IMG/VR virus record: IMGVR_UViG_3300025324_000012
Span: 1 to 61,718 of that record
Length of the DNA: 61,718 bases
Source of the DNA: a virus
Strand: one strand, 5' to 3'
Numbering within the stretch: position 1 is the first letter of the stretch; every line of letters starts with the position of its first letter. Both the position numbers and the translations under genes were made by a program. The notes below the pieces were generated by a model. It saw nothing but the letters and a program-made list of their open reading frames with translations, made no database searches and was not told the origin of the DNA. Shown piece by piece: positions 1 to 61,718 of this stretch.

Positions 1-99
1 AGGCAGGGAATAAACTCTTTGATGATTCGCTCAGATTCCAGTGGGCCAGCATTCATAAACAACTCCTCGCAGACGTTATGCTGTCCCTCCACCCTCCCC
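1..99. repeat. Terminal direct repeat, left copy (circular contig overlap)
   Basis: These 99 bases are identical to the last 99 bases of the window (61620-61718). An open reading frame runs uninterrupted across the join, so the molecule closes into a circle of 61,619 bp. A perfect repeat of about this size is typical of an assembler's k-mer overlap on a circularly permuted or terminally redundant genome. A true 99-bp terminal repeat is less likely but not excluded. Confidence 0.95.
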
Positions 100-329
100 T
101 TGGCGACTAGCGCTTTGCAGTCTTCGCACAACTTGGGATCGTGGCACTTGGTTTCTTTCTGACCAGCCGCAAAGCCATCCCAATAACCTTGCTCGCGCCC
201 CTCAGCCTTGGCTGCGAGCAGGGCGTTGGTTAGCTGGCCTTTGAGGATGGGCCACTCTTGTGGGTCTGTAGGTTTAAGAGCCAACCATTCGATCAATCCC
301 TCCAGCAACTTCTGCGCTTCAGCTTCCAT
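1..329 (-). CDS. Hypothetical protein, N-terminal part (gene crosses the window ends)
   Basis: This is the first 109 codons of a 253-residue protein whose remainder is at 61187-61619. The start at 329 is chosen because GGAGG lies 7 bases upstream. An in-frame ATG at 383 would add 18 residues but has a weaker, more distant ribosome site. The N-terminal half is acidic and helical and has a small Cys cluster (CHDPKLCEDC) that could bind zinc. I do not recognise the family. It is the last gene of a GC-rich block that includes 60633-61200. Confidence 0.75.
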   Translation of the reverse strand, partial: MEAEAQKLLEGLIEWLALKPTDPQEWPILKGQLTNALLAAKAEGREQGYWDGFAAGQKETKCHDPKLCEDCKALVAKGRVEGQHNVCEELFMNAGPLESERIIKEFIPC

Positions 330-384
330 GGGAAGCCTCCTACAATGGCCTTCTTGGCGATCAGTCTTCGCTTTGTTAGTCATA

Positions 385-621
385 TTAAGCAAATGCCCTT
401 CTAGCAACAGTTTTGTCAATACAAGATTGACATTTTGGCTTAAGCCTTGTTGCTGATATTTCTGTCATTACGAACTGACCTTCACACATCCAACATAGAC
501 TGAATCTGCCAACCGCTAATTCAGATCGGACATAGTGTGTACATCCTGGTAGGACACACTTGTACACTACGAAGTTCTTGCCCATTGTTACTTTCTTATA
601 TTTATGTACGTGTTCGCTCAT
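385..621 (-). CDS. Small zinc-ribbon-like protein (78 aa)
   Basis: Three cysteine pairs are visible: CVLPGC, CWMC and CQSC, a pattern typical of small phage zinc-binding proteins. The start codon overlaps the upstream stop (TAATG), and GGAGAG precedes it. It is the last gene of the leftward operon that includes the nuclease at 788-1627. Zinc binding is inferred from cysteine spacing; the function is unknown. Confidence 0.75.
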   Translation of the reverse strand: MSEHVHKYKKVTMGKNFVVYKCVLPGCTHYVRSELAVGRFSLCWMCEGQFVMTEISATRLKPKCQSCIDKTVARRAFA

Positions 622-791
622 TATCTCTCCTTGCCAATCGAGGACCTATCATCTTCAGCACGTCGGATTATTAGTTGACATTCTTCTCTTAATCTAGATT
701 CCAGCCAATCTTGTTCTTCTAACCAGCGCACGTAAGATATTGGCACGTCCTCAATATCTTCACCCTTGTACTTGCCAAATGTAAGTTTCAT
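621..791 (-). CDS. DUF3820-like protein (56 aa)
   Basis: The sequence LTFGKYKGEDIEDVP followed by SYVRWL matches the FGKYKG...P.SYL.WL signature of DUF3820. That small fold also occurs as the C-terminal part of some exonuclease X-type proteins and as stand-alone phage proteins. The start at 791 is chosen because its ATG overlaps the stop of the upstream PD-(D/E)XK nuclease (ATGA); a longer reading frame up to 812 lies inside that gene. Neighbourhood and family suggest a role in nucleic acid processing, but no activity is proven. Confidence 0.8.
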   Translation of the reverse strand: MKLTFGKYKGEDIEDVPISYVRWLEEQDWLESRLREECQLIIRRAEDDRSSIGKER

Positions 792-1627
792 AGACGTCTC
801 CCAACATCCCACGGTTCTCTTACTTTATAATCCCTTTCAATTTTATACTCCCTAAAGTCTGGTGTAGAAGTGCATATTGGTAAAAACGCACACCCACCAA
901 ATTTAGAGCATGATGATAAATTCATTGGCCAATCTTCTGCTTCAAGATGATATATAAGCCATTTTATCCAGTAAATACTATTATTAACCCATTCATCGAT
1001 ACGCGACTGCTCATAGGTCAATAAATGTCGAATGAACCTTTCATGTGGCTTCATTGACTTCTGAAAGCCAACTTCATTCTTGATTAGTCTTTGGCATCCT
1101 GTCATCCAGCAATAACCTAAGAATTGGTTGGATAAGTCAATCAGCATTCCCTTACGTTTAGCTGATTTGTGATCTACTATGCACAATCCTTCTGGCAAGG
1201 TCATGCCAGAAATGCAGATACCTAGGTCGATTACTCCCTGATAGATGAAAATGAATTGCTCATTTTCAAATAATACTTTCGTGGCAACACGTTCTATCAT
1301 TGGTTGGCCATTGACTTCTATGGCCTCCCATCTATCAGAAGCATAATGTTCTGCGTAGTCTCGGAGATTATTGTGTACAATCTCGACGTCTTCACCACTT
1401 AAATTCAGCGTGGCTGATTCCTCCCACGTTGATTTGATTGCGGCTTCAATGTCTTTGTCGTTTTGGTAGTATTTCGCCAGGATTGAATGGACTAAAGTGC
1501 CGCGCTCCAGATCATCTTTAGTCTGCTGTGTGGTAATATGCTGAACAAACGCGTAGTTGTACATGCGAGGGCATAGTTGGATGCCTTCAAGCATCTGACT
1601 GTCTACGGTAATTACCCTTTTTTCCAT
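788..1627 (-). CDS. PD-(D/E)XK nuclease, Cas4/RecB-like with Fe-S cysteines
   Basis: A 279-residue PDDEXK_1 family exonuclease. Visible motifs are the RGTLVH helix with His47, Asp134 in QGVIDLG, and VDHKSAK supplying Asp152 and Lys154. One cysteine near the N-terminus (Cys19) and three near the C-terminus (Cys240, Cys246, Cys252) have the layout of the 4Fe-4S site of Cas4 and AddB-type nucleases. The expected role is DNA end resection in replication or recombination, perhaps with the SNF2 helicase upstream and the Sak4-like recombinase elsewhere. The gene sits between the RNA ligase and the DUF3820 protein and overlaps the latter by ATGA. Confidence 0.9.
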   Translation of the reverse strand: MEKRVITVDSQMLEGIQLCPRMYNYAFVQHITTQQTKDDLERGTLVHSILAKYYQNDKDIEAAIKSTWEESATLNLSGEDVEIVHNNLRDYAEHYASDRWEAIEVNGQPMIERVATKVLFENEQFIFIYQGVIDLGICISGMTLPEGLCIVDHKSAKRKGMLIDLSNQFLGYCWMTGCQRLIKNEVGFQKSMKPHERFIRHLLTYEQSRIDEWVNNSIYWIKWLIYHLEAEDWPMNLSSCSKFGGCAFLPICTSTPDFREYKIERDYKVREPWDVGRRL

Positions 1628-1631
1628 TATT

Positions 1632-2294
1632 CTACTTGCTACCCAAAAAATCTTTTGTCTTTAATTTCACGATTAGCCTATGACCCTTCTTGTCGAATAG
1701 TGCTTCGACGGGGCGACCAACCATTCCTTCCATTTGGCATCGGCCTTCGGCCAGAACAGAAGGAATTCCGTGGCGGACCTTTTCAGTTGCGTCTTCAAGG
1801 GTCATTTCCCCTAAGAATGGGACGACCGGAATCCCCAACTTGGAAGCCACATCATTGACTGAATCTTGATTCAACCACCACTTACCTACCAGTATGTCAA
1901 ACAGGATGAAGCGCTTCTCTTGGGAGTAGTTTCCGCCTTTCTGAATACCTGCGCCGTACCCTTCCCCGTAGAGAACTACGAATCCATCAATGGGTTCAAA
2001 ACACGCCGCTAGTTTCTCGGGTGTGAACGTGTCGGTGAGGTAGCGGAAAAGATCGGCATGCAACTGGGCATTGTCAGTCTTTCCACCGAACGTCACCTTT
2101 GAGCCATCCCAGATGACGCGGACATTGGTTCCGTCAACCTTCTCCGTCCAGTGCCACGTCTTGATGCAACCGTAGACGCGGTTCTTCAGGATCAACTCGG
2201 GCTTAATCCGATGCGTCTTGTCGTCGCGCTCATAAAGTGTTTCGATCTTGTGATACTCAGAAGTCGTTTGTAGAGCAGTTTGGACTAAACTCAT
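1632..2294 (-). CDS. RNA ligase (ATP-dependent, Rnl2-like)
   Basis: A 220-residue nucleotidyltransferase. Motif I is EKVDGTN with the presumed adenylated Lys52. Motif III-like YGEGYGAGIQKG follows around residues 109-120. Motif IV is EGMVGRP (Glu189), and motif V is IVKLKTKDF (Lys210/Lys212). Such ligases seal nicked RNA, for instance tRNA or rRNA cut by host defence nucleases. The start at 2294 is preferred because GGGAGAG lies just upstream; a start at 2309 is in frame but lacks a site. It is nearly as short as the catalytic core, so no large C-terminal domain is present. Confidence 0.88.
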   Translation of the reverse strand: MSLVQTALQTTSEYHKIETLYERDDKTHRIKPELILKNRVYGCIKTWHWTEKVDGTNVRVIWDGSKVTFGGKTDNAQLHADLFRYLTDTFTPEKLAACFEPIDGFVVLYGEGYGAGIQKGGNYSQEKRFILFDILVGKWWLNQDSVNDVASKLGIPVVPFLGEMTLEDATEKVRHGIPSVLAEGRCQMEGMVGRPVEALFDKKGHRLIVKLKTKDFLGSK

Positions 2295-2296
2295 TT

Positions 2297-2458
2297 TTAA
2301 CTCTCCCAACCAACTTGCAATTTAGATATCTGCTTTTCGCTTTTCAAAAGCAGCCAACCACTAAATTTGTTCGTGGCAAGAACAATTATTAGGCTCAAAC
2401 AGAATAGCCATGTGAATGCCCCTCTCCACGCTTGATTCCATAACCCTGAAATTGTCAT
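2297..2458 (-). CDS. Small single-span membrane protein (53 aa)
   Basis: The protein has one clear hydrophobic segment (residues about 14-30, WLFCLSLIIVLATN) followed by a basic C-terminus. The ATG overlaps the stop of the preceding gene (TAATG), and the stop lies immediately before the RNA ligase start, so it is a coupled cistron. The function is unknown. Confidence 0.65.
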   Translation of the reverse strand: MTISGLWNQAWRGAFTWLFCLSLIIVLATNKFSGWLLLKSEKQISKLQVGWES

Positions 2459-2670
2459 TAAATCTGCCTCAAAGAGAAGTTGCCGCCGTGTTTCTTCACG
2501 TAGTCCTCACCTTCACACTTGGCTGAGTCTGCCAAGAAATGCTCTTTGCTTAATAAGACTTTACGTGAAATGGGAGTGGCTTGCCAGTATACCTGCCAGA
2601 TGTTAGAAGTCAATTCTCTTCCAACTTTTCTAGTTAAGTAATGTCTGCGCCCGTATACTATAGGTTCCAT
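2458..2670 (-). CDS. Hypothetical protein (70 aa)
   Basis: A basic, tyrosine- and tryptophan-containing small protein without a family I recognise. It is kept as a gene because its start overlaps the upstream stop (TAATG at 2670) and its stop overlaps the next start (TAATG at 2458). Confidence 0.6.
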   Translation of the reverse strand: MEPIVYGRRHYLTRKVGRELTSNIWQVYWQATPISRKVLLSKEHFLADSAKCEGEDYVKKHGGNFSLRQI

Positions 2671-2957
2671 TATTGTTCTCCCAGAACTTCTTTCAGAAAT
2701 GGGACGACTGGAAGCAATTTTTCAATTTCTACTATCAAAAGTAATTTCAGACGTCTGTCGTCAGGCCGACGAAATTTTTCTAATTCTCGTGGGGAGTAAC
2801 AAACTCCAGCCGCAGAGAACATTCCATTTGATATTAACATTACTGGCAGGTACCCTTTTGGAATATCTTCCCATTTTGTGTTTATTGGGGCTGTTATGCC
2901 TTCTCTGTGTAGAAAGACTTCTTTTTCTTCATTTGGTGGGTTTATGTAGTATCCCAT
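2670..2957 (-). CDS. Hypothetical protein (95 aa)
   Basis: A short soluble protein with an N-terminal GYYINPPNEEKEVF segment and a leucine/valine-rich C-terminal helix. There is no recognisable domain. It is translationally coupled on both sides by TAATG overlaps, which supports it over the opposite-strand frame that covers the same bases. Confidence 0.65.
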   Translation of the reverse strand: MGYYINPPNEEKEVFLHREGITAPINTKWEDIPKGYLPVMLISNGMFSAAGVCYSPRELEKFRRPDDRRLKLLLIVEIEKLLPVVPFLKEVLGEQ

Positions 2958-3082
2958 TATTTCTCCCTCTCAATACGTTTAGGAGTAACAGGCACGCGGA
3001 CGGGGTTCCGCGTGGGAAATGGAATTGATACCGGTTGAGGCTTCGGTACCTCTATGATTCGTAGTGGTTTGCCTACTTCCAT
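2957..3082 (-). CDS. Very short proline-rich protein (41 aa)
   Basis: The reading frame begins MEVGKPLRIIEVPKP and is rich in Pro, Val and Arg. The layout suggests an unstructured or beta-strand peptide. Both ends overlap neighbours: the ATG at 3082 abuts the 150-residue gene, and the stop shares bases with the start at 2957 (TAATG). The function is unknown. Confidence 0.55.
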   Translation of the reverse strand: MEVGKPLRIIEVPKPQPVSIPFPTRNPVRVPVTPKRIEREK

Positions 3083-3534
3083 TATTTGACTCCTTGTTGT
3101 TGATAATGCTTAACCCAATCAGAAGCAGACATTGCTTTTAGTTTCTTTTTGGGTGGGGCTTCTAGCACTACATAAGGATACTTGCTGGGCGAAATCATCC
3201 CAGCTAACATCTTTTCTGTAAGAAATACCCTAAGAACCTTGAAGTATTGGGCACGCCCACCATATTCACACTCTATAATCTTACCGTATAGAGCTAACTC
3301 AAATGCTGCCTTATCTCTGAAGTTCCCTGACCAATACTCAATCAGTTTGTCTTGGGAGGATGTGTAGTAATATCCACAACTGCATTTTAGTTCTGGTGGT
3401 TCGTGTTCTTCTGGGAGTTTATAATAGCAAGAAGCAGGCTCATCTTCTCTAACCCCACCCGTACAAGAATAGATATTCCAATCCTCGTCCAATTCCCAAA
3501 TCTTATAGCCTATTACCTGTGGTGTCTCTATCAT
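3082..3534 (-). CDS. Hypothetical protein (150 aa)
   Basis: The N-terminal half is acidic and contains a CSCGYYYT motif, with other cysteines at residues about 24 and 36, so a zinc or structural cysteine site is possible. The C-terminal part is basic (PPKKKLK). I do not recognise the family. The gene overlaps the upstream 53-residue gene by ATGA. Confidence 0.65.
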   Translation of the reverse strand: MIETPQVIGYKIWELDEDWNIYSCTGGVREDEPASCYYKLPEEHEPPELKCSCGYYYTSSQDKLIEYWSGNFRDKAAFELALYGKIIECEYGGRAQYFKVLRVFLTEKMLAGMISPSKYPYVVLEAPPKKKLKAMSASDWVKHYQQQGVK

Positions 3535-3692
3535 TTGGTTTCAAGGTTTGGCTGCGCGGCTAAGTTTAGTTGTGCGGCTAACTGTTTAGCCTGAAGCTCT
3601 GTGAATGGAACTTGAATATAGTCATAACCATCTGCCACTAGCCAGTATGATTGACCAATGAATTTAACTGCTTGATATCTTAAAGATGCCAC
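3531..3692 (-). CDS. Small hypothetical protein with GTG start (53 aa)
   Basis: A GTG-initiated frame begins inside the 3' end of the SNF2 gene, with AAGGGTGG about 6 bases upstream. The product starts (M)ASLRYQAVKFIGQSYW and ends in a Gln/Ala-rich helix. Its stop overlaps the next ATG (ATGA). The function is unknown; the tight overlaps on both sides are the main evidence. Confidence 0.5.
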   Translation of the reverse strand: MASLRYQAVKFIGQSYWLVADGYDYIQVPFTELQAKQLAAQLNLAAQPNLETK

Positions 3693-5251
3693 TTAGCACC
3701 ACCCTTCGCTAGTAGTATTTGAGCTAGTTCTTTTATCACACTACTTTCTTCCCAATCACTCGCTACACCATCGAGTGCCGTACCAGTAATAGATCGTTTC
3801 TTCTCGACTAATTCTGCAAAAAACTCATCAATGGTCCCTACTGCGATAAAGTATGTGGCTACAGTCTTGGCCACTTTTTGGCCTAAGCGAGCCAAACGTG
3901 CCTCTGCATTTTCTTCTTTCTTAGGATTCCATTGACGTTCTAGGATTATCGACTCAGAACATACTTCCTGTAAGCCGTCTAATCCCTCACCTCCAGCAAG
4001 CGTCGAAGCGATCATGAATCGTGATCGTTCGTTCTTAATGAAGTCTTGGACTACACCATCCCTCTCGCTCATGCTTAACTGTGCTGAGAGTTCAGTACAC
4101 TTGTCGTAGCCTAGCTTAACCAGCATTTCATTAAGTCTAGCTACTAGAAGTTTGGCTACGTCAAGATGATGCAGGAAAATTACTAGCTTCCTGCTGCCAT
4201 TTGAGGAAAGAAACTCTTCACAAAATTCCACACAAGGATCAATCTTTGCCAAACCAGTGATATGACGTAGTTTGGTCATCTTTACTAAGATGGTATTATA
4301 ACGCTCAAATGATGAACCTTCATTTGAGTTCATAGCTTCAGCAAATGCCTGGAACTCCTTCACGTAAGCTGCTTCTACCTGACCACCCAAATCACAGTAT
4401 TGGTAGTTCCTACTGACTGTTGGGAAATCGTCCATTACGTCTTCAGGACTGCGCCGTATGATGAACGACGCTGTTTTTTTCTTGAATCCCTCAGGATCTC
4501 TTAACCCACCAGATTTGTAGGAATATCCATTCCAATAGTAGTCAACGTCGCGCTGAATGTATCCTGCTTCAGTTGGGAACATATCAGGGCGTATCATATT
4601 CAATATTGGAAAGTATTCGATAGTATTGTTCTCAATTGGCGCGCCACTTAGTCCCAATAAATGAGGAGCCTTGCTAACTAGTTTCCTTACGCGGCCTGTA
4701 CGTTGGGACGCGGTGTTCTTAATCTGCTGGCATTCGTCTAGAATGATCGTCTTGATTCCTAGACGTTCCACCAGATCAAAATCAAATCTTCTTAATCTGT
4801 CGTAGGACACTACGTAGGCCTCGAATCCTTCTAGGACGTCTTTACTGTCGGTAATTACGATAGGAGTTAGACCTGTCCAACGCCAAATCTGGCGCGCCCA
4901 TTGTGTCAAGATCATTGACTTAGCCACGACGATAAACGGCCTAGCTTCTGCGTGAATTTTCATTACTGCCAGGGCTTCTATCGTCTTACCAAGGCCAAAT
5001 CTGTCGGCACAGATTACACGAATGTTACCTGTCTCCGCAAACAAGGCAAAATCCACTTGGTAAGGATATAAACTTTTATTATCGGTGGACCTAATATCTT
5101 CGTATGCTTTACGCGGAGACTCTTCCACGTACTCTGTGACCATTATATGCCCACAGGTTAAGACTAACGCACGCTTACGTCCCAAACGAGACTCTGCTTG
5201 GACGTCTGCGTGTTTCTTGCAGGCTGGGCAGGTTAGTTTAATTGCTGGCAT
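3680..5251 (-). CDS. SNF2-family DNA helicase/translocase
   Basis: A 523-residue two-lobe superfamily 2 ATPase. An N-terminal zinc knuckle is visible (CPAC near residues 8-11, CGH near 33-35). Motif I is FGLGKT (86-90), motif II is DECQ (172-175), and motif III is GLSGAP. In the second lobe, GEGLDGL and ERQWNPKKEENAEARLARLGQ match SNF2 motifs V and VI. Members remodel protein-DNA complexes or branched DNA. In a phage it may act in recombination-dependent replication with the nuclease at 788-1627. Confidence 0.9.
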   Translation of the reverse strand: MPAIKLTCPACKKHADVQAESRLGRKRALVLTCGHIMVTEYVEESPRKAYEDIRSTDNKSLYPYQVDFALFAETGNIRVICADRFGLGKTIEALAVMKIHAEARPFIVVAKSMILTQWARQIWRWTGLTPIVITDSKDVLEGFEAYVVSYDRLRRFDFDLVERLGIKTIILDECQQIKNTASQRTGRVRKLVSKAPHLLGLSGAPIENNTIEYFPILNMIRPDMFPTEAGYIQRDVDYYWNGYSYKSGGLRDPEGFKKKTASFIIRRSPEDVMDDFPTVSRNYQYCDLGGQVEAAYVKEFQAFAEAMNSNEGSSFERYNTILVKMTKLRHITGLAKIDPCVEFCEEFLSSNGSRKLVIFLHHLDVAKLLVARLNEMLVKLGYDKCTELSAQLSMSERDGVVQDFIKNERSRFMIASTLAGGEGLDGLQEVCSESIILERQWNPKKEENAEARLARLGQKVAKTVATYFIAVGTIDEFFAELVEKKRSITGTALDGVASDWEESSVIKELAQILLAKGGAKWHL

Positions 5252-5256
5252 TTTAC

Positions 5257-5436
5257 TTAATTAACTCCCGAAATGGGAAGACCACGTTCTATTCTTCCTT
5301 GCTTTATCAGTTCAAAGGCTTCCTCGTGGGTAAGACATAATGCAAGCTGCAAGGCGTCAGCAGCTATGTCCATTTGATTCTTGATCTCTTTTGGGTTTGT
5401 TAGAACAAGTTCGTTCTTTGTAAGTTCTTTAATCAT
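5257..5436 (-). CDS. Small helical protein (59 aa)
   Basis: The frame starts MIKELTKNELVL and is mostly helical and charged, without cysteines. The ATG overlaps the stop of the 553-residue gene (ATGA), and the stop lies 6 bases before the SNF2 start. The function is unknown; it could be a partner of the helicase. Confidence 0.6.
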   Translation of the reverse strand: MIKELTKNELVLTNPKEIKNQMDIAADALQLALCLTHEEAFELIKQGRIERGLPISGVN

Positions 5437-7094
5437 TTTTTCTTCCTGTCTTCAAGTAACTTCTGCCAGGCAACTTCTGCTCTAGCTCTATCATAATCGT
5501 GAGCGAGCATCATGGCCTGAATACCTTTTTCATTCTTATCGGCAGCAGTAATTTCTTTCTTCTCTCTTGCTTTCTTGATCTTTTCACTACTGATAAGAGA
5601 CCCAACCTCTTTCCACTCCTGCCGCATACGTTGTTTCTCATCGTCGTCTAATGCGTCAAACCGCGCCGCACGTGCTTTCCTAGTACCTTTACTGCGCCCA
5701 ATGTATTCTGTGGCTAATGCATCCATTTCTTTGATGCGAGCCTCAATTTCTTCATCACTGAGGTTCTTACAGTAATTTTCTTCCTCAACAATGAAAAATA
5801 ATTGATTCTTGTCTAGGATGGGAGCGTTCATCATTTTCTGCTCAGAACGATGAGTCTCTAATCTCATAAACTCGTCCCTTACTTCTTGTCTAATTCGTTC
5901 GCAGGACGAACAAATGGCCTCTTCGGTTGTGAAAATCGCACAACCATGTAAAACATCTACATCCTTTGGAACGAGATTATGCGTCCAAGTCTTGTAGCAT
6001 TTAGGACATTTATGATAGCACTTTGGAGATTTTCTCAAATCCCCAACTACTGTCATAACACGTCCTATGCCACAAAATTCGCATCGGGGAACAGGACCAG
6101 CACCGTCTTCGTCTACGTAGGCGGACCATGGAATTTCTCCTATGAACTCATGGGAGCAGTGGTTACAGATTCTCTTGGCATTGCTTGCTATTGAGCTTTT
6201 TTCACTAGGTGAGCTTTCACCCACTTCCGAGCCTGTTTGTCTGTCATGTCGAATGCATTCTTTGTTGCTTCCACTACTTTCTGGTGTTTCGTCTTCTTTT
6301 TCTTGGCTTTCATTTGATTCTCCTTTGGGAGTAGAGGCATCAACTAAACCCTTAATATGGCCAAACATTCTTGGGTGTTTTTCAGACAACTCTAGTTGAG
6401 CATCGTCAAACGCAGCAATCCGCGCTGTTGAATCTAAACCTAACTCCTCATTAGACTGGGGACAGTCTGGCCCTGTGTTGGCAATAAGAGGAGTTAGGAT
6501 AGATTCTTCTGTTGGATTAACAGAACTTAAAATTGACGGTGACTCAACCTCAACTACCCTGGAGGGTATAGGGAGGGAGTCACCGTCAGTCTCCTGAGGT
6601 TGGACAGGAGACTCCTTTGCTGCTAGTGCAGCAGCAATTTCATCAAATGATTCATGGTGGAATGTTTTGCTTAATTCAGAAGTAAGGGATTCTGCTCCTT
6701 CTGGGTTGACGCCTTGGGCGCTTACGCTAGCACTATCACACAAGCGTGAATCATCTAATCCAGAAGTGGAAGATTCACTTTCTTTTTGTTCTCCTTGTGG
6801 GAGATTAACAGAATCCCTTGATTCCCCCTCTTTATGAACTTCCATATTATCTATAATAAGTGAGGAGGAATCAAGCGATTCTGATTCTACTTCAGGCGAC
6901 AAAGAATTGGGCATATTGGCGTCTATCGGCCCTACTTCAGTTTCTGACGGAATAGGGTGATAATCTGAGGTTGGTTCTTGAAGCCTGACTTCTGATTCAA
7001 GCAGAGCAATCTCATATTTGAGACGCTGATATGTAGCAGTATCACGTCTTAAGGCTGCCCTGCTCATTTCTCGTCTTTTTTCGTCGATTGTCAT
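5433..7094 (-). CDS. Large Ser/Glu-rich protein with four CxxC zinc knuckles (553 aa)
   Basis: After a short charged helix, residues about 40-300 are low complexity, rich in Ser, Glu, Pro and Asp, and look disordered. A central zinc region follows with CNHC, CEFC, CPKC and CSSC pairs (roughly residues 312-400). The last 150 residues are highly charged and helical with many Lys/Arg/Glu. I know no family with this architecture. It could be a scaffold-like nucleic-acid-binding protein. Its ribosome site is inside three exact tandem 9-bp repeats (7095-7121). Confidence 0.75.
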   Translation of the reverse strand: MTIDEKRREMSRAALRRDTATYQRLKYEIALLESEVRLQEPTSDYHPIPSETEVGPIDANMPNSLSPEVESESLDSSSLIIDNMEVHKEGESRDSVNLPQGEQKESESSTSGLDDSRLCDSASVSAQGVNPEGAESLTSELSKTFHHESFDEIAAALAAKESPVQPQETDGDSLPIPSRVVEVESPSILSSVNPTEESILTPLIANTGPDCPQSNEELGLDSTARIAAFDDAQLELSEKHPRMFGHIKGLVDASTPKGESNESQEKEDETPESSGSNKECIRHDRQTGSEVGESSPSEKSSIASNAKRICNHCSHEFIGEIPWSAYVDEDGAGPVPRCEFCGIGRVMTVVGDLRKSPKCYHKCPKCYKTWTHNLVPKDVDVLHGCAIFTTEEAICSSCERIRQEVRDEFMRLETHRSEQKMMNAPILDKNQLFFIVEEENYCKNLSDEEIEARIKEMDALATEYIGRSKGTRKARAARFDALDDDEKQRMRQEWKEVGSLISSEKIKKAREKKEITAADKNEKGIQAMMLAHDYDRARAEVAWQKLLEDRKKK

Positions 7095-7121
7095 TTTCCA
7101 ACCTTTCCAACCTTTCCAACC
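7095..7121 (-). repeat. Three tandem 9-bp repeats in the translation-initiation region
   Basis: Immediately upstream of the ATG of the 553-residue gene the unit GGTTGGAAA (minus strand) is repeated three times without a mismatch. Each unit contains a GGAAA core, so copy number could tune ribosome binding or spacing. Confidence 0.85.
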
Positions 7122-7203
7122 AGAATTCTTCTTTGTTACTATCTAGAACAAAGAGTTTACTTCTGAGCTTTCCTTACCTTCTAGGGTTGCCCGCAGGAAA
7201 CCA

Positions 7204-7953
7204 CTAAGAGATAGTGGTAAGTTGTAAGATTTTTTTCGCTGTATAGACAAACATTCTTTTATTATATGGGTCTCTTTTAATTGAGCTATCCTCATAATCT
7301 ATTCTTAATTCTACTTCTCTAAATTCAAACAAACTCTCTTGTCCTTCACCACAAAGAGTAAACACTTTTATTTTTGATTTGAGGGGTTCCTGGATCATTT
7401 GGTGGGAGAGAATCCCATTCCCATAAGCCCTAAAAAGACCTAGAACATCTTCTCCATTCTTGTCTTTCAAGAGCTTAACTAGGCAACGAGACATCATTTG
7501 TCCCCCTCTATCAGGAACAAAAATGATGGCTAGATTTGGGTCGGCACAGTGTTGTGGTATATCATCCTTAAAACAACCAGCACTAAGATTCTTACAGGTT
7601 GTAAAATGTTTACTCATACTCATTCTAGCTATGTCACTTGCTTTACAGCTAAAAATGAGTCTTCTCTCACCAAGATTCTCCAAGAATTTCGCTATTCGAT
7701 CTAAAGAGAATCTTAGGTTTTGGAGAGATTTACTCAACTTAGATCCTGAGGGGATGTACTTTGTATATCTTGTCTTGTCATCCCAGAGGGTTTGAGCAGA
7801 GTTGAGTAGTTCTTCATCATCTCCCCAATAACTAGAGATGGAGTAAGATCCTTCAAGAGAACGGAGAATTGGATTGCGATGATTAAACTGAATTCTTTTG
7901 TAAAGGCCGTGTTTGCTTAGAAGTTTCTTCACTCTAGCAAAATTGCTTCGCAA
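7204..7953 (-). CDS. Hypothetical protein with conserved-looking Cys core (249 aa)
   Basis: The start is a TTG preceded by AAGGAG at 7 bases, a strong site. The protein has a central segment (SCKASDIARMSMSKHFTTC, then DPNLAIIFVPDRGG) that recalls a group of phage proteins of unknown function with a short SxxxxxxSC motif followed by a beta-rich half. I cannot name the family with confidence. No membrane segment or signal is seen. It is the first full-length gene of the leftward block below the control region. Confidence 0.7.
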   Translation of the reverse strand: MRSNFARVKKLLSKHGLYKRIQFNHRNPILRSLEGSYSISSYWGDDEELLNSAQTLWDDKTRYTKYIPSGSKLSKSLQNLRFSLDRIAKFLENLGERRLIFSCKASDIARMSMSKHFTTCKNLSAGCFKDDIPQHCADPNLAIIFVPDRGGQMMSRCLVKLLKDKNGEDVLGLFRAYGNGILSHQMIQEPLKSKIKVFTLCGEGQESLFEFREVELRIDYEDSSIKRDPYNKRMFVYTAKKILQLTTIS

Positions 7954-8000
7954 TTTCTTTCTCCTTTCTTGCCAATGATTCTCTCAACGTCTGTTTTCAC
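7929..8000 (-). pseudogene. 23-codon frame duplicating the MKTDVERII N-terminus
   Basis: A GTG-initiated frame encodes MKTDVERIIGKKGERNC and stops inside the next gene. Its first nine residues, and 24 bases of DNA, equal the start of the 59-residue gene at 10560-10739. It overlaps the stop of the gene at 7997-8182 (GTGA). It may be a truncated duplicate that now serves as a translational bridge to the TTG start at 7953. Confidence 0.45.
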
Positions 8001-8182
8001 AGGCTCTCCCTTATAAGCAGAGCGAGTTCTTTAGCTAGCGCTTCCGTGCTAAAGGTGGTTGTGCTCTGAAAAGTGATTTTAGCTCCATCAGGGAGTCTTA
8101 CGTCCATTTCAATCACGTAAATGTTGTCACCTTTGCGGTAGTAAGATGCCACCGCAGAAATGATCGTTTTCGGTTTAGTCAT
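7997..8182 (-). CDS. Small hypothetical protein (61 aa)
   Basis: Encodes MTKPKTIISAVASYYRKGDN and a short beta-rich domain with amphipathic C-terminal helix. The start at 8182 is chosen because GAAGG precedes it. The frame is open up to 8287, but only a TTG or a siteless ATG (8254) is available there. It is the first gene after the 8.2-9.0 kb control region, so its message would carry the structured leader at 8313-8445. Confidence 0.6.
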   Translation of the reverse strand: MTKPKTIISAVASYYRKGDNIYVIEMDVRLPDGAKITFQSTTTFSTEALAKELALLIRESL

Positions 8183-8312
8183 TTTGCCTTCTTTTGTTTG
8201 ATAACTCAATGCGCCCACTACTTTCACAGTTTCACTACTTTCTAAGGTAGTCATACTTGTGTGGTTTTCGTATGTGGGCGGATTCAATTATCAAATTAGT
8301 CAGTATAAATCA

Positions 8313-8445
8313 AACCTGCAACCACTTGGAGACCTGACTCTTTTCGATGGGCAAGCTGGTGAGTCCAGTTGCAACTGGCTTCCGAGGCCTCTACCATCAT
8401 AAAGAACTACAATCCAAGAGTCAGATCTCCAAGTCGTTCCAGGTT
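8313..8445 (-). ncRNA. Structured element A: long-stem leader or RNA
   Basis: Two arms (8325-8342 and 8416-8433) pair over 18 positions with one mismatch. The stem continues outward with AACCTG (8313-8318) and CAGGTT (8440-8445). Inside are GATGG/CCATC (8346-8350 with 8394-8398), the palindrome CCAGTTGCAACTGG (8365-8378) and GAGGCCTC (8384-8391). This gives a multi-branch fold on either strand. It lies downstream of the minus-strand promoter at 8581-8610 and upstream of the gene ending at 7997, so a 5' leader is likely. There is no U-tract after the stem. Confidence 0.5.
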
Positions 8446-8580
8446 ATCCCCCTTGTCTCAGGAGAATTTCATTCGGGGCAATTCCATCCGAAATCTGGCT
8501 TCATTCCATCCCATAGCTTGCCTGATTCCGGCCAAAGAATTGTTCTAAACTGTTCATTTTCTTCAACTAAGCGCGAACCT

Positions 8581-8610
8581 ATCCTAACATGGGGATAGGG
8601 ACCTTGTCAA
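8581..8610 (-). promoter_or_regulatory. Leftward promoter TTGACA-N18-TAGGAT
   Basis: On the minus strand TTGACA (8610-8605) is followed after 18 bases by TAGGAT (8586-8581). This is a near-consensus sigma70-type promoter that would start transcription near 8574, toward element A and the leftward genes. Two further TTGACA boxes lie upstream at 8639-8644 and 8691-8696, but with poorer -10 matches. Confidence 0.55.
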
Positions 8611-8628
8611 TATGTAAGATTTACATAG

Positions 8629-8643
8629 TGACAATTTGTGTCA
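8629..8643. promoter_or_regulatory. Operator-like inverted repeat TGACA-N5-TGTCA, copy 1
   Basis: A perfect 5-bp inverted repeat with a 5-bp spacer. One half site is part of a minus-strand TTGACA box (8639-8644), so a bound protein would block a -35 element. The second copy is 52 bp away, about five helical turns, which would place both on the same DNA face. Confidence 0.5.
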
Positions 8644-8680
8644 ATATATGATAAATGGTAGTTTCCCATAAATCATAGGC

Positions 8681-8695
8681 TGACATAAAGTGTCA
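8681..8695. promoter_or_regulatory. Operator-like inverted repeat TGACA-N5-TGTCA, copy 2
   Basis: Same inverted repeat and spacer length as the site at 8629-8643, again overlapping a minus-strand TTGACA box (8691-8696). The pair could bind a phage repressor or a replication initiator; no candidate regulator gene is obvious. Confidence 0.5.
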
Positions 8696-8730
8696 ATTGT
8701 TTTTCATATAGAGATAGCTGTAAGTTATTG

Positions 8731-8791
8731 ATAATAATATACATATAATATATATATATAATAATATATATATAAATATATATATATAAAA
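8731..8791. other. A/T-only block, possible DNA unwinding element
   Basis: Sixty-one bases contain only A and T apart from one C (8742), with runs of alternating TA. Together with the flanking repeated sites this is what a duplex-opening element of a replication origin looks like. No initiator gene has been identified. Confidence 0.5.
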
Positions 8792-8925
8792 CACTTAACT
8801 CATCCGAACATTAAGGGTTAGTACTACTAACTCGGTACTAGAGGGTAAACAGGGAAAAGTTACCATGTACATTTTACCATTTCCTAGCCTGCCCATACCC
8901 TTACTCCCCTACCTTTCCCCTAACC

Positions 8926-8939
8926 TATTGATTCTGTTA
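8926..8939. repeat. 14-mer TATTGATTCTGTTA, copy 1
   Basis: The same 14 bases occur at 11853-11866 in the other control region. In both places a TAGTACTA motif lies about 90-107 bp to the left (8819-8826 and 11762-11769). This suggests a shared regulatory module. Confidence 0.5.
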
Positions 8940-9024
8940 TACTTAAGCATCATAAGTACGTAGGAAACAAGCCAGAACAGTATCAGAATAGGGTCAGATT
9001 CAAGTAGGAAACGGAACGAATTAA

Positions 9025-9186
9025 TTAACCCTGGGGAAATATCTTGACCGTCAAAATAGGATTCTGGAAAGTGTCTAGTTCAGCGACAATGACGATTCGT
9101 CTTCCCTCAATTTCCAGGACAAGACAAGTGTCGTCTTGACTCACTACCTCAACGTCATTGTCCAGGAAAATGGATTCGAGTGTCAT
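9025..9186 (-). CDS. Small acidic protein (53 aa)
   Basis: Encodes MTLESIFLDNDVEVVSQDD and then a beta-rich sequence ending IFPQG. It is acidic and has no cysteine pair. No strong ribosome site is visible upstream. It lies just beyond a minus-strand terminator (9199-9226), so it needs its own promoter or read-through. Natural composition and clean stop support a gene, but confidence is moderate. Confidence 0.45.
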   Translation of the reverse strand: MTLESIFLDNDVEVVSQDDTCLVLEIEGRRIVIVAELDTFQNPILTVKIFPQG

Positions 9187-9198
9187 TTTAATTCACAG

Positions 9199-9226
9199 AA
9201 AAGAGGGTTTAACCTAATCCACCCTC
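9199..9226 (-). terminator. Rho-independent terminator after the 139-aa gene
   Basis: On the minus strand GAGGGT (9226-9221) pairs with ACCCTC (9208-9203) and is followed by TTTT (9202-9199). It lies 18 bases after the stop of the gene at 9244-9663. Confidence 0.65.
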
Positions 9227-9243
9227 AAAGGTGCTTTCCGTCG

Positions 9244-9663
9244 TTAGACGGCCAGTCCGCGATCAGTACGACCCTTGACAACGATCTCCCGTGCTTCGGA
9301 CTCGGAGATTCCTAAAGCCACAGCAAGTGCTCGCGAGGCTTTGTCAATCTGCTTGCCAGGACCCTCTACTTGTGCCTCAAGTGTGCCGGCAAGTGCTGAC
9401 CGTATCCCCAGGTCGTGGGAAGAATTGACATGCTGACAGAGAACCTCCTCTGTTTCATACTTCTTTGCTTCCGTTGACCAGTTTGCTGCTACTGCCGTGA
9501 AAATGGCAATAGCGTGGTCGAGGGTTTCGGCGTTATTCCGCTTGAAAGGCATAATGTAATCTACGCCTCCGACGGTACGCTTGAGTTCCTTCTCAACCAC
9601 TGGTGCGTCAGTTGTAACAGTCTTGTCTACCGTAGGTAGACGAGTTGCTTGTGTTTCAGCCAT
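9244..9663 (-). CDS. Hypothetical protein (139 aa)
   Basis: A soluble protein with a Thr/Val-rich N-terminus, GGVDYIMPFKRNNAETLDHA, and a helical C-terminus (EAREIVVKGRTDRGLAV). AAAGGAGGAATAA in front of the ATG is one of the best ribosome sites in the window, so high expression is likely. A terminator follows. I do not recognise the fold; an early regulator or DNA-binding role is possible but unsupported. Confidence 0.7.
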   Translation of the reverse strand: MAETQATRLPTVDKTVTTDAPVVEKELKRTVGGVDYIMPFKRNNAETLDHAIAIFTAVAANWSTEAKKYETEEVLCQHVNSSHDLGIRSALAGTLEAQVEGPGKQIDKASRALAVALGISESEAREIVVKGRTDRGLAV

Positions 9664-9722
9664 TTATTCCTCCTTTCATCTCATATAAGTAAATTGACGT
9701 TTTGAGATACGTCAAAGTGTTC

Positions 9723-9841
9723 AAAAAGCGAACGATTCTGATCTTTGTTAGGGTGTAAGATCTATTTTACCAATTTACACCATAACCACAGTTTGGTATA
9801 TTCTGTGCTAACAAAGATCAGAATCCTTCGCTTGCTTCCAT
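9723..9841 (-). ncRNA. Structured element B: candidate small RNA with own promoter and U-tract
   Basis: Arms of 25 bases (9727-9751 and 9808-9832) pair with a single mismatch. Within the loop, GGTGTAA/TTACACC and CACAG/CTGTG form two more hairpins, so the whole folds as a closed stem with two branches. On the minus strand the closing stem is followed directly by TTTTT (9727-9723). A promoter (9848-9876) lies just upstream, predicting an RNA of about 120 bases from 9841 to about 9723. It could alternatively be an attenuator in the leader of the 139-residue gene, which also has a weaker promoter-like TTGACG-N17-TTACTT at 9715-9687. Confidence 0.6.
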
Positions 9842-9847
9842 TCCTTA

Positions 9848-9876
9848 AGCATACCTTAAGGCTAAGCAAAAGTCAA
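9848..9876 (-). promoter_or_regulatory. Promoter TTGACT-N17-TATGCT for element B
   Basis: On the minus strand TTGACT (9876-9871) and TATGCT (9853-9848) are separated by exactly 17 bases. Initiation is expected near 9841, nine bases before the closing stem of element B. A small CCTTAAG/CTTAAGG inverted repeat overlaps the -10 box. Confidence 0.6.
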
Positions 9877-9893
9877 GGTATTTCTTTGGGAAA

Positions 9894-9936
9894 GGGGATG
9901 GCATAAAATGGTATCATGCCACTTTTTGTCATCCCC
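9894..9936 (-). terminator. Hairpin E, possible terminator after the 72-aa gene
   Basis: GGGGATG (9894-9900) and CATCCCC (9930-9936) enclose a second pair GGCAT/ATGCC (9900-9904 with 9916-9920). It starts six bases after the stop of the gene at 9942-10160. The U-run after the stem is only three long, so termination is uncertain; it may act as a 3' stabilising hairpin. Confidence 0.4.
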
Positions 9937-9941
9937 GCGCC

Positions 9942-10160
9942 TTAAAGATTCCGCCATTGAATGCCCGAAATTGTCTTTCTTGCCTCTTTTGGGTTCGACG
10001 GCGCAAGGTTAATCGACGCCGCTATCATTTGTGCACCGTAGTGAAGCTCTAACTTTTGAGCTTCCCTTGCAATTAGTGCAGCAATCTGGGCCATTTCGCC
10101 TATTGGTGACTTGAAGTCGGCGTCGTGAACTGCCCAGTAGCAGTCTCTCATTCGTGGCAT
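9942..10160 (-). CDS. Hypothetical protein (72 aa)
   Basis: Starts MPRMRDCYWAVHDADFKSP and is mostly helical. The start shares bases with the stop of the 58-residue gene (TGATG), indicating coupled translation. There is no recognised domain. Confidence 0.65.
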   Translation of the reverse strand: MPRMRDCYWAVHDADFKSPIGEMAQIAALIAREAQKLELHYGAQMIAASINLAPSNPKEARKTISGIQWRNL

Positions 10161-10336
10161 CAGATTTTCCTCGTCGGTTTTAGGATCAGCTTGTGGCTGT
10201 CCATGGTGGGTTTAGATACAGAGCACAAGTCAATGAAATGCCCTTGCTCGTTGATTGTGATTTGTGTCCACGTATACTTGTCATAAGTCGGCAAGTAAAT
10301 GCGAGTCCAGCCCCTGTTGTCTCGGTCGTATCTCAT
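10160..10336 (-). CDS. Hypothetical protein (58 aa)
   Basis: Starts MRYDRDNRGWTRIYLPTYD, a basic, aromatic-rich small protein. AAGGAGGTGAGG lies 9 bases before the ATG, a strong site. It is coupled to the 72-residue gene downstream. The family is unknown. Its leader contains element C. Confidence 0.65.
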   Translation of the reverse strand: MRYDRDNRGWTRIYLPTYDKYTWTQITINEQGHFIDLCSVSKPTMDSHKLILKPTRKI

Positions 10337-10372
10337 GTGATTTTCCTCACCTCCTTTCCTGACGTTAGAAAC

Positions 10373-10445
10373 ATCATTCCACGCTCAACTACGATTTTGT
10401 ATGGTTACCCTTTCTTGAAGTGTAGCATGTTGAGCGTGGGATGAT
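10373..10445 (-). repeat. Structured element C: 17-bp inverted repeat
   Basis: Arms 10373-10389 and 10429-10445 pair over 16 of 17 positions around a 39-base loop. It sits in the leader of the 58-residue gene, directly after element D. No clear U-tract follows; it may be a regulatory leader or protein-binding RNA. Confidence 0.5.
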
Positions 10446-10465
10446 ATTCCCACGAAAGTATGCTC

Positions 10466-10553
10466 AAAACTAGACTCAAGGTTCTTCTCTCATTCTGCGC
10501 CTACGTGGGTAGGCGACTTACAATATGAGCCAGTTTCGCTTGAGTCTAGTTTT
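10466..10553 (-). ncRNA. Structured element D: nested hairpin RNA or bidirectional terminator
   Basis: Arms 10466-10480 and 10539-10553 are perfect 15-bp complements that begin with AAAA and end with TTTT, so the closing stem is flanked by a U-run on both strands. Inside are CTCAT/ATGAG (10489-10493 with 10525-10529) and CGCCTAC/GTAGGCG (10498-10504 with 10509-10515), giving one long nested stem. A promoter-like TTGGCT-N16-GATAAT (10594-10567) could start an RNA near 10560. Element D ends the 59-residue gene's transcript or is a small RNA. Confidence 0.5.
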
Positions 10554-10559
10554 CAGCAA

Positions 10560-10739
10560 CTAGCGGATTATCAAATTCCCGATGAACAAGCCAACGTCTT
10601 TCACGTCGTTGACATACGCTGCGCGCACAATAACGCCGCGCTTATCCTCAGTAACACGCCGACCAACCATTGCGTCTTTGTCAGGCTTTGGTTTGGGTGT
10701 GTAGAGTGAGTTGATGATTCTCTCAACGTCTGTTTTCAT
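10560..10739 (-). CDS. Hypothetical protein MKTDVERII-type (59 aa)
   Basis: Starts MKTDVERIINSLYTPKPKP and has a beta-rich second half with several DV pairs. GGAGGGATAATCTAA precedes the ATG. The first nine residues are repeated in a short frame at 7929-8000, showing a local duplication. A promoter-like pair for element D lies within its 3' end. The function is unknown. Confidence 0.65.
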   Translation of the reverse strand: MKTDVERIINSLYTPKPKPDKDAMVGRRVTEDKRGVIVRAAYVNDVKDVGLFIGNLIIR

Positions 10740-10786
10740 TTAGATTATCCCTCCTTCGCGCATCCCATTTGAATGCGCGATATTGC

Positions 10787-11119
10787 TTACTGCTTCGCCT
10801 GAGCCTTTGTTGGCTCAGCGGTTAGACCAGTGTAGTCAAACGCTGATTCCGTTTGGGAACCGATGCCCAGGGCGAAACGTACTTTCGCCTGTGTAGCTTC
10901 CGACAGTCCCTCCTTCGCCATGCGCAGGAGTACAATGCCCTCCAAGCGCGCGGTTTCGGATTTGACCTTGCTCTCGATGGCTGCCTGCACTAGGCCGGCG
11001 ACATCATTTCTGGACCGTGCCGCTTGCAGCAGCTTGCCTAAACGATTCACCGTGGACATGCCGAAGATCACTTCGATTGCTTTGAGCAGAATCTGGTCAC
11101 GTTCGTTACGTTCGTTCAT
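10787..11119 (-). CDS. Hypothetical helical protein (110 aa)
   Basis: The start at 11119 (MNERNERDQILLKAIEVIFG) is chosen because GGAGG lies 7 bases upstream; the longer frame to 11146 has no site. The protein is almost entirely helical with repeated charged residues and ends in TKAQAKQ. No family is recognised; it could be a small DNA- or protein-binding early factor. Confidence 0.65.
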   Translation of the reverse strand: MNERNERDQILLKAIEVIFGMSTVNRLGKLLQAARSRNDVAGLVQAAIESKVKSETARLEGIVLLRMAKEGLSEATQAKVRFALGIGSQTESAFDYTGLTAEPTKAQAKQ

Positions 11120-11195
11120 GGTAATCCTCCAGGTTTGATAGTACATCCGTTTAATGGGATGCCCGAAGGAAAGATAATCCGTTAGTATGCCCTTT

Positions 11196-11214
11196 GCGCA
11201 GGGTATACCTGCGC
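11196..11214 (-). repeat. 7-bp GC hairpin between early genes
   Basis: GCGCAGG and CCTGCGC enclose a 5-base loop just after the stop of the 125-residue gene. No U-tract follows on the minus strand. It may protect the 3' end or pause transcription. Confidence 0.4.
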
Positions 11215-11219
11215 TAATT

Positions 11220-11597
11220 TTACTTCACCGTCCAGGCTCCGCAACCGCTGATCTTGGCAACGCGACGTTTCTGTACCTGTGCGGGAATGACCTGTTCCGT
11301 TTCTTCCCATTCGATCTTACACGTTTCAGTCGGGGCGTTCTGTGTTCTGAATTGCAGTTTAACGCCGTCGACCTCGCAATGCATTGAGAATGTACCTTGG
11401 TCCTCGTCGAAGTGTTTCTCGTACTCCCCCACTTTAGGGAGATTTGTGAAGTCCTCGACGTAGACGACAGCCTCGCAAGCGTACTCGTTAGTGTATCCTC
11501 TTGCGTCGGTTAGATTGAGCTTTTCGAGAACAGCCTCAATCCGGTTAAGGTTGCCAATGCACTTGGCAAAATACTTGATATTGTTGCTTATGTTCAT
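11220..11597 (-). CDS. Hypothetical protein, first leftward early gene (125 aa)
   Basis: The start at 11597 (MNISNNIKYFAKCIGNLNRI) is preferred because GGAGGGTAT immediately precedes it. The frame is open for 77 more codons upstream, but that part has low-quality composition and no site. The product has an N-terminal helical part and a beta-rich acidic C-terminal part with a Glu-rich segment (EWEETEQV), then a basic tail. The family is unknown. It is the first gene left of the divergent control region, so it is probably expressed earliest. Confidence 0.65.
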   Translation of the reverse strand: MNISNNIKYFAKCIGNLNRIEAVLEKLNLTDARGYTNEYACEAVVYVEDFTNLPKVGEYEKHFDEDQGTFSMHCEVDGVKLQFRTQNAPTETCKIEWEETEQVIPAQVQKRRVAKISGCGAWTVK

Positions 11598-11770
11598 ATA
11601 CCCTCCGTAAAGGGCATACTTTGATCGCCCGCTCGTCGCGACGGCGATATGCTTTCTGCGTAGGATTTTAACCTGTGTGTTCGTCGGCATTGCGCCGCTC
11701 GGTTCGGGTTGTACCATTACAGTAGCAAGCCAATGGCCATGTTTTCGACTACCATTAGTTGTAGTACTAA

Positions 11771-11789
11771 CTGTTCTATTACCGAACAG
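11771..11789. promoter_or_regulatory. Inverted repeat CTGTTC-N7-GAACAG
   Basis: A perfect 6-bp inverted repeat immediately after TAGTACTA. The spacing is like that of a dimeric regulator's operator. No U-tract follows, so it is not a terminator. Confidence 0.4.
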
Positions 11790-11852
11790 ATTGTGTCTAC
11801 TAAGTAGTAACAGCGCCATATAACCCACATTGTCCGGCCCATGTTTGTATCT

Positions 11853-11866
11853 TATTGATTCTGTTA
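11853..11866. repeat. 14-mer TATTGATTCTGTTA, copy 2
   Basis: Exact copy of 8926-8939. A TAGTACTA motif lies 91 bp to the left here and 107 bp to the left there. Possible shared promoter or initiator motif. Confidence 0.5.
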
Positions 11867-11922
11867 GAGCTAGAGTGGGTCAAATTACACAGTACCATGC
11901 GCCATTCCACGCACATACCATT

Positions 11923-12014
11923 ACTAGTGGTACTAGTACTGGTAGTACCACTAGTGGTTGTAGTTATCGTGGAGTAATAGTACTAGTACATTGTCTGAGG
12001 GGTACTAGTACCCC
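11923..12014. promoter_or_regulatory. Cluster of ACTAGT-centred palindromes (operators)
   Basis: GTACTAGTAC occurs three times without mismatch (11930-11939, 11980-11989, 12002-12011). The last copy extends to GGGGTACTAGTACCCC. CCACTAGTGG lies at 11948-11957. A larger inverted repeat pairs 11923-11934 with 11944-11955 (12 bp perfect). Four near-identical symmetric sites in 92 bp between divergent operons suggest cooperative binding by a dimeric regulator. Confidence 0.6.
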
Positions 12015-12210
12015 CCTGGGGTAGGGCGCGGGTTCCACGCAATTCTATAAAAAATTTTACTTTTCTAGTTTGGGTAGTGGAAAAAATAATCCACCGCCAG
12101 TAACATAGTTACCCCTTTAATTGTTCGGTTTTCTTGTTCGGGGTGACAAATAAGGGCCAAACTATTGAAAACAACTGACTTATATTGTCATTGACTTTGA
12201 ATGTAACTCT

Positions 12211-12564
12211 ATGATACTCTTTAAGGCAATGGGAGCATTCCCTCTAGGCAATCCACAGAACCTTGAGCTATTGAAGCGTGCAGCAGGGCTGTTGATTCTG
12301 CGTGGCAAGCCTTTTACCACGGTTGGTGATTTTGAAGGTTTGGCAGTTTTAGCTCCTGCTGTTCCCGTCGTATCATCAAACGTAAAGGTGGTTGGACCTT
12401 ACTACGTTGGGAATAAAATGGATATCACGTTTAGGGGTGGGAGACTCTATCGTTACTCTGATATTAGTATGGCTGAGTATGAAGCATTGTTAGTATCGCC
12501 TTCTAAGGGACAATTTGTCAACGGTAGAATCGCTTACTCTTATGCTTATGAGAGGCTGAGTTAA
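12211..12564 (+). CDS. KTSC-domain protein (117 aa)
   Basis: The C-terminal half matches the KTSC domain: DITFRGGRLYRYSDI, then EYEALLVSPSKGQFVNGRI and a Tyr-rich end, as in small phage and bacterial proteins of unknown function. The N-terminal half is unassigned. Initiation at 12211 or at the ATG at 12229 cannot be decided, as neither has a good ribosome site. This is the first gene of the rightward operon. Confidence 0.7.
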   Translation: MILFKAMGAFPLGNPQNLELLKRAAGLLILRGKPFTTVGDFEGLAVLAPAVPVVSSNVKVVGPYYVGNKMDITFRGGRLYRYSDISMAEYEALLVSPSKGQFVNGRIAYSYAYERLS

Positions 12565-12565
12565 T

Positions 12566-12793
12566 GTGGCTAACCTTGGAAGAGGCAATCCGTCGCTTGA
12601 ACAGTCCCAAAAACGTGGCTTCTATTTCGCCTGTATCAAATGTTCCGCCATACACTTTTATGCCCCTGGGGAGTTCTGGGAAGAGCTCGAATTCAAGTGC
12701 CCGTGTGGAGTTAGAGTCAAAACAGGAGTCAACGTTAAAAGATACGACGGCAGCATTCGCCGGGGAGTAAGGTGGGCTAATGTCGGCAAATAA
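12566..12793 (+). CDS. Small zinc-ribbon protein (75 aa)
   Basis: A GTG start overlaps the upstream stop region. The product reads FACIKCSAIHFYAP, then FKCPCGVRVKTGV, giving two CxxC/CxC pairs of a zinc ribbon. An alternative ATG frame at 12564 is low-complexity and rejected. The function is unknown. Confidence 0.65.
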   Translation: MANLGRGNPSLEQSQKRGFYFACIKCSAIHFYAPGEFWEELEFKCPCGVRVKTGVNVKRYDGSIRRGVRWANVGK

Positions 12794-13217
12794 CATGGAA
12801 ATTGGTAATGTGCCTTTGGGACTGAATAAAAGTTACTACCATTGCTGGGATTATGATGAAAAAGAAAAACTTATAATTCCTTATACGGAAGATACCCCTC
12901 TTATTTATAGGGGTTGGAATGTTTTTTGGACTGGTTGGAAGTCTACTCATTTAAGCACGCGTCAAGCTGGTCAATGGTTAGCTTGGCCACCGGTGGAATT
13001 ATATAAGAGTGGATTTAGGAAGCAGTATGTTTCCTGTGTTCCTGGAGAATGCAGAGAATATAGTAAAGGGGAAGAATTTGATATTATCCCCGAAGGGGAG
13101 CAAATTCCCATTGCTGGAGAAACTTCCCAAAAGGACGCAGGGGTAATGGTGGAAAAGGGTTTAGAACGGCTTAAGAAATTGCTTGATACTGTTCCTGTTT
13201 GTGGGGAAATAAAATGA
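12780..13217 (+). CDS. Hypothetical protein, paralogue of the terminase-interrupting gene (145 aa)
   Basis: Residues about 43-71 align without gaps with residues about 32-60 of the product of 15249-15656. Both read Y(K/R)GxxxxW(S/T)G(F/W), then SxxxxGxWLAxxP, with about 10 identities in 29. The rest has a Cys pair (SCVPGEC) and an acidic region. No known domain is recognised. It overlaps the zinc-ribbon gene upstream and the small-terminase candidate downstream (ATGA). Confidence 0.7.
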   Translation: MSANNMEIGNVPLGLNKSYYHCWDYDEKEKLIIPYTEDTPLIYRGWNVFWTGWKSTHLSTRQAGQWLAWPPVELYKSGFRKQYVSCVPGECREYSKGEEFDIIPEGEQIPIAGETSQKDAGVMVEKGLERLKKLLDTVPVCGEIK

Positions 13218-13780
13218 GCACAGCAATTCAAGAATATGACTTCATGGAGAAGATACGCCGAGAAGGTTTTGGCGACAGATTTTTCGATTTTATTTCCAAC
13301 AGGTCGGAAAAGCGCTTTAAGCTTCTTCTAACTGCGCTGAAGGATAAGCAGTATAAGTCAGTTCCTCTTCCTAGTTTATGTAAAGCAAGTGGTATTGACA
13401 TGACCGAGTTAGAGCGGTCATGGATTGACTTTAATAGGCAGCGTGGACTAGTCCGTATGGCCTCTCAATTACCTGACGTAATGGACGACGTTGCCGTCGA
13501 CGCAAGATCCGTCGTCGTTAAATGCAGAAATTGTGACGGTTTGGGACGGCTAGAGAATCAGCCTGAATTTCCTGAATGCCCAATTTGTGACGGAAGTGGA
13601 AAAGTACGTCGAATTGGCGATAAACATTCGAGGGAATTGCTGTTTGATACTATGAAATTGACCAGCAAGGAACCGCTGGTAAATATTAATAACAATTTCT
13701 CGTTAGAGTCAATCGTTGGTGATGCAAGTAAAATCCTTCGCAGCAATAGCGAAGTGATTGACATACAACCTGAGCCCTAA
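13214..13780 (+). CDS. terS: Putative terminase small subunit with DnaJ-type zinc motif (188 aa)
   Basis: The start at 13214 is chosen for its ATGA overlap with the upstream stop. An N-terminal helical region includes a plausible helix-turn-helix (LPSLCKASGIDMTELERSW). Then VMDDVAVDA leads into a zinc module with CRNCDGLG and CPICDGSG, the CxxCxGxG pattern of DnaJ. The C-terminal part (ELLFDTMKLTSKEPLVNI) resembles small proteins that precede terminase in environmental phages. Position just before the large-subunit genes supports TerS. Sequence alone does not prove DNA binding at a pac site. Confidence 0.6.
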   Translation: MSTAIQEYDFMEKIRREGFGDRFFDFISNRSEKRFKLLLTALKDKQYKSVPLPSLCKASGIDMTELERSWIDFNRQRGLVRMASQLPDVMDDVAVDARSVVVKCRNCDGLGRLENQPEFPECPICDGSGKVRRIGDKHSRELLFDTMKLTSKEPLVNINNNFSLESIVGDASKILRSNSEVIDIQPEP

Positions 13781-13814
13781 CGACGCATTTTTGTGCTGGT
13801 TTTGGTAGGAAAAA

Positions 13815-14042
13815 ATGACCTTCAAGTTCTTTCGTCTAAGAGGAATTGAACGTGAACTCGCTAAATTGAATGCTAATTTAGAGCTAATTATGATTCACTC
13901 TCTAGGTATAACACCACACTCGACGAAGAAGGTCACTTCGTTGGACGTTGAGGAAACGACAGTAGAATACTTAGACGAAGGTGACGATTTCGAGCGAGAA
14001 ATTAAAGAAAAGTTAGGTCGGGTCAAAGAAACGGTCGAATAA
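13815..14042 (+). CDS. Small acidic helical protein (75 aa)
   Basis: Starts MTFKFFRLRGIERELAKLN; the N-terminus is a basic helix and the C-terminus is strongly acidic (YLDEGDDFEREIKEKLG), likely a coiled coil. It lies 1 bp before the terminase ATPase gene. It may be a packaging accessory; the family is unknown. Confidence 0.65.
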   Translation: MTFKFFRLRGIERELAKLNANLELIMIHSLGITPHSTKKVTSLDVEETTVEYLDEGDDFEREIKEKLGRVKETVE

Positions 14043-14043
14043 G

Positions 14044-15249
14044 ATGTATTCTGATCTTGTTTCATACAAACAAATTGAGAAGTTAGAGGCAGCCTCGGGC
14101 ATAAAGCTTGCCCGAACTGACTTTAAGCAAGTAGCTGAGTGGAAATCTCGTCTTGGTGAAGTTAAGCGTGACCTCACGACCGAAGAACAGTTCTTCGTTC
14201 GCAACGAGACCTTAGTTTCGATGCTCGATTTTAACTATTGGGCACCTCGTTATTGCTACATTGACTATGATGGCTCTGAGGGTGGTGGAATTGGACCCTT
14301 GAAGCTATGGGATAGTCAAATAGTAATGATGAATATTGTTGCCCGCGCCGAGGAGCGAGCTTTTGAGGCATTTAATCGTCAGGAACCAACCGATGGAGTG
14401 CGAGTAATAGACCATAAAGCGCGGCAATTGGGTGGGACTGCCATAGCCCGCGCAATGACGACTCATCGTCTTACCCTCCACAAAGACATACGTGCTATGT
14501 CAGCATCCGTTGATGAAGATAAGATCAAAGAACTTTACGATCGTGATAAGATCATCTACGACAACCTCCCTTGGTGGCTAAAGCCTTCCCTCGATAAGAA
14601 AGAGGGTGGATATGATGTTAAAGCACAGCATATTCACTTTGAGGGGCTTCATTCCCGAATCCTTTACCAGCACTCGCAACAGAAAACAGGAATGGGTGTA
14701 GGTCGTCATTGGGACATTGCCCACCTCACCGAATGCAGCGCCTGGAAAGCTCCTGAAATGGATATTGAGTTAAATTTCTTTCCAGGACTTTCTCAATACT
14801 GGATGACGTTGTGTATCCTAGAATCCACTGCGCTGGGCAGGGGAAATTGGTGGCATGACTTCACTGAACGCGTCCGTAGGGGTAAGATTCCTGGTTGGTC
14901 TTACTGTTTTGTCCCTTGGTATGCAGAGGGGAAGAAGTATCGCAGACAGCCTCCTAAAGATTGGGTTCCAGATCCTCTATCTCTAGAACATGCTAAGCGT
15001 GTTTATGCCACGTCAATGGAGTTCGTTGGCAAGCAGGTTAGTCTCCCCTGGGAGCAACTTTATTGGTATGAGACTACTCGTAGGCAGTATCTTGAAGGAA
15101 ATAAGCTAAACCATTTCCTTACTTCTTATGCGTCAACTCCTGAGGAATCATTCCAGCATACTACTCAAAGTGGATTCAGTACTCAAATACTTGAATGGGC
15201 TGATCTTCATACTAAGATGGGGCAGCCTTTTGAATTGGAGGTTGCTTAA
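14044..15249 (+). CDS. terL-N: Terminase large subunit, ATPase half (401 aa)
   Basis: Contains the ATP-binding motif HKARQLGGTAIAR (about residues 124-136), a classic terminase Walker A variant. Walker B and catalytic carboxylate lie in DIAHLTECSAW (224-234), where Thr replaces the usual Asp before Glu230. The coupling motif is LESTALGRGNWW (259-270). Together these form the DNA translocation motor. The gene stops after the linker (QTTQSGFSTQILEW region) that normally leads into the nuclease domain. That domain is encoded separately at 15656-16480, with an unrelated gene between. The junction is TAATG-coupled. Confidence 0.9.
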   Translation: MYSDLVSYKQIEKLEAASGIKLARTDFKQVAEWKSRLGEVKRDLTTEEQFFVRNETLVSMLDFNYWAPRYCYIDYDGSEGGGIGPLKLWDSQIVMMNIVARAEERAFEAFNRQEPTDGVRVIDHKARQLGGTAIARAMTTHRLTLHKDIRAMSASVDEDKIKELYDRDKIIYDNLPWWLKPSLDKKEGGYDVKAQHIHFEGLHSRILYQHSQQKTGMGVGRHWDIAHLTECSAWKAPEMDIELNFFPGLSQYWMTLCILESTALGRGNWWHDFTERVRRGKIPGWSYCFVPWYAEGKKYRRQPPKDWVPDPLSLEHAKRVYATSMEFVGKQVSLPWEQLYWYETTRRQYLEGNKLNHFLTSYASTPEESFQHTTQSGFSTQILEWADLHTKMGQPFELEVA

Positions 15250-15656
15250 TGTTACGACGTGGATTTTTGTCAGCTTTGGTTGCACCTGCTGTTTTGGCAG
15301 CAAAATCAATACCAGGTAAAGAAGATTCCGACGAATTTTTGTATAAAGGCCTCAAGATCACCTGGTCCGGCTTTTTACCTTCACAGTATAGCGTAGAATT
15401 GGTTGGTTATTGGTTAGCGCTGCGTCCTGATGGATATGGTCTGTATGCTACTACAGGTGGTTTTGGTCAGTTTTATACTCCTTACATGACTATGGATTTA
15501 CGTGTAAGCCATAATTTTCCTAGAGTGACAGCGCAGTCAAGCAATTTAGATAAGCAACAATGTAAAATGCGAGCACGTAATAATATTATTAAAATGTGCA
15601 ATAACCCAGAGGATTTTGAAGGCTCAGACAAGTGGTCTGCTGAGGAAATTGAGTAG
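15249..15656 (+). CDS. Terminase-interrupting protein with Tat-like leader (135 aa)
   Basis: The product begins MLRRGFLSALVAPAVLAA, which looks like a twin-arginine or Sec export signal with an Ala-rich h-region. The body contains a YKGLKITWSG...GYWLALRP segment shared with the product of 12780-13217. There are no endonuclease motifs (HNH, LAGLIDADG, GIY-YIG). It is embedded between the two terminase-half genes with TAATG upstream and TAGTG downstream, so it is co-translated with them. The role is unknown; the hydrophobic start could also be an internal strand rather than a signal. Confidence 0.7.
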   Translation: MLRRGFLSALVAPAVLAAKSIPGKEDSDEFLYKGLKITWSGFLPSQYSVELVGYWLALRPDGYGLYATTGGFGQFYTPYMTMDLRVSHNFPRVTAQSSNLDKQQCKMRARNNIIKMCNNPEDFEGSDKWSAEEIE

Positions 15657-16480
15657 TGAGCAACGTCCAACCATACACGATTGGTTCTCAAGTTTTAGTA
15701 CCTAATTTGAGCCCACAGAATTACGACCAAGATCCGAGAGGATATATCTGGTTGTGGGAGAAACCAATCCATACAGCAACATACGTGATGGCCATTGACC
15801 CGTCAGTTGGACGTACAGGTTGGTGCCGTGCTACACGAACAGAAGACGATTATCGTACAGATAATGGTGCTATTTTCATCATGCGCTGTGGTGTAAATGG
15901 GTTACCTGACACACAAGTAGCTGAATATGCTGGTCCTGTTGATGCAGAAGAAATTGGCACTATTGCCAACGCATTAGGGCGTCTATACGCGGGCAAAGAG
16001 GAAATGGCAATCTGCATCATTGAAATGTATCCCGGTCCTGGCCTTTTAACATATAGGCGAATGATGGATCTAGGATATACCAACCACTTTGTATGGAAAT
16101 ACCTCGACAACGCAGGTGGAGCATTAAAATTCGGTTTCTGGCCAGGGAGGGAATCTAATAAGTACCTCTGGATTAGAGCCTCTCGTCACTTTCATAATAA
16201 GGGACTTGTAGTTAAATCCCCCTGGCTTGTTGAGGAAATGCGTAATTGTGAAGTAGATCCAGTTAAGATGTGGGGCCGCGCCGTATATGGCACGCATGAT
16301 GACCGGGTGCGTGCCATGATGATGGCGTTGTGGGCAGCACATGACTGGTCAATGCAGGTAGATACAGCTACGCCCGTAGTTACAGAGGGTAAAGTAGTAG
16401 ATTGGCAACGCTCAGACATTACTGCTGAACAACTAGCAGATGCCTGGGAGGAAAGATTCTTAGAACTTCAAGAGGCTTAA
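15656..16480 (+). CDS. terL-C: Terminase large subunit, nuclease half (274 aa)
   Basis: An RNase H-fold nuclease domain: YVMAIDPSVG with Asp48, CIIEMYPGPG with Glu123, and THDDRVRAMMMALWAA with Asp215/Asp216. These are the metal-binding residues of terminase headful nucleases. The first 40 residues (DPRGYIWLWEKPIHT) match the linker that normally follows the ATPase domain. The start is GTG, overlapping the previous stop (TAGTG). It must associate with the ATPase half to cut DNA in packaging. Confidence 0.88.
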   Translation: MSNVQPYTIGSQVLVPNLSPQNYDQDPRGYIWLWEKPIHTATYVMAIDPSVGRTGWCRATRTEDDYRTDNGAIFIMRCGVNGLPDTQVAEYAGPVDAEEIGTIANALGRLYAGKEEMAICIIEMYPGPGLLTYRRMMDLGYTNHFVWKYLDNAGGALKFGFWPGRESNKYLWIRASRHFHNKGLVVKSPWLVEEMRNCEVDPVKMWGRAVYGTHDDRVRAMMMALWAAHDWSMQVDTATPVVTEGKVVDWQRSDITAEQLADAWEERFLELQEA

Positions 16481-16917
16481 TGACTTCACCAATTTCAGTC
16501 CCTAACAGTACTAGTGCAAGCCCAATTACACCAAGTTTAACAAGGGTAATAGTTCTCCTCCCGAACGATTTGATTGAGGCTTATGTCAAACAGTCTGTCA
16601 AGCAAGGATCTTCACTGGAGGAAGTCCTAACTGATCGTTTGCGATCATGTGTAACACATGAACCTGGGCGGAATTTGTTCTTCAATCCAAAACAAAGAGA
16701 AGCGGTAGAGATTATCCTCAATTCAGGCCCACTTACCGCAGAAAGAGCCATTTCTGCACTACGTCGTGCCCTATCTGTAGTAGTTGCTGGTGAGATTGTG
16801 GAATTATCTCCTGGCCTGATAGATAGACTGAGAAGTAGACATTTTGATGGTAAGTTCTCTGATTTTGTTAAAGCTCAGGTAATTAAGGGCTTGGAAGAAT
16901 TTACAGGATTAAGCTAA
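16480..16917 (+). CDS. Hypothetical protein (145 aa)
   Basis: A Ser/Pro/Thr-rich N-terminal 20 residues precede two helical segments, one with IEAYVKQSVKQGSSLEEVLTD, which resembles a ribbon-helix-helix-like or adaptor segment. It is coupled to both neighbours (TAATG). Its position between terminase and portal suggests a packaging or head protein. There is no firm family. Confidence 0.65.
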   Translation: MTSPISVPNSTSASPITPSLTRVIVLLPNDLIEAYVKQSVKQGSSLEEVLTDRLRSCVTHEPGRNLFFNPKQREAVEIILNSGPLTAERAISALRRALSVVVAGEIVELSPGLIDRLRSRHFDGKFSDFVKAQVIKGLEEFTGLS

Positions 16918-17294
16918 TGCCAGTGCATAATGTTGTATGCGTGGAGTGTGGTGAGGTAGTAGAAGATCTCGCTTGTAAAGAGTGGCCAGATGAGATTTTG
17001 CACCTAGATCACAATCATGTTGGGAAATTTGAGATCCTTTGGAGCACCGGAAGCAAGCAGTTAGCTTCCGTTCATGCAAGTGAACGAGCAGTAGTGTGGT
17101 ATCATCCCAAGCACGGGTATAGATACCCAGGGCGCAACGACGTCCCTATGCCAGAAGGTTATAAGCGGGACGGCTTTGTGAGGCAAGAGCTGCCTCACCT
17201 CTCGGACTTAAAGCAATTAGAAAAGGAAGCTGGAGTCTTATCTGAAACAGTCCACTTTGATAAGGGGACAGGTCGGGACTTCATGGGGAATTAA
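16917..17294 (+). CDS. Zinc-ribbon protein (125 aa)
   Basis: The N-terminus CVECGEVVEDLACKEWPDEI with a later HLDHNH gives a CxxC...C...HxxH-like metal site, similar to FmdB-type regulatory zinc ribbons. The middle carries WYHPKHGYRYPGRNDVPMPEGY, seen in phage proteins that lie near terminase and portal. The function is unknown. Confidence 0.65.
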   Translation: MPVHNVVCVECGEVVEDLACKEWPDEILHLDHNHVGKFEILWSTGSKQLASVHASERAVVWYHPKHGYRYPGRNDVPMPEGYKRDGFVRQELPHLSDLKQLEKEAGVLSETVHFDKGTGRDFMGN

Positions 17295-17299
17295 GGTTA

Positions 17300-18613
17300 A
17301 TGTCAACTTTAGCCGACATTCTTGCTCAGATCAAGTGGTATGGGAAAAGGGGTATCCCTGATCCTGGGCAGGGCTTTGATGATTCACACCCTGTAATTAC
17401 GAACATCCTTGATAAACTTGTGCCGATAACAAAACCAATGGTTGATGCTGGTTCATTGGCGCGAGAAATAGCTCCTAGAATGGTGAGCTCCGGCCCTATT
17501 CAGAGCTTGCCTCCACAAATGCAGGACACTGCTAAGAAAGTAGCAACTGCCACAATTGAGGGGTTTGGGGATTTTGTAGGAGAAAGTTCTTCCCCATTAA
17601 ATATAGCTTCTTTATTGGCTGGAGGTGCTGGTGGATTTGCCAAAGGTGGTTTTGGTAAAGCCTTTACAGCAGCATTAAATGCTGGTTTCATTCCCCCAGC
17701 AGTAACAATGATGGAGTCTGGTGATCCCTCTGGGACGGCTTTTGCGGTTTTGCCCCTTGCAGTATTACTAAAGAATCCTGGGCTTGCCCAAAAATACCCC
17801 GAGCAGGCATATAAATCTATAGCTCAAACCATGAATGAATTACCACCCTTCATAACAAGGGAGACTTTAAGGGATTCCTTGAATTTTCCAGGGGGGTATG
17901 GTTTAAAGTATGAAGGTCTTGCTAATGATTTTTCCTCTGCTCTAAATCAAGGTCTTGAAACCCCAATAGGTCGTGCTTTGTGGGGACTAAGATTGTATAT
18001 TCATGGTGGTCCAGGCTTAAATGCGATTAAAATAGAATCCAAAAATTATATAGCTGGGGGAGTTATTAGCCCTTCAAATAATTATGCATCCTGGCAAGCT
18101 TTATATGGAATTTCAGAAAATCAAATACTTTCTATCCCAGGTAATAGAACTTCTGAATTAGCTGCGGCGGTAGTAGATTCTATAAGGGCCGCAAAACCCG
18201 AAAAAATTAAGTTGTATCGGGGTTTATCAGAACCATTTAGTTATCGCCCACATATGGAATATGAAAAACTTAAAGATGCTAAAATTGGAGATATTATAAG
18301 TATTGGGGATGTAAGTTCATTTAGCACTAGTCAATCAGTGTCTAGAGATTTTCAATACGTAGGTGGGGTTTTGTTAGAAACTAGAGGACCTATAAAGAGG
18401 TTAAATGTGTCTCCTTTAAGTCATTATAGAGAAGGAGAATCTTTGAGTTTTGGTAATTTCAGGATTGTTAAGGTGGCAGATGAAATAATTTCAGGTTTGG
18501 AATCCCAGAAAAAAAGTCAAAGTCTTTTACTACAAACGCTGGGATACAAACGCTATTCTTCTGGCAAATCTGAAAAAGGCACAAGGATTATAATTGAGGC
18601 AATTCAGCAATGA
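17300..18613 (+). CDS. Putative ADP-ribosyltransferase, virion-associated (437 aa)
   Basis: The C-terminal third fits the R-S-E class of mono-ADP-ribosyltransferases. IKLYRGLS supplies Arg307, SSFSTS (339-344) is the STS motif, and REGESLSFGNFRIVKV supplies the ExE pair Glu378/Glu380. Residues 95-165 form glycine/alanine-rich hydrophobic segments (NIASLLAGGAGG, AFTAALNAGFIPP) that could cross or insert in a membrane. Its position next to the portal gene suggests it is packaged and injected, as known for Alt of phage T4. Target and activity are unknown. The AT-rich, rare-codon 3' half differs from its neighbours. Confidence 0.7.
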   Translation: MSTLADILAQIKWYGKRGIPDPGQGFDDSHPVITNILDKLVPITKPMVDAGSLAREIAPRMVSSGPIQSLPPQMQDTAKKVATATIEGFGDFVGESSSPLNIASLLAGGAGGFAKGGFGKAFTAALNAGFIPPAVTMMESGDPSGTAFAVLPLAVLLKNPGLAQKYPEQAYKSIAQTMNELPPFITRETLRDSLNFPGGYGLKYEGLANDFSSALNQGLETPIGRALWGLRLYIHGGPGLNAIKIESKNYIAGGVISPSNNYASWQALYGISENQILSIPGNRTSELAAAVVDSIRAAKPEKIKLYRGLSEPFSYRPHMEYEKLKDAKIGDIISIGDVSSFSTSQSVSRDFQYVGGVLLETRGPIKRLNVSPLSHYREGESLSFGNFRIVKVADEIISGLESQKKSQSLLLQTLGYKRYSSGKSEKGTRIIIEAIQQ

Positions 18614-18711
18614 AAAATTTGGTAGATATTGCTAAGATCAAAATCATAAACATAACAGGACTAAAATCTGTTAAAGAAATAGAATTGCTTCAGAAAACTA
18701 AGAAGAAATGA
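18610..18711 (+). CDS. Very short basic peptide bridging to the portal (33 aa)
   Basis: Encodes MKNLVDIAKIKIINITG and a Lys-rich tail. It overlaps the ADP-ribosyltransferase stop and the portal start, both by ATGA. It may only relay ribosomes to the portal gene, or could be a small partner of the ADP-ribosyltransferase. Confidence 0.45.
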   Translation: MKNLVDIAKIKIINITGLKSVKEIELLQKTKKK

Positions 18712-20657
18712 CAATCCCAGATCAAGCAGCCCCAGGTAGCGTCTTAGGATGGTGTAAGGAAGCCGTCCAGGAGGGGCAGTCCTTTAATAAGTCTCAAAGA
18801 GGCTATTCTAAAGGTGCGGATTGTATTGACGCCATAATGGGGGATAAGTCAGACTTCCGGTCAACTACCCTTTCAAGTACCACTGCAAATCATTTAGCCA
18901 AGACCGCCGAGGATCTTACGGCGTATTTAACAGACATTAGGCCATTCTGGGAATATACTACCCGAAACAAGCGTTACGCGCAGAATGCCGATAATTATGG
19001 TAAGCTCTCCCTCCACTGGTGGTTGTGTGGGGGATCAGCCCATAAGGGCGCGGATATTGCTTTCACTGACGTAATTAAGTACGCTTTAGCCTGTGGAACT
19101 GGTTGGGCACATCAAACGTACTCTGATCGTTGGGGAGATATCATCCTTGAATCCGAAGACCCGCGCGACGTTTTACCCGTGCGGCCCTCCTCATATGATA
19201 CGATTCAGGATGCCCTTGGCGTTGCGGTGCGAAGGGAAAGAACAGTAAATTACGTTCGTGGGTTAAAGATGTTTGAGGGGCGGGAAAACCTAATCCAAGC
19301 CACACGGGATGGGGCTGTGCGGGATTCAATGGAGAATACTCGCGCAGGTAAGCTGATGGAGTGGTTGGGTTCTCCCTTTAGGGATAGACTATTCTCTAAT
19401 CGTGCTGCACGTGAGATTCATCGTATTCCAACACTTGACCTTACAACGCTTTACGTAGATGATCGAACGCGCTGGGAAGGTAGTACGCCACGCTATATGG
19501 GTGAGTGGCACGTCAGTCCTAAACCAGACTGCAAGGAGTGCGAAGTTAAAGGACCACACCCTTTAACGAACTGGTCTTATAAAGTAGAGAAAGGCGAGTT
19601 ACTATATCCTAATAAGAGGATGATTGTCTTCACCGACCAGTTGGTTGGTTATGATGGCCCTTCTCCATACTGGCATGGGCTATTTCCACTCTCTAAACTG
19701 ACGCTTATTCCTTATCCCTGGTCTTGGTTGGGCAAGGGCGCTCTCTGGGATCTTCTACCCTTACAAAGAGCACTGGATAAACTTTTAAGGGTGTGCGACG
19801 ATCACTTTGAGAAAATAGCTAGACCTGACGTAGTTGCTGATAAGAATAGCATTAGCGAAGCATTCCTTAAGAAGATTGATACCCGTAAAGCGGGAGGGAA
19901 GTTCAGGATTAATGCACTGGCAGGTAAGGGTTTCGACATTAAATATCCTAATCCTTTGCCGGCAGAAGTTACGCAAGCTATCCAGTTCTACATTCAAGAA
20001 ATGTCTACCCTATCTGGGGTTCAAGACATGTCCAGCTTGATGAAGTTAAAACAACTTCCTGAGGCTGATACTGTAGAAGCAATTATGAACTCTATGACGG
20101 GAGCGACGCGTTTAAGATCACGCGTTATAGAATCATTCATGCGTGAATTCGCTCAGATGTTAGCATTTAACTTCACGCAATTCTATACCTTACCTATGCG
20201 TTTAGCTATGCTAGGTGAGGCTGGAATGACTTTTGAAGATTTCGACTTCGATCCTGGTTCTATCCTACCTGATTTCGTTCATGCTTCTGATATAGACCCA
20301 ATTACTGGCGCGCCGACTACTGAAGCCGCACAACGTGGCCCGCGCCCAAGGGCTGATCGGGCTAAAGAATTTCTTCAGAATTTCAGCTACAATATCACTT
20401 CTTCGTCCCTTCTGGCTAGCAGTGAAGTAACACGCCAAATGAAGTATTTACAATTGGCACGCGCTGGATGGATGGATATTTGGACGTTATTTGAAGTACT
20501 GGACATTCCTAACGGTGGAGAACCTCCTGTTGGAGCCAAGACCATTCCAGAGAGACTTGCTGCACAGAACGAAATGGGTCTTGGAATGAATGTTAATCCT
20601 GCTGGACGTAAAGCCTCTGGGCAAAGTCCGCCCCGTGCAGTAGTAAAGGAGAGCTAA
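18708..20657 (+). CDS. Portal protein (649 aa)
   Basis: Length and layout match podovirus portals. Features are an N-terminal helical wing (TANHLAKTAEDLTAYLTDIRPFW), a central YGKLSLHWWLCGG segment, ADP-like stem helices near LMKLKQLPEADTVEAIMN, and a C-terminal crown (ERLAAQNEMGLGMNVNPAG). An internal Cys/His group (PDCKECEVKGPH) could bind zinc. It forms the dodecameric DNA gate at the capsid vertex. It is coupled upstream to the 33-residue peptide (ATGA) and downstream to 20657 (TAATG). Confidence 0.85.
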   Translation: MTIPDQAAPGSVLGWCKEAVQEGQSFNKSQRGYSKGADCIDAIMGDKSDFRSTTLSSTTANHLAKTAEDLTAYLTDIRPFWEYTTRNKRYAQNADNYGKLSLHWWLCGGSAHKGADIAFTDVIKYALACGTGWAHQTYSDRWGDIILESEDPRDVLPVRPSSYDTIQDALGVAVRRERTVNYVRGLKMFEGRENLIQATRDGAVRDSMENTRAGKLMEWLGSPFRDRLFSNRAAREIHRIPTLDLTTLYVDDRTRWEGSTPRYMGEWHVSPKPDCKECEVKGPHPLTNWSYKVEKGELLYPNKRMIVFTDQLVGYDGPSPYWHGLFPLSKLTLIPYPWSWLGKGALWDLLPLQRALDKLLRVCDDHFEKIARPDVVADKNSISEAFLKKIDTRKAGGKFRINALAGKGFDIKYPNPLPAEVTQAIQFYIQEMSTLSGVQDMSSLMKLKQLPEADTVEAIMNSMTGATRLRSRVIESFMREFAQMLAFNFTQFYTLPMRLAMLGEAGMTFEDFDFDPGSILPDFVHASDIDPITGAPTTEAAQRGPRPRADRAKEFLQNFSYNITSSSLLASSEVTRQMKYLQLARAGWMDIWTLFEVLDIPNGGEPPVGAKTIPERLAAQNEMGLGMNVNPAGRKASGQSPPRAVVKES

Positions 20658-20929
20658 TGCCATTCTTACAAGTAACATTAGGCGCTGCAGCTACTAGAGT
20701 TATTACAACGCGAACACCTTGTAAGCAGATTATTTTCCAGAATACTGCATCTAACGTCTGCCGTGTTGGAGATTCAACTGTTACGGCTAGTAAAGGAATT
20801 AAACTTGCTGGTTCGGCAGCAGATAATTCCATTCTAGTTCTAGGACCATTTGATACACACCCATTAGAACTAGAAGACTATTATATCTTCGGGACAGCTA
20901 ATGATCTAATCGACGTTTGGTACACATAA
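20657..20929 (+). CDS. Small beta-rich virion protein (90 aa)
   Basis: Begins MPFLQVTLGAAATRVITTR and ends LELEDYYIFGTANDLIDVW. Alternating hydrophobic residues suggest a beta-sandwich, as in head decoration or fibre-attachment proteins. The C-terminal pattern is similar to that of the gene at 21376-21735. The exact role is unknown. Confidence 0.65.
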   Translation: MPFLQVTLGAAATRVITTRTPCKQIIFQNTASNVCRVGDSTVTASKGIKLAGSAADNSILVLGPFDTHPLELEDYYIFGTANDLIDVWYT

Positions 20930-21379
20930 ATGGGACATTGGGGAGTAGCTTCACCTCAACTTGGAAGAATTGAAGGCCAGCCTATCATTGATATGCGGTT
21001 GGAGGATATCATTGCGCGTTTAATTGCTTCTGAAGCGCATGATTCTGCACAGGTGGAGTCTGATAGAGAATATGTTTCAGAAATCCTTAGGTCTGTGCAG
21101 GATAAGCATGAGGAAGCAATTGAATTAGCTCAGGAATCTCAAACGATCATAACAGATTGGTGTGAATTAATTGTAGCAAACCAGAAAGACCGAGCCCAAA
21201 CTGCATTAACTATGCACCTAGAAGCTATGAATCGTCTAAAGGTTGTTGAAGAATTGTTCATCGCACGAACAAATAACATTGAGAATCATCTATTTGAGCA
21301 TCTTATTGCTTCCATCCGGTGGTGGCTGGTCAATATAGTCTGGCCATACATGAAGAAGCCGTTGTGGAGTAAAAAGTGA
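20930..21379 (+). CDS. Hypothetical helical protein (149 aa)
   Basis: A mostly helical acidic protein (residues 20-125, coiled-coil-like) that ends with an amphipathic Trp-rich segment (IRWWLVNIVWPYMKKPLW), which may contact membrane or head proteins. Overlaps the next gene by 4 bases. The family is unknown. Confidence 0.65.
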   Translation: MGHWGVASPQLGRIEGQPIIDMRLEDIIARLIASEAHDSAQVESDREYVSEILRSVQDKHEEAIELAQESQTIITDWCELIVANQKDRAQTALTMHLEAMNRLKVVEELFIARTNNIENHLFEHLIASIRWWLVNIVWPYMKKPLWSKK

Positions 21380-21735
21380 GCATAGCTAGGACTCCTTGGT
21401 TAGGGAATTTTACACTAAATGACACCGACGTCCATAGACTATCGGACATATTGGCTGATCCAACATACGTGGCAGCAGCATACAGGCCATTTTTTGGTGG
21501 TGGGAATGTTTCAAAGGCTCAGTTTCTGGTAATAAAGAATGATATTAATAATGGTGGAAAGAGGTTAAATCTTGGTAATGAAGGGTTATCGACGACCTTC
21601 TACGGAGATCAGTTAGTGGCGGGGCAGGAATTGCCAATTTATTCTATGGAATCTAATTTGATTGTCCTTGATGACATCTATTTGATGGCAGTGACTTCAG
21701 GTCTTGTCGTATGCGTAAAATTACTTACACGTTAG
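21376..21735 (+). CDS. Small beta-rich virion protein (119 aa)
   Basis: Contains GNEGLSTTFYGDQLVAGQE and IVLDDIYLMAVTSGLVV, the same strand pattern as the 90-residue protein at 20657. It is therefore probably a distant paralogue and a structural protein. A start other than ATG (GTG at 21376) is used, overlapping the upstream stop. Confidence 0.65.
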   Translation: MSIARTPWLGNFTLNDTDVHRLSDILADPTYVAAAYRPFFGGGNVSKAQFLVIKNDINNGGKRLNLGNEGLSTTFYGDQLVAGQELPIYSMESNLIVLDDIYLMAVTSGLVVCVKLLTR

Positions 21736-23750
21736 TCCTTATAGTCTCAGCCTGCCTCTGGCTGAAGGGACAGGGGAATACTATTACTATTCCTTTCAAT
21801 GGTGCTCCTCCGGCAGGTCCTAATCAATGTTCCTTTCTTATGCTTGCTAATGACATTCAAACTAACCCAGGTGCGTTTTATTTCTGTGATGGTTCTACAG
21901 GAACCTGGACTGCGTTAGGAGCTGGTGGGGGTTCTCCAGGCGGTTCAAATAATGCAGTTCAATATAGAATTAATGCTACCACTTTTGGTGGGGTAACACT
22001 AAACGCTACAGCGACAAATAAATTCCTTCGTCAGGTATCAAGCGGCGTGCCGACATTCGAGCAGCCTGCTTGCGCTGACCTGAGCGATTCCGGCACGGGA
22101 TGCTCGGGCGCGGCGGGCGGAGTAACCAGCGTCTTTGGGCGTACTGGCGCTGTCGTGGCTCAAGCCGCCGATTATGGTTTAGGATTGATCGGAAACCCCG
22201 CAGCGGGAACCACGTTCTCTTATGCGCTGAATCAGTCTTCCACCTGGGTGATGCAAGGGTCTGGGCGCTTTACGGTTCGTGGAACTCCATTGCAACTTGG
22301 GGACGTTGGCGGCGTAAGCGGCATATTAGACTTCTTTGGCACCACTAGTGGAAACGCTCAGATTGGTGTAGCAGATGTTGCAGGAACGCCGAACAGGATT
22401 AACCTGCCAACGCTCACAGCGGGCGCTGGAGAGTGCCTGAAAAGCGATGGTGGGAGTCCGCAAGCCCTGTCGTGGGGGGCTTGCGGCGCTGGTGGTGGTA
22501 CGACGGTCACTGTAGGTGGAGCAGGACGCAGTTCTACTATCAACCTAAGCGACTCAACTCCAGCCGCTGCCGGAGGCGGGATCAACGTCAAGTGGCAAGC
22601 GGACAGCGCCAACCCAGATCAGGTGTCGGCCTACTTGCCCGTGAGTAGCTACGCAGCGGCAAAAACATCGGCTACTTCATGGACAATCACGGGCGCGACT
22701 CATGGTTTGGCGACCTGCGACCTGATCGTCTACTTGACCAAGGATAACGGGACCCTACGGGAGCAGATCTTCCCCGACAAAATCAGTTGCGAGACGGCGG
22801 CGGGCGGAACTCAGTATGACGTAGTGGTGACCTGGACCAGCGCCCAGGCAGGAAACATCGTGCTGGTCAAGAACGGCGGCGCGGGAGCGAACGTCGGCAC
22901 AGTGACCAGCATCGCCACAACTTCCCCAATTACCGGAGGGACAATCACCAGCACTGGAACGATTGCCTGTGCTACTTGCGTCACTTCAGCAGCTTCTTTG
23001 ACTAGTGGTCAGCTTGTGGCCGGAGCCGGAGGCCAAGCGGCGGCGGTGACCAATCTGACTGGAGATGTGACTACTTCTGGAGGGGTAGCCACGGCGGTGG
23101 TCAATTTGCCGGATGGAGTCACTCAAGCCGGGCACCTTTTGGTAACGAACATGGCTGCTCCTACTTCCCCAGCAGCCGGAAAGATCAAGGTCTTCAGCGA
23201 TTCTACCAACCTGATCCTCTCCAGCAAGAATCCTTCGGGGGTTGTGAGCAACACTGTGGTGCCGGATGCTGGGGCTGCCAATAACTTTCTGACAGCGATC
23301 TCTGCGAGCGGCGTGATCAGTAAAGCGCAACCAGCGTTCAGTAATTTAAGTGGGTCAGCGACCACGGCGCAACTTCCAGCGAACTCGCTGGTAAGCGCGT
23401 TTGGATGCTCCTTCGATGGGGCTGGAAGCACGCTGACTGTGGGCAGTAAGTGCTACCTGACGATGCCTCCAGCCTGCACCATCGTGGCCTGGGACATTCA
23501 GGCAACTGGATCTTCACCTACGATCACGTTCGACATTTGGAAGCTGGCAACGGGCGGAACCGCTCTCCCGACAGTGGCGAATACGATCATGGGCACCAAG
23601 CCCGCACTGGCAAGCGGAAACGCGGTGCACTCAACGACTCTGACTGGGTGGACTACATCCGTGGCGGCGCACGACCGGATTGCCATCAACATTGATGCTG
23701 TGACGGTTGCGACGTGGGCCGAAATCACGGTGACTTGCAACAAGACATGA
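21711..23750 (+). CDS. Fibre-like protein with signal peptide/lipobox (679 aa)
   Basis: The N-terminus MRKITYTLVLIVSAC is a perfect short export signal, and VSAC fits a lipobox. The body is beta-rich, with TSVFGRTGAVVAQAADYG and many Gly/Thr/Ala repeats (SITGGTITSTGTIACATC type) that occur in tail-fibre-like proteins of environmental phages. From about 22030 the DNA becomes much more GC-rich, so residues about 105 onward look like an imported module. The start overlaps the previous gene by 25 bases. It may be a receptor-binding fibre or an exported adhesin. Confidence 0.7.
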   Translation: MRKITYTLVLIVSACLWLKGQGNTITIPFNGAPPAGPNQCSFLMLANDIQTNPGAFYFCDGSTGTWTALGAGGGSPGGSNNAVQYRINATTFGGVTLNATATNKFLRQVSSGVPTFEQPACADLSDSGTGCSGAAGGVTSVFGRTGAVVAQAADYGLGLIGNPAAGTTFSYALNQSSTWVMQGSGRFTVRGTPLQLGDVGGVSGILDFFGTTSGNAQIGVADVAGTPNRINLPTLTAGAGECLKSDGGSPQALSWGACGAGGGTTVTVGGAGRSSTINLSDSTPAAAGGGINVKWQADSANPDQVSAYLPVSSYAAAKTSATSWTITGATHGLATCDLIVYLTKDNGTLREQIFPDKISCETAAGGTQYDVVVTWTSAQAGNIVLVKNGGAGANVGTVTSIATTSPITGGTITSTGTIACATCVTSAASLTSGQLVAGAGGQAAAVTNLTGDVTTSGGVATAVVNLPDGVTQAGHLLVTNMAAPTSPAAGKIKVFSDSTNLILSSKNPSGVVSNTVVPDAGAANNFLTAISASGVISKAQPAFSNLSGSATTAQLPANSLVSAFGCSFDGAGSTLTVGSKCYLTMPPACTIVAWDIQATGSSPTITFDIWKLATGGTALPTVANTIMGTKPALASGNAVHSTTLTGWTTSVAAHDRIAINIDAVTVATWAEITVTCNKT

Positions 23751-24493
23751 CGCCTGCGACCATGCCGAAGCGTCCGTGGAATGATCACCAGATCTACGCT
23801 CTATTGGCGGGCGCGTTGCTGTTCTGGGCGGCGTTGCTGTGGGCCACTTCCACGATCTATACCCAGCCGTTTTCCGCTGGTCATGGCTGGACCTACACGC
23901 AGGTATCCTGCGGCGGCACATGCAGCCAGGACATGGCTCATGCGGCTGACGGGAATCCCGCGCCGTCCATCTTGGCTAAGCTGGTCGGCAAGAACAAAAC
24001 CAGCGTAGGATACGCTAGCAAAAGTTACGCCTGGACAGCCCTCGGAGTTCCAGCAGGCGAGAATGTTTCGACGGTGGACGGGGCCTGGGACGCCAAGCAG
24101 ACTCACACCACCGGGAATTGCAGCACCAGCGCCACGATGGGGATGCAGTTATATGACAGCGGCAACACGGTCCAAATTACTACTTCCGCCGTCGAGCCAA
24201 ACCTGGACGTGAGCGGCAACACTTCGTGGACAACTAGGGATGGGGCAGGGGCCATCGCTGTAACGGGAACCTACGCGCCTGCGGCTACGACGATTACTTT
24301 GCGGCTGAACATGAATCCGGCGACTACCAACGTCACCAACGCCGATTGCGAGACCCTGGGCGACAACTACAAGCTCACCATCGTGTCAGCGGCGGGCAGC
24401 GTGATCCGCAAAAAACTCATTCTCGTCTGGGTTCCCGTCCAAGATAGGCCGCAACCCCTCGGTGCAAGCGCGGTTAAGGTGATTATTCAATGA
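23747..24493 (+). CDS. Membrane-anchored beta-rich protein (248 aa)
   Basis: The start at 23747 overlaps the previous stop (ATGA); the frame extends upstream to 23714 but without a site. A transmembrane helix follows a basic N-terminus (IYALLAGALLFWAALLWAT). The rest is Thr/Asn/Gly-rich and beta-like, with paired cysteines (CGGTC, NCSTS) suggesting disulfides formed after export. It lies inside the GC-rich fibre island. The function is unknown. Confidence 0.65.
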   Translation: MTPATMPKRPWNDHQIYALLAGALLFWAALLWATSTIYTQPFSAGHGWTYTQVSCGGTCSQDMAHAADGNPAPSILAKLVGKNKTSVGYASKSYAWTALGVPAGENVSTVDGAWDAKQTHTTGNCSTSATMGMQLYDSGNTVQITTSAVEPNLDVSGNTSWTTRDGAGAIAVTGTYAPAATTITLRLNMNPATTNVTNADCETLGDNYKLTIVSAAGSVIRKKLILVWVPVQDRPQPLGASAVKVIIQ

Positions 24494-25251
24494 AAAACAA
24501 ATTGGTCTTTTTTGGGTTCCTGATGCTCGCACTTGCGGGAATTTTGATGACTCAGACTACACGTAACGGCGTAGCCTACTGGACGACATACACCGACATC
24601 TTAAAAATCGCCGCACCAAGCAATCCTGCCAGCGGAGATATCCGCCTCTATGCCAACTCGACCAGTGGCAATCTGGCTTGTCTAACCAGTTCAGGAGCCA
24701 GCTGTCTGCCTGCTGCGGGGACAATTACAGACAACGTCTGGATTCCAATGGCCTTTTCCCTAGACGGGAACGGTGGGCGAATTTCCTCTGGGGCATTCGG
24801 AAGTTCTGGCGCTCCAAGCTCCATCAGCGCAACCTCAGTAGCTTCCATTGGTTACACCGAGCAGTTCTTCGTGGATGCAGCCGATACCTATGCCTATTTT
24901 ATGTACCGGACGCACGACACCTGGACTGCAACACTGACTGTGGAAATTGAAGGTCGTTCAGGAAGCGCCGCCGCCAACAATGCAACCCTATCAGTTTCAA
25001 CATGGTGCCCTGCTATTGGAGTGGAGTTAAACCCGTCAAGTTTTAATACTGCAACCACGGGGGAGATGGCCCTTTCTGGAACTTCCCCTCAGAGGGCCAC
25101 TCCACTGGTTCTTAGTTCTATTGATGTGACTGGATGCGTTGGAGGCGAACTCATGTTCTTGAAAGTTGGTCGCGTTGGTACCGGAGGTAGCGACAATTAT
25201 GCAGGGACAATGGCCTTGCTGGGCTTTACTTTGAAGGTGACTCACAATTAG
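24490..25251 (+). CDS. Fibre-like protein with N-terminal signal/anchor (253 aa)
   Basis: Begins MKNKLVFFGFLMLALAGILM, a signal peptide or anchor. The body is a beta-rich domain with four spaced cysteines (LACLTSSGASC, WCPAIG, TGCVGG). The ATG overlaps the previous stop (ATGA). As the third consecutive product with an export signal, it likely works with its two neighbours. The GC-rich composition ends soon after it. Confidence 0.65.
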   Translation: MKNKLVFFGFLMLALAGILMTQTTRNGVAYWTTYTDILKIAAPSNPASGDIRLYANSTSGNLACLTSSGASCLPAAGTITDNVWIPMAFSLDGNGGRISSGAFGSSGAPSSISATSVASIGYTEQFFVDAADTYAYFMYRTHDTWTATLTVEIEGRSGSAAANNATLSVSTWCPAIGVELNPSSFNTATTGEMALSGTSPQRATPLVLSSIDVTGCVGGELMFLKVGRVGTGGSDNYAGTMALLGFTLKVTHN

Positions 25252-25264
25252 TGACGGTGATCCA

Positions 25265-25429
25265 ATGAGACGAAACGAACAAACCTCGGAACGCATGGGA
25301 CGGCTGGCGGCGAAGATTCTCCGTGACCACAAGCGTAGTAAGGATGAGCGCAGGCTGGCCGCATCAGTCCTGACACAACGTCCCAATAAAAAGAAAAAAG
25401 ATCGGAAGAAAAGAATTAAATCTTCCTGA
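25265..25429 (+). CDS. Small highly basic protein (54 aa)
   Basis: Encodes MRRNEQTSERMGRLAAKILR and a Lys/Arg-rich tail (NKKKKDRKKR). A GGTGAT site precedes it. It could bind nucleic acid or neutralise packaged DNA, but no family is known. Confidence 0.55.
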   Translation: MRRNEQTSERMGRLAAKILRDHKRSKDERRLAASVLTQRPNKKKKDRKKRIKSS

Positions 25430-25457
25430 TGAGTAAACAAATAAGAGAGGAGGAAAA

Positions 25458-25571
25458 ATGAAATACGGTTCTAAGTCAGGTGTAAAGCCTGGATATGGAT
25501 CTAAAGCAAAACCTGCTAAGAGCAAGGGCATGGTCGCTACTCCTGCTGTAGCAGTAAAGAAGGGTAAATGA
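25458..25571 (+). CDS. Very small Lys/Gly-rich protein (37 aa)
   Basis: AGAGAGGAGGAAAA is an excellent ribosome site. The product, MKYGSKSGVKPGYGSKAKPA and on, is basic and low-complexity, like small virion or DNA-condensing peptides. Its stop overlaps the next start (ATGA). Confidence 0.6.
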   Translation: MKYGSKSGVKPGYGSKAKPAKSKGMVATPAVAVKKGK

Positions 25572-25930
25572 CTTCATCAACTCCAACACGGTCTGGAGCT
25601 ATTCTTGATTCTCCGCCTCCTGCGGCTGGTAGGAAGTCAACCAGCCTAATGGAGATGGAGAGCGAGAGGGATACACCTCCATCCCCGCAGGCAGCAGTAA
25701 TGCTTGGAATGAATATGGTGGAGCAAGGTTCCAGACTAATTTCTATGTCATTGCCACAGATTGCGCCTGCAATGCAGCAGCTAATTACGCAATTGAGGGA
25801 CGTACTTCCAAGGGCAATGGCTGAATCACCAACTGGTGCTCCTATAGGAGGACAAGTTGGGGGGCCTGCTGCTGTAATACCACCACCAGGTGGAGGAATG
25901 CCTTCTGGTGGAGGAATGCCAGCAGCATAA
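25568..25930 (+). CDS. Hypothetical Pro/Gly-rich protein (120 aa)
   Basis: A Pro/Ser-rich N-terminus, a helical centre (EQGSRLISMSLPQIAPAMQQ) and a Gly/Pro/Met-rich C-terminus. It lies just upstream of the scaffold gene, so it may be a head-assembly or minor capsid protein. There is no family match. Confidence 0.6.
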   Translation: MTSSTPTRSGAILDSPPPAAGRKSTSLMEMESERDTPPSPQAAVMLGMNMVEQGSRLISMSLPQIAPAMQQLITQLRDVLPRAMAESPTGAPIGGQVGGPAAVIPPPGGGMPSGGGMPAA

Positions 25931-25979
25931 CAATCCTTCGACCAGGAAGTAAATACTTCTGGCGGACGAAAGGGAAATA

Positions 25980-26783
25980 ATGACACGCGAACAAGCAAGG
26001 ACGTACTTTAAGGAACTGGCGCAGAGGGGTGGAGTGGAAGAGAAAGAAATATCATCCATTCTGCAGGTTCTTGACGACGATAAAATGGGCAAACTATTCC
26101 TGGACGGTTTTGTTCCAAGACCTGAATATTCAAGTGCTTTGGATGCTAAGGTTAAGGAAGCAGAAGCCGCACGTGCAGAAGAAAAACGCATTAGGGATTG
26201 GCATGAGAAGGAAGGGAAACCTGCCTATGAAGCTAATCTCAAAGGTGTTGAGCGTCTTCGCAAGTATGAGGCACGCTTTGGCGATCTTGACGAGGAATCC
26301 ACTACCGAAGAAAAACGACGGGCCGCTGAGGGTAGTGGTCTGTCGATGAAACAAGTAGAGGAATACTTCGACAAGAAGATGCGTGAGCAGGGTCAGGCTT
26401 ATGTTAACTTGACCAAAACTGCCGTGAAAATCTCCCAGGATTACGGCCGGCGTTTCAACAAGAACCTTGATGTTGATGCGCTGGAGAAGTTTGCCATTGA
26501 TAAAGGACTGCCGCTGGATATGGCTTACCAGGAATTCATTAGACCTGAGGCTGAGGCTCAGACGACTGAACAATGGGAAGCTAAAATTAAGGCGGCCAGG
26601 GAAGAAGGTGCTAAAGACTATGCGTCCAAGCACAAACTCCCTGCAACATCAGGCCCAAGGGAACCGCATCCTATCTTCGATCATACTGAGCCAAAAGAAG
26701 GCGCAAATGATGGTGCAGGACGAGATGCATTCCTAGAAGGCTGGAATGAAGTGGCTGATGGTATTGTAGCACAAAACAAGTAG
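25980..26783 (+). CDS. Putative scaffolding protein (267 aa)
   Basis: A highly charged, almost entirely helical protein with coiled-coil stretches (AKVKEAEAARAEEKRIRDW; EERLRKYEARFGDLDEE region) and an acidic tail. It sits immediately before the major capsid gene, which is the usual place of the scaffold. Sequence composition and position support the call; there is no signature motif. Confidence 0.75.
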   Translation: MTREQARTYFKELAQRGGVEEKEISSILQVLDDDKMGKLFLDGFVPRPEYSSALDAKVKEAEAARAEEKRIRDWHEKEGKPAYEANLKGVERLRKYEARFGDLDEESTTEEKRRAAEGSGLSMKQVEEYFDKKMREQGQAYVNLTKTAVKISQDYGRRFNKNLDVDALEKFAIDKGLPLDMAYQEFIRPEAEAQTTEQWEAKIKAAREEGAKDYASKHKLPATSGPREPHPIFDHTEPKEGANDGAGRDAFLEGWNEVADGIVAQNK

Positions 26784-26839
26784 GCTGGCGGATTTTGATT
26801 AGTCAAGAGACGTCAGTCTAAATCTAACGAAAGGACAAC

Positions 26840-27958
26840 ATGGCAGAACTCAATCAGATTGACGTTTCTACAAAACGTTATATTCGCAATACGCCAAAAC
26901 TGGTGGATATGATTTTCCAGCAGGGCGTACTTGCGTCTTACGCTAAGCAAAATGTTCGTGAAGACTACGATGGTGGGCGATTTATCCAGGAGAACTTCTG
27001 GTACGGTGCATCCGTTGGGGGCTTCTACAACAAGGGGAAGGAATTCAACATCACTGAAAAGCAGCTGGAACAAGGCTGTCAATTCTTGCCCAAATTCCTT
27101 GAAGTGAATATCACGCTTGCCAAAGAAGATATTCAAGTAATCAACAAGGGACCGAATGCTGCTTTTAAGCTCATTGAGAGCCGCACGCAGAATGCTTACA
27201 TCACAGCAGGTGCGTTTCTCGAACTTGCTATGTATCTCAATGGCCAACGTGCTGGATTTACTCCAATGTTCAATGGTCTTGCGGAAGCCCTGAATGACAA
27301 TACGACCGTATCATGGGATAACAATCTTTATGCCACCTATGGTACTATCACTCGCGGTGGTACTACAGGAACAGCACTGAATAGTGTTCCTACTAACGTT
27401 GGTGGAACACTTCTCTATCCGACGTTGGAAGAAACCTATGGTCGGGCGTATTTTGGGCCTGACCCGTTTGAACCTAATCTTGGTGTGACGACTGTAATTG
27501 GCGCGTCTATCATCAAGAATAAGTTCCAAACCCAACAGCGTTTTAATGATACGCAAGTAATGGTTGCTGGCTTCAACTTCCGTGGTATGAAGTTCAACGG
27601 AGCCACTATTGTTGCTTCTCGTTACTGCCCTGGCTCTTACCTGTTCGGTTCTAGTGGTACTGCAGATCCTACGGCAGTATCATTTATGACTGAAGTTTCA
27701 GATGGAGCGCTAGTGGCATATCCTGCCCCTGTTGGTGGTTATCCAGCTGCTGGAACCAATTGGGAGACGCTGTTCTGGATCAATGCTCGCAAACCGTTTA
27801 TGAACTTCTACGTGTCCGACGACCCAGAATATGGTTTTGGGTTCACCGGATTTAAGCCCGCTCAGGGCAATACCAAGGTTGCTGGTCAGGTATTGTATTC
27901 TGGTGCAACAACTTTTGCACCTCGCTACCACCAACAGCTGTACAACATTACTGGTTAA
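26840..27958 (+). CDS. Major capsid protein (372 aa)
   Basis: The sequence begins MAELNQIDVSTKRYIRNTPKL and contains FIQENFWYGASVGGFYNKG, a pattern seen in major capsid proteins of short-tailed phages. Length of 372, a mixed alpha/beta composition with a C-terminal beta-rich P-domain-like part and position behind the scaffold fit the HK97-type fold. GAAAGGACAAC gives a good ribosome site. Confidence 0.85.
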   Translation: MAELNQIDVSTKRYIRNTPKLVDMIFQQGVLASYAKQNVREDYDGGRFIQENFWYGASVGGFYNKGKEFNITEKQLEQGCQFLPKFLEVNITLAKEDIQVINKGPNAAFKLIESRTQNAYITAGAFLELAMYLNGQRAGFTPMFNGLAEALNDNTTVSWDNNLYATYGTITRGGTTGTALNSVPTNVGGTLLYPTLEETYGRAYFGPDPFEPNLGVTTVIGASIIKNKFQTQQRFNDTQVMVAGFNFRGMKFNGATIVASRYCPGSYLFGSSGTADPTAVSFMTEVSDGALVAYPAPVGGYPAAGTNWETLFWINARKPFMNFYVSDDPEYGFGFTGFKPAQGNTKVAGQVLYSGATTFAPRYHQQLYNITG

Positions 27959-27969
27959 GGGGGAAAACT

Positions 27970-28551
27970 ATGGGACAAAATAGACGACCCGCAAATACCA
28001 TCTACGTTGTATCGGGTAATCCTGATACAGTTAACGTTTCCCCCACAGACTGGACCAGCCTTGGTTATCGTCAGGGGGAATTAGGTCAAATCTTTGAGGA
28101 TCGGGGAAGGCAATACCAAGTCGTACAACTCGACTCTGGTGTTACGTCTGCCACCACAGGTGGAGTCGTAGCCGCAAATGATTTGGCTTTCTGGAAAGAT
28201 CGTGCCACCTACAGAGTAACCAAAGATCCTAACCAAGCCATTGGTGGACTAACTGGTTTCTACAATGAAGTCGCTGGGGTCTTTCGGACAGCAGTAACAC
28301 CTAACCTGACCGATGTTCTTGGTATTGGTCAAGTATGCTGCATTCTCCAGTCTGGTAGGAATATCCCTGTTAAGACCACAGGTACTCCTGCTATTGGTGA
28401 TCATGCCAGGGCCAACCAATCTACTCCTGTTGCAGACGTTGATAATACTCTTGGAACGACTGCCTGCCCTACTCAAAGGCTTGGTACATTTACAAGCACT
28501 ATCGTGGGCGGATTCTGCAACGTCGACCTGGACATTCCAGGCATCACGTAA
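27970..28551 (+). CDS. Head decoration/stabilisation-like protein (193 aa)
   Basis: Directly follows the capsid gene. It is beta-rich (LGYRQGELGQIFEDRGRQYQ; CILQSGRNIPVKTTG) without transmembrane or enzymatic motifs. Many phages have a decoration or cement protein in this place. This is inferred from position and composition. Confidence 0.6.
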   Translation: MGQNRRPANTIYVVSGNPDTVNVSPTDWTSLGYRQGELGQIFEDRGRQYQVVQLDSGVTSATTGGVVAANDLAFWKDRATYRVTKDPNQAIGGLTGFYNEVAGVFRTAVTPNLTDVLGIGQVCCILQSGRNIPVKTTGTPAIGDHARANQSTPVADVDNTLGTTACPTQRLGTFTSTIVGGFCNVDLDIPGIT

Positions 28552-28561
28552 GGAGGCATAG

Positions 28562-28810
28562 ATGGCAGCAGCTACTGTTACTGGTTCTCAGCAGGTGTCG
28601 GTTCAGGGTGATGTCGAGTATATTGGAGCCAATTCCATTGCTTTCGCTGCAAACGGCGATACATGGGATACAGGTCTTGCAGTTATATTCGAGATCGGTC
28701 TAACACCAACAGTCAATACCGCTTTTGGATTTACGGTCTCTGGCGGAGTCATTACTCTTGTCTCTGGTGGAGCACTAACATTCAGGGGTGGTGTAAGAGG
28801 TAAATTCTAA
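28562..28810 (+). CDS. Small beta-rich structural protein (82 aa)
   Basis: Contains GDVEYIGANSIAFAANGDTWDTGL and a Gly-rich C-terminus, probably a single beta-sandwich. AAGGAGG precedes its start. A virion accessory is likely. Confidence 0.6.
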   Translation: MAAATVTGSQQVSVQGDVEYIGANSIAFAANGDTWDTGLAVIFEIGLTPTVNTAFGFTVSGGVITLVSGGALTFRGGVRGKF

Positions 28811-28812
28811 CA

Positions 28813-30039
28813 ATGCTCGATACCTACACATCAATTTACAATAAGCTGAACCTTCGTTGCCCAGCTGCAAGCTCATTGCTGTGTAGGGATTGGGTATCAA
28901 ACGCATTTCGTCAAATTGCAGAGCGCAGGCGGTGGAGTTGGAAAATCAAATTCGGCCAGTTCATACTGCCTGCGCTTTACAATACGGGCACTGTCACTGT
29001 TACTAGAAATTCCACCACGGTGACAGGGGTTAGCACCGTGTGGGACAATACGATGGTTGGCAGGCAATTTAGATTGGGCACCTCGCCAATCTATACCATT
29101 GCACAAGTTAATTCTGCTACGTCGTTAGATTTAGACCTGGTATGGGGGCCGGCTACACAGAGTGGAGTAGGTTATTCGATCTATCAGGCTTATGTTACTC
29201 CACCAACTGACTTTCATTCGTTGATTTGTGTGTGGGATCCAAATTATAATTGGCAACTATGGTTGAATGTTACTCAGGATGAGATTAATGCCTGGGACGC
29301 ACAAAGGTCGAACGTAGGAACTCCTTATTTAGTAGCTTCTCGTGATTATAGTACCACGTATGCGGGGACAGTTAAATCCGCGCTGCAAGTAGTAGGTACT
29401 GGTCCTAATCCTGTTGCTACTAGTCAAGGAAATGGATATACCGGAGCGGTAAGTGGCGTGTTTACGGTAGAAGTTACTCTTGGAGGAATTTCTGGAACAG
29501 CTGAATTTAAGTGGAAGAAAGATTCTGGCTCATACCTGACTGGAATAGTAACTGATACAGCCGCTCAAGACCTACAAGACGGCGTGGCTGTTTACTGGCC
29601 TGATACTGTTACATATGTGGCTGGAGACGTATTTATCGTTCAGGCTGAGGCTATTATGCAGGGTGGATTGCCAAGATTTGAATTGTGGCCACACCAGCAG
29701 AGTGCTTATGTTTATCCATTTTTGTATGAAGCGCGTCCATCTGATCTAGAAGATACTGGGGCAAATCTTCCGCGTTATATTCGAGGTGACGTATTACTGG
29801 AAATGGCATTGGCTAATGCTGCACGGTGGCCAGGACCCTCGCAAGATAAACCGAATCCGTATTTCAATTCAAGTTTGGCCCTACAGCATGATAAAAGATC
29901 AGAATTTATGATTGCAGAATTGGAAAGGCAAGACGACGAGACTTATGAGAGGGACGCAAAATATCAAATAGTTTCTGCTTTACCTTTTGCTCCTTTTCCA
30001 TTCGGAGACAGCAATTGGATGCAAAGACATGATTTTTAG
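28813..30039 (+). CDS. Head-tail adaptor/tail tubular protein 1 (408 aa)
   Basis: The N-terminus (SIYNKLNLRCPAASSLLCRDWVSNAFRQIAERRRWSW) matches adaptor proteins of short-tailed phages. It is followed by an inserted beta-sandwich with TGTVTVTRNSTTVTGVSTVW and IYTIAQVNSATSLDLD, a module frequent in phage structural proteins. The C-terminal part returns to helices (RSEFMIAELERQDDE). It probably binds below the portal ring. Confidence 0.7.
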   Translation: MLDTYTSIYNKLNLRCPAASSLLCRDWVSNAFRQIAERRRWSWKIKFGQFILPALYNTGTVTVTRNSTTVTGVSTVWDNTMVGRQFRLGTSPIYTIAQVNSATSLDLDLVWGPATQSGVGYSIYQAYVTPPTDFHSLICVWDPNYNWQLWLNVTQDEINAWDAQRSNVGTPYLVASRDYSTTYAGTVKSALQVVGTGPNPVATSQGNGYTGAVSGVFTVEVTLGGISGTAEFKWKKDSGSYLTGIVTDTAAQDLQDGVAVYWPDTVTYVAGDVFIVQAEAIMQGGLPRFELWPHQQSAYVYPFLYEARPSDLEDTGANLPRYIRGDVLLEMALANAARWPGPSQDKPNPYFNSSLALQHDKRSEFMIAELERQDDETYERDAKYQIVSALPFAPFPFGDSNWMQRHDF

Positions 30040-30068
30040 CAGTTAAATCGTTCGACAGGAGAACAAAT

Positions 30069-30293
30069 ATGGCCGATAAGAATTTTGTAAGCACACCAGC
30101 AGATTGCATGGCAGAACCAAAGACTAAGGGTGGTCCTGGCGATTACAATGGTGAACCTGGACCTCAATACCAAAAGCGTACGATGGGACCTAACAGTGTT
30201 CCTGAGAAAACTTATGAGTCTTGGGACCTAAAGGCAGATAGTTCTACGGGAACTTTCGTGAGTACACCATCTAAACCTCCATTTGGTAAATAG
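30069..30293 (+). CDS. Small hypothetical protein (74 aa)
   Basis: Pro/Gly/Lys-rich with repeated FVSTP segments (residues 6-10 and 63-67), probably unstructured. AGGAGAAC precedes the start. It may be a linker or packaging peptide. Confidence 0.6.
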   Translation: MADKNFVSTPADCMAEPKTKGGPGDYNGEPGPQYQKRTMGPNSVPEKTYESWDLKADSSTGTFVSTPSKPPFGK

Positions 30294-30302
30294 GAGAAGC
30301 CT

Positions 30303-32060
30303 ATGAGGAAAGTCCTATTTGTATTGTTCCTAAGTGTGTGTCTGCCTGTTTGGGGGCGAGGAAAACTTCAAGGATGGTGCGAGAATGGAGGAGTCACTGT
30401 CAGCATACCAGGAACGCAAGGTTCAGGTACGCAGAAGTTCCAACGCTCCTACGCATCCTGTACTGTGACTGTGTATCTGGCAGGAACAACGACAATAGCT
30501 ACGATCTATTCTGACGATTCTGGAACAGCCAAAGCAAATCCATTCACGGCAGCCAATTCTGGCCAATGGTTCTTCTATGCCGACAACGGAGTCTACGATA
30601 TAAAGTTTAGCGGCGGAGGAATTGCTTCTCCTTTTACTATTGGGGGGCGGTCTCTATGGAATCCAGCATCGGCTGGAGTAATTGTCGTAGACGGTATTCA
30701 GTATAAATCAATCGCTGCCGCTTACGCGGCTGGACCGTCTACGGGAGTAACGATCTATGTTCCAAAGACCTATACGACGTTATTCCCAACAGAGTCAGCG
30801 CAGGTATCTCTTGTGGCTGGTAAGCCATTCAATCTAAGCTGTGAAGCTGGAGTTATAATTGGGTGGAACATTGCAGGTTATCTGTTTGACTTGGGGGCAA
30901 CGACAGTAACTGAATTTGTCAATATTAGTAATTGTACCTTTTCTATTGGCTCTACAGCTACAGGTTGGTTACAAGGGGGACGGACAAGCCAGAACTCAGA
31001 TCCTACAAAATTGATCTACGGATGGTCTATCACTAACGTCCAGGTGATTGGACCCGGAGAGACAGTGGTTGGGAAGATTGGCATGGTCGTCACTGGATTC
31101 GTTGGGTTAACGATGACCAACTTTACCCTCCAGTTCTTTGAGCAAACAGCGATTTTTGATCGTTGCGCCATCATAACCGGGAATCACGTTCGATTCCAAG
31201 GATACAAGTTTGGTCCTCTGATTACGAGACAGGCTGGCACTGGAACAGCAGCTACATACACTTGCTCGCAGTGCGTATTTACGACCCCAGAGTTTCTTGG
31301 ACCTACCACGGGAACGCTGAACTATGGGGTGACGGTTGACCATGGTGGAGTTACGTTCATTGGAGCAATCTATGAGTCTAGTCAAGCAGGTAATCAGGCG
31401 TTTCTACACCAAACACTTTACGCTCGTGGATTTCGAGAATTTAGCGGGTTCATTTCTTCCGATGGGACTAATGTCGCCTACGTGATGGTATGGGACACTG
31501 CCATAACAGATTTAGCTTTTTTTGGAACGCAGGGTCCCAATAGCCCAATCTGCATAGGCGTTCCTGGTGCGTGTGCCGGCAATGCAGATACGGTCAACGG
31601 CAATCCAGTCGTTTGTCAGGGCTGCTCGGCTACTTTGGCGGCATCCTTCTTCGCACTCGGTGATGGCAATGCCGTTGTCTTTGGCGCATCGGTGGCAGAT
31701 GGAAGTTTGACAAGTGGGCATACATCTATCGGGCCAGTCAAGTTCAAGTTCAGCAGCACATCGGTCAACACAGCAACTTGGCCGGATGCTAGTGGAACCA
31801 TCGCCTATGTGATTACGGCAACCTCCAGTGCCTATGGAGGGGCACCATTGACCGCAGGCACATGTACAGGAGGATCAACTTCAACACCGGGGGCGACTAC
31901 TGCGATGGTCGCTACAGCATCTCCTGTGACTTATCCAGGGGATGGGATTTACTGGGTAGCTTATGTTGGCAGCGCGGATAATACTACCGTGAAGGTTTGC
32001 TCTACTTTCACTTCTCTCACCCCAACATCGAGCACTTATAATATCCGGATAGTAAAATAA
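30303..32060 (+). CDS. Fibre/spike-like protein with signal peptide (585 aa)
   Basis: AGGAGAAGCCT ATG gives an unambiguous start. The product begins MRKVLFVLFLSVCLPVWG, a clear export signal. An Ig-like domain follows (TVTVYLAGTTTIATIYSDD), then a right-handed beta-helix-like part with many Gly/Asn/Thr rungs, and a beta-rich C-terminal domain. Tail-fibre-like sequence with a signal peptide is rare. GC content rises near 31.5 kb, where the C-terminal module may be imported. Likely receptor binding or an exported enzyme. Confidence 0.7.
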   Translation: MRKVLFVLFLSVCLPVWGRGKLQGWCENGGVTVSIPGTQGSGTQKFQRSYASCTVTVYLAGTTTIATIYSDDSGTAKANPFTAANSGQWFFYADNGVYDIKFSGGGIASPFTIGGRSLWNPASAGVIVVDGIQYKSIAAAYAAGPSTGVTIYVPKTYTTLFPTESAQVSLVAGKPFNLSCEAGVIIGWNIAGYLFDLGATTVTEFVNISNCTFSIGSTATGWLQGGRTSQNSDPTKLIYGWSITNVQVIGPGETVVGKIGMVVTGFVGLTMTNFTLQFFEQTAIFDRCAIITGNHVRFQGYKFGPLITRQAGTGTAATYTCSQCVFTTPEFLGPTTGTLNYGVTVDHGGVTFIGAIYESSQAGNQAFLHQTLYARGFREFSGFISSDGTNVAYVMVWDTAITDLAFFGTQGPNSPICIGVPGACAGNADTVNGNPVVCQGCSATLAASFFALGDGNAVVFGASVADGSLTSGHTSIGPVKFKFSSTSVNTATWPDASGTIAYVITATSSAYGGAPLTAGTCTGGSTSTPGATTAMVATASPVTYPGDGIYWVAYVGSADNTTVKVCSTFTSLTPTSSTYNIRIVK

Positions 32061-32065
32061 GTGTT

Positions 32066-33412
32066 ATGTCTTATACGCACACCACATGGGTTCAGCTTCG
32101 TCAGCAACTCGCCGCAAGGTTGGCGGATATCAATAATGTTTTCTGGCTAGATGACGAACTTAAGGGATTGATTATAGAAGCCGTGAGGACTTTTGGTATT
32201 TTGTCGGGTTTTTGGCGTGAACGAGGTACCTTCAACACTGTTTCAGGAACAGTATTTTATGATTTGCCAACTAATTTGACGTCAGGATTACTAAATTATA
32301 CTGTAACAGATAGAGATGTAATTAAATCTCTACAATATAATCTACTGGAGTCCGTGTCAAGCCAGTCGTCATGGTCGGGGACGGAGATGTTTACTTTTGA
32401 TGATTTGGTTAGGGCTGTTGAGAGAAGAACTAACCAATTCCTGCAAGATACTGGAATCATCGTGACTCGCACAACTCCTGCCGTTGCACCACCTCCGATT
32501 GGACGAGTTAACTTGTCAGATGACATCATTGACGTTCGTCGAGTAGTTTGGGTTGACTCCTATGGACGCTATTATCCATTATGGAGAGAAGACGAATTTG
32601 CAATGACGGCCTATGATCTTAATTGGGCTATTAATCCTGGCACTCCATTATGCTACTCAATAATGGCTACGCAGCCCGTTCAAATTCAGTTAGGACCAGT
32701 TCCTATTGTTTCAGCTTCTTTGGAATTGCTTAGCGTAAATACTCAACCTTCATTAGATCCGAGTAGTGCTGCTACTATATTGAATTTATTTGACGACCTT
32801 ACCTGGATTATAAAATGGGGCGCATTAGCGGACTTATTGGGAATTGATGGGGCCGCAAGAGATATGAGTAGAGCTAAGTTCTGTGAGCAACGTTATCAGC
32901 AAGGTGTTCAACTTACTAGAATGCTAAGCTGTGTGATTCAAATTCAGATTAATGGAGTTCCTGTTCAGCCTAATACAGTATTTGATTTAGATGCAGCTGA
33001 TCCTAATTGGCAGAATAAGAGTGGTACGCCAAGGGACATTGGGATTGCTGGTTGGAATCAAATTTGTGTTAGTCCCATTCCTGATGGAGTATACTCTCTT
33101 ACTTTTGACGTAGCTAGGAAAGCGCCTATTCCTGTTAATGACAGTGCGTTTGTGCAGTTAGGACGAGAACAGATAGATATGATTCTAGATTATGCAGAAC
33201 ATCTTGCATTATTCAAAGTTGGTGGGGCAGAGTTTGCTGCTACTGCAAGACAGGCAGAGAATTTTCTATTGCAATCAATTAGCTACAATCAGAGACTAAG
33301 TGCATCAGCACGTTATATCATCACGCCAAAAGAATATAGTACACGTGAGGAACAATTTAGGCCACGTCGTATGAATGCAAACGCATTTGGTCCTGGAGTA
33401 GTGAATGCCTGA
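32066..33412 (+). CDS. Head-tail adaptor/tail tubular protein 2 (448 aa)
   Basis: The N-terminal part QLRQQLAARLADINNVFWLDD and IEAVRTFG resembles phage adaptor proteins. A beta-rich central part contains VNLSDDIIDVRRVVWVDS. It is the second adaptor-like gene in this genome and directly precedes the tail hub, with which it overlaps by 8 bases. It probably forms the second ring of the short tail. Confidence 0.65.
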   Translation: MSYTHTTWVQLRQQLAARLADINNVFWLDDELKGLIIEAVRTFGILSGFWRERGTFNTVSGTVFYDLPTNLTSGLLNYTVTDRDVIKSLQYNLLESVSSQSSWSGTEMFTFDDLVRAVERRTNQFLQDTGIIVTRTTPAVAPPPIGRVNLSDDIIDVRRVVWVDSYGRYYPLWREDEFAMTAYDLNWAINPGTPLCYSIMATQPVQIQLGPVPIVSASLELLSVNTQPSLDPSSAATILNLFDDLTWIIKWGALADLLGIDGAARDMSRAKFCEQRYQQGVQLTRMLSCVIQIQINGVPVQPNTVFDLDAADPNWQNKSGTPRDIGIAGWNQICVSPIPDGVYSLTFDVARKAPIPVNDSAFVQLGREQIDMILDYAEHLALFKVGGAEFAATARQAENFLLQSISYNQRLSASARYIITPKEYSTREEQFRPRRMNANAFGPGVVNA

Positions 33413-36400
33413 AGCAGAAAAATACGATCGGGATCTTCAGCGTTTCTTGTGTCTTGGCCTTGACCTTAATAGGCCTGTAGACGCAGTACGTCCAGGTAGA
33501 TTTCCATTCCTGAAGAATCTGCGCTCTTATCAGGGCGAGCGCATTGATCCTCGCCCTGGACTTACCAAACTTGGAACTAATGGAATAGTAATTTCTGGTG
33601 CTACCCCAGTCCATTCAATGCGTCGGTTAAATGATCCACTCGCGGCAGACCATACACGTATTATTGGAACTGGGCAAGCGCTAGCTTATGGTAAAGTAGA
33701 TCCATTTACGCAAGTAACATATGCAGGTGGGAATGCTGGATTCTCTGGTAATCCCCTTGCGCTAGTTCAGTACCGCCCAGAAGCATCTCCAAGATCGTGG
33801 ATGTACATTGGAGATTCCGCGCCGACTGTTGGGGCGGGGGTAGCTGCTGGTACTTTAGCTACTACGTTGAAGAAGATTCGTATTAGCGGAGAGATGCATC
33901 AGTTTGGTTTGCCTACTCCAGTTTTGCCCACTCCGAACTTGTGGGAGACTGCGGTAGTATTAAGTGTTCCCTCGTATAAGTACACTGACCCTGACCTAGA
34001 TTTTGAGTATGCTAATAATGCGGCACTGCAGGCTGATTGGATTGGTGTTTATGTTCCAACTGGTGCTTCTGTACTTCCTATTTTAGTAGCTCCAGCAAGA
34101 GTTGCTACAACTATCCAAGCGGCTGCGGGTACTCCTGATGGTATTCTATTTGATGTTGGTACTACTGGATGGGCATGTGTTAGACCTGCATCAACTGCAC
34201 AAATGGGACGGGGTGTAATTCTTCGTATTAATTCGGGCGGTGGGACTGATGAACGGACTATAATTCAAGAGATACACCCAGTTTCTACAGCTACTACAAT
34301 AGGTTCCATTATTTATGATACTGGAACAACTGGTTTATGCTCAATTGTTTTGACTACTCCAGTTGAACAAGTTGATGTAAATGCAATGCTGTTGAACTCT
34401 ACCTTAGTAACAGGACCAACAACAGGTCAATATTCTAGGATATTATCAGTTAATCGGGGCTCGGACGGAACTGTATCTCTTAGATGTTCAACAGTTGGGA
34501 CTTGGGTAGCAGGGCATTCTGTTCAGCTTGTTGCTTCCTTTCGTGCATATTTTGCCAATAATCATGTTGGTGGGGAAGCAATTGGAGCCAATGCCGCTAC
34601 ATTCTCCTGCGCTGTAGGAACAACCACCTTAACAAGAACAGCAGCATTTGACTTCTCAATTATAGAAACTGGAGTTCCAGTAGGACCTGATGATTACATA
34701 CACATCTCACTTCGCGCTGATGTTCCATCTAGCATTTCTGAGGGTAAGATATTATTCGACGTGGATCTTACGACTAATGACTTCACGCGTAATTTTTACT
34801 ATAAGGCGTTTAGGTCTAACGATCTCACGCCGTCTGCGCGAAACTTGCAGACATTGGTGACTACCGGCCCTACCGTTGTAGCAAGAGAGATTATTGATAC
34901 GTCATTAACTCAGGATGAATTTGCTCCTATAACTCTCTCACCTTATCAGGATATAGTAGAGACTCCTGTTGATACTACAGATTCTACCAGCCAGCAATTA
35001 GATTTGGGTGACGTGCAGTGGACGGAATTGGTATTCAAAGTTTCTGATTTGATTAGGGTTGGAACTGACTTTACACGTACACTAGCTAACATCGCGTCAA
35101 TACGACTTCTATTGACGACGACTGCAACAGTAAACTTAGCAATTGATGACATTTGGATTGGTGGAGGTTATGGTCCTGATGTGGTCGAGCCTACCGGGTC
35201 ACCATACATATATCGCTATCGGGCGCGTTCTAGCCAATCAGGCGCTAGAAGTAATGCATCGCCTCCATTTCGCGGCGGCGTATCGCCACGTCGCCAACGT
35301 GTAAGCATTACGCCCCCCGCATACGCATTAGCCCCAGCATCGGAAGCGGACGTGTTAGATATTGAACGTTTGGGCGGGGAAATCCCAACGTGGCATTATA
35401 TTGGTACAGTGCCTAATGATGGTACAACGGCATGGATAGATAAAATGTCAGATGATATTGTTGCAGGATTGCCGAATCTCGGAGATGCATCATTTCAACC
35501 CTGGCTAACCATTGGGCTACCTGCTACGGGTAACACAACAGCAGTATCTGGAACTACTGTTAATGGAACTGGATTCAATACTGCTTGGGCACAAGGGACT
35601 GTATTACAAGTTAATGGAATTGCCTGCAACCTTTACCGGGTCATTTCTACTACGCGCTTGGAGGTTTATCAAAATCTAGGCACTATGACTGTGGTGCCGT
35701 GGGTGGTAGCTGAACCACAATTAGTAAGTCAACCACTTCCGTGCTTATGGATGTCGGAGGAGGATAATGTCTGGATGGGGTGTGGTGATCTTACTAATCC
35801 TGGTAGATTATACTGGTGTCAGCCAGGAACAGAGGGCATGAAAGAGAGAAATTGGAAGGATATTACTTCCCCTTCTGAACCACTGATGAATGGTGTCCAT
35901 TATAATGGTAGGGATTATGTATGGTCAACCGAGAGAATGTTTCAATTACTCTCACGTCGTCTATCAGATGGGTCATTCACTTATGAAGCTCAGGAAATTC
36001 CTAATGGTAAAGGATTGTTTGCACGGTGGGCAATTACTTTAATTCCAGGCTCCGAGATTCAGTATTTAGCCAAAGATGGAATCTACACTACTGGAGGTGG
36101 AAGTCCTCGTTCACTAACGGATGAGTGGTTATACCCACTATTTCCTAAGGAGACACAAGCGGGAACTGCGACTAATGGTGTTCGTGCCCCGAACATTTCG
36201 GCAACTAACCAAGAGAGATTGAGATTAAATTTCTGCGCTGGATTTCTTTATTTTGACTATCTTGACGCCTCTAACAACCCTGGAACTTTATTATATGTAC
36301 CAGAATCTGATGGTTGGTTCTACGACGTGTTTAGTACAGCAGCCGTATTCCATTATGGGGACGAAGGTCAGAATGTAAGAGCCATCTTCGTTGGGGATGC

Positions 36401-37130
36401 TTCTGGCGGGACTGGCAAAGTATACCAACTTACCGGAAATAGTGACGATGGAACTGCTATTGCTTGTGAAGGTTTAACTCCAAGTAGAGATCAAGGTGAT
36501 GCGCGACTAAACAAGTATTATGGCGACATAATGATTGATTCTGATTGCAATGGAGTTTCTGTTACTTGGACTCCAGGAATCAACAATAATTCTAGCACTT
36601 TCACCCCTAAAGTGCTAAGTCATACGGGACGAGATCAAATTGCAGTTCCCCTTGGAACAACTTGGAAGACAGGTAGGAATATCTCTGCACGTTTCTCATT
36701 TAGTATAAGTACAGCAAATAAGCCATTACTTTACATCTGGGAACCACGATGGACATTTGAAAGTGCTCCCATTAAGGCTATTGCTTGGGAGATTTCTCCT
36801 TCAACGTTGGGAATGGAGAACTTCAAACACTTTGGTATGGTTCGTATTACACGTATATCCTCAGTGGCTACTCCGCTGGTGGTAACGGTTGATGGGGTAG
36901 TCCAAGCTGCAGTGAATATCCCATCTAGTGGTGGAATATATGCTACTTACGTATTCAGACTTCCCGTCTATAAAGGTAAACTATTTCAATTACGTATAGC
37001 TCCCACAGATAATCTAACTGAGTGGAGACTAGATGGTAGAGATAGTTACCTTGAGGTTAAGCAGTGGGGAAGTGATGGACCCTATCATAAGATGCGTATG
37101 TTTAGTGACTTCAGTATGATTGAGGGCTAA
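33405..37130 (+). CDS. Tail hub/nozzle (P22 gp10/T7 gp12-like), 1241 aa
   Basis: The N-terminal PFLKNLRSYQGERIDPRPGLTKL is typical of tail stabilisation/nozzle proteins of short-tailed phages. The protein is almost entirely beta, with repeated SYKYTDPDLDFEYANNAALQ and VEPTGSPYIYRYRARS segments, consistent with a propeller-type hub. At 1241 residues it is longer than known T7 or P22 nozzles; the middle insertion may hold an extra sugar-binding or galectin-like domain. The ATG overlaps the adaptor stop. Confidence 0.8.
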   Translation: MPEAEKYDRDLQRFLCLGLDLNRPVDAVRPGRFPFLKNLRSYQGERIDPRPGLTKLGTNGIVISGATPVHSMRRLNDPLAADHTRIIGTGQALAYGKVDPFTQVTYAGGNAGFSGNPLALVQYRPEASPRSWMYIGDSAPTVGAGVAAGTLATTLKKIRISGEMHQFGLPTPVLPTPNLWETAVVLSVPSYKYTDPDLDFEYANNAALQADWIGVYVPTGASVLPILVAPARVATTIQAAAGTPDGILFDVGTTGWACVRPASTAQMGRGVILRINSGGGTDERTIIQEIHPVSTATTIGSIIYDTGTTGLCSIVLTTPVEQVDVNAMLLNSTLVTGPTTGQYSRILSVNRGSDGTVSLRCSTVGTWVAGHSVQLVASFRAYFANNHVGGEAIGANAATFSCAVGTTTLTRTAAFDFSIIETGVPVGPDDYIHISLRADVPSSISEGKILFDVDLTTNDFTRNFYYKAFRSNDLTPSARNLQTLVTTGPTVVAREIIDTSLTQDEFAPITLSPYQDIVETPVDTTDSTSQQLDLGDVQWTELVFKVSDLIRVGTDFTRTLANIASIRLLLTTTATVNLAIDDIWIGGGYGPDVVEPTGSPYIYRYRARSSQSGARSNASPPFRGGVSPRRQRVSITPPAYALAPASEADVLDIERLGGEIPTWHYIGTVPNDGTTAWIDKMSDDIVAGLPNLGDASFQPWLTIGLPATGNTTAVSGTTVNGTGFNTAWAQGTVLQVNGIACNLYRVISTTRLEVYQNLGTMTVVPWVVAEPQLVSQPLPCLWMSEEDNVWMGCGDLTNPGRLYWCQPGTEGMKERNWKDITSPSEPLMNGVHYNGRDYVWSTERMFQLLSRRLSDGSFTYEAQEIPNGKGLFARWAITLIPGSEIQYLAKDGIYTTGGGSPRSLTDEWLYPLFPKETQAGTATNGVRAPNISATNQERLRLNFCAGFLYFDYLDASNNPGTLLYVPESDGWFYDVFSTAAVFHYGDEGQNVRAIFVGDASGGTGKVYQLTGNSDDGTAIACEGLTPSRDQGDARLNKYYGDIMIDSDCNGVSVTWTPGINNNSSTFTPKVLSHTGRDQIAVPLGTTWKTGRNISARFSFSISTANKPLLYIWEPRWTFESAPIKAIAWEISPSTLGMENFKHFGMVRITRISSVATPLVVTVDGVVQAAVNIPSSGGIYATYVFRLPVYKGKLFQLRIAPTDNLTEWRLDGRDSYLEVKQWGSDGPYHKMRMFSDFSMIEG

Positions 37131-38263
37131 TGGGACAATATAGACCATCCTTCAATGATCTAACTAGCCTCGACAAGAAAAAAGTAGACGTCGAGCAGCT
37201 AGAGCGCGTCTTTAGAATAGTATTCGACCGTCTATATGAAACTCCCACAAGCATTGAGCAGGCAATCTTAGAAGCTGAGAAGAAACTTCCTTCTCTAATT
37301 AGAGAAAATGCTGAAGTTATCCAACGAAGTCTTCAGGCTGATGGTAATGCGCCACTTAATCTAACTTCGCTTCCAGGTATTCCTGCGCAGGTAAGTCAGA
37401 TTATACAGGATACTCATGCTAATCGAATAGCTCTTTACCCAGCAGCTAACTACCCCAATACAGTTTTCTGGGAAACTGATAGATTAGTTCTGTATGTATC
37501 TGAAGCTGGAACGTGGAAGTACGTTTCTGGAGTTAACGTTAATACTTTTTCTAATCGTCCAGCTGATCTAGGGACAGGTGATGTAGGATTTCAGTTCTAT
37601 GCATCAGATTTTACTGTTGGTTGGAGATGGAGTGGCACCGCATTTGAGTATAGATATGGAATTTATGAAAGAACTCAAGCTCAACTAGCTGCGTTGGCTG
37701 CGTTGCTGGCCGCAAGTGATGTTGGATTTCTCGTGGATGTTACAGATTATGAGCACATACTAAAGTGGACTGGTACAGCTTGGAGTTTTCAGGCTGGTGA
37801 TGGTTCTGGTCATGTCGTGATGGGTAAGCCAGATGGTTCTGCACCTAATGGTGGTGTGTGGGGATTATGTGATGGGACGGCTTATACTGTACTTAATGGT
37901 GTTGGAACTACTAGTAACTTAACTACACAGAATCTAACCGGTGAGGTGTTCCTAAAGGGTGCAACTGCTGTTGCTGGACAGCAGGCAGCAGTACGAGCAA
38001 CTTGGGAAGTAGCTGCAATTACAGACAACGCCAGTGCAGGTACTCCAGCAGGATCTATTGGAAACAACGATTCAAGCGTGGCAGTGCAATCTGGAGCGGG
38101 CACAACAGTAGCGGCTGACCCACACTCCCACTCATTCACAGGTAGTGCAATGGGAAATCATCAGCATGCATTAAGTGATGCCAATGCACAACTAAAGGTT
38201 CCAAGTGAAGCAAATGGTGGTTTACCGCTACGGATAAGTACAGTTTGGTATATAAGGAGATAG
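37130..38263 (+). CDS. Tail fibre/collar-domain protein (377 aa)
   Basis: An N-terminal helical region (residues 1-90) connects to fibre-like modules (WETDRLVLYVSEAGTWKYVSG; IYERTQAQLAALAALLAASDV). The C-terminal 100 residues carry HSHSF and HQHAL, the His motifs of collar-type fibre tips that bind metal. TAATG couples it to the tail hub. It is probably a receptor-binding fibre. Confidence 0.75.
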   Translation: MGQYRPSFNDLTSLDKKKVDVEQLERVFRIVFDRLYETPTSIEQAILEAEKKLPSLIRENAEVIQRSLQADGNAPLNLTSLPGIPAQVSQIIQDTHANRIALYPAANYPNTVFWETDRLVLYVSEAGTWKYVSGVNVNTFSNRPADLGTGDVGFQFYASDFTVGWRWSGTAFEYRYGIYERTQAQLAALAALLAASDVGFLVDVTDYEHILKWTGTAWSFQAGDGSGHVVMGKPDGSAPNGGVWGLCDGTAYTVLNGVGTTSNLTTQNLTGEVFLKGATAVAGQQAAVRATWEVAAITDNASAGTPAGSIGNNDSSVAVQSGAGTTVAADPHSHSFTGSAMGNHQHALSDANAQLKVPSEANGGLPLRISTVWYIRR

Positions 38264-38267
38264 TTTA

Positions 38268-38624
38268 ATGGAAGTTAAGGTTCTTGGTCCTAACGAATAT
38301 GATGCTCTCAAAGAAACTCCTTCTGGGGAGGTTTTTACTCCAGATAATTGCATTGCTCTTGTAGCAATTGAGGGTGAAGAAGTAGTAGGCCGAATGACTT
38401 TAATGAACCTCATACATCTTGAGGGTTCGTGGATTAAGGACGGCCATAGGAATAGCCAGACATTACGCGCCCTTGAGCAAGCAATCTATGCTGAGGCTAA
38501 GCGTTTAGGGCTAACTTATATTCACTCATATGCTCCTACACCTGCGCACGAAACAATGCTGCAGCGTTCTGGTTGGAGTCGTATGCCATTAAGTGTTTGG
38601 GTTAAGGATCTACAGGAGGTCTAA
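38268..38624 (+). CDS. GNAT-like N-acetyltransferase fold protein (118 aa)
   Basis: Residues 25-60 (CIALVAIEGEEVVGRMTLMNLIHLEGSW) followed by QTLRALEQAIYAEAKRLGLT and a C-terminal GWSRMPLSVWVKDL fit the short GNAT-like fold. Small GNAT-like proteins occur next to ejection genes in several short-tailed phages. The acetyl-CoA loop (R/QxxGxG/A) is not clear, so activity is doubtful. Confidence 0.6.
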   Translation: MEVKVLGPNEYDALKETPSGEVFTPDNCIALVAIEGEEVVGRMTLMNLIHLEGSWIKDGHRNSQTLRALEQAIYAEAKRLGLTYIHSYAPTPAHETMLQRSGWSRMPLSVWVKDLQEV

Positions 38625-39301
38625 TGCCAGCTTTACCTGCAATAATCGGAGCCGCTGGTAGTATCTTTGGTGGTTTAGCTGCTAAAAAAGGTGGTCTTGG
38701 TGGACCTTCTCCTGAGACTAGTGCCTTAAATGAGCAGCAACTTGCCAATCTCAAATTAAGCAAGGATTGGGCAACTGATCTTTTCCCCCAGGGAAAATCT
38801 CTACTTGACCTCTCTAGATCAACGTATCAAGTCCCATTGAACTACTGGACAGGTCTTGCAGGAGGTAGCCGACAAGGCGCCACGTCAATATTAGCTCCTG
38901 AGATTCAACGTATTCAAGAGGGTGAACAAGCCTCCAATCAAGCGGCATCGAATATGTTTTCCCGCAGTGGTGGTTCGTCCACTTATATGCTTGATTCAAT
39001 GTTTGCTCCACAAAGAGCTATTACAAGTATGCTGCAAACTGTAAGACCCCAAGCTATGAAGAGTTTGGCTGATCTGGCAGGGCAGTTTGCTAATACTGGT
39101 GAAGGACTTACACGTGATGCTTCTAGTCTATTGAGTAGCACTACTGCTGGCACGTCGTCAATGTCACGCACTTTAATGGAACAGGAAGAAATGAGACGGA
39201 AGGCTCAAACGGATATGGGTAAGTCTATTGGCGGCATCCTAGCAGATATTGTTAGGGGAATTACTACTGGTAAAGATAAGAATAAAGGCGTGTGGGTGTA
39301 G
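38624..39301 (+). CDS. Putative ejection/internal virion protein 1 (225 aa)
   Basis: An N-terminal hydrophobic Gly/Ala helix (LPAIIGAAGSIFGGLAA) precedes a helical, Ser/Gln-rich body (LKLSKDWATDLFPQGKSLLD; ATSILAPEIQRIQEGEQASN). This is like the smaller pore proteins ejected by short-tailed phages. TAATG coupled to the GNAT-like gene. Role inferred from order and composition. Confidence 0.65.
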   Translation: MPALPAIIGAAGSIFGGLAAKKGGLGGPSPETSALNEQQLANLKLSKDWATDLFPQGKSLLDLSRSTYQVPLNYWTGLAGGSRQGATSILAPEIQRIQEGEQASNQAASNMFSRSGGSSTYMLDSMFAPQRAITSMLQTVRPQAMKSLADLAGQFANTGEGLTRDASSLLSSTTAGTSSMSRTLMEQEEMRRKAQTDMGKSIGGILADIVRGITTGKDKNKGVWV

Positions 39302-39309
39302 GAGGATAA

Positions 39310-40929
39310 ATGGGCGCATTTGCTAGTGGATTGCTCGGGTCATATTCCGAAAGACTGCATGAGCATAATCTCCTTGATTTAGAGGACGAGATGAAGCGTC
39401 GTAAGATGCTTGCTGATACCCTTATTCGAAGAATTTCTGACCCTGAAGAACGCCCTGAAGCAAAAGAAGAATATGAGCAAAAACTACAAATCCTTCTAAG
39501 CACTCCTGGATCTAAATCACTGCCAAAGGGGCTAGACCAATTTTCTATTAATATAAAACCACAGGAAGGTAAGAGTCTGGCGAAAGCACCAGCCCAACCT
39601 GGAACTACACCAACTTTACCTAATATTCCTGGGGAAGCCCAAGGGTCAGCGGGAGCAGTATCTTCTTCTGCGCCGTCTCCAGGTGCAGGGTTAGGGATGC
39701 CGAGACTTCCAGAACCACCTTCTGAAGTCCCACGTAAATTTAGTCCAGCTGAAATGGGTCAAATGGCAGCAGCAGAAGCCTTGCCTAGATTGGAGCAAGC
39801 AAATAGACTTAAACTAGAGCAATCTGAAAATCAAGCTGAAGTACCAATAAATCTGGCACGTGACCTGTCAAAAGAAACGGGCATGTCTATCATGCAGGCC
39901 TATTTATTTTTGAAAGGCAAAACTGGTGCAGTCGCTGCGCCTAATGTTTTACTTAAGGATGGTACTATTAGTGGTTCCACTAGGGTAATTAATCCTGGGG
40001 ATACTGCTAGATATTTCAAAGATGGCAAAGAAATTACTAATCTAGTAGTGAAAGAAGCTGGGTTGTCGAGTCCTCCAGGTGATAAGCCTGTAGTTGTTGG
40101 GGGAGAAGCTAGAGGAGTTGTAATTAATGGTAAGACTTGGTATGGCAGTGAAGAGAATATCCCTGAAGAAGTTAAACGTGCATTAGAAGCATTAAAGGCG
40201 CCTCCAGCTGATAAAGTAACTACTCGTACACAATATTTAGATACAGGAACTGAAAAAAGAAAAGTTACTACTAGTTCACGTACTTCAACTGTTGGTAGTA
40301 AGAAGGGACCTGTTAAAACTGAACCACCTCCTGGGATTACCAGTGGTCCTACTTCTTTGAGATCACCCGACGTGATTAAGAAGACTTATCCACTAACTTC
40401 ATCCACAAGAACTAGAATGGAGACTGCTCCTAAAGTTATTTTTCTTGTTAATGAAGCTGACGAGATGGTTGATAAAATTGCATCAGATTTGGGTCCGGGT
40501 GAAGGTCGTTGGAGTAAATTCTGGGCTGGTGATGTTGGTGCAGAAAAGCCAGAATGGACCCGTTTCAAAACAAACACCAAATTTCTTTCAACGCTGCTTA
40601 TGAATATGCACGTTGGTGCTCGCGGCTCTCAGAAATTGATGGAGCATTTCCAAGAACTTTATGATGCCGGCAAACAATCACCAGCAAATTTGAAAGCCGC
40701 ATTTGCTGCAACTAGGCGCTATGCTGAATTTGTTGCAAAAAATCCTGATGCTGACCCGACTGATTTCTTAGATAAGGAGAAGTCACAAGCTAAAACTTTA
40801 CTTACCCCAGAAAAACTTGAACGTGCTTTGCAAGCATTTAATGAAAGCCTTCCTAAAGGGGAACCTCGGTGGACCCTTACAAGGTTTAAGAATGATGCTA
40901 TAGCTAAAGGGTATTACAAGGAAAAATAA
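39310..40929 (+). CDS. Putative internal virion protein 2 (539 aa)
   Basis: Helical charged N-terminus, then a Pro/Ser/Gly-rich linker (about residues 95-150), and a C-terminal helical domain with PDADPTDFLDKEKSQAKTLL. No enzymatic motif. Between two other ejection-type genes, so a component of the injected complex is likely. Confidence 0.6.
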   Translation: MGAFASGLLGSYSERLHEHNLLDLEDEMKRRKMLADTLIRRISDPEERPEAKEEYEQKLQILLSTPGSKSLPKGLDQFSINIKPQEGKSLAKAPAQPGTTPTLPNIPGEAQGSAGAVSSSAPSPGAGLGMPRLPEPPSEVPRKFSPAEMGQMAAAEALPRLEQANRLKLEQSENQAEVPINLARDLSKETGMSIMQAYLFLKGKTGAVAAPNVLLKDGTISGSTRVINPGDTARYFKDGKEITNLVVKEAGLSSPPGDKPVVVGGEARGVVINGKTWYGSEENIPEEVKRALEALKAPPADKVTTRTQYLDTGTEKRKVTTSSRTSTVGSKKGPVKTEPPPGITSGPTSLRSPDVIKKTYPLTSSTRTRMETAPKVIFLVNEADEMVDKIASDLGPGEGRWSKFWAGDVGAEKPEWTRFKTNTKFLSTLLMNMHVGARGSQKLMEHFQELYDAGKQSPANLKAAFAATRRYAEFVAKNPDADPTDFLDKEKSQAKTLLTPEKLERALQAFNESLPKGEPRWTLTRFKNDAIAKGYYKEK

Positions 40930-42605
40930 TGTCGTCCCCTAATTTTGCACTGCTTAGTAAACAGATAGAATCCGCACCCACTAAGACCAGACCTCCTGGT
41001 AGTGGACCTGATTTTGAGGAGCTTATTAAAGAAATTGAAAAGGAGCCAAGATCAGTAGGCGGATTTATCTCCAACGTAGGAACAAGTGGTATTAATTTTG
41101 CAGATAGTATTTATCAGTTGCTTAGGCATCCAATTGATACTGCTAAGGGAGTGGGCAAATTAGCTGTTGGCTTGGGGGAGAAAGCAATCTCACCTATTCT
41201 AACTGATCCTGATAATCCGACAGAAACTGAAGGTACTCAAATGGTGGATGCTTTGTTCAAGCACATGAGTGATAGATTTGGGGGAATTGAAAACCTCAAG
41301 AAAACTGCTTATGAAGATCCTATTGGTTTAGCAGCAGACTTTTCAGGTTTAATTAGTGGTGGGGGATCTCTAATTTCAAGGTCGGCTAGTCTTAGCAAGG
41401 TTGGTTCAGTAGTGTCTAAGGTAGGTACGTATAGTGATCCTATCCAGTTAGCAGTTCGAGGCACGGGTCAGGTTTTACGAGGCGCTGGTAGGGTTACTGG
41501 TGAAACAGTGGGTTTGGGTACTGCCGCACGTCAAGCATTTGCTAAGCATAGTGCTGACTTTACTAACGCGCTGAGAGGTAAAACTAAAGAGAAAGATATT
41601 CTTGAAACTGCTAAGAATGCATATTCTGCGGTTGCTAAGCAACGAAAAATTGATTATGAGTCTGGTTTAGGTACACTAGCTGGAGAAGTAGATAAGGTTC
41701 CTTCTCAGCGTGCGTTGGCTGATTCTTTTGGGAAGCATAAGATTAGTATTAGGGTATCTATGCCAGCTACAGATGAGGCTTCTATAGTAGGCGGTATTAA
41801 AATTAAGACAGTTAAACTCACTGACCCCGAAGATATATTTAACTTTATTGTTGAAAAGAAATTACCGGGGGGTATGGAATTACCTGCAAAGGCAAGCATT
41901 CGACCTTACTTCAAAGATTCCTCAATTCGCCACAGTGGATCAGATATGAGCCGAGTTAATGACGTGTTTAATGATATGCTCGATTGGAAATCTATGGACG
42001 CTAAGGATGCTGATAGGCTACGTCAAGGAATCCATGATCGTATTCCTCGACGTGAAGTCGAAGGAGCAGTACCTGTAGAAAATGCCGCTGCGGACATCAC
42101 CAAAACCGTTCATAATGTATTAGAAGATTCTATAATGTCGGATGTTCCAGGATATTCTGATTTGGTACGGAGGTATAGGGAGTCTACTAAATTTCTTAGT
42201 GAGGTTAAGGATGATCTTTTAGGTCGATCAGATGGTGTAACATTTAAGAGATTACAGAATGCTGCTAAAGAGGATTCTGCTTATCAACAAATGTTAGAAG
42301 AGGCATTTACTACTAGGGCAGGCTCCAAATTAAGGGATCAGCTTGGTGGGTATGCTATGAAACAAATCAAACCTAAGTTTGCACATTTTGGATATGCTAG
42401 TATGCCTATTATGTATGCTATTATTCATGGTATTAACCCTGTTGTGTTAGCTTCCCTTGCCTTAACCTCACCTCGTATTTTAGGGGAAGTGGGTAGTCTG
42501 GTTGGTAAGACTTCCCGCGCAGTAAAGCCAGTAGTAAGTAAAGTAACAGCAGGAAAATACAGACCCCTAACTTATGTACCACCACCTCCTGAGGAACCAA
42601 AGTAA
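40929..42605 (+). CDS. Putative internal virion/membrane protein 3 (558 aa)
   Basis: Mostly helical; residues about 40-60 and 130-165 contain Gly/Ser-rich turns (GLISGGGSLISRSASLS). Near the C-terminus (about 490-530) IMYAIIHGINPVVLASLAL is a hydrophobic helix pair. This pattern fits a protein that inserts in the host envelope when DNA is ejected. TAATG coupled upstream and to the lysozyme downstream. Confidence 0.6.
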   Translation: MSSPNFALLSKQIESAPTKTRPPGSGPDFEELIKEIEKEPRSVGGFISNVGTSGINFADSIYQLLRHPIDTAKGVGKLAVGLGEKAISPILTDPDNPTETEGTQMVDALFKHMSDRFGGIENLKKTAYEDPIGLAADFSGLISGGGSLISRSASLSKVGSVVSKVGTYSDPIQLAVRGTGQVLRGAGRVTGETVGLGTAARQAFAKHSADFTNALRGKTKEKDILETAKNAYSAVAKQRKIDYESGLGTLAGEVDKVPSQRALADSFGKHKISIRVSMPATDEASIVGGIKIKTVKLTDPEDIFNFIVEKKLPGGMELPAKASIRPYFKDSSIRHSGSDMSRVNDVFNDMLDWKSMDAKDADRLRQGIHDRIPRREVEGAVPVENAAADITKTVHNVLEDSIMSDVPGYSDLVRRYRESTKFLSEVKDDLLGRSDGVTFKRLQNAAKEDSAYQQMLEEAFTTRAGSKLRDQLGGYAMKQIKPKFAHFGYASMPIMYAIIHGINPVVLASLALTSPRILGEVGSLVGKTSRAVKPVVSKVTAGKYRPLTYVPPPPEEPK

Positions 42606-43012
42606 TGGACATATACGAGCAATTGCGTCGTGATGAAGGCTTAAGGTTGAAACCATACCTTGACAGTGTGGGGAAAATGACTATCGGAGTGGGTAGAAAT
42701 CTAACAGATAAAGGTATAACACAAGCTGAAGCTGATAGATTTTTATTTAACGACGTTGATGAAGTTTATGCAGGCCTTGAAGACGCGGGCTACGTTGGTG
42801 GGGTAAATGATGCACGTTATTATGTTCTTGTAAATATGGCCTTTAATATGGGTATTAATGGACTATTAGCATTTAAGAGAATGCTAGCAGCGTACAGGAT
42901 AAGAGATTGGGAGACTGCTGCTACTGAAATGCTTGATAGTAAGTGGGCTACTCAAGTAGGCGCACGATCTGAGCGCCTGGCCCTGCAAATGAGGATGGGA
43001 GAATGGGTTTAA
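42605..43012 (+). CDS. T4-type lysozyme, GH24 endolysin (135 aa)
   Basis: Catalytic triad visible: RDEGLRLKPYLDSVGKMTIG has Glu11, Asp20 and Thr26, as in T4 lysozyme. It hydrolyses the MurNAc-GlcNAc bond of peptidoglycan. There is no signal peptide, so it needs a holin. TAATG coupled to the ejection protein; it may serve lysis or be in the virion. Confidence 0.9.
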   Translation: MDIYEQLRRDEGLRLKPYLDSVGKMTIGVGRNLTDKGITQAEADRFLFNDVDEVYAGLEDAGYVGGVNDARYYVLVNMAFNMGINGLLAFKRMLAAYRIRDWETAATEMLDSKWATQVGARSERLALQMRMGEWV

Positions 43013-43200
43013 TAAATCTTGACGCTATCGAAAAAGCTGGTAAAATGCTGCAGGAAAGAATTGATGTAGTTCCAGCTGCACAGGTAGCTAGAATTGCATC
43101 TAATTTAGAATTGATACTCTCAAACTTAGCTTCAATCACTTATGGATTACGATTGCTAGTAGATAAAGCTGTAAAGTTCTTTGATAAGGAGAATCAATAA
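43003..43200 (+). CDS. Small protein downstream of lysozyme (65 aa)
   Basis: Helical and amphipathic (MLQERIDVVPAAQVARIASN; YGLRLLVDKAVKFFDKEN). Overlaps the lysozyme end by 10 bases and is followed by TAATG. Possibly a lysis accessory; unknown family. Confidence 0.55.
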   Translation: MGLINLDAIEKAGKMLQERIDVVPAAQVARIASNLELILSNLASITYGLRLLVDKAVKFFDKENQ

Positions 43201-43466
43201 TGGGAAAATTTCTAGCATTGTTTCAGCTAATCCCAGTAATAATTAAAGCTGTCATTCAAATAGAGGAGTCTATTCCGTTATCCGGTGTCGGAGTGACTAA
43301 GATAGATTTGTTGGTAAATATCCTTAAGGCATTCTATGATGCCGAGGAGAGTATTCGTAAGGAATTTCCCTGGGATAAACTAAAATCCATAATTATGTCA
43401 GCTGTGAGTATAATTGTAACAGCTTTCAAATCCCTTGGAATTTTTAAGGGTAAGGAAACCGAATGA
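43200..43466 (+). CDS. Small phage membrane-associated protein (88 aa)
   Basis: Two weakly hydrophobic helices (FLALFQLIPVIIKAVIQIEE and IIMSAVSIIVTAFKSLGIF) are joined by a charged middle with KIDLLVNILKAFYDAEES. Such proteins occur in lysis cassettes of many phages. Function unproven. Confidence 0.55.
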   Translation: MGKFLALFQLIPVIIKAVIQIEESIPLSGVGVTKIDLLVNILKAFYDAEESIRKEFPWDKLKSIIMSAVSIIVTAFKSLGIFKGKETE

Positions 43467-43897
43467 TAGCCATGCTAATGTTTCTTTCCGATGCAGTTCC
43501 AGTAGCTGCGCCTCCTGAAGTAGCTAATCAGCTATCATTTGGTGTGATTGCTGTATGGCTATTGCAAGAGATGAAGAAGTCTAATCTTCCTATGTTTGCT
43601 TGGGTGAAATCTTCTAGTGATAGGATTAACCAATTTCTTAGTGCATTAAGCGCTATATTGGTTACAGGTGGTGTCCATTTCACTTACCACCAAGACGGTG
43701 ACCAATTAATTATAACAGGCCTGATGGCATCATTTATGCATTATACTGCTGCTTTCATTCAGCAAGGTGCGTGGCAGGAAATGGTATATCGTCTAGCATT
43801 CAAATTGCCTGCTGACTTAATGACTACTCGTGTCACGCCCTCAACAACCATTACTATTCCTGTTGTTAAGGCTGAGGAAACAAAGGTCAATCCATGA
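43463..43897 (+). CDS. Holin-like membrane protein (144 aa)
   Basis: Three hydrophobic segments: about residues 1-20, 25-35 (FGVIAVWLL) and 62-90 (FLSALSAILVTGG; LIITGLMASFMHYTAAF). The C-terminal tail is Thr/Pro-rich. ATGA coupled. Placement after lysozyme supports a holin or antiholin. Confidence 0.55.
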   Translation: MIAMLMFLSDAVPVAAPPEVANQLSFGVIAVWLLQEMKKSNLPMFAWVKSSSDRINQFLSALSAILVTGGVHFTYHQDGDQLIITGLMASFMHYTAAFIQQGAWQEMVYRLAFKLPADLMTTRVTPSTTITIPVVKAEETKVNP

Positions 43898-44205
43898 ACG
43901 AACAAGATGCAATTAGTCTACGTCACTATCTTGAAGACAAACTCAAGGTCTACATCAATCATCACGCGGAGGTCCATAAGTTAATTGATAAGGCTCTTGG
44001 AGAAGACAAGCAAACTATGAACCAACGTCTTGAAGGAATGAATGAATTTAGGGCGCAATTGAATGGTCAAGCGGCCACGTTTGTAACCAAAGATGAGGTT
44101 CGCCCACTTCAGCAGTTTGTAGATCGTTTCATTGGTATTGTTATAGGGGTTACTGTGCTAAATACCCTTATAACATATTTAATTGTAAAAGTTCTAACAA
44201 AATGA
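43894..44205 (+). CDS. Holin-like protein with C-terminal TM (103 aa)
   Basis: The N-terminal 75 residues form a coiled coil (LEDKLKVYINHHAEVHKLID), followed by one transmembrane helix (IVIGVTVLNTLITYLIVKVL) near the end. It is the last gene of the rightward operon and ends 12 bases inside the opposite gene at 44194. It may be a holin or spanin-like lysis protein. Confidence 0.6.
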   Translation: MNEQDAISLRHYLEDKLKVYINHHAEVHKLIDKALGEDKQTMNQRLEGMNEFRAQLNGQAATFVTKDEVRPLQQFVDRFIGIVIGVTVLNTLITYLIVKVLTK

Positions 44206-44895
44206 GGCATTAAAGTAAGCCTCATATTCAGGACTACCAACCTCAAAGCCGTATTTATTCTTAAAATAAGTTCTATTTTTGTCTGCCTGTTGTTGTATTC
44301 TCTTTACTTCTTCCACGCTAGCGTTCTTTAGCGTGCCTGACGCATAATGATAGAAGGGCAAATTGATACACTTTGCCACTATACCGAGCTTATGCATCCT
44401 ACAGTGGTAGTCTGAGTCCTCACAGTATGCGCCCCTGAATTTCTCGTCGAATGGGCCTACCTTGTGGTAAACTTCACGCCTAATTAAGAAACAGCTGAAG
44501 TCAGGATGGGGGCGCGACTTAAATACATCCTTAGTCCAATTGAAATCTTCAATTGGCTCGTTCTGACCAACAGCAGTAACGAATCCTCCTCCATCTTGTA
44601 AGAGCGTGGAGTACGTTGAGGGTAGTAATTCTACGTCATTATTAACTACCAAACAGTACGAGTTACGTAGGAATACGTGCTGAAGTCCGTGATTCCAAGA
44701 CTCTGCTACTGATAAGGGTGGACGCTGGAAACTTATTTGTAAATCATTCTGTGTCTGCAACCATTGTCCTGTTCCATCATTTGAATCATTATCTATAACT
44801 AAGATGGACGTAGCAATATCCTGCGCCCTGAAGGAAGTTATTGCCTTACGTGTTAGGTGTAGACCATTACGTAATGGGCAAAGTATGTAATTCAT
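44194..44895 (-). CDS. Glycosyltransferase family 2 (233 aa)
   Basis: GT-A fold: N-terminal ILCPLRNGLHLTRKAITSF, SILVIDNDSNDGT, then LVVNNDVELLP, where NNDV stands at the DxD site. A catalytic-base candidate is CEDSDYHCR. No membrane anchor. The last gene of a leftward cassette of glycosyl- and methyltransferases. Acceptor unknown. Confidence 0.85.
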   Translation of the reverse strand: MNYILCPLRNGLHLTRKAITSFRAQDIATSILVIDNDSNDGTGQWLQTQNDLQISFQRPPLSVAESWNHGLQHVFLRNSYCLVVNNDVELLPSTYSTLLQDGGGFVTAVGQNEPIEDFNWTKDVFKSRPHPDFSCFLIRREVYHKVGPFDEKFRGAYCEDSDYHCRMHKLGIVAKCINLPFYHYASGTLKNASVEEVKRIQQQADKNRTYFKNKYGFEVGSPEYEAYFNASFC

Positions 44896-45119
44896 ACTTC
44901 CTTCTTTCCATTAACTATAAAATAATTCTTATGGCACTTCCAGGCCTGAGTTTTTGTTTTTACAAAATGATCTATAGTTAGGACATTATCCACAAGTTTC
45001 CATTCAGCTCCGCAAGAGCATGGTGTAACCAAAGCAGTTCTTACTAATACTTTTAAGTGCCTGTTTTTTCCTGTCGGGTAATGTATATAGGCTTTTTTAC
45101 TTAATTTCTTTAAGGTCAT
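44892..45119 (-). CDS. Hypothetical protein with CxC motif (75 aa)
   Basis: Basic N-terminus (KKLSKKAYIHYPTGKNRH), a CSCGAEW turn and a later Cys, perhaps a zinc ribbon. ATGA coupled to the glycosyltransferase downstream. Unknown function. Confidence 0.55.
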   Translation of the reverse strand: MTLKKLSKKAYIHYPTGKNRHLKVLVRTALVTPCSCGAEWKLVDNVLTIDHFVKTKTQAWKCHKNYFIVNGKKEV

Positions 45120-45120
45120 T

Positions 45121-45624
45121 TCATTCCTCTTTAATCATTTCAATTCCACAAATCCACCAATCCTGTGCAATATCAGCACCTTCTATTGTTCGTCCGCTGA
45201 ACAGTTTTGGCTTTGCATTTAATACCTTCCCAACATAAGCCTTCAATGACGTCGTATCATACCCCCACTTATGCCTATCTGCTTCATCTCCCTGATAAGC
45301 GCCATAAACGTTAACCATAAACGTAAAGTCGTCTATCTCATGTACTAACCAGCGCTGAGCTATACGACGTAATTCAGGTACAAATATTAGCAAAGAACCT
45401 CCCTTTGCTAAAATGCGCCACGCTTCTTTTAGAACTCCATCAGCCTCACCGCAACCGAAATGCTCTAAGACATGGTGTAGCACAATAATTTCGGCAGCTC
45501 CATCGCCGAACATTGGCATTGAACTTATATCACATACAACGTCTGGGTCATGCGTATTCTGCACGTCTACGTTTATCCAGCCTTCTCCGAATTTTCGTTG
45601 TCCGCTTCCTAGATTTAACCTCAT
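45121..45624 (-). CDS. SAM-dependent methyltransferase (167 aa)
   Basis: Motif I LNLGSGQRKFGEGWINVDV, then DISSMPMFGDGAAEIIVLHH with LEHF and EAWRILAKGGSLLIFVPE: a class I (Methyltransf_11-type) methyltransferase. The start at 45624 is chosen for its ATGA overlap with the upstream 54-residue gene. Substrate unknown; the neighbourhood suggests sugar or glycan. Confidence 0.85.
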   Translation of the reverse strand: MRLNLGSGQRKFGEGWINVDVQNTHDPDVVCDISSMPMFGDGAAEIIVLHHVLEHFGCGEADGVLKEAWRILAKGGSLLIFVPELRRIAQRWLVHEIDDFTFMVNVYGAYQGDEADRHKWGYDTTSLKAYVGKVLNAKPKLFSGRTIEGADIAQDWWICGIEMIKEE

Positions 45625-45785
45625 GGTTTTTCTCCAATGCATTTATGTCCTGGAAGTTGATGACAATCGCACATATCGCAGTAAGGTACCTCAATCCCTT
45701 CAGCGGCAGCTTCTAGGGCTTCAGCCCTATCTTTACCTACCAACTTTATAAGTTCTTCTGCAGTTAATTGTTTTATAAGTCTCAT
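45621..45785 (-). CDS. Tiny Cys-rich protein (54 aa)
   Basis: The product begins MRLIKQLTAEELIKLVGKDR and ends with YCDMCDCHQLPGHKC, a compact Cys/His cluster likely to bind zinc. Overlaps both methyltransferase genes by 4 bases (ATGA), indicating translational coupling. Confidence 0.65.
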   Translation of the reverse strand: MRLIKQLTAEELIKLVGKDRAEALEAAAEGIEVPYCDMCDCHQLPGHKCIGEKP

Positions 45786-46330
45786 AATTTAGCCGCCTTA
45801 ACTAACTTTACTAAAACTCCGCTCCCTTCAAATGGAGCCTCTGATTTGAAAAATGCCATACTTTTTATGTTCCACCCTTTCAAAAGTAAATTAACTTCCT
45901 CCCCTGACTTCAAGCGTAACCCGTTGTCAATTGGGTCGTGGTGAATTGGGTATACACTTGGAGCTTCTAGCCACATTATCCCCCCCTCTCTAAGTACACC
46001 ATGACAATTATCCATTACTAACTTTGGATTCTCCACATGCTCAATCATGGACGTGCAAAAGATTATATCCCAGGCGTGGGTATAGGGCAATCCAACCTCG
46101 GCATTCCATTCTTCATGTGTTAAACCTTTAGGGAGATTATGAGTTTCTTTCTTCAAATCTACGTTAAGGATAGTACAACCTCTTTCTAGTAGAGGCTTAA
46201 GAATATTATTCCAAATCCAATGCTGATCGTCGTGGTAGTGTTCCCACGTGTTTGACCCAACGTTCAAAACAAACTTACCCTGAACGTTGGAAAGTAAACT
46301 GCCTAATAGAATAGAAGTTTCAGGAAACAC
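45782..46330 (-). CDS. SAM-dependent methyltransferase (182 aa)
   Basis: FVLNVGSNTWEHYHDD (motif I), ILNVDLKKE, and WDIIFCTSMIEHVENP with LREGGIMWLEAPS. A class I methyltransferase with a His-rich loop (VYPIHHDPIDNG) as in sugar O-methyltransferases. Coupled to its neighbours by ATGA or short overlaps. Confidence 0.82.
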   Translation of the reverse strand: MFPETSILLGSLLSNVQGKFVLNVGSNTWEHYHDDQHWIWNNILKPLLERGCTILNVDLKKETHNLPKGLTHEEWNAEVGLPYTHAWDIIFCTSMIEHVENPKLVMDNCHGVLREGGIMWLEAPSVYPIHHDPIDNGLRLKSGEEVNLLLKGWNIKSMAFFKSEAPFEGSGVLVKLVKAAKL

Positions 46331-47069
46331 GAATAGCCTCCCATAAAGGAATTAAAACCGATTCCTTTCCGGTTTCAGGATCGCTGAATCCTCCTGGTAG
46401 GTGAAGGGCGCATGGCCATGATTCCGTATGTGGATTGTATACTCTCCCCTGTTTAATTTCTAATTGTTTCAGTTCAAAGTAATTTGGTTCATTCACTCCG
46501 TGCCTTGATACCGAAGCCGTTTGGAATATATTACAGTTTACGTCCAAAAGAAATTCACTTTTGTTTAGCACGTTGTCTGCCCAGGCACGTTGAAGCCATC
46601 CCTGATCGTGATTTTCTTCTGGAAGATTCTCATAAATAGGACGAAGTTTGTCCCAGAGGTCTATCATGTAGGCTATTTCCCCCATAAATTGGCCCGCGCC
46701 AAGGTAACGCCAGGGATGGCCGGGGTCAGGGAATGTAATACCTAGTTCTCTGAAAGGGTAAGGTTGGTCCTCGCACGAAATCAAATATGGTGGGCGTCCT
46801 AAATTATCATATTTATCCTCTATTTCTATAGTATTTGCTAAGAAAAAACTATCTCGGCCGTCAGTATAAAAGCAGTAAATATAACCATCCTTTAACCACT
46901 GTTTAGCAGCTTTGCAGAATTCAGTTATTTTAATTTGCATCCAATCTATATAACTCCCACCTATTCCATAAGGCTGAAGGTTAATCCCATGAACTTTTGC
47001 TGATGCGTCTAATAATTTTAACATGCGTCGATTAGGAGCAACACAGGCTGTAGTATAGATAATCTTCAT
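46320..47069 (-). CDS. PLOD-like glycosyltransferase (249 aa)
   Basis: The segment CFYTDGRDSFFLANTIEIED resembles the metal-binding TDxxD region of the GT domain in collagen hydroxylysine glycosyltransferases, and HPWRYLGAGQFMGEIAYMID matches their YLNSGGFIG loop. Such domains occur in giant viruses and some phages. This suggests transfer of a hexose to a hydroxyl acceptor. Overlaps the methyltransferase start by 11 bases. Confidence 0.65.
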   Translation of the reverse strand: MKIIYTTACVAPNRRMLKLLDASAKVHGINLQPYGIGGSYIDWMQIKITEFCKAAKQWLKDGYIYCFYTDGRDSFFLANTIEIEDKYDNLGRPPYLISCEDQPYPFRELGITFPDPGHPWRYLGAGQFMGEIAYMIDLWDKLRPIYENLPEENHDQGWLQRAWADNVLNKSEFLLDVNCNIFQTASVSRHGVNEPNYFELKQLEIKQGRVYNPHTESWPCALHLPGGFSDPETGKESVLIPLWEAIRVS

Positions 47070-47647
47070 GGTTTAACCTTTACTAACAAAGAACCGCTCT
47101 TTGCTAACGTGTACCAGTTAGGAGTAAATACATTCACGCTTTGCACTACTACTGGATATTCTGGTAATGTATAATCATGGAAGCAAGCTAGCCCACCCTT
47201 AACTAAAAGAGGAAGGAACTTAGCACAATCAACGTCTACACCCCCTTCAGTGTGGTCGCCGTCTATGAATATTAGTGAGAATTTCATGTGTTCTATAAGA
47301 GCATCACATGAAGGTATCGGCAGCAAGTTACATTTATGGGGAAGATTAATTGTGTTTTTAATGAGCTCAGCCCTGCTAATAACATCCACCTTTCGCTCGG
47401 TATATCTATAATGATTCTGTACTAATCCATCAACAGAGCCACCATTGTGTAACCAAGAAGGTTCAATCATCACAACTGGCGCGTGTTGAGCTAGAAGGAT
47501 AGTAGACTTCCCTTGAAAGGAACCAATCTCAAGGAATGACAAGTTTATGGGCGCAGCGAGGGCAGCACAATCCCATAGAAGCCTCCCATCCTCAATTGGT
47601 AAGTGTCCAGGAACTTGAGCCTTAGCCCAAACTTCATCGAAGGTCAT
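47066..47647 (-). CDS. Methyltransferase, Methyltransf_24-like (193 aa)
   Basis: FLEIGSFQGKST (motif I) and LIFIDGDHTEGGVDVDCAKF followed by LVKGGLACFHDY are hallmarks of the Methyltransf_24 family, which methylates sugars or small molecules. ATGA overlaps at both ends. Confidence 0.85.
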   Translation of the reverse strand: MTFDEVWAKAQVPGHLPIEDGRLLWDCAALAAPINLSFLEIGSFQGKSTILLAQHAPVVMIEPSWLHNGGSVDGLVQNHYRYTERKVDVISRAELIKNTINLPHKCNLLPIPSCDALIEHMKFSLIFIDGDHTEGGVDVDCAKFLPLLVKGGLACFHDYTLPEYPVVVQSVNVFTPNWYTLAKSGSLLVKVKP

Positions 47648-49116
47648 TTGTTGCTCCTTTGTCCCATACTTGACTCGTACTGTTTGGCTATTGCTGAAGT
47701 GGGGTAAGCTATTCCTAACTTCAACCTAACTTCGTGTTCAATTTCGTCTCTTAACCTACATAACTTCTCTGCAGACAGGTAGTCAGTCCAAACAAAAGAC
47801 TTATAGTCTCCTGGTTTGCCTTTGTAGTAAGCTGCATCCTGGAGGAAGTCTACGTCCTCACTGTACAGTCTGTCTTCATTAAACGTGTAGCAGTATGTAT
47901 TTCCACCAATAGGTAGAGCATGGTCCCAATATGGCGTACCTGGATACTTGGTGATTACTGTAAGATCGAAATCGTCTGGGCGTTGTTCCAGAAGCCAATC
48001 TCTAGTATCTAGTATTGTATCTTCACTTTCCCCTGGATGGCCTGCACTCATTAGTGCCTTAACCTTCAGGCCGTGCTTGCGTGCGATATGTAACATCTTC
48101 GCGTTGTCTTCTCGTGTTGCTTTCTTATTTATATTATGGAGGATGCGTGGATTAGCCGACTCAAAACCACATAGTAACCACTCGAAGCCGGCTAGTTTAA
48201 GCGCAGCCGCCTGATCGTCATTAAATAGTTCGGCTTTGACAAAACCTCTCAGTTTCCAGGTAAATCTATACTTATCCCCTAACGCTTTAATGGCTTGCAT
48301 TAGAGGAATCATTTGAGGATTGACGTTTAACTCGTCGTCGTTTAGCATCATGGCCTTTACCCCATACGTCTGGTGTAAATGCTCCATTTCAGCAATGACG
48401 TTCTCTGTTGTCCTTAACCTAATACGCCGTAGCATATATGATTCTCGTCCACCACAAAAACCACAAGCGAATGGGCAACCTAGTTGAGCTACTACGTGCA
48501 TTGCCCGTTCACCTTCAATCTCGTAGTGGTAGCTATTAGGGTCTATTAGTGTGCGATCTGGCCAAGGCGAGTCAGTGAAGCCCTGCGACGTTAGCCAGTG
48601 TTCTGATTTAGGATCGTCTGCGTCTATCAAATTATCTTTGCGAGAAAACCATCCTGTGGGGCCACTTATAGCTTGATGGATAGCATTCTCTCCGTCGCCT
48701 GTGACGACTACATTATAATGTCCTAGTAATCTTGTCAAGGAGGAGCATCCTCTACCTAGCTTAGCCCTTAGACGCTCACCCTTTGTCGCAGCATTAACTA
48801 GTGTCGCGTGGGGACCACCTAAAATTACTTTTGCTTCAGGTAATACCTCCCTAATGACCTTAGTAATCTTAATAGCTGCTGGCATTTGAGGAGTTGTTGC
48901 TGTCATGGCAAAGGTGGGAAGCTCACCTTTGTTCTTAAGGATGTTACAAATTACAGGTACCTCCTGTTCATAAGTGGATACCCCAGAGAAATCCCAATGA
49001 TCTACATTATGACCTGCGTTTAACAATGATGCTCCAACTTTTAATATTCCAAGAGATGGGAATACCCTCTCATCCAATAGAAATCCACTTGGAGGTGTGA
49101 TTAGTATTATGTTCAT
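47644..49116 (-). CDS. Cobalamin-binding radical SAM protein (490 aa)
   Basis: The N-terminal 110 residues resemble a B12-binding Rossmann domain (FPSLGILKVGASLLNAGHN; VILGGPHATLV) without the His ligand, as in many B12-radical SAM enzymes. The radical SAM core has GCPFACGFC with Cys214, Cys218, Cys221 for the 4Fe-4S cluster, then MLNDDELNVNP. The family methylates or rearranges unreactive carbons. In a phage cassette with sugar enzymes it may modify a sugar or peptide. Confidence 0.85.
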   Translation of the reverse strand: MNIILITPPSGFLLDERVFPSLGILKVGASLLNAGHNVDHWDFSGVSTYEQEVPVICNILKNKGELPTFAMTATTPQMPAAIKITKVIREVLPEAKVILGGPHATLVNAATKGERLRAKLGRGCSSLTRLLGHYNVVVTGDGENAIHQAISGPTGWFSRKDNLIDADDPKSEHWLTSQGFTDSPWPDRTLIDPNSYHYEIEGERAMHVVAQLGCPFACGFCGGRESYMLRRIRLRTTENVIAEMEHLHQTYGVKAMMLNDDELNVNPQMIPLMQAIKALGDKYRFTWKLRGFVKAELFNDDQAAALKLAGFEWLLCGFESANPRILHNINKKATREDNAKMLHIARKHGLKVKALMSAGHPGESEDTILDTRDWLLEQRPDDFDLTVITKYPGTPYWDHALPIGGNTYCYTFNEDRLYSEDVDFLQDAAYYKGKPGDYKSFVWTDYLSAEKLCRLRDEIEHEVRLKLGIAYPTSAIAKQYESSMGQRSNK

Positions 49117-49334
49117 TTTCTCTCAATCAGAGTATCTTTTTCCCCAAAGTAACCAAATTCAGACATTACAATAAATTTACGTTTATCCAGTGGGGTCTGC
49201 TTATCCATCTTGAGAAAGTTTAGAATAAACGATTCACTTATTCTGGGGTTAATTTCCATTAGTGTTGCTCTTGGTTGTTTCACTTCAGGTGTCAGCAGTT
49301 TTTCGATGGACCTCAACCTCACAAACACCTCCAT
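49113..49334 (-). CDS. Hypothetical protein (73 aa)
   Basis: A charged helical/beta mix (SIEKLLTPEVKQPRATLMEI). ATGA-coupled between a glycosyltransferase and the radical SAM gene. Family unknown; possibly an accessory peptide or precursor for the radical SAM enzyme. Confidence 0.55.
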   Translation of the reverse strand: MEVFVRLRSIEKLLTPEVKQPRATLMEINPRISESFILNFLKMDKQTPLDKRKFIVMSEFGYFGEKDTLIERK

Positions 49335-50026
49335 GGTAAAACGTCACGAAAATCATCATAAATTAACCTATGTCCTTGCTTATGCATTTCCTCATCGCTG
49401 CCCCATTTTGTACTTCGACACCACTTCAAATACTCCCCAGTAGTAGCAGTGAGTCCCCCATGGTGCATACATCGCACGCCGACTAGTCTTACTTTATATC
49501 CTAGTTGATGAGCCTTGCAGCATATCCAGTAGTCATAATTGTGGTGTGGTGGGTATCTGTCGACTGGCCATCCTCCTGCGCTGTCAAGCAACTCCCGGCG
49601 TACTATTAAGCAGAACCCGTCTAACACGGCTACTTCGCATGAACCTGCGAAGCGTGTACCATGATTCTCAGCATCATCAGTATTAGACATATAATCGGCG
49701 CGGGCTAATTGCTTATAGTCATAGGGGATTTTGTAGATGTTGTCTACTCCATGATTCTTTGCGCCCCCAAACCCGACGACGCCCACGCTTTCATCTTCAA
49801 ACTCCTTTACTACACGTTCCTGCCAATCACTCTCATCAATAGTCACGTCATCGTGGATAAATGCTAGTATGTCTGCGCTGCTTTTCTCGTATCCTAATTG
49901 ATAGCTTTGGATTACTCCCTTGTTATGTTGTTTATTATTAATAATAGTTACTGGGTAGTTAATTCTTATTTCCACACCAATTAAGTCGGTGTCACGCATC
50001 ACCGGAACTATCACTTCTAGCTTCAT
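49319..50026 (-). CDS. Glycosyltransferase family 2 (235 aa)
   Basis: The start at 50026 is supported by GGGAGG 4 bases upstream. GT-A features are NKGVIQSYQLGYEKS, then LAFIHDDVTI (DDV for DxD), VLDGFCLIVRRELLDSAGGW and CMHHGG. No membrane segments. Second GT2 of the cassette. Confidence 0.83.
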   Translation of the reverse strand: MKLEVIVPVMRDTDLIGVEIRINYPVTIINNKQHNKGVIQSYQLGYEKSSADILAFIHDDVTIDESDWQERVVKEFEDESVGVVGFGGAKNHGVDNIYKIPYDYKQLARADYMSNTDDAENHGTRFAGSCEVAVLDGFCLIVRRELLDSAGGWPVDRYPPHHNYDYWICCKAHQLGYKVRLVGVRCMHHGGLTATTGEYLKWCRSTKWGSDEEMHKQGHRLIYDDFRDVLPWRCL

Positions 50027-50216
50027 CAATCCTCCCTGTTCGCATATATAAGGCTTGACCATCATCATAGTTAAATATAATGTCTATAGTATCGACAGTA
50101 GCTGGTATGCCTAGTTTCTCTACCAATTCAGCTATATAGGCCAGACCAGCAACTTCCCTTTCACGTTGGATTTTATCAGCGTGAAGTTTCTGTCTAAACT
50201 TGTCTAAGAAACTCAT
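49992..50216 (-). CDS. Small helical protein (74 aa)
   Basis: The start at 50216 overlaps the previous stop (ATGA). Contains a charged helix (FLDKFRQKLHADKIQRERE) and a short beta part. Its end overlaps the glycosyltransferase start by 35 bases. Unknown function. Confidence 0.55.
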   Translation of the reverse strand: MSFLDKFRQKLHADKIQREREVAGLAYIAELVEKLGIPATVDTIDIIFNYDDGQALYMRTGRIDEARSDSSGDA

Positions 50217-51361
50217 TTTAGTCCTTCTAGTATCCAGCGTTTCCAAGGAAACCAAAGATTCTTCCAGTCAAGATGTTCTACTGAGGCTCTACAATACTCA
50301 GGTTCTGGTTTTTCTTCTAATGTCTCCAGAATAACCTCAACAAAATCCTCAGGATTATAAATAGGGCGCAGACTATTGCCTAAACCCTCCACCCTCCAAT
50401 TGCTAACGCCTACTAACCAATCTTTGTTGGGAATCAATTCTGCCTGCCCACCAAATTCCCCTGTAACTACTGGCACACCACACGATAGAGATTCAACCAC
50501 GGGATAGCCAAATCCCTCTCCTAATGTTGGGAGTATTGTTAGATCACACGCGCTGTAGAGATATGACATTTCAGTATCCGAATATGGCGTGTCATATGTG
50601 ACTTTAATCCAGTCATAAGCGTTATAATCTGCAATTAATGCCTGAATATTCCATGCATGAGAGCGTTGTAAAACATCAACATGACACCAGAATCGTACTG
50701 CTTGATTTTGACGGTGAAGCTCTGACATCGTCGCGAATGCCAATCCCCAATCCTTCCTAACTTGATTAGTCATGCAACAGCCCACCACTACGTCGTTTTC
50801 CCCAAAACCTAATGTCATTCTTCCAGCGGTACGCCCACGTGGCTGAAAGGTACTAGTATTTATTCCATGCGGAATATAATCACTTTCAAGTATTTTTGCA
50901 CCGAAATGAGTATAGGCTAATTTCCTATCGTAGCCCTTCAGTGCCGCGCTGCTTAGCACCGATAATTTCCCATTAGGTCCGTGTGAATCAATTGGGAAAT
51001 ATCCCCAACGGCTAAATCTGCCACTTGTTAAAAATCTATATAGGTTGACAGGCAACGCTTCCTGTCGGGGACTGCCGAACCAATGGAGTCTAGACGCATC
51101 CCAGATGCTGAAGATGATACCTTTTTCAGTGCCTGCAAAGTCTTGCCAGACGCGCTCAATTAGAGCTTCTCCCCATTGGTAGGTTTCATCGAAATTGTAT
51201 TGGACGAAAGGTAATTGTCTGCTGCCATGTCCTCCCCTACCTGAAAACCCAACACGAAACTCTGGTAGAGAAGATGTTAAGCAAGATAAATCTCTACCTA
51301 TCCTAGCTAAACCTGTACGTAGGTCTGGACTGTCTCCGAGGAAAAGGATTGGAGTAATCAT
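50213..51361 (-). CDS. Glycosyltransferase family 4/GT-B (382 aa)
   Basis: GT-B fold with the C-terminal donor-binding motif TLGEGFGYPVVESLSCGVP and FGGQAELI, typical of GT1/GT4 retaining enzymes. The N-terminus (TGLARIGRDLSCLTS) fits the acceptor domain. It uses a nucleotide-activated sugar; the acceptor is unknown. First enzyme of the sugar cassette. Confidence 0.88.
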   Translation of the reverse strand: MITPILFLGDSPDLRTGLARIGRDLSCLTSSLPEFRVGFSGRGGHGSRQLPFVQYNFDETYQWGEALIERVWQDFAGTEKGIIFSIWDASRLHWFGSPRQEALPVNLYRFLTSGRFSRWGYFPIDSHGPNGKLSVLSSAALKGYDRKLAYTHFGAKILESDYIPHGINTSTFQPRGRTAGRMTLGFGENDVVVGCCMTNQVRKDWGLAFATMSELHRQNQAVRFWCHVDVLQRSHAWNIQALIADYNAYDWIKVTYDTPYSDTEMSYLYSACDLTILPTLGEGFGYPVVESLSCGVPVVTGEFGGQAELIPNKDWLVGVSNWRVEGLGNSLRPIYNPEDFVEVILETLEEKPEPEYCRASVEHLDWKNLWFPWKRWILEGLK

Positions 51362-51516
51362 TTTGTTTTCCTAACATATCTCGAATCAAGACATTCTTGA
51401 CAACATCGTTGAGGTTTAGGAGGTCTGACAGGACGTTTCAAACAGACAATACATATTCCCTCTTTACGTGCTGCCTCACGCTCTTTAGCCATCCACTTTG
51501 CTGAGGCTTGGCTCAT
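51358..51516 (-). CDS. Small zinc-binding-like protein (52 aa)
   Basis: Basic N-terminus (AKWMAKEREAARKEG) and two Cys pairs (CIVC; CCQEC) as in a treble-clef or zinc ribbon. ATGA coupled to the glycosyltransferase and to 51513. Confidence 0.6.
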   Translation of the reverse strand: MSQASAKWMAKEREAARKEGICIVCLKRPVRPPKPQRCCQECLDSRYVRKTK

Positions 51517-51821
51517 ACTTTTCCTCTTGTAGTTGATTTGACATGCGCGTCGTAGTGAGACCTTGGATTTTCCGGGTAAAAACTTTCTAAAAATGCGTAA
51601 TTACATACATTATAAAGGTGCTCAATATTTCCGTTTTTGTGGTAGGCTCTAACTTCTAGTTCCATGCGACGCATATATCGTCGTTTAGGATTCATTCTTC
51701 CGTAACGCGCTGCGCCCACAGCCAACCGATTCGCAGCCTTTTGTATGAACTCAAGAAACTTTTTCCCTTTCCCAGGATCAAGTTTCTCGGTTATTTCAGC
51801 CCATTCAAACTTCAATGTCAT
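51513..51821 (-). CDS. Hypothetical basic protein (102 aa)
   Basis: Basic with an RYGRMNPKRRYMRRMELE segment and an aromatic C-terminal part (NYAFLESFYPENPRSHY). May bind nucleic acid. ATGA-coupled at both ends. No family recognised. Confidence 0.6.
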   Translation of the reverse strand: MTLKFEWAEITEKLDPGKGKKFLEFIQKAANRLAVGAARYGRMNPKRRYMRRMELEVRAYHKNGNIEHLYNVCNYAFLESFYPENPRSHYDAHVKSTTRGKV

Positions 51822-51985
51822 TTCCCCTCCAATCTCGCTTCAAGCTCCATTAAATCTTCCCCAAAGTTTGGTTCTCCTTGGTAGACAGCTAATTTCAATT
51901 GCTTTCTAATGAACTCGACTATAGCCTCAGTCTTTCGATGTGTTTCTTCATCGAATTTCATCTCTACGTAGAATGGGACTATCAT
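51818..51985 (-). CDS. Small acidic helical protein (55 aa)
   Basis: Encodes MIVPFYVEMKFDEETHRKTE and an acidic C-terminal helix. ATGA overlaps at both ends support it. Confidence 0.6.
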   Translation of the reverse strand: MIVPFYVEMKFDEETHRKTEAIVEFIRKQLKLAVYQGEPNFGEDLMELEARLEGK

Positions 51986-52197
51986 ACTTTTATCTCTTTC
52001 CAGTTTTTAGGGACTGTACCCCTAATAATATTAGTGCACTTTTCTGAGCAGTGCTGGAAGTCATATAACTTTTGCTCCGGGAGAAGAAATGTAATATGGA
52101 GTCCCATCGCTTCTTCTGTTTTTGATTTCAAACATCCCGGGCACATAAATAATCCCTTTCCAAGTGATACGTAGCTTCTATGAACTTCAGTTATCAT
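51982..52197 (-). CDS. Small zinc-finger-like protein (71 aa)
   Basis: CPGCLKSK and CSEKC form a CxxC...CxxxC site. A short basic C-terminus follows. ATGA-coupled. Function unknown. Confidence 0.6.
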   Translation of the reverse strand: MITEVHRSYVSLGKGLFMCPGCLKSKTEEAMGLHITFLLPEQKLYDFQHCSEKCTNIIRGTVPKNWKEIKV

Positions 52198-52379
52198 TTG
52201 ACTCCTTTTCGAGTAACGTATGCCTCAAGCACGTGCAACTGAACTAATCTAGTTCCAGCTTCCATGCGCTTGACTGCTACATCATATTCGTCAGGGTTTA
52301 TACTCCCATTAATAAAGCGTTCAGCTGCCACAATATACTTGGCATAAACTTCTCTTAAGTCTCTCCTCAAGTCTTCCAC
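52194..52379 (-). CDS. Small helical protein (61 aa)
   Basis: All-helical, charged (LRRDLREVYAKYIVAAERFI). Overlaps the ATPase gene by 13 bases. Possibly a partner of the ATPase. Confidence 0.55.
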   Translation of the reverse strand: MEDLRRDLREVYAKYIVAAERFINGSINPDEYDVAVKRMEAGTRLVQLHVLEAYVTRKGVK

Positions 52380-53551
52380 TTCTCACCCCCAAGAAATTCA
52401 GCAGCAGCTTCTTTCTCCAGCTTATACATTAACCCCTCTTTAGACTTGTGTACTTTAACTATGCCAGCTTGAGTTAGAGTCTCTGTTATTCTATCAAGGT
52501 CAAATGCATCAAAATGAGGCCAGCCTTTTCGCAGGAGAAGCTTCCTGCTGATTTCTTCATGCTTTAGCAGTAACCTAATTACGTCACTAATCTGCTGCGA
52601 TAGGGCATTAGTCCCACCCTTCAACATTACCTTTCGCATTCCAGGCACGCATTCTTGACATACCTCCATTGATTCCTCCATATGTTTTTCCTCAACTATC
52701 AGATTAGTGCTTTCTGCGAGAGATATTAACATTGCAACTTTAAGCACTTGATCGTGTATGCGTTGAAGCGTTCCAGTTGGATCTTCTTTAGACCTAAGCT
52801 CGTCTTGTAGGGCTAGATACCAAGGGGAGTATAGCTTCTTAGCTTTCTCTGTAATTAAAATCTCACCAGCTAATTTAGATATCTCAACAAGGTATTTAGA
52901 GAATGGAGACAAGTCCAGCATCTCTGCCGGTTCCATTAAGTCATTAACTTTGGAAAGGGAATCTGCTTGAACAAAAAATGTTCGGGCAACGAACCCTCCC
53001 CCGTTTGCTGACTTCGGCAATGTCTCACTTAAATTTGTCTCATTAGACGCACCTAAGACTACAAGATATGGATTAATTAAGCGCCGCTGTTCCATTGCTA
53101 GAGTATTAACCCAACCATTTTCGTGAGCATTAGTATCATACAGGTCAGTAAGACAATAGACAGCAGCAGGGTCGTCGATGATGAAAGATGCATATTCCCC
53201 TGACGCAAGAAACGCCTGTGCATAGGTGTGTATCTTACCTGTTTCACTAGTCTTAGCGACGCTTAGCTCTTTTATGACTCCTTGTATCGAGACGCGTCCG
53301 CTTATGACGCGTATTACGTCGGCTTGCTCTACTAGATTCTTAGCAATTGATACAGGGAAGCCCTTCCGTAAACCGCTGCGCCCAATTAGAAATACGTAGA
53401 TATTTGGATATAGCTTGTATAGTCCGCCTTTGTTTATCCAAACATTCTTCCTCATCACGGCAGATATCGCCGTGAGGGCAGACCAGTAGATATACTGTTT
53501 AGGACTCTCAGCCTTATCTGTTGCGTCTAGGAGGTCTTGAACCCAACTCAA
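52367..53551 (-). CDS. DUF3987-like P-loop ATPase, putative replication helicase (394 aa)
   Basis: YIYWSALTAISAVMRKNVWI and LYPNIYVFLIGRSGLRKG (57-64, degenerate Walker A with Arg before Lys) are characteristic of DUF3987-like primase/helicase proteins. Walker B-like FIIDDP is at 123-128, sensor-like LGASNETNL follows, and a winged-helix-like C-terminus (ITETLTQAGIVKVHKSKEG) ends it. It is adjacent to the polymerase gene with ATGA overlap, so a role as replicative helicase or loader is likely. Confidence 0.75.
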   Translation of the reverse strand: MSWVQDLLDATDKAESPKQYIYWSALTAISAVMRKNVWINKGGLYKLYPNIYVFLIGRSGLRKGFPVSIAKNLVEQADVIRVISGRVSIQGVIKELSVAKTSETGKIHTYAQAFLASGEYASFIIDDPAAVYCLTDLYDTNAHENGWVNTLAMEQRRLINPYLVVLGASNETNLSETLPKSANGGGFVARTFFVQADSLSKVNDLMEPAEMLDLSPFSKYLVEISKLAGEILITEKAKKLYSPWYLALQDELRSKEDPTGTLQRIHDQVLKVAMLISLAESTNLIVEEKHMEESMEVCQECVPGMRKVMLKGGTNALSQQISDVIRLLLKHEEISRKLLLRKGWPHFDAFDLDRITETLTQAGIVKVHKSKEGLMYKLEKEAAAEFLGGEKWKT

Positions 53552-54480
53552 TTTGCTACCTCACTGAATTTGTAATCCTCTAAATCTTTCAAGTTAGTCC
53601 TCCCAATTTTGAAATCTGAAGGAATGATTATACTTCCTCTCGATAATGTACATCGCGCAAAGTCAATTGGCTCTTCCATGATAGTCTTAGCACATGGACA
53701 GAATAGGTCAACTATTTCTTCTCTAACCAGCGCAGTAAATGAGTCGTGGGATTCCATACAGAAAAACCAATGTTTGCCGTAGTAGGGAATCTCTGCCCGC
53801 ATACGTAACATTGCACGTTTCAGCGCGTCGGGAATAGTAGATTGTGGTATCTGCGCGTAAGCCTCCTTGAAGATATCGTCGCCCCACTTGCCTAAGAATT
53901 GCCTTGGCCGACCAAACGGATTAATAATTACCCGGTTGTTATGGCCTAGTGCGTCTTGAATCTCTTTGTAGAACACGCCGCGTATATTAGGTGAGTTCTT
54001 ATGGAATAGCTCTAATGCCTTACCTGCTTTCCATTCACTTACCTGCGCAGTTATTGCTAACCTATGTTTACCCCCATCATAATTTCCCATGTGACGTGTT
54101 ATTTTACCCAACTGTCTCTGCGCGGTGGTCATCTTTGTTGGTGTTAAACCTGATTCTAACCAACTACCTGTTACTCTATGAATGTCATATTCTGGTAATT
54201 TGGTCTTGTCGAACATATCGAATAGGTGCAGAGCGTATTCATCACGTGCTAGAAGAGCCACTAACCTAGCTTCTGCCTGGGATTTATCAGCTTCGATGAA
54301 TACATATCCAGGATCAGGTATTAGCATGGAGCGTAGATCAGCTCCAACATCGCTGAACTTTGTGAGGGTTTGAAATGCAATTCCTTCAGCCTCTGGAGTC
54401 AGAGGTGGCTTCAGCTTGGACGTAGTGGTACGACCAGTCTCTGTTCCACAGAAGTTAAATGAAGTGAAGAGACGTTTCAC
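53548..54480 (-). CDS. polA-C: DNA polymerase A, C-terminal palm/fingers part (310 aa)
   Basis: Carries TGRTTTSKLKPP, motif A VFIEADKSQAEARLV (Asp65), motif B RQLGKITRHMGNYDGG (Arg122, Lys126, Tyr134) and motif C MESHDS (His245, Asp246). In usual family A enzymes these read DYSQ, YG and HDE. Here they are DKS, YD and HDS, so catalysis may be altered. The GTG start is only 3 bases after GAGGG and lies 26 bases inside the end of the upstream gene, in the +1 frame. It may be a separate subunit or the product of frameshifting. Confidence 0.8.
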   Translation of the reverse strand: MKRLFTSFNFCGTETGRTTTSKLKPPLTPEAEGIAFQTLTKFSDVGADLRSMLIPDPGYVFIEADKSQAEARLVALLARDEYALHLFDMFDKTKLPEYDIHRVTGSWLESGLTPTKMTTAQRQLGKITRHMGNYDGGKHRLAITAQVSEWKAGKALELFHKNSPNIRGVFYKEIQDALGHNNRVIINPFGRPRQFLGKWGDDIFKEAYAQIPQSTIPDALKRAMLRMRAEIPYYGKHWFFCMESHDSFTALVREEIVDLFCPCAKTIMEEPIDFARCTLSRGSIIIPSDFKIGRTNLKDLEDYKFSEVAN

Positions 54481-55963
54481 ATTCCCTCGGTTTAGCCTTA
54501 ATATAGGTTGAAATTGTTTTCTTTATTTTTCTCAGACTTAGTACCAATTCTATAATTCTACGTTTGCGACCATCCTTGACGACGTTATTGAGTAAGCTTT
54601 GTAGGGTATCTTCTCCAACATCTTTACGTAATGGTATTTTCAGATCGTGGAATAATAGAAGTGGAACTTGCTTCGTGTTAGAGTTTACGTTTATTTCATA
54701 GCCCACAAGCTGATCCAACTCAGCCTGCTGCTCGACGTCTTTTCCTTCATACTTCTTTAGAAGATCTTTTTGCCTTGCGTCGTCCCGTAACAAACCTATT
54801 TGATCCATCTCATAGTATAGCCTGTGCATAGGCATTATGTGACTGAAGAAAAAATCCAAATATCCAAGTTCCTCCATATCCTTATAAAGCACTTCATAGG
54901 CCTCATAAGTAGTGCAGGCATCTTTGTCACAGTATGTGAACACCCGTTCAATCTTATGCTTGTGCGGGTTAAAATCTTGATACTCATCTTTGTAATATGG
55001 TTCTCTTGTCAGGATTGACGTAATGAATTGCAGCTTCTTTGGTAATTCGGGGTAAACCACACTCATTGCCGCCATCGTATCGAACCAAGGGTCTGGGCAT
55101 GGTAGGTGGCATATCTTACGTAATTTCCACTGGTCAAACTTGAAATTTTGTCCTATGATTTTAGGCTTCTTGTCACCCAGGAATTCTCGAAGAAGTTTCC
55201 ACATACCAACAAGATCGTGCATAGCGACGCCCAATTCATTAGTAGCCGACATCGCGTTACGTAATGGTACGCATAATGCTTCATAGGAGTTAAATGCCAA
55301 CGAAATACATAGTGGGATAGTGGAAGGTGATTCAATATCTGCTGATATCTTATCTAGGTGTTGGTGGCGGTTAAGAAATCTCCAAAGGTCTAGCTCTGAC
55401 CGTGCAATCCCTAATAGTCTATCGGGCAAAAGCAGTTCTTTTGTCCGTGATTCTTCAACTGCCCGTTTGAAGTCAAGACCAATGTAGGTCAAATCTTTCC
55501 AGGACATCATAGCTCCACTATCACCTTCTTCTCCATGAAGGATTGATGCTGGATGAATTGTTGGAACTACTTTTGGCAAACCGTCTAGGCTATTTAATAT
55601 ACTACCTCGCCACTTCTTAATCCCTGTTTGCCCCGTAAGGGTCTTTAACGCAAGATTTCCTATTGCAAGTATGCAATTGGGGTTGATCGTATGTACTTCT
55701 TCCCATAGTTGTGGGGTAAAATCTGAAATCGATTTTCCCAATTCCCCAAGACGATGAAGTTTATTTCCCGGCGGACGAATCTTTACAACGTTGGTGAGAT
55801 ATAATTCGTCCCTTCGCGCCCCCGCTTTATGTATTAAATCGTCAACCATACGCCCTGTTGGGCCGGCAAATGGATAACCTTTTTCCTCCTCGTGTTTACC
55901 AGGAGCTTCCCCTACAAGCATCAGTTTTGCTTGTGGATTTCCTCGACCTGCTACGTAGATCAT
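54455..55963 (-). CDS. polA-N: UDG-exonuclease-polymerase A N-terminal part (502 aa)
   Basis: Start at 55963 chosen for its ATGA overlap with 55960; a longer frame begins at 55993. Residues 1-165 are a family 4 uracil-DNA glycosylase (VGEAPG at 17-22; HPAS at 137-140). Residues 200-355 are a DnaQ-like 3'-5' exonuclease (Asp209, Glu211; Asn273, Asp277; Tyr344-xxx-Asp348). The rest is the thumb of a family A polymerase (YEINVNSNTKQV; TYIKAKPRE). The frame ends just where FNxxGTxTGR should follow; that part is in the +1 frame at 53548-54480. Confidence 0.85.
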   Translation of the reverse strand: MIYVAGRGNPQAKLMLVGEAPGKHEEEKGYPFAGPTGRMVDDLIHKAGARRDELYLTNVVKIRPPGNKLHRLGELGKSISDFTPQLWEEVHTINPNCILAIGNLALKTLTGQTGIKKWRGSILNSLDGLPKVVPTIHPASILHGEEGDSGAMMSWKDLTYIGLDFKRAVEESRTKELLLPDRLLGIARSELDLWRFLNRHQHLDKISADIESPSTIPLCISLAFNSYEALCVPLRNAMSATNELGVAMHDLVGMWKLLREFLGDKKPKIIGQNFKFDQWKLRKICHLPCPDPWFDTMAAMSVVYPELPKKLQFITSILTREPYYKDEYQDFNPHKHKIERVFTYCDKDACTTYEAYEVLYKDMEELGYLDFFFSHIMPMHRLYYEMDQIGLLRDDARQKDLLKKYEGKDVEQQAELDQLVGYEINVNSNTKQVPLLLFHDLKIPLRKDVGEDTLQSLLNNVVKDGRKRRIIELVLSLRKIKKTISTYIKAKPRECETSLHFI

Positions 55964-56115
55964 AGTGGCCTGTAGCGCTTGAAGAACATCCAACTACTCA
56001 CCACCGCGACTAATTCCCAACCATCTTTTCCCTTCTCGTTGAGCGTGTCTTCGACATCTTTTAGGTGTGGACTAACAAAACCTGCAATTTTATATTCCCA
56101 CATTGGCATTTTCAT
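55960..56115 (-). CDS. DUF4177-like small protein (51 aa)
   Basis: MWEYKIAGF...LNEKGKDGWELVAVV...FFKR is a close match to the DUF4177 pattern (WEYK, LN..G..GWELV, FKR). An ATG at 56115 with AAGGAG upstream is used; internal ATGs follow. It overlaps HNH by 26 bases and the polymerase start by ATGA. Function unknown. Confidence 0.75.
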   Translation of the reverse strand: MKMPMWEYKIAGFVSPHLKDVEDTLNEKGKDGWELVAVVSSWMFFKRYRPL

Positions 56116-56392
56116 AAGTCTTCTTTCTCCTTAGTCTATCTTCAATTAAATGACAATCCACGCACAAAAGAAGAACATCTTTTGTACGCTCATGACCAAA
56201 CGTATTATAGTGCTTATGATGTAATTGTAAAGGACGAGTGGTACTTTTACAACGTTGACATTTTCTACCACGCTTAGCTATAACCCTTTCACGTAACCTT
56301 TTCCACTTTTTTGATGCTATATACTTACGATATTCTGGTGTTAAATCTTTATTGTCTTCCCTTAGGTCAGCTTCTTTGAAGGTGAATTTCAT
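56090..56392 (-). CDS. HNH endonuclease (100 aa)
   Basis: CQRCKSTTRPLQLHHKHYNTFGHE with CVDCH: a complete HNH (treble-clef) nuclease with two CxxC pairs and the catalytic His-His. It is a free-standing gene in the replication region; HNH genes are often mobile or assist packaging. Confidence 0.85.
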   Translation of the reverse strand: MKFTFKEADLREDNKDLTPEYRKYIASKKWKRLRERVIAKRGRKCQRCKSTTRPLQLHHKHYNTFGHERTKDVLLLCVDCHLIEDRLRRKKTYENANVGI

Positions 56393-56569
56393 CTAATTAT
56401 TTGGGAATAACTTCTTAAAACAATAATCACAAATTATTACATTTTCCTCTGGGTTCTTAGAAGCATTTACAGTCCCAAACATTTGCTGTGCTTCCTTGTC
56501 TGCTTCCTCATCATCCCAGCCTTTCTCGTAAGTATTTCCACAAGCCTTGCAGGTATAAGTATTACTCAA
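56393..56569 (-). CDS. Small zinc-ribbon protein, TTG start (58 aa)
   Basis: AAGGAG followed by 6 bases and TTG supports this start, which overlaps the upstream glycosyltransferase end. The product is SNTYTCKACGNTYEKGW with a C-terminal CDYC: two CxxC pairs. Its stop abuts the HNH start. Function unknown. Confidence 0.6.
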   Translation of the reverse strand: MSNTYTCKACGNTYEKGWDDEEADKEAQQMFGTVNASKNPEENVIICDYCFKKLFPNN

Positions 56570-57266
56570 AGTAAACTCCTTGAGGAATTTCTTTCCTAAT
56601 ATATTCGGCGCCTGGTACTAATTCACCAGTGGAATTAGTCAAACCAGTATTTACCACCACGGCGGGACGAATCTTCCCAACGCGAAAGCCTGCTGCGTCT
56701 ATTTTATTACAAAATGCTTGATCGTGCTCTTTCTCCTCAACTAAAGGACCAAATCTATCCCAGGTGCGCCATTCCATGAACCATGATTGGCTGCTTAGTG
56801 CTGAATTTGTTATCATTTTTCCACTACACTCTTGACCATCACCAAAAGCTATTTCTTTAACTTGTAATGGCTGATGGAATGGATGATTGTACCCACCAAT
56901 TACTGCGAATCCTGCACGTTTAGCTTCGGGCCAAATATCAAGCAGAGCCTCTAACCAACCTGGATGGAAGTAGCAGTCGTTGTCTGTACAGTAGAGGAAA
57001 TTACCTCTGTCCTTAACAGCATTAATTGCTTGGTTTCGAGTTACTCCTGCGTTCTTGGAAGGGGTGTCATTATGAATAAGATTTACTTCCCAACCCCTAC
57101 TAATCATTAAATTACAGCAGGTTTCTAACAAACCAACAACCTCAAATGAACTACCATCATCAACTATCGTTAAGTCTGCCTTGACGTTAGTAGACAACAT
57201 ACTCATTAGAGTCTGTGTCACTAATAGTGGTCTATCACGTGTGATTAATGTTATGTTTACTTTCAT
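56562..57266 (-). CDS. Glycosyltransferase family 2 (234 aa)
   Basis: GT-A: ITLITRDRPLLVTQTLMSML, LTIVDDGSS, GVTRNQAINAVKDRGNFLYC followed by TDNDCYFHPGW (DxD = DND), and EEKEHDQAFCNKI as base region. Third GT2 of the genome and physically separate from the 44-51 kb cassette, next to the ParB-methyltransferase. Confidence 0.87.
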   Translation of the reverse strand: MKVNITLITRDRPLLVTQTLMSMLSTNVKADLTIVDDGSSFEVVGLLETCCNLMISRGWEVNLIHNDTPSKNAGVTRNQAINAVKDRGNFLYCTDNDCYFHPGWLEALLDIWPEAKRAGFAVIGGYNHPFHQPLQVKEIAFGDGQECSGKMITNSALSSQSWFMEWRTWDRFGPLVEEKEHDQAFCNKIDAAGFRVGKIRPAVVVNTGLTNSTGELVPGAEYIRKEIPQGVYFE

Positions 57267-57460
57267 TGTTTACCTTCGCAGGCTTTGGGTATACCTAAAA
57301 TTGTAAGTAAATCGTCAACAAATAAATCCAATTGAGGTCCCATAACTGGACCTTTAGGAACATTTAATTGTGTTGTTTCTGGATTATTAGATGCAAATGC
57401 TCTCACGCGCATTAGAGCTTTACGCAGCTCAAATTGTTGACTAGTAGACAAGTGAATCAT
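57263..57460 (-). CDS. Hypothetical protein (65 aa)
   Basis: Basic helical N-terminus (TSQQFELRKALMRVRAFASN) and Pro/Gly loop. ATGA-coupled. Unknown function. Confidence 0.55.
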   Translation of the reverse strand: MIHLSTSQQFELRKALMRVRAFASNNPETTQLNVPKGPVMGPQLDLFVDDLLTILGIPKACEGKQ

Positions 57461-57663
57461 TTGTTTAGCCCTCTTATAGCCTCCACTGCGGCTGCGATGG
57501 CTTGGGTTTTCCTACTACCTGTAGGCCCTGTGACTGAAATTTCTATTTTCAGTGGACCATCCTTACCACGCCATATCTGGACAGCTGGTATTTTTATTTC
57601 ACTTTGTGGATAATCATAAAAACAACCACCAAACTTTTTAACAGCTTTTAATCTTTTAGACAT
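57457..57663 (-). CDS. Small protein with P-loop-like motif (68 aa)
   Basis: Basic N-terminus; the C-terminal SVTGPTGSRKTQAIAAAVEAI resembles a Walker A loop and helix with Arg in place of the last Gly, the same change as in the DUF3987-like ATPase. The domain is too short for a whole ATPase; may be a fold remnant or coincidence. Confidence 0.55.
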   Translation of the reverse strand: MSKRLKAVKKFGGCFYDYPQSEIKIPAVQIWRGKDGPLKIEISVTGPTGSRKTQAIAAAVEAIRGLNK

Positions 57664-58877
57664 TATTTGTTCAGCCTCCGAACGATTCCATCATGGAATT
57701 TGTAGTCTCTCTCAACCCCCACGTATGAACGGCCTAAATTCTTGGCCGCCTCAAGGGTTACACCACTCCCCGCGAAAGGATCAAGGACTGTTGAATTGTC
57801 AAACGTGCATTGTTTTAGGATCTTCTCTAGTAGTCCAGTAGGTTTCTCATTAGGGTGTATTAACTTAACAGGTGGAACCACTGGATAAGTGAAGATTGAC
57901 GACATCTGACGATGCTCAGACAGCGCGGGGGAACCTTTAACTGCTAATAGGATAGGCTCATAATCACGTCCATACTCCCACGAACGTAAGCCGTGACTAA
58001 ACATATTAGTCTTAACCCAAATGAGGGGAAATCCTTGTACGATGAACCCAAAACGGGGTAGTTCGTTCTGGTAAATAAAGAAATCAGGTGTACTAACGAA
58101 CATATATAAGAATGCATTTGGTCTTAGCAACCTATACACTTCTTTGAATACTGCAAGGGTAAGATCGTCTTTGCGAAGTTTGTCATCCTTGTAATCCATC
58201 CAAGGCGGATCAGTAATACAGGCATCGAACCTGGCACTTTCTAGGTGGGAAAGCACTTCTCCCGACTCACCCAAATAGATTTGATTCTCTGCCTTCGGCG
58301 CAATATCAGCAACCATGCGTTGCTCGATACGCTTTGCTTCTTCCTTGACTAATTTCATTGCTGTGGTTTTATCTTGGACATTGCGTAAAGAGGGGTCCTT
58401 TACGATTGCCTCTGCTAAGCGAAGGTCCTCACTTATAACACCAAGAGCCGTATTTAGTTCTTTGGCTGTGTCACGCAATGACCAGCCTTCCTTACCGCGC
58501 CCGACTGTAGCCTTACCAAATTGCCTCTGTCTTAGATCATGCAGGGCTTTCTCCATTTCCACTTCTTCATACCAGGGCATGTTGTGTCGACGTATGTTCT
58601 CATGGATATGTAACTCCAGACTTTCGTCTGCGGTTAAGTTTTTGGGAACTACTAACGCGTCAATATGTTCCCACTTTGATATCCTGTGAGCTTCGAGTCT
58701 GTGCCGACCTGCAATAAGTTTGAATCGACCACCTTCAACAGATTCGACGGTGATACGATGGAGCATCCCGTTGTCATTTATCGACGAGATTAGACCCTGA
58801 ACTACGTCCTCTAACACGGGTTTAGCTGGATCAAAGTCTATTTTAGCCACTAGAATTTTTTGCTCTGTTCCTATCAT
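57663..58877 (-). CDS. ParB-like domain fused to DNA methyltransferase (404 aa)
   Basis: Start at 58877 with AAGGAG upstream. Residues 1-130 form a ParB/Srx-type domain (GRHRLEA at 57-63; HENIRRHN at 92-99), then a linker helix. The methyltransferase has DPPW (223-226, motif IV) before DPFAGSG (366-372, motif I), an N4-cytosine or N6-adenine beta-class order. Expected to protect phage DNA against restriction; the ParB domain may steer it to sites. Confidence 0.85.
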   Translation of the reverse strand: MIGTEQKILVAKIDFDPAKPVLEDVVQGLISSINDNGMLHRITVESVEGGRFKLIAGRHRLEAHRISKWEHIDALVVPKNLTADESLELHIHENIRRHNMPWYEEVEMEKALHDLRQRQFGKATVGRGKEGWSLRDTAKELNTALGVISEDLRLAEAIVKDPSLRNVQDKTTAMKLVKEEAKRIEQRMVADIAPKAENQIYLGESGEVLSHLESARFDACITDPPWMDYKDDKLRKDDLTLAVFKEVYRLLRPNAFLYMFVSTPDFFIYQNELPRFGFIVQGFPLIWVKTNMFSHGLRSWEYGRDYEPILLAVKGSPALSEHRQMSSIFTYPVVPPVKLIHPNEKPTGLLEKILKQCTFDNSTVLDPFAGSGVTLEAAKNLGRSYVGVERDYKFHDGIVRRLNK

Positions 58878-58947
58878 TTTACTCCTTGGAATTGAGCAGG
58901 CTTCGCACCTGCTTGGCCGCAATTAGGCATCGGCTTATGCCTTACTT

Positions 58948-59103
58948 CTACTCCTCCTCAGAAGGAATATCTACTTCTTCTAGAAGAGTCCCGTCAATTG
59001 GAGAATACTTCATTTGGTCGTAGGTGACCGTTCCAAATTCAAGGTCGATGTCTTCATCTTCCCTGACCTCAAAGTCACCATTTGCACTGACTTTCTTTTT
59101 CAT
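58948..59103 (-). CDS. Small acidic protein (51 aa)
   Basis: Start at 59103 with AAGGAG (8 bases) upstream. MKKKVSANGDFEVREDEDID and a very acidic C-terminus (EEVDIPSEEE). A DNA-mimic or acidic chaperone role is possible. Unknown family. Confidence 0.65.
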   Translation of the reverse strand: MKKKVSANGDFEVREDEDIDLEFGTVTYDQMKYSPIDGTLLEEVDIPSEEE

Positions 59104-59114
59104 AGGTTTTCTCC

Positions 59115-59489
59115 TTAAGCAGCTTTGAGTGGCCTCCAATCAGCAATCTCATTGAAGTCATTGCCTTTGTTTGACTTGCTGTTCTTGATATAGGCTTCAA
59201 GTTTTTTACCGACCAACTTCTGGTCGAAATTGACTTCGAGGCCTGCCTTCACCGTTGCCCCCAAAGCAGAAACGAAGTTCTTAGCGAATCCAGGCGCATT
59301 CTCGTAATACCGAATGTTTACTGGAATTCCCTTGTAAGGGCCGTCGTTAAGAATTTTAACGGTGATTTCTGTTCCTGACACACCAGTAGAAGCAGTGATA
59401 TCTTCTACTGAGCTAATTTCAACTGCATACCAGTAAGGCTTAACCAGCGTTCCTCTGAGGATGTCCTCTTCTGAAAATGTAAATCTCAT
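59115..59489 (-). CDS. DUF669/SSB-like protein (124 aa)
   Basis: Beta-rich with YKGIPVNIRYYENAPGFAKN and LVGKKLEAYIKNSKSNKGN, a pattern of DUF669 and related SSB-like proteins that are encoded next to AAA_24/Sak4 recombinases. Probably binds single-stranded DNA in recombination. Confidence 0.7.
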   Translation of the reverse strand: MRFTFSEEDILRGTLVKPYWYAVEISSVEDITASTGVSGTEITVKILNDGPYKGIPVNIRYYENAPGFAKNFVSALGATVKAGLEVNFDQKLVGKKLEAYIKNSKSNKGNDFNEIADWRPLKAA

Positions 59490-59537
59490 TGTTTGTTTTG
59501 TCCTTTTTTGGTTTTTGGTTTGTGGTTTGTTTTCTTT

Positions 59538-59554
59538 CGTTACACAGTGTAACG
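59538..59554. promoter_or_regulatory. 17-bp palindrome between recombinase and SSB-like genes
   Basis: CGTTACAC-A-GTGTAACG is perfectly symmetric. It lies between the recombinase stop and the SSB-like gene, without a U-run on the minus strand, so an operator is more likely than a terminator. Confidence 0.5.
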
Positions 59555-59561
59555 CAGAACT

Positions 59562-60344
59562 TTACGCGAAAGGTTCGTTCGCGGCATAGGGAGTCTTAAT
59601 GTACTTCTGGAGAATTTCATAAAAATTCTTGTTTGTCCATTCAATTACTGGTGGAAGACCCAATACAGTGCCTGCCCAATCGTCTGCACTATAGGAGGTT
59701 CTGGCTAGGAACTTAGGCGCGACATTGCTGAATGCCTCAGACTCCACGTGGAAATGATAAGCCTCATCAAACATTGTTGGTAAATATGCAGCAATTCCCT
59801 TTGCGCCTGTCATTAGTCTCCGACTAACCGTTGTAGTTCCTGCTATAATATTGTTTCTTTCAACAGAAATGACGTGAGCTTCGAGAATGACGTGGCATGG
59901 GAGTGCTTTTAGGCCTTCAACTATACGTGACAGTCCCCTAAATTCAACTCCCCAATCAGAGACGTCTGTTAGTGGAATGTTACCACGTGTTAGTCCGCCC
60001 TTATCCTTTTTCTTTGAATCTTCACCTGTTGTTGCGCCCCTAAACTTCAAACTATATTCAATACACAAATTTGCTAGTGAAGTCAGGGAGGATACAACGA
60101 CAGTTCCATAGTCACATCTTTTATTAAGGTCTTCAATCTTCTTACACACCTCCCAAAAATCTGTGAATGTATCATATTCAATAGACTTGCCTGGGAAGGC
60201 TCTTACAAGGGATCTTATGCGTCCGTCACAGTCTATGAAGTAAGGTTCGGGGAAACTACCAGACGCTACAGTTTTGCCTGTCTTTGGCTCTCCCTTGAAT
60301 ATGCAGAACAGTCTATCACCTAATACTATATCTTTAGTGTTCAT
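59562..60344 (-). CDS. Sak4-like RecA-fold recombinase, AAA_24 (260 aa)
   Basis: Walker A GEPKTGKT (18-25), then PYFIDCDGR and the Walker B-like VVVSSLTSLA; later HVILEAHVISVER and GTTTVSRRLMTGAKGI fit AAA_24/Sak4 single-strand-annealing recombinases. It is next to the SSB-like DUF669 gene, its usual partner. Role in recombination-dependent replication. Confidence 0.85.
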   Translation of the reverse strand: MNTKDIVLGDRLFCIFKGEPKTGKTVASGSFPEPYFIDCDGRIRSLVRAFPGKSIEYDTFTDFWEVCKKIEDLNKRCDYGTVVVSSLTSLANLCIEYSLKFRGATTGEDSKKKDKGGLTRGNIPLTDVSDWGVEFRGLSRIVEGLKALPCHVILEAHVISVERNNIIAGTTTVSRRLMTGAKGIAAYLPTMFDEAYHFHVESEAFSNVAPKFLARTSYSADDWAGTVLGLPPVIEWTNKNFYEILQKYIKTPYAANEPFA

Positions 60345-60392
60345 TTTGACCTTTGTTTTTCATTGCGCCGTTGGGTCATTGCTTCGATTCCT

Positions 60393-60632
60393 CTATGCAT
60401 GCTTAAAATTGCACAGGAAAAGAAGAAAAAGGAAGAGGATAGCTGCTTCCACGAGTGAGCGTACTTCAGATCCGTGCAAGATGGGCCTACCCCATCCATC
60501 GTAGGTTCCGTCCTCAAGGAAAAAGTGCTCGGTCCCGTCCGCTGAAACAATCATCTTGGACTTTCCCGACAGTGGGAATGTCAAGGATAGTGTTTCTACT
60601 GAGCCATCATTGCGAACAACTTTTATTTTCAC
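60393..60632 (-). CDS. Hypothetical protein (79 aa)
   Basis: GTG start with AAGGAG 8 bases upstream. The first 55 residues (VSADGTEHFFLEDGTYDGWG) are natural; the last 15 are a hydrophobic run (AAILFLFLLFLCNF) that may be a membrane anchor or the result of a frame change near a homopurine stretch (60417-60435). Uncertain 3' end. Confidence 0.5.
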   Translation of the reverse strand: MKIKVVRNDGSVETLSLTFPLSGKSKMIVSADGTEHFFLEDGTYDGWGRPILHGSEVRSLVEAAILFLFLLFLCNFKHA

Positions 60633-60787
60633 TTACGCTTCTCCTTTATCTTCGTACCTGACGTGGGTTTTGGTTTTGCACATAACCACAATGCATTCTC
60701 CAGATTCGGATTCGGTACAGATGTGCGGCTTCCCATCACTGAACCCCATCCAGAACAGCCTTGTAAACACCTTGCGCTTTTTTTCAT
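60633..60787 (-). CDS. Short gene with probable frame shift at A7 (about 50 aa)
   Basis: The ATG at 60787 overlaps the upstream stop (ATGA) and is followed by seven A's (minus strand). In the zero frame the product is odd (SARCLQGCSGWGSV...). In the other frame after the A-run it is natural: RKVFTRLFWMGFSDGKPHIC and on to a TAA one base before the next GTG. One added A would make one clean gene. Either a sequencing error or slippage. Confidence 0.45.
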
Positions 60788-61200
60788 GGCTCCAACTTTC
60801 CCCCGGTCGCTAGGAACGCGGCCACGGATGAGGCTTCAAATTCGGTGGGGGCTTCGGCCATAAGCGACTTCAGGGCGTGCAGTTGGTCTTCTGGGGTTCC
60901 CTTGTTGATAGGCTTCCAAAATGAAGCAGTGTACCTGCCTACGCCCCAACCCAAGCCCCAATACCACCCCATATCCTGCATCTTCTCCCTGACCATCGCG
61001 GCCTGGGCGGGGTCGGAGCAGGGGTGCCATGACTTCGCTGAAGACACCCACGTTAGCTTTTGAGCATGCTGGCGCTCCGTAACGAGCGCATTCAGCCGCT
61101 CCGTATAATTTCCTGTGTCATAGAGCTTAAGAGATTGCCATCCCATCACCACTTCCACAAGGTGCCGCTCGATCTTGGCGATTTGCTCAGGATTTAACAT
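60784..61200 (-). CDS. Phage ABA sandwich-like protein (138 aa)
   Basis: Start at 61200 with GGGAG upstream. N-terminal helices (LNPEQIAKIERHLVEVVMGW) precede a domain with WHPCSDPAQAAMVREKM and a C-terminal MAEAPTEFEASSVAAFLA, the arrangement of the phage ABA sandwich domain (DUF2591-like). GC-rich relative to neighbours. Function unknown. Confidence 0.65.
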   Translation of the reverse strand: MLNPEQIAKIERHLVEVVMGWQSLKLYDTGNYTERLNALVTERQHAQKLTWVSSAKSWHPCSDPAQAAMVREKMQDMGWYWGLGWGVGRYTASFWKPINKGTPEDQLHALKSLMAEAPTEFEASSVAAFLATGGKLEP

Positions 61201-61718
61201 TGTTTTTCTCCCACTCATTTAGGGCTGTGCTTAGGGCCAATAACTCTGACGTGGGAGGACTTTTCCTATTTCCCGCCAAATACAGCCCTAGTTCGTCTTT
61301 CAAATCCGTCGCCGCAAGGAAAAGTCTTCCCATCCGTCGCCGCAAGTTAGCGTAATACTGGTCGATAATCGGCTTGGTCCCGTCGTATAGTGGAACTTTG
61401 CCGGATGACTTCTGTTCGTTACTAATTGCACCTTCCACAGCCTTCGGGGCGTGCTTGGCTGCGTCAATCGCTTTTTGAAGATCAGACTGAAGCATGGCCA
61501 CAGCGGTTTCCAGAACCATTTCCGGCGCACCGAGCAGACATTCGGACCACTCGTCAGGGTGTTTCAAGTGTCTCTCCGCAGCCTCAATCCACTCTGGCAC
61601 CGCAGGCGGGGGAGGTTGGAGGCAGGGAATAAACTCTTTGATGATTCGCTCAGATTCCAGTGGGCCAGCATTCATAAACAACTCCTCGCAGACGTTATGC
61701 TGTCCCTCCACCCTCCCC
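61187..61718 (-). CDS. Hypothetical protein, C-terminal part (continues at window start)
   Basis: Carboxy-terminal 144 codons (61187-61619) of the 253-residue protein that begins at 329; the segment 61620-61718 duplicates 1-99. Helical and charged (LQKAIDAAKHAPKAVEGAIS; LRRRMGRLFLAATDLKDELG). The stop overlaps the next start by 14 bases. Unknown family. Confidence 0.75.
   Translation of the reverse strand, partial: GRVEGQHNVCEELFMNAGPLESERIIKEFIPCLQPPPPAVPEWIEAAERHLKHPDEWSECLLGAPEMVLETAVAMLQSDLQKAIDAAKHAPKAVEGAISNEQKSSGKVPLYDGTKPIIDQYYANLRRRMGRLFLAATDLKDELGLYLAGNRKSPPTSELLALSTALNEWEKNNVKS
61620..61718. repeat. Terminal direct repeat, right copy
   Basis: Exact copy of bases 1-99; removing one copy closes the genome at 61,619 bp. 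Confidence 0.95.

What the first reader, a model, noticed from the sequence alone, without database searches (positions are those of the whole stretch)
9723..9876. Candidate small RNA with own promoter, 25-nt closing stem, two inner hairpins and U-tract
TTGACT-N17-TATGCT directs an about 120-base RNA that folds into a closed, branched structure and ends in TTTTT. All parts of a free-standing small RNA gene are there, in an early region without known RNA genes.
Basis: seen in the sequence. Interest (0 to 1): 0.75.

Follow-up and report, generated by a model that had tools for sequence, protein, structure and literature searches.

The report
Structured RNA in phage early operon
An uncultivated phage has, between two of its early genes, a short RNA that should fold into a long closed stem with two small hairpins; it is one of several such folds in that region, probably marks where the early messenger RNA is cut or ended, and is not known to act as a free small RNA.

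Summary
TTGACT-N17-TATGCT (9876-9848), a 26-nt closing stem with one G.G mismatch (9808-9833/9726-9751), hairpins 9787-9807 and 9752-9781, and U5 (9723-9727) are all there. The fold beats all 200 shuffles (z -7.8). Only three U lie outside the stem, so the terminator is weak.

The element lies between two minus-strand early genes, in the leader of gene 9244-9663. It is one of four long-stem elements within 2.2 kb near the start of the early operon. No homologue was found. Distant relatives carry different elements of like architecture at a like place; one (L011/L012) is conserved (92%) with two double compensatory changes amid fast-changing genes. The closest relatives lack them.

Most likely it is early-mRNA punctuation: a stem cut by host RNase III and/or a partial terminator, releasing an RNA of about 100 nt. 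A trans-acting sRNA, a regulatory leader, or an assembling RNA (loops complementary over 6 nt, chance 1-3%) remain open. It works like T7 early RNase III sites or T4 PeSLs; membership is untested or unmet.

The parts
9848..9876 (-). sigma-70-type promoter-like site TTGACT-17-TATGCT
   Evidence: 9 of 12 matches; chance density in the region is not low (19 found, 8.3 expected)
9843..9861 (.). palindrome CCTTAAG-N5-CTTAAGG over the -10 box, possible operator
   Evidence: read in the sequence; forms a 7-bp hairpin in the folds; operator role is inference
9808..9833 (-). 5' arm of the closing stem
9787..9807 (-). inner hairpin 1, loop AAUAUACCAAA
9752..9781 (-). inner hairpin 2, loop AUUGGUAAAAUAGAUC; UUGGUA is complementary to UACCAA of loop 1
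9726..9751 (-). 3' arm of the closing stem
9723..9727 (-). U5 run, two of the five bases shared with the stem
   Evidence: read in the sequence
9694..9715 (-). second small hairpin downstream, terminator-like
9669..9676 (-). Shine-Dalgarno sequence AAAGGAGG of gene 9244-9663
   Evidence: read in the sequence
9244..9663 (-). downstream early gene, 139 aa, no family found
9942..10160 (-). upstream early gene, 72 aa
   Evidence: only a Pfam match below the curated cut-off
8313..8445 (-). long-stem element I1 in the gap 8288-9024
   Evidence: (z -5.88)
10366..10452 (-). long-stem element I7, before gene 10160-10336
   Evidence: (z -5.78)
10461..10558 (-). long-stem element I4, just after the stop codon of gene 10560-10739
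   Evidence: (z -7.16)

Best explanation
The element is a cis-acting punctuation mark in the early (minus-strand) transcript. Transcription starts near 9841, or comes from upstream, and runs through a stem of 25 pairs that closes over two hairpins, then into gene 9244-9663. The stem, about two helical turns of nearly perfect dsRNA, is cut by the host's RNase III and/or ends part of the transcripts at its short U-run. This gives a defined, stable 5' end for the downstream mRNA and sets free a compact RNA of about 70-115 nt. Shown here: the anatomy, its excess over chance, its place, and the clustering of such stems near the start of the early operon. Inferred: that the promoter works, that RNase III cuts, and that the released RNA is a by-product.
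For: Place between two same-strand early genes with no promoter-like site listed between the RNA and the next gene. Stem of 25 pairs, fold beyond all 200 shuffles. Four of the five best long inverted repeats of the window lie in early gaps between 8313 and 10558; gap z-scores there are -5.3, -7.9, -7.6, -4.8 and -2.7, against -2.1 to +0.2 in the five distal gaps tested and -1.7 in the short gap 9187-9243. The stems recur while their inner parts differ, as expected if the stem itself is what counts. Wobble pairs in the four window stems favour a minus-strand RNA, 4 G.U against 1 A.C. L011/L012 and L037 have like elements between minus-strand genes before TerL. Known precedents: T7 R1.1 between early genes 1.0 and 1.1 (passages of PMC6121014) and DicF RNA, made by termination and RNase III/RNase E processing (title in the reference list of PMC12197685).
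Against: No transcript data. None of 11 closest relatives with at least 6.6 kb before TerL has a repeat of score >=16 with a loop >=20 there. In L011/L012 the inner part is conserved too, which a mere cutting site would not need. The promoter in register with the stem suits an sRNA at least as well. The phage encodes no RNase III of its own (PF14622), so the host's would be needed; the host is unknown.
Confidence: 0.42

Rival explanations
1. A free-standing small RNA gene: own promoter, compact fold, own terminator, acting in trans on host or phage RNA or protein.
For: Promoter-like site, stem and U-run are in register: expected start ~9841, stem from 9833, U-run at 9723-9727. Very stable fold. 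In L011/L012 an RNA at a like place is conserved in sequence and pairing. PAK_P3 has abundant ~100-nt intergenic RNAs of unknown role (passages of PMC4933390).
Against: Only three U outside the stem. Gene 9244-9663 needs read-through. The neighbouring long stems lack promoter and U-run in register. No convincing target: complementary stretches of 11-13 nt in the window are about what chance gives, and the one at the terL start does not extend.
Confidence: 0.25
2. A regulatory leader: the fold acts in cis on gene 9244-9663 or on the polymerase (attenuator, antiterminator of the put kind, or ligand/protein-binding leader), switching read-through into the early operon.
For: Leader position with U-run and a second hairpin 9694-9715 before the Shine-Dalgarno sequence. 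Three-way junction with complementary loops. RNA A of L011/L012 also lies just before a start codon and keeps its inner sequence.
Against: No Rfam riboswitch or leader at the gathering score, nor any at E<=10. The Shine-Dalgarno sequence lies outside the fold. No alternative fold (antiterminator) was identified.
Confidence: 0.2
3. A packaging-RNA-like or otherwise self-assembling RNA: a three-way junction whose two loops pair between molecules, as in phi29 pRNA.
For: About 120 nt, paired ends, three-way junction, and six complementary bases between loops 1 and 2; chance 0.014-0.028, duplex -6.3 kcal/mol.
Against: No pRNA family among Rfam matches at E<=10. The phage has a terminase-type large subunit, in two genes. 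The stem has a G.G mismatch and no bulge. By eye no such loop pair in RNA A or in the L037 element (folds).
Confidence: 0.03
4. A DNA-level element: the inverted repeats serve replication, recombination or shuffling of early gene cassettes, and the RNA fold is incidental.
For: Inverted repeats cluster in the most variable region. In L011/L012 conserved intergenic islands lie among replaced genes, as described for PeSLs of T4-type phages (citing passages). A further inverted repeat flanks gene 10787-11119.
Against: Wobble pairs favour an RNA of one strand and compensatory changes are seen in RNA A. The elements share no sequence with each other.
Confidence: 0.1

Closest known systems
RNase III processing sites of the phage T7 early region (R1.1 and others)
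   Same: Hairpins between early genes of one strand, in a row near the start of the early operon; dsRNA long enough for RNase III.
   Different: R1.1 is 60 nt with a 4/5-nt internal loop (passage of PMC6121014); here 25 pairs with one mismatch close over a branched core of 56 nt. Cutting is not shown.
PeSL elements (promoter early stem-loop) of T4-type phages
   Same: Early promoter followed by a stem-loop in a gene gap of a variable early region (known to me from passages in PMC4503421 and PMC3950731, and from recall).
   Different: PeSLs are repeated, sequence-related motifs; the elements here share no sequence with each other, and only this one has a promoter right before it.
DicF and other phage- or prophage-derived small RNAs; the ~100-nt RNAs of PAK_P3
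   Same: RNA of about 50-120 nt from a gene gap; DicF is made by termination plus RNase III/RNase E processing (reference title); PAK_P3 passages.
   Different: No transcript, target or homologue known here.
phi29-type packaging RNA (pRNA)
   Same: About 120 nt, closed stem, three-way junction, complementary loops (features from passages of PMC12670572).
   Different: No Rfam match, no CCA-type bulge, terminase-type motor protein, early-operon leader position.

Membership tests
T7-type RNase III processing site | dsRNA stem of about two helical turns between early genes of one transcript | tested here: met
   25 pairs in a gap between two minus genes; co-transcription itself is inferred
T7-type RNase III processing site | cleavage by RNase III | not testable with these tools
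   needs an enzyme assay or end mapping; the record holds no RNase III family match itself (8 of 14 control genomes rang)
PeSL of T4-type phages | early promoter directly followed by a stem-loop in a gene gap | tested here: met
   promoter-like site 9876-9848, stem from 9833; promoter activity not tested
PeSL of T4-type phages | repeated, sequence-related copies in the genome | tested here: not met
   no second copy of the element
phi29 pRNA | match to the pRNA family model | tested here: not met
   no such family among the 5 Rfam matches at E<=10
phi29 pRNA | three-way junction with complementary loops | tested here: met
   6 bp UACCAA/UUGGUA, chance 0.014-0.028
phi29 pRNA | phi29-type packaging ATPase (gp16) in the genome | tested here: inconclusive
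   PF05894 no match, but it rang in none of the 14 controls; a terminase-type large subunit is present instead
phi29 pRNA | CCA-type bulge in the stem | tested here: not met
   the stem has one G.G mismatch and no bulge
Intrinsically terminated bacterial small RNA | stem directly followed by a U-rich run | tested here: inconclusive
   U5, of which three lie outside the stem; not listed by the scan, which allows loops of 3-8
Intrinsically terminated bacterial small RNA | discrete transcript | not testable with these tools
   needs RNA-seq or a northern blot
Any Rfam 15 family | match at the gathering score | tested here: not met
   0 matches in the window
Retron ncRNA | reverse transcriptase encoded in the genome | tested here: not met
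   PF00078 no match in the record; 3 of 14 control genomes rang

The most novel reading that the evidence does not exclude
Phages of this split-terminase group carry, near the start of the early operon, discrete non-coding RNAs defined by architecture and not by sequence: a 20-30 bp closing stem over a branched core. The window's member folds or assembles through a loop-loop contact (UACCAA/UUGGUA) and acts in trans in takeover or assembly.
Probability: 0.12. Interest if true: 0.7.

Novelty: new member of a known kind. Interest (0 to 1): 0.36.

Why it matters
If the stems are processing sites, this uncultivated lineage segments its early mRNA with long-stem elements, and such stems could help to mark early operons in raw phage contigs. 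If the RNA acts in trans, it would add to the few structured RNAs known from phages outside the lambdoid and phi29 types. RNA A of L011/L012 gives a concrete, testable case, because its sequence and pairing are kept while neighbouring genes change fast.

Tried and rejected
Antisense to the terL start: an 11-nt match at 14048-14058 looked striking but does not extend (E 5.6); rejected. Similarity of I4 to 42936-42973 (E 0.002): by my reading the region is coding and the fold there is ordinary; dropped. Homologues of the element by DNA in the phage collection, by the exact 18-nt arm in viral contigs, by covariance model R1 over 81 sources and 1.16 Mb (only itself and its complement): none. Relatives of the downstream protein in viral contigs: none; of 14 early minus-strand proteins in the loci held: none at E 0.01; of two early proteins in 15 records: none, without a positive control. 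RNA A (model R2, 82 sources) was found only in L010-L012 (one further match, L032, at E 5.5); L010 and L011 are identical there, so there are two distinct sequences. TerL in genome contigs: none, so the host is unknown; the nearest named phages infect Tunturiibacter (25.7% identity). RNA A in the phage collection: none. Paper searches for T7 early RNase III sites gave passages only; the two PeSL papers are not held and are known to me through citing passages and recall. The put-site search was read as a listing only.

Full report
What is there. The window is a linear virus record of 61,718 bases. Minus-strand genes run from about 11.8 kb to the left; plus-strand genes (terminase, portal, structural genes) start at about 12.2 kb. 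If the ends meet, the minus genes of 44-61.7 kb continue the early operon; that, and the word 'early', are inference from gene order. The finding lies in the gap 9664-9941 between minus genes 9942-10160 and 9244-9663.

The finding on its strand. The promoter hexamers read on the minus strand (9876-9848). Read that way, an RNA from about 9841 forms a stem of 26-nt arms with one G.G mismatch, hairpin 1 (9787-9807), five bases, hairpin 2 (9752-9781), the returning arm, and U5 at 9723-9727. MFE -48.3 kcal/mol, z -7.8, 0 of 200 shuffles as good. The U-run shares two bases with the stem, so the terminator is doubtful. A palindrome (9843-9861) overlaps the -10 box; it may be an operator.

It is not alone. 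In one search the five highest-scoring repeats with a loop of 20 or more begin at 8313, 9726, 10366, 6809 and 10461; four of these five lie in early gaps between 8313 and 10558, the fifth inside the ORF 5433-7094. Thirty shuffles give a mean of 0.03 repeats of score 20 or more against 3 seen. Gap by gap on the minus strand, with 60 shuffles each: 8288-9024 z -5.3, 9664-9941 z -7.9, 10337-10559 z -7.6, 10740-10786 z -4.8, 11120-11219 z -2.7; 9187-9243 z -1.7; distal gaps 2310-3081 -2.1, 3535-3679 -1.7, 5252-5432 -0.7, 7095-7203 +0.2, 7954-7996 -0.1. Gap borders rest on my hand list of likely genes; 2310-3081 may hold small genes. The elements share no sequence with each other. Three of the four stems carry G.G mismatches (I1 two, I2 one, I4 one), which is unexplained.

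Relatives. TerL (14044-15249) found 9 loci, and a nine-sequence alignment found 79. Of the 50 loci that I scanned, 5 have an inverted repeat of score 20 or more before TerL (L011, L012, L037, L038, L046; in L038 the loop is only 9) and 1 has one after it (L039). Flank lengths differ, so this is only an indication. The 11 closest relatives with at least 6.6 kb before TerL (L004-L009, L021-L023, L026, L049) have none of score 16 or more with a loop of 20 or more; this counts against a clade-wide feature. L046's element lies before a plus-strand gene and folds better on the plus strand.

RNA A. L011 and L012 (TerL 91% alike; 33% to the window) carry a 146-148-nt minus-strand element 4.6-5.0 kb before TerL, just upstream of a minus gene. 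It is 92% identical over the alignment, while the sliding identity of the surrounding stretch is mostly 30-60% from 4.6 to 8.2 kb. Of 52 predicted pairs, 44 are unchanged, 6 change on one side, 2 on both sides, 0 break. The structure was predicted from these same two sequences, so the count leans towards it. Two further islands in the same comparison are a long rod (L012 about 3886-4000; no double changes) and a terminator-like hairpin (about 7388-7508). L037, 77% alike to L012 in TerL, has at a like place a different element of like build between minus genes 334-738 and 991-1413. So architecture and place recur while sequence does not. Whether these are homologous to the window's RNA is not shown: model R1 finds only the window element and its complement, and model R2 finds only L010-L012.

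Strand. Wobble pairs in the window's four stems are 4 G.U on the minus strand against 1 A.C; L011 RNA A 3 against 0; L037 2 against 0; L012 4 against 3 with loosely extended ends; L046 3 against 5. This favours minus-strand RNAs, L046 apart. The numbers are small.

How it most likely works. A transcript that makes gene 9244-9663 should cross the element, because no minus-strand promoter-like site was listed between. A 25-pair stem is a natural RNase III substrate (general knowledge; T7 R1.1 is the model substrate, passages of PMC6121014). I therefore rank mRNA punctuation first (0.42), a trans-acting small RNA second (0.25) and a regulatory leader third (0.20). These overlap: one transcript may be processed and its excised RNA may act, as reported for DicF (reference title seen). 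The loops can form six pairs (chance 0.014-0.028); this keeps a kissing-loop or assembling RNA open but is weak.

Known or new. No Rfam family. The parts are of known kinds; the combination of a promoter-like site, a near-perfect stem and a branched core is a new instance. I made no search aimed at showing that this element is unpublished. Of the papers, I saw passages of PMC12670572, PMC12197685, PMC4933390, PMC6121014, PMC4503421, PMC3950731, PMC3014915, PMC8708148 and PMC11924767, the abstract and outline of PMC9964418, and search listings of the rest.

Noticed in passing
window 14044-15249, 15249-15656 and 15656-16480: The terminase large subunit appears split into two genes, the ATPase part and the nuclease part, with a 135-aa ORF between. 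The two line up in order with one 723-aa protein of Tunturiibacter phage Tunturi_1; both parts recur as separate genes in relatives, 3.5 kb apart in L005.
   Followed up: partly
window 10743-10769 and 11153-11179: A 27-nt inverted repeat (89%) flanks the small gene 10787-11119 (E 1.7e-4 within the window).
   Followed up: no
window 8580-8800: A very AT-rich stretch with TATATA runs and three TTGACA boxes on the minus strand; possible promoter cluster or origin.
   Followed up: no
window 8313-8445, 9726-9833, 10461-10558: All four non-wobble mismatches in these three stems are G.G on the minus strand, near the outer end. Unexplained.
   Followed up: no
L011:3560-3675 and L012:3886-4000 (minus strand): A second conserved long-rod RNA element with TAGAGT/CTCTAG repeats between early genes.
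   Followed up: partly
L046:2267-2405: A long near-perfect stem before a plus-strand gene upstream of TerL; folds best on the plus strand.
   Followed up: partly
window 9843-9861: A palindrome covers the -10 box of the element's promoter-like site; possible repressor operator.
   Followed up: no

Follow-up and report, generated by a model that had tools for sequence, protein, structure and literature searches.

The large terminase (TerL) is normally one protein made up of a motor half and a cutting half. In the virus studied here, these halves lie in separate genes with a third gene between them. Is the packaging enzyme of this virus built from two polypeptides, and does the gene between the halves take part in it? 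The window, i.e., the whole stretch of DNA that was analyzed, is an IMG/VR virus record of 61,718 bases, which looks like a complete genome because it carries an exact 99-bp repeat at both ends (1 to 99 and 61620 to 61718). Open reading frame (ORF) analysis of positions 14044 to 16480 resolved three genes in three different frames, encoding the ATPase, a 135-aa product, and the nuclease, with a 1-base stop/start overlap at each junction (TAATG and TAGTG). An initial, sequence-only reading of this region had given the same ORF positions, three-gene order, and overlapping junctions, all of which hold. The features discussed below are collected in Table 1.

TABLE 1 Coordinates of terminase-region features in the window and in a related record with dispersed halves (L204)
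Record	Feature	Position	Strand	Basis or remark
Window	Paralogue of the 135-aa interrupter, 145 aa	12780..13217	+	BLASTP and shuffles
Window	Putative small terminase (TerS-like) gene, 193 aa, CxxCxGxG zinc motif	13199..13780	+	Position
Window	75-aa gene directly 5' of the ATPase gene	13815..14042	+	
Window	TerL ATPase (packaging motor) gene, 401 aa	14044..15249	+	Profile and fold
Window	Lysine-first Walker A, KARQLGGT, residues 125-132	14416..14439	+	
Window	Walker B, IAHLTE, residues 225-230	14716..14733	+	
Window	135-aa interrupter, Tat-like N-terminus MLRRGFLSALVAPAVLAA	15249..15656	+	
Window	TerL RNase H-fold nuclease gene, 274 aa, GTG start	15656..16480	+	Profile and fold
Window	Catalytic Asp48	15797..15799	+	Invariant; aligned with LDCSEG of gp17
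Window	Catalytic Glu123	16022..16024	+	Invariant; aligned with IELN of gp17
Window	Catalytic Asp215-Asp216	16298..16303	+	Invariant; aligned with HDD of gp17
Window	Portal gene, 3' of the packaging genes	18708..20657	+	phrog_156 portal protein, E 5e-8
L204 record	Nuclease	about 8012-8848	+	Leads the small-gene, portal, capsid series
L204 record	ATPase	34950-36185	-	
L204 record	TerS-like gene	36609-37250	-	

The upstream gene encodes a gp17-type ASCE ATPase with Walker A and B motifs. A profile of 19 split ATPases matched T4 gp17 residues 107 to 311 (E 3e-11), and the predicted fold (pLDDT 91) had the T4 gp17 ATPase 2o0j as its best PDB match (Foldseek E 8.5e-13). Residues K125, R127, and Q128 of Walker A and H227 and E230 of Walker B are invariant across the split ATPases. 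The ATPase that the sequence-only reading recognized by a Walker A motif thus stands, albeit with a qualification about the motif itself: KARQLGGT aligns with SRQLGKTT of T4 gp17, but it lacks the canonical GK[ST] lysine and instead has its lysine at the beginning of the loop. Since the single-chain terminase of phage Tunturi_1 has a Walker A of the same lysine-first form, this peculiarity is not a consequence of the split.

The downstream gene encodes an RNase H-fold nuclease with a D/E/D triad. D48, E123, D215, and D216 do not vary among 20 split nucleases and align with the T4/RB49 gp17 motifs, in agreement with the earlier description of a complete nuclease with Asp48, Glu123, and Asp215. 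A profile of these 20 proteins matched the RB49 gp17 nuclease (E 1.5e-10) and T4 gp17 residues 386 to 559 (E 1.8e-6), and the best matches of the predicted fold (pLDDT 76) were the TerL nucleases of T4, RB49, and P22. Pfam found no domain in either window half, and in PHROGs only the ATPase had a TerL match, a weak one; the identification of the halves therefore draws on profiles, PHROGs, and folds. PDB searches with single sequences returned nothing for the halves, whereas alignment-based PDB searches did match. Identity to T4 gp17 is remote (about 16 to 20% in the fold matches). At the level of sequence and predicted structure, alignment to single-chain TerL shows that both halves are complete and conserved, with homology to successive stretches of gp17.

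Viral contigs were scanned with both halves and with alignments built from them (five scans). A locus was kept if both domains could be mapped, and removal of near-duplicates left 107 loci, which form the rows of the tree described below. The two domains are encoded apart in 64 nonredundant loci, the window and 63 others, and on a single chain in 43, a set that includes distant outgroups. Because so many nonredundant loci carry it, the split is no artifact, and because the genes are separate, we file the window enzyme as a two-chain variant rather than as an ordinary TerL. PHROG TerL families matched both the split pair of one relative (L022) and single-chain relatives. Every split case is a metagenomic contig; searches of the phage collection yielded no split relative among the isolates listed, and a scan of genome contigs found no relative.

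The terminase genes of the window lie between a TerS-like gene and a portal gene, an order kept in many loci. Homologues of the portal were found in 87 of the 106 related loci and homologues of the TerS-like gene in 60, and the latter adjoins the ATPase gene even where the ATPase gene has moved. We infer from gene position only that the 193-aa product is TerS. The 75-aa gene next to it has clear homologues in 2 of 106 loci (phmmer). Between nuclease and portal, positions 17300 to 18613 encode a 437-aa protein with a C-terminal part that looks ADP-ribosyltransferase-like by eye (LYRGL, FSTS, EGE); its PHROG match is at chance level (phrog_832, E 0.18), and a homologue was found in none of the 106 loci. 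The product of positions 26840 to 27958 had no PHROGs match and is probably the major capsid protein, judging by its relation to the Tunturi_1 major head protein.

Two genes can still yield one chain if their products are joined later, by intron splicing, frameshifting, ribosomal bypass, or a split intein, and inteins (Intein_splicing, LAGLIDADG_3) do occur inside the split ATPase genes of two relatives (L102:1413-3422 and L196:5271-7571). We consider such joining extremely improbable for the window. Its three genes occupy three frames, with a full-length gene in the middle; no Hint or intein motifs were found in its proteins, and their termini match no intein model. Rfam detected no intron in the 13- to 19-kb part of the window, and many relatives have no space for one. 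The 135-aa product has no Pfam domain, endonuclease motifs included, so that the earlier remark that neither an intron nor a homing endonuclease accounts for the split is upheld. Among the single-chain enzymes, L034 and L040 have unexplained inserts of about 250 aa, that of L034 without an intein match.

The L204 record (L252/L253; 63,022 bp, the ends being an exact 127-bp repeat) is the most extreme case of separation. Its ATPase and nuclease genes are on opposite strands with about 26 kb between them. Splicing and frameshifting are thereby excluded in that genome, although the dispersed arrangement comes from one assembly and a rearrangement artifact is possible. Together with the conservation of both intact halves across the clade, this dispersal supports the proposal, made from the window alone, of a two-subunit TerL. 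We conclude that the window enzyme is very probably a two-polypeptide large terminase.

The same proposal included a third partner, and the 135-aa product could be an obligatory third subunit or a bridge of the packaging enzyme. Its gene sits between the two halves and has a stop/start overlap with each, its few family members occur near terminase genes, and in one other locus (L116) a member also lies between the halves. However, in 33 of the 64 split loci, the nuclease profile match begins no more than 62 nt after the ATPase stop codon, and in some the two overlap, which leaves no room for any gene at the junction; in the remaining split loci, the gap ranges up to 3.5 kb. Gene content at the junction is mostly not the same from one locus to the next, and most of these genes are unrelated to the 135-aa product. 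The gap holds a 55-aa protein in L007 that is missing from the near relatives L005, L008, and L009, a 65-aa protein with a zinc motif in both L011 and L012, a protein weakly resembling phospholipase or DUF1353 in L020, and a further Tat-like protein in L025. In L006 it holds several genes, one of them with a weak radical SAM match, and relatives of the L002 interrupter lie 3' of the nuclease in L007 and L009. The closest tree relative of the window, L176, has no 135-aa gene between its domains, and the Tat-like N-terminus suggests export rather than a part in a motor. A third subunit is therefore quite improbable.

The family of the interrupter is small. It comprises the window paralogue and members in L116, between the halves, in L177, just upstream of the ATPase, in L005, upstream, and in L017, downstream, positions that vary in a way that also tells against a third partner. 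The interrupter and its paralogue align over 40 residues (BLASTP E 4e-6 for a single comparison), with a score reached by none of 300 shuffles. The interrupter had no match in the phage collection, and pattern scans of viral contigs returned no relatives of it or of its paralogue. Major capsid proteins came up as homologues through an iterated profile; we treated these matches as profile drift via a short motif like Y.xP..GxYxxGxxFDI and rejected them. On the evidence of gene content and position, the 135-aa gene is a mobile accessory gene and not part of the packaging enzyme. We propose that the slot opened after the halves had separated and that the gene between them is a passenger.

By a crude pattern, small proteins with a Tat-like RRxFL N-terminus number 0.027 per kb in the terminase region and 0.010 per kb elsewhere in the loci, and 17 of 18 are in split genomes. 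Examples lie at position 15249 in the window and at L177 2881, L017 12031, L116 2335, L025 3718, and L243 8896, among others.

How old is the split? A quick concatenated tree of the 107 rows, rooted on the outgroups, contains 30 weak forks. L176 is the closest relative of the window on this tree (pairing SH-aLRT 93, the only support measure) and has a syntenic, single-chain TerL of 667 aa. Its neighboring small genes and portal are similar to those of the window, including a 74-aa gene with a similar start at the place of the 75-aa gene. A single-chain closest relative is what one would expect if the TerL of the window lineage had recently been broken by an insertion, leaving halves that are decaying or complementing each other by chance. 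We regard such a break as highly improbable. Nearly all other rows around the window are split, which makes re-fusion in L176 the cheaper reading of the pairing. All catalytic residues are kept in both window halves, and the nuclease begins at a start codon of its own and shares an N-terminal segment (PYTIG...) with other split nucleases.

Single-chain rows are nested in split groups at several places (L176/window, L189/L196, L119/L117, L164/L165, L018/L162, and a group of 21). The fewest changes between split and fused states on the tree are 8, and by parsimony 7 of these are forced by the starred branches; an earlier bootstrapped tree of 44 rows gave the same picture with 3 changes. In histories sampled under a reversible two-state model, the halves split once or twice and were re-fused six to nine times. 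Both the count of changes and their direction depend on a tree with weak forks, on rooting by the outgroups, and on a simple model with two states.

An alternative hypothesis is that the same two-chain enzyme arose by repeated, independent splitting at the same linker, with no re-fusion. Linkers tolerate breaks, and the single-chain outgroups suggest that the fused state is ancestral. Yet parsimony requires 17 splits if splitting is irreversible, compared with 8 changes in all otherwise, and the Mk model without re-fusion fits 20.6 lnL units worse (-49.2 versus -28.6 for the reversible model). Single-chain members, moreover, contain both split-type termini. L119 has SSNFPAMFTVGASGRLIKMDPKEFDRDPRG where the nuclease of its split sister L117 begins MSNFPAALSVGNSGNIQRMDASEFDQDPRG, such that the entire N-terminus of the L117 nuclease is present, in line, in the fused protein. 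In L018, two termini are joined that resemble those lying apart in L033. We consider repeated splitting unlikely. A history of one or two splits and then about seven re-fusions gives a far better fit than one in which splitting is irreversible, with the direction of change inferred from the tree. The comparison of about 100 relatives thus suggests that the halves separated anciently and were rejoined several times. We postulate one or two old splits in the ancestry of the clade and then about seven independent re-fusions.

The correlation between ATPase and nuclease distances is r 0.89, whereas 1,000 permutations gave at most 0.18. This correlation is no stronger than that with the portal and thus indicates common descent only; coevolution of the halves beyond genome-wide descent was not shown (partial r 0.41 given the portal). 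Some halves may have been exchanged between phages. The L008 ATPase resembles that of L009 (84 to 95% DNA identity over most of the gene), whereas its nuclease in large part resembles that of L007, with a switch near the junction. Recombination could explain this discordance, as could chimeric assembly, since the loci come from one metagenome.

How might a two-chain terminase work? In its predicted fold, the ATPase subunit is like the N-terminal motor of gp17; on the gp17 model, it presumably forms a ring on the portal, and the nuclease, translated separately from the downstream gene, would make the cut. The nuclease, not being part of the motor chain, must bind noncovalently to the motor, to the DNA, or to the portal; physical association of the subunits, their stoichiometry, and the activity of the pair are presumed here from the genes. 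The break falls within the flexible linker between the two domains of a single-chain TerL, and hence no domain is damaged. Through the stop/start overlaps, which the window shares with many relatives, ribosomes could couple translation of the genes and keep the protein amounts matched; in the window, coupling through the interrupter is plausible. A broader hypothesis, which we advance tentatively and with some doubt, is that the motor is an ATPase-only translocating ring, that the nuclease can dissociate and is recruited only for the cut, that the link is dispensable and was repeatedly gained and lost, and that the halves are exchangeable. If true, the covalent link of other tailed phages is dispensable in this clade.

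The clade offers natural material for the question of whether the nuclease domain is part of translocation or serves only in cutting, and split relatives can be compared directly with matched fused ones. There are practical ramifications as well. With both halves lacking Pfam matches, the nuclease half is easily missed in annotation, and TerL-based phylogenies or completeness checks would score such genomes as missing half the enzyme. In the literature searched, from which subscription journals were mostly absent, we found no published split or two-gene TerL; as a clade-wide variant the two-chain TerL is apparently new, for which this absence is weak evidence.

The closest structural counterparts, T4 and RB49 gp17 (2o0j, 3cpe, and 3c6a), share the combination of an ATPase and an RNase H-fold nuclease with alignable catalytic acids, but gp17 is one chain with the canonical GKT Walker A lysine, whereas the window has two chains and the lysine-first form. 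The closest isolates among the matches listed are Tunturi_1 and Tunturi_2 (PP887698 and PP885685; ATPase 26% identity over 96% of the query), Tunturiibacter phages that are podoviruses of Acidobacteriota (PMC11924767). They have the same order of TerL, small gene, portal, and capsid gene, but their TerL is a single chain of 723 aa. The TerL of cyanophage Mic1 is interrupted by an intein (PMC7156551). Such enzymes, L102 and L196 here included, resemble that of the window in having an interrupted TerL coding sequence; they become one chain after splicing, whereas the window halves stay separate genes. A jumbo-phage review describes the RNase H-fold nuclease domain as universal in TerL across Caudovirales (PMC7824862). 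The deep clade described here keeps that domain, but as a separate protein. In phi29, translocation by the packaging motor gp16 is not known to rely on a working nuclease domain; unit-length genomes are packaged with a terminal protein, with no known need for a headful cut. Unlike phi29, the window phage keeps an intact nuclease.
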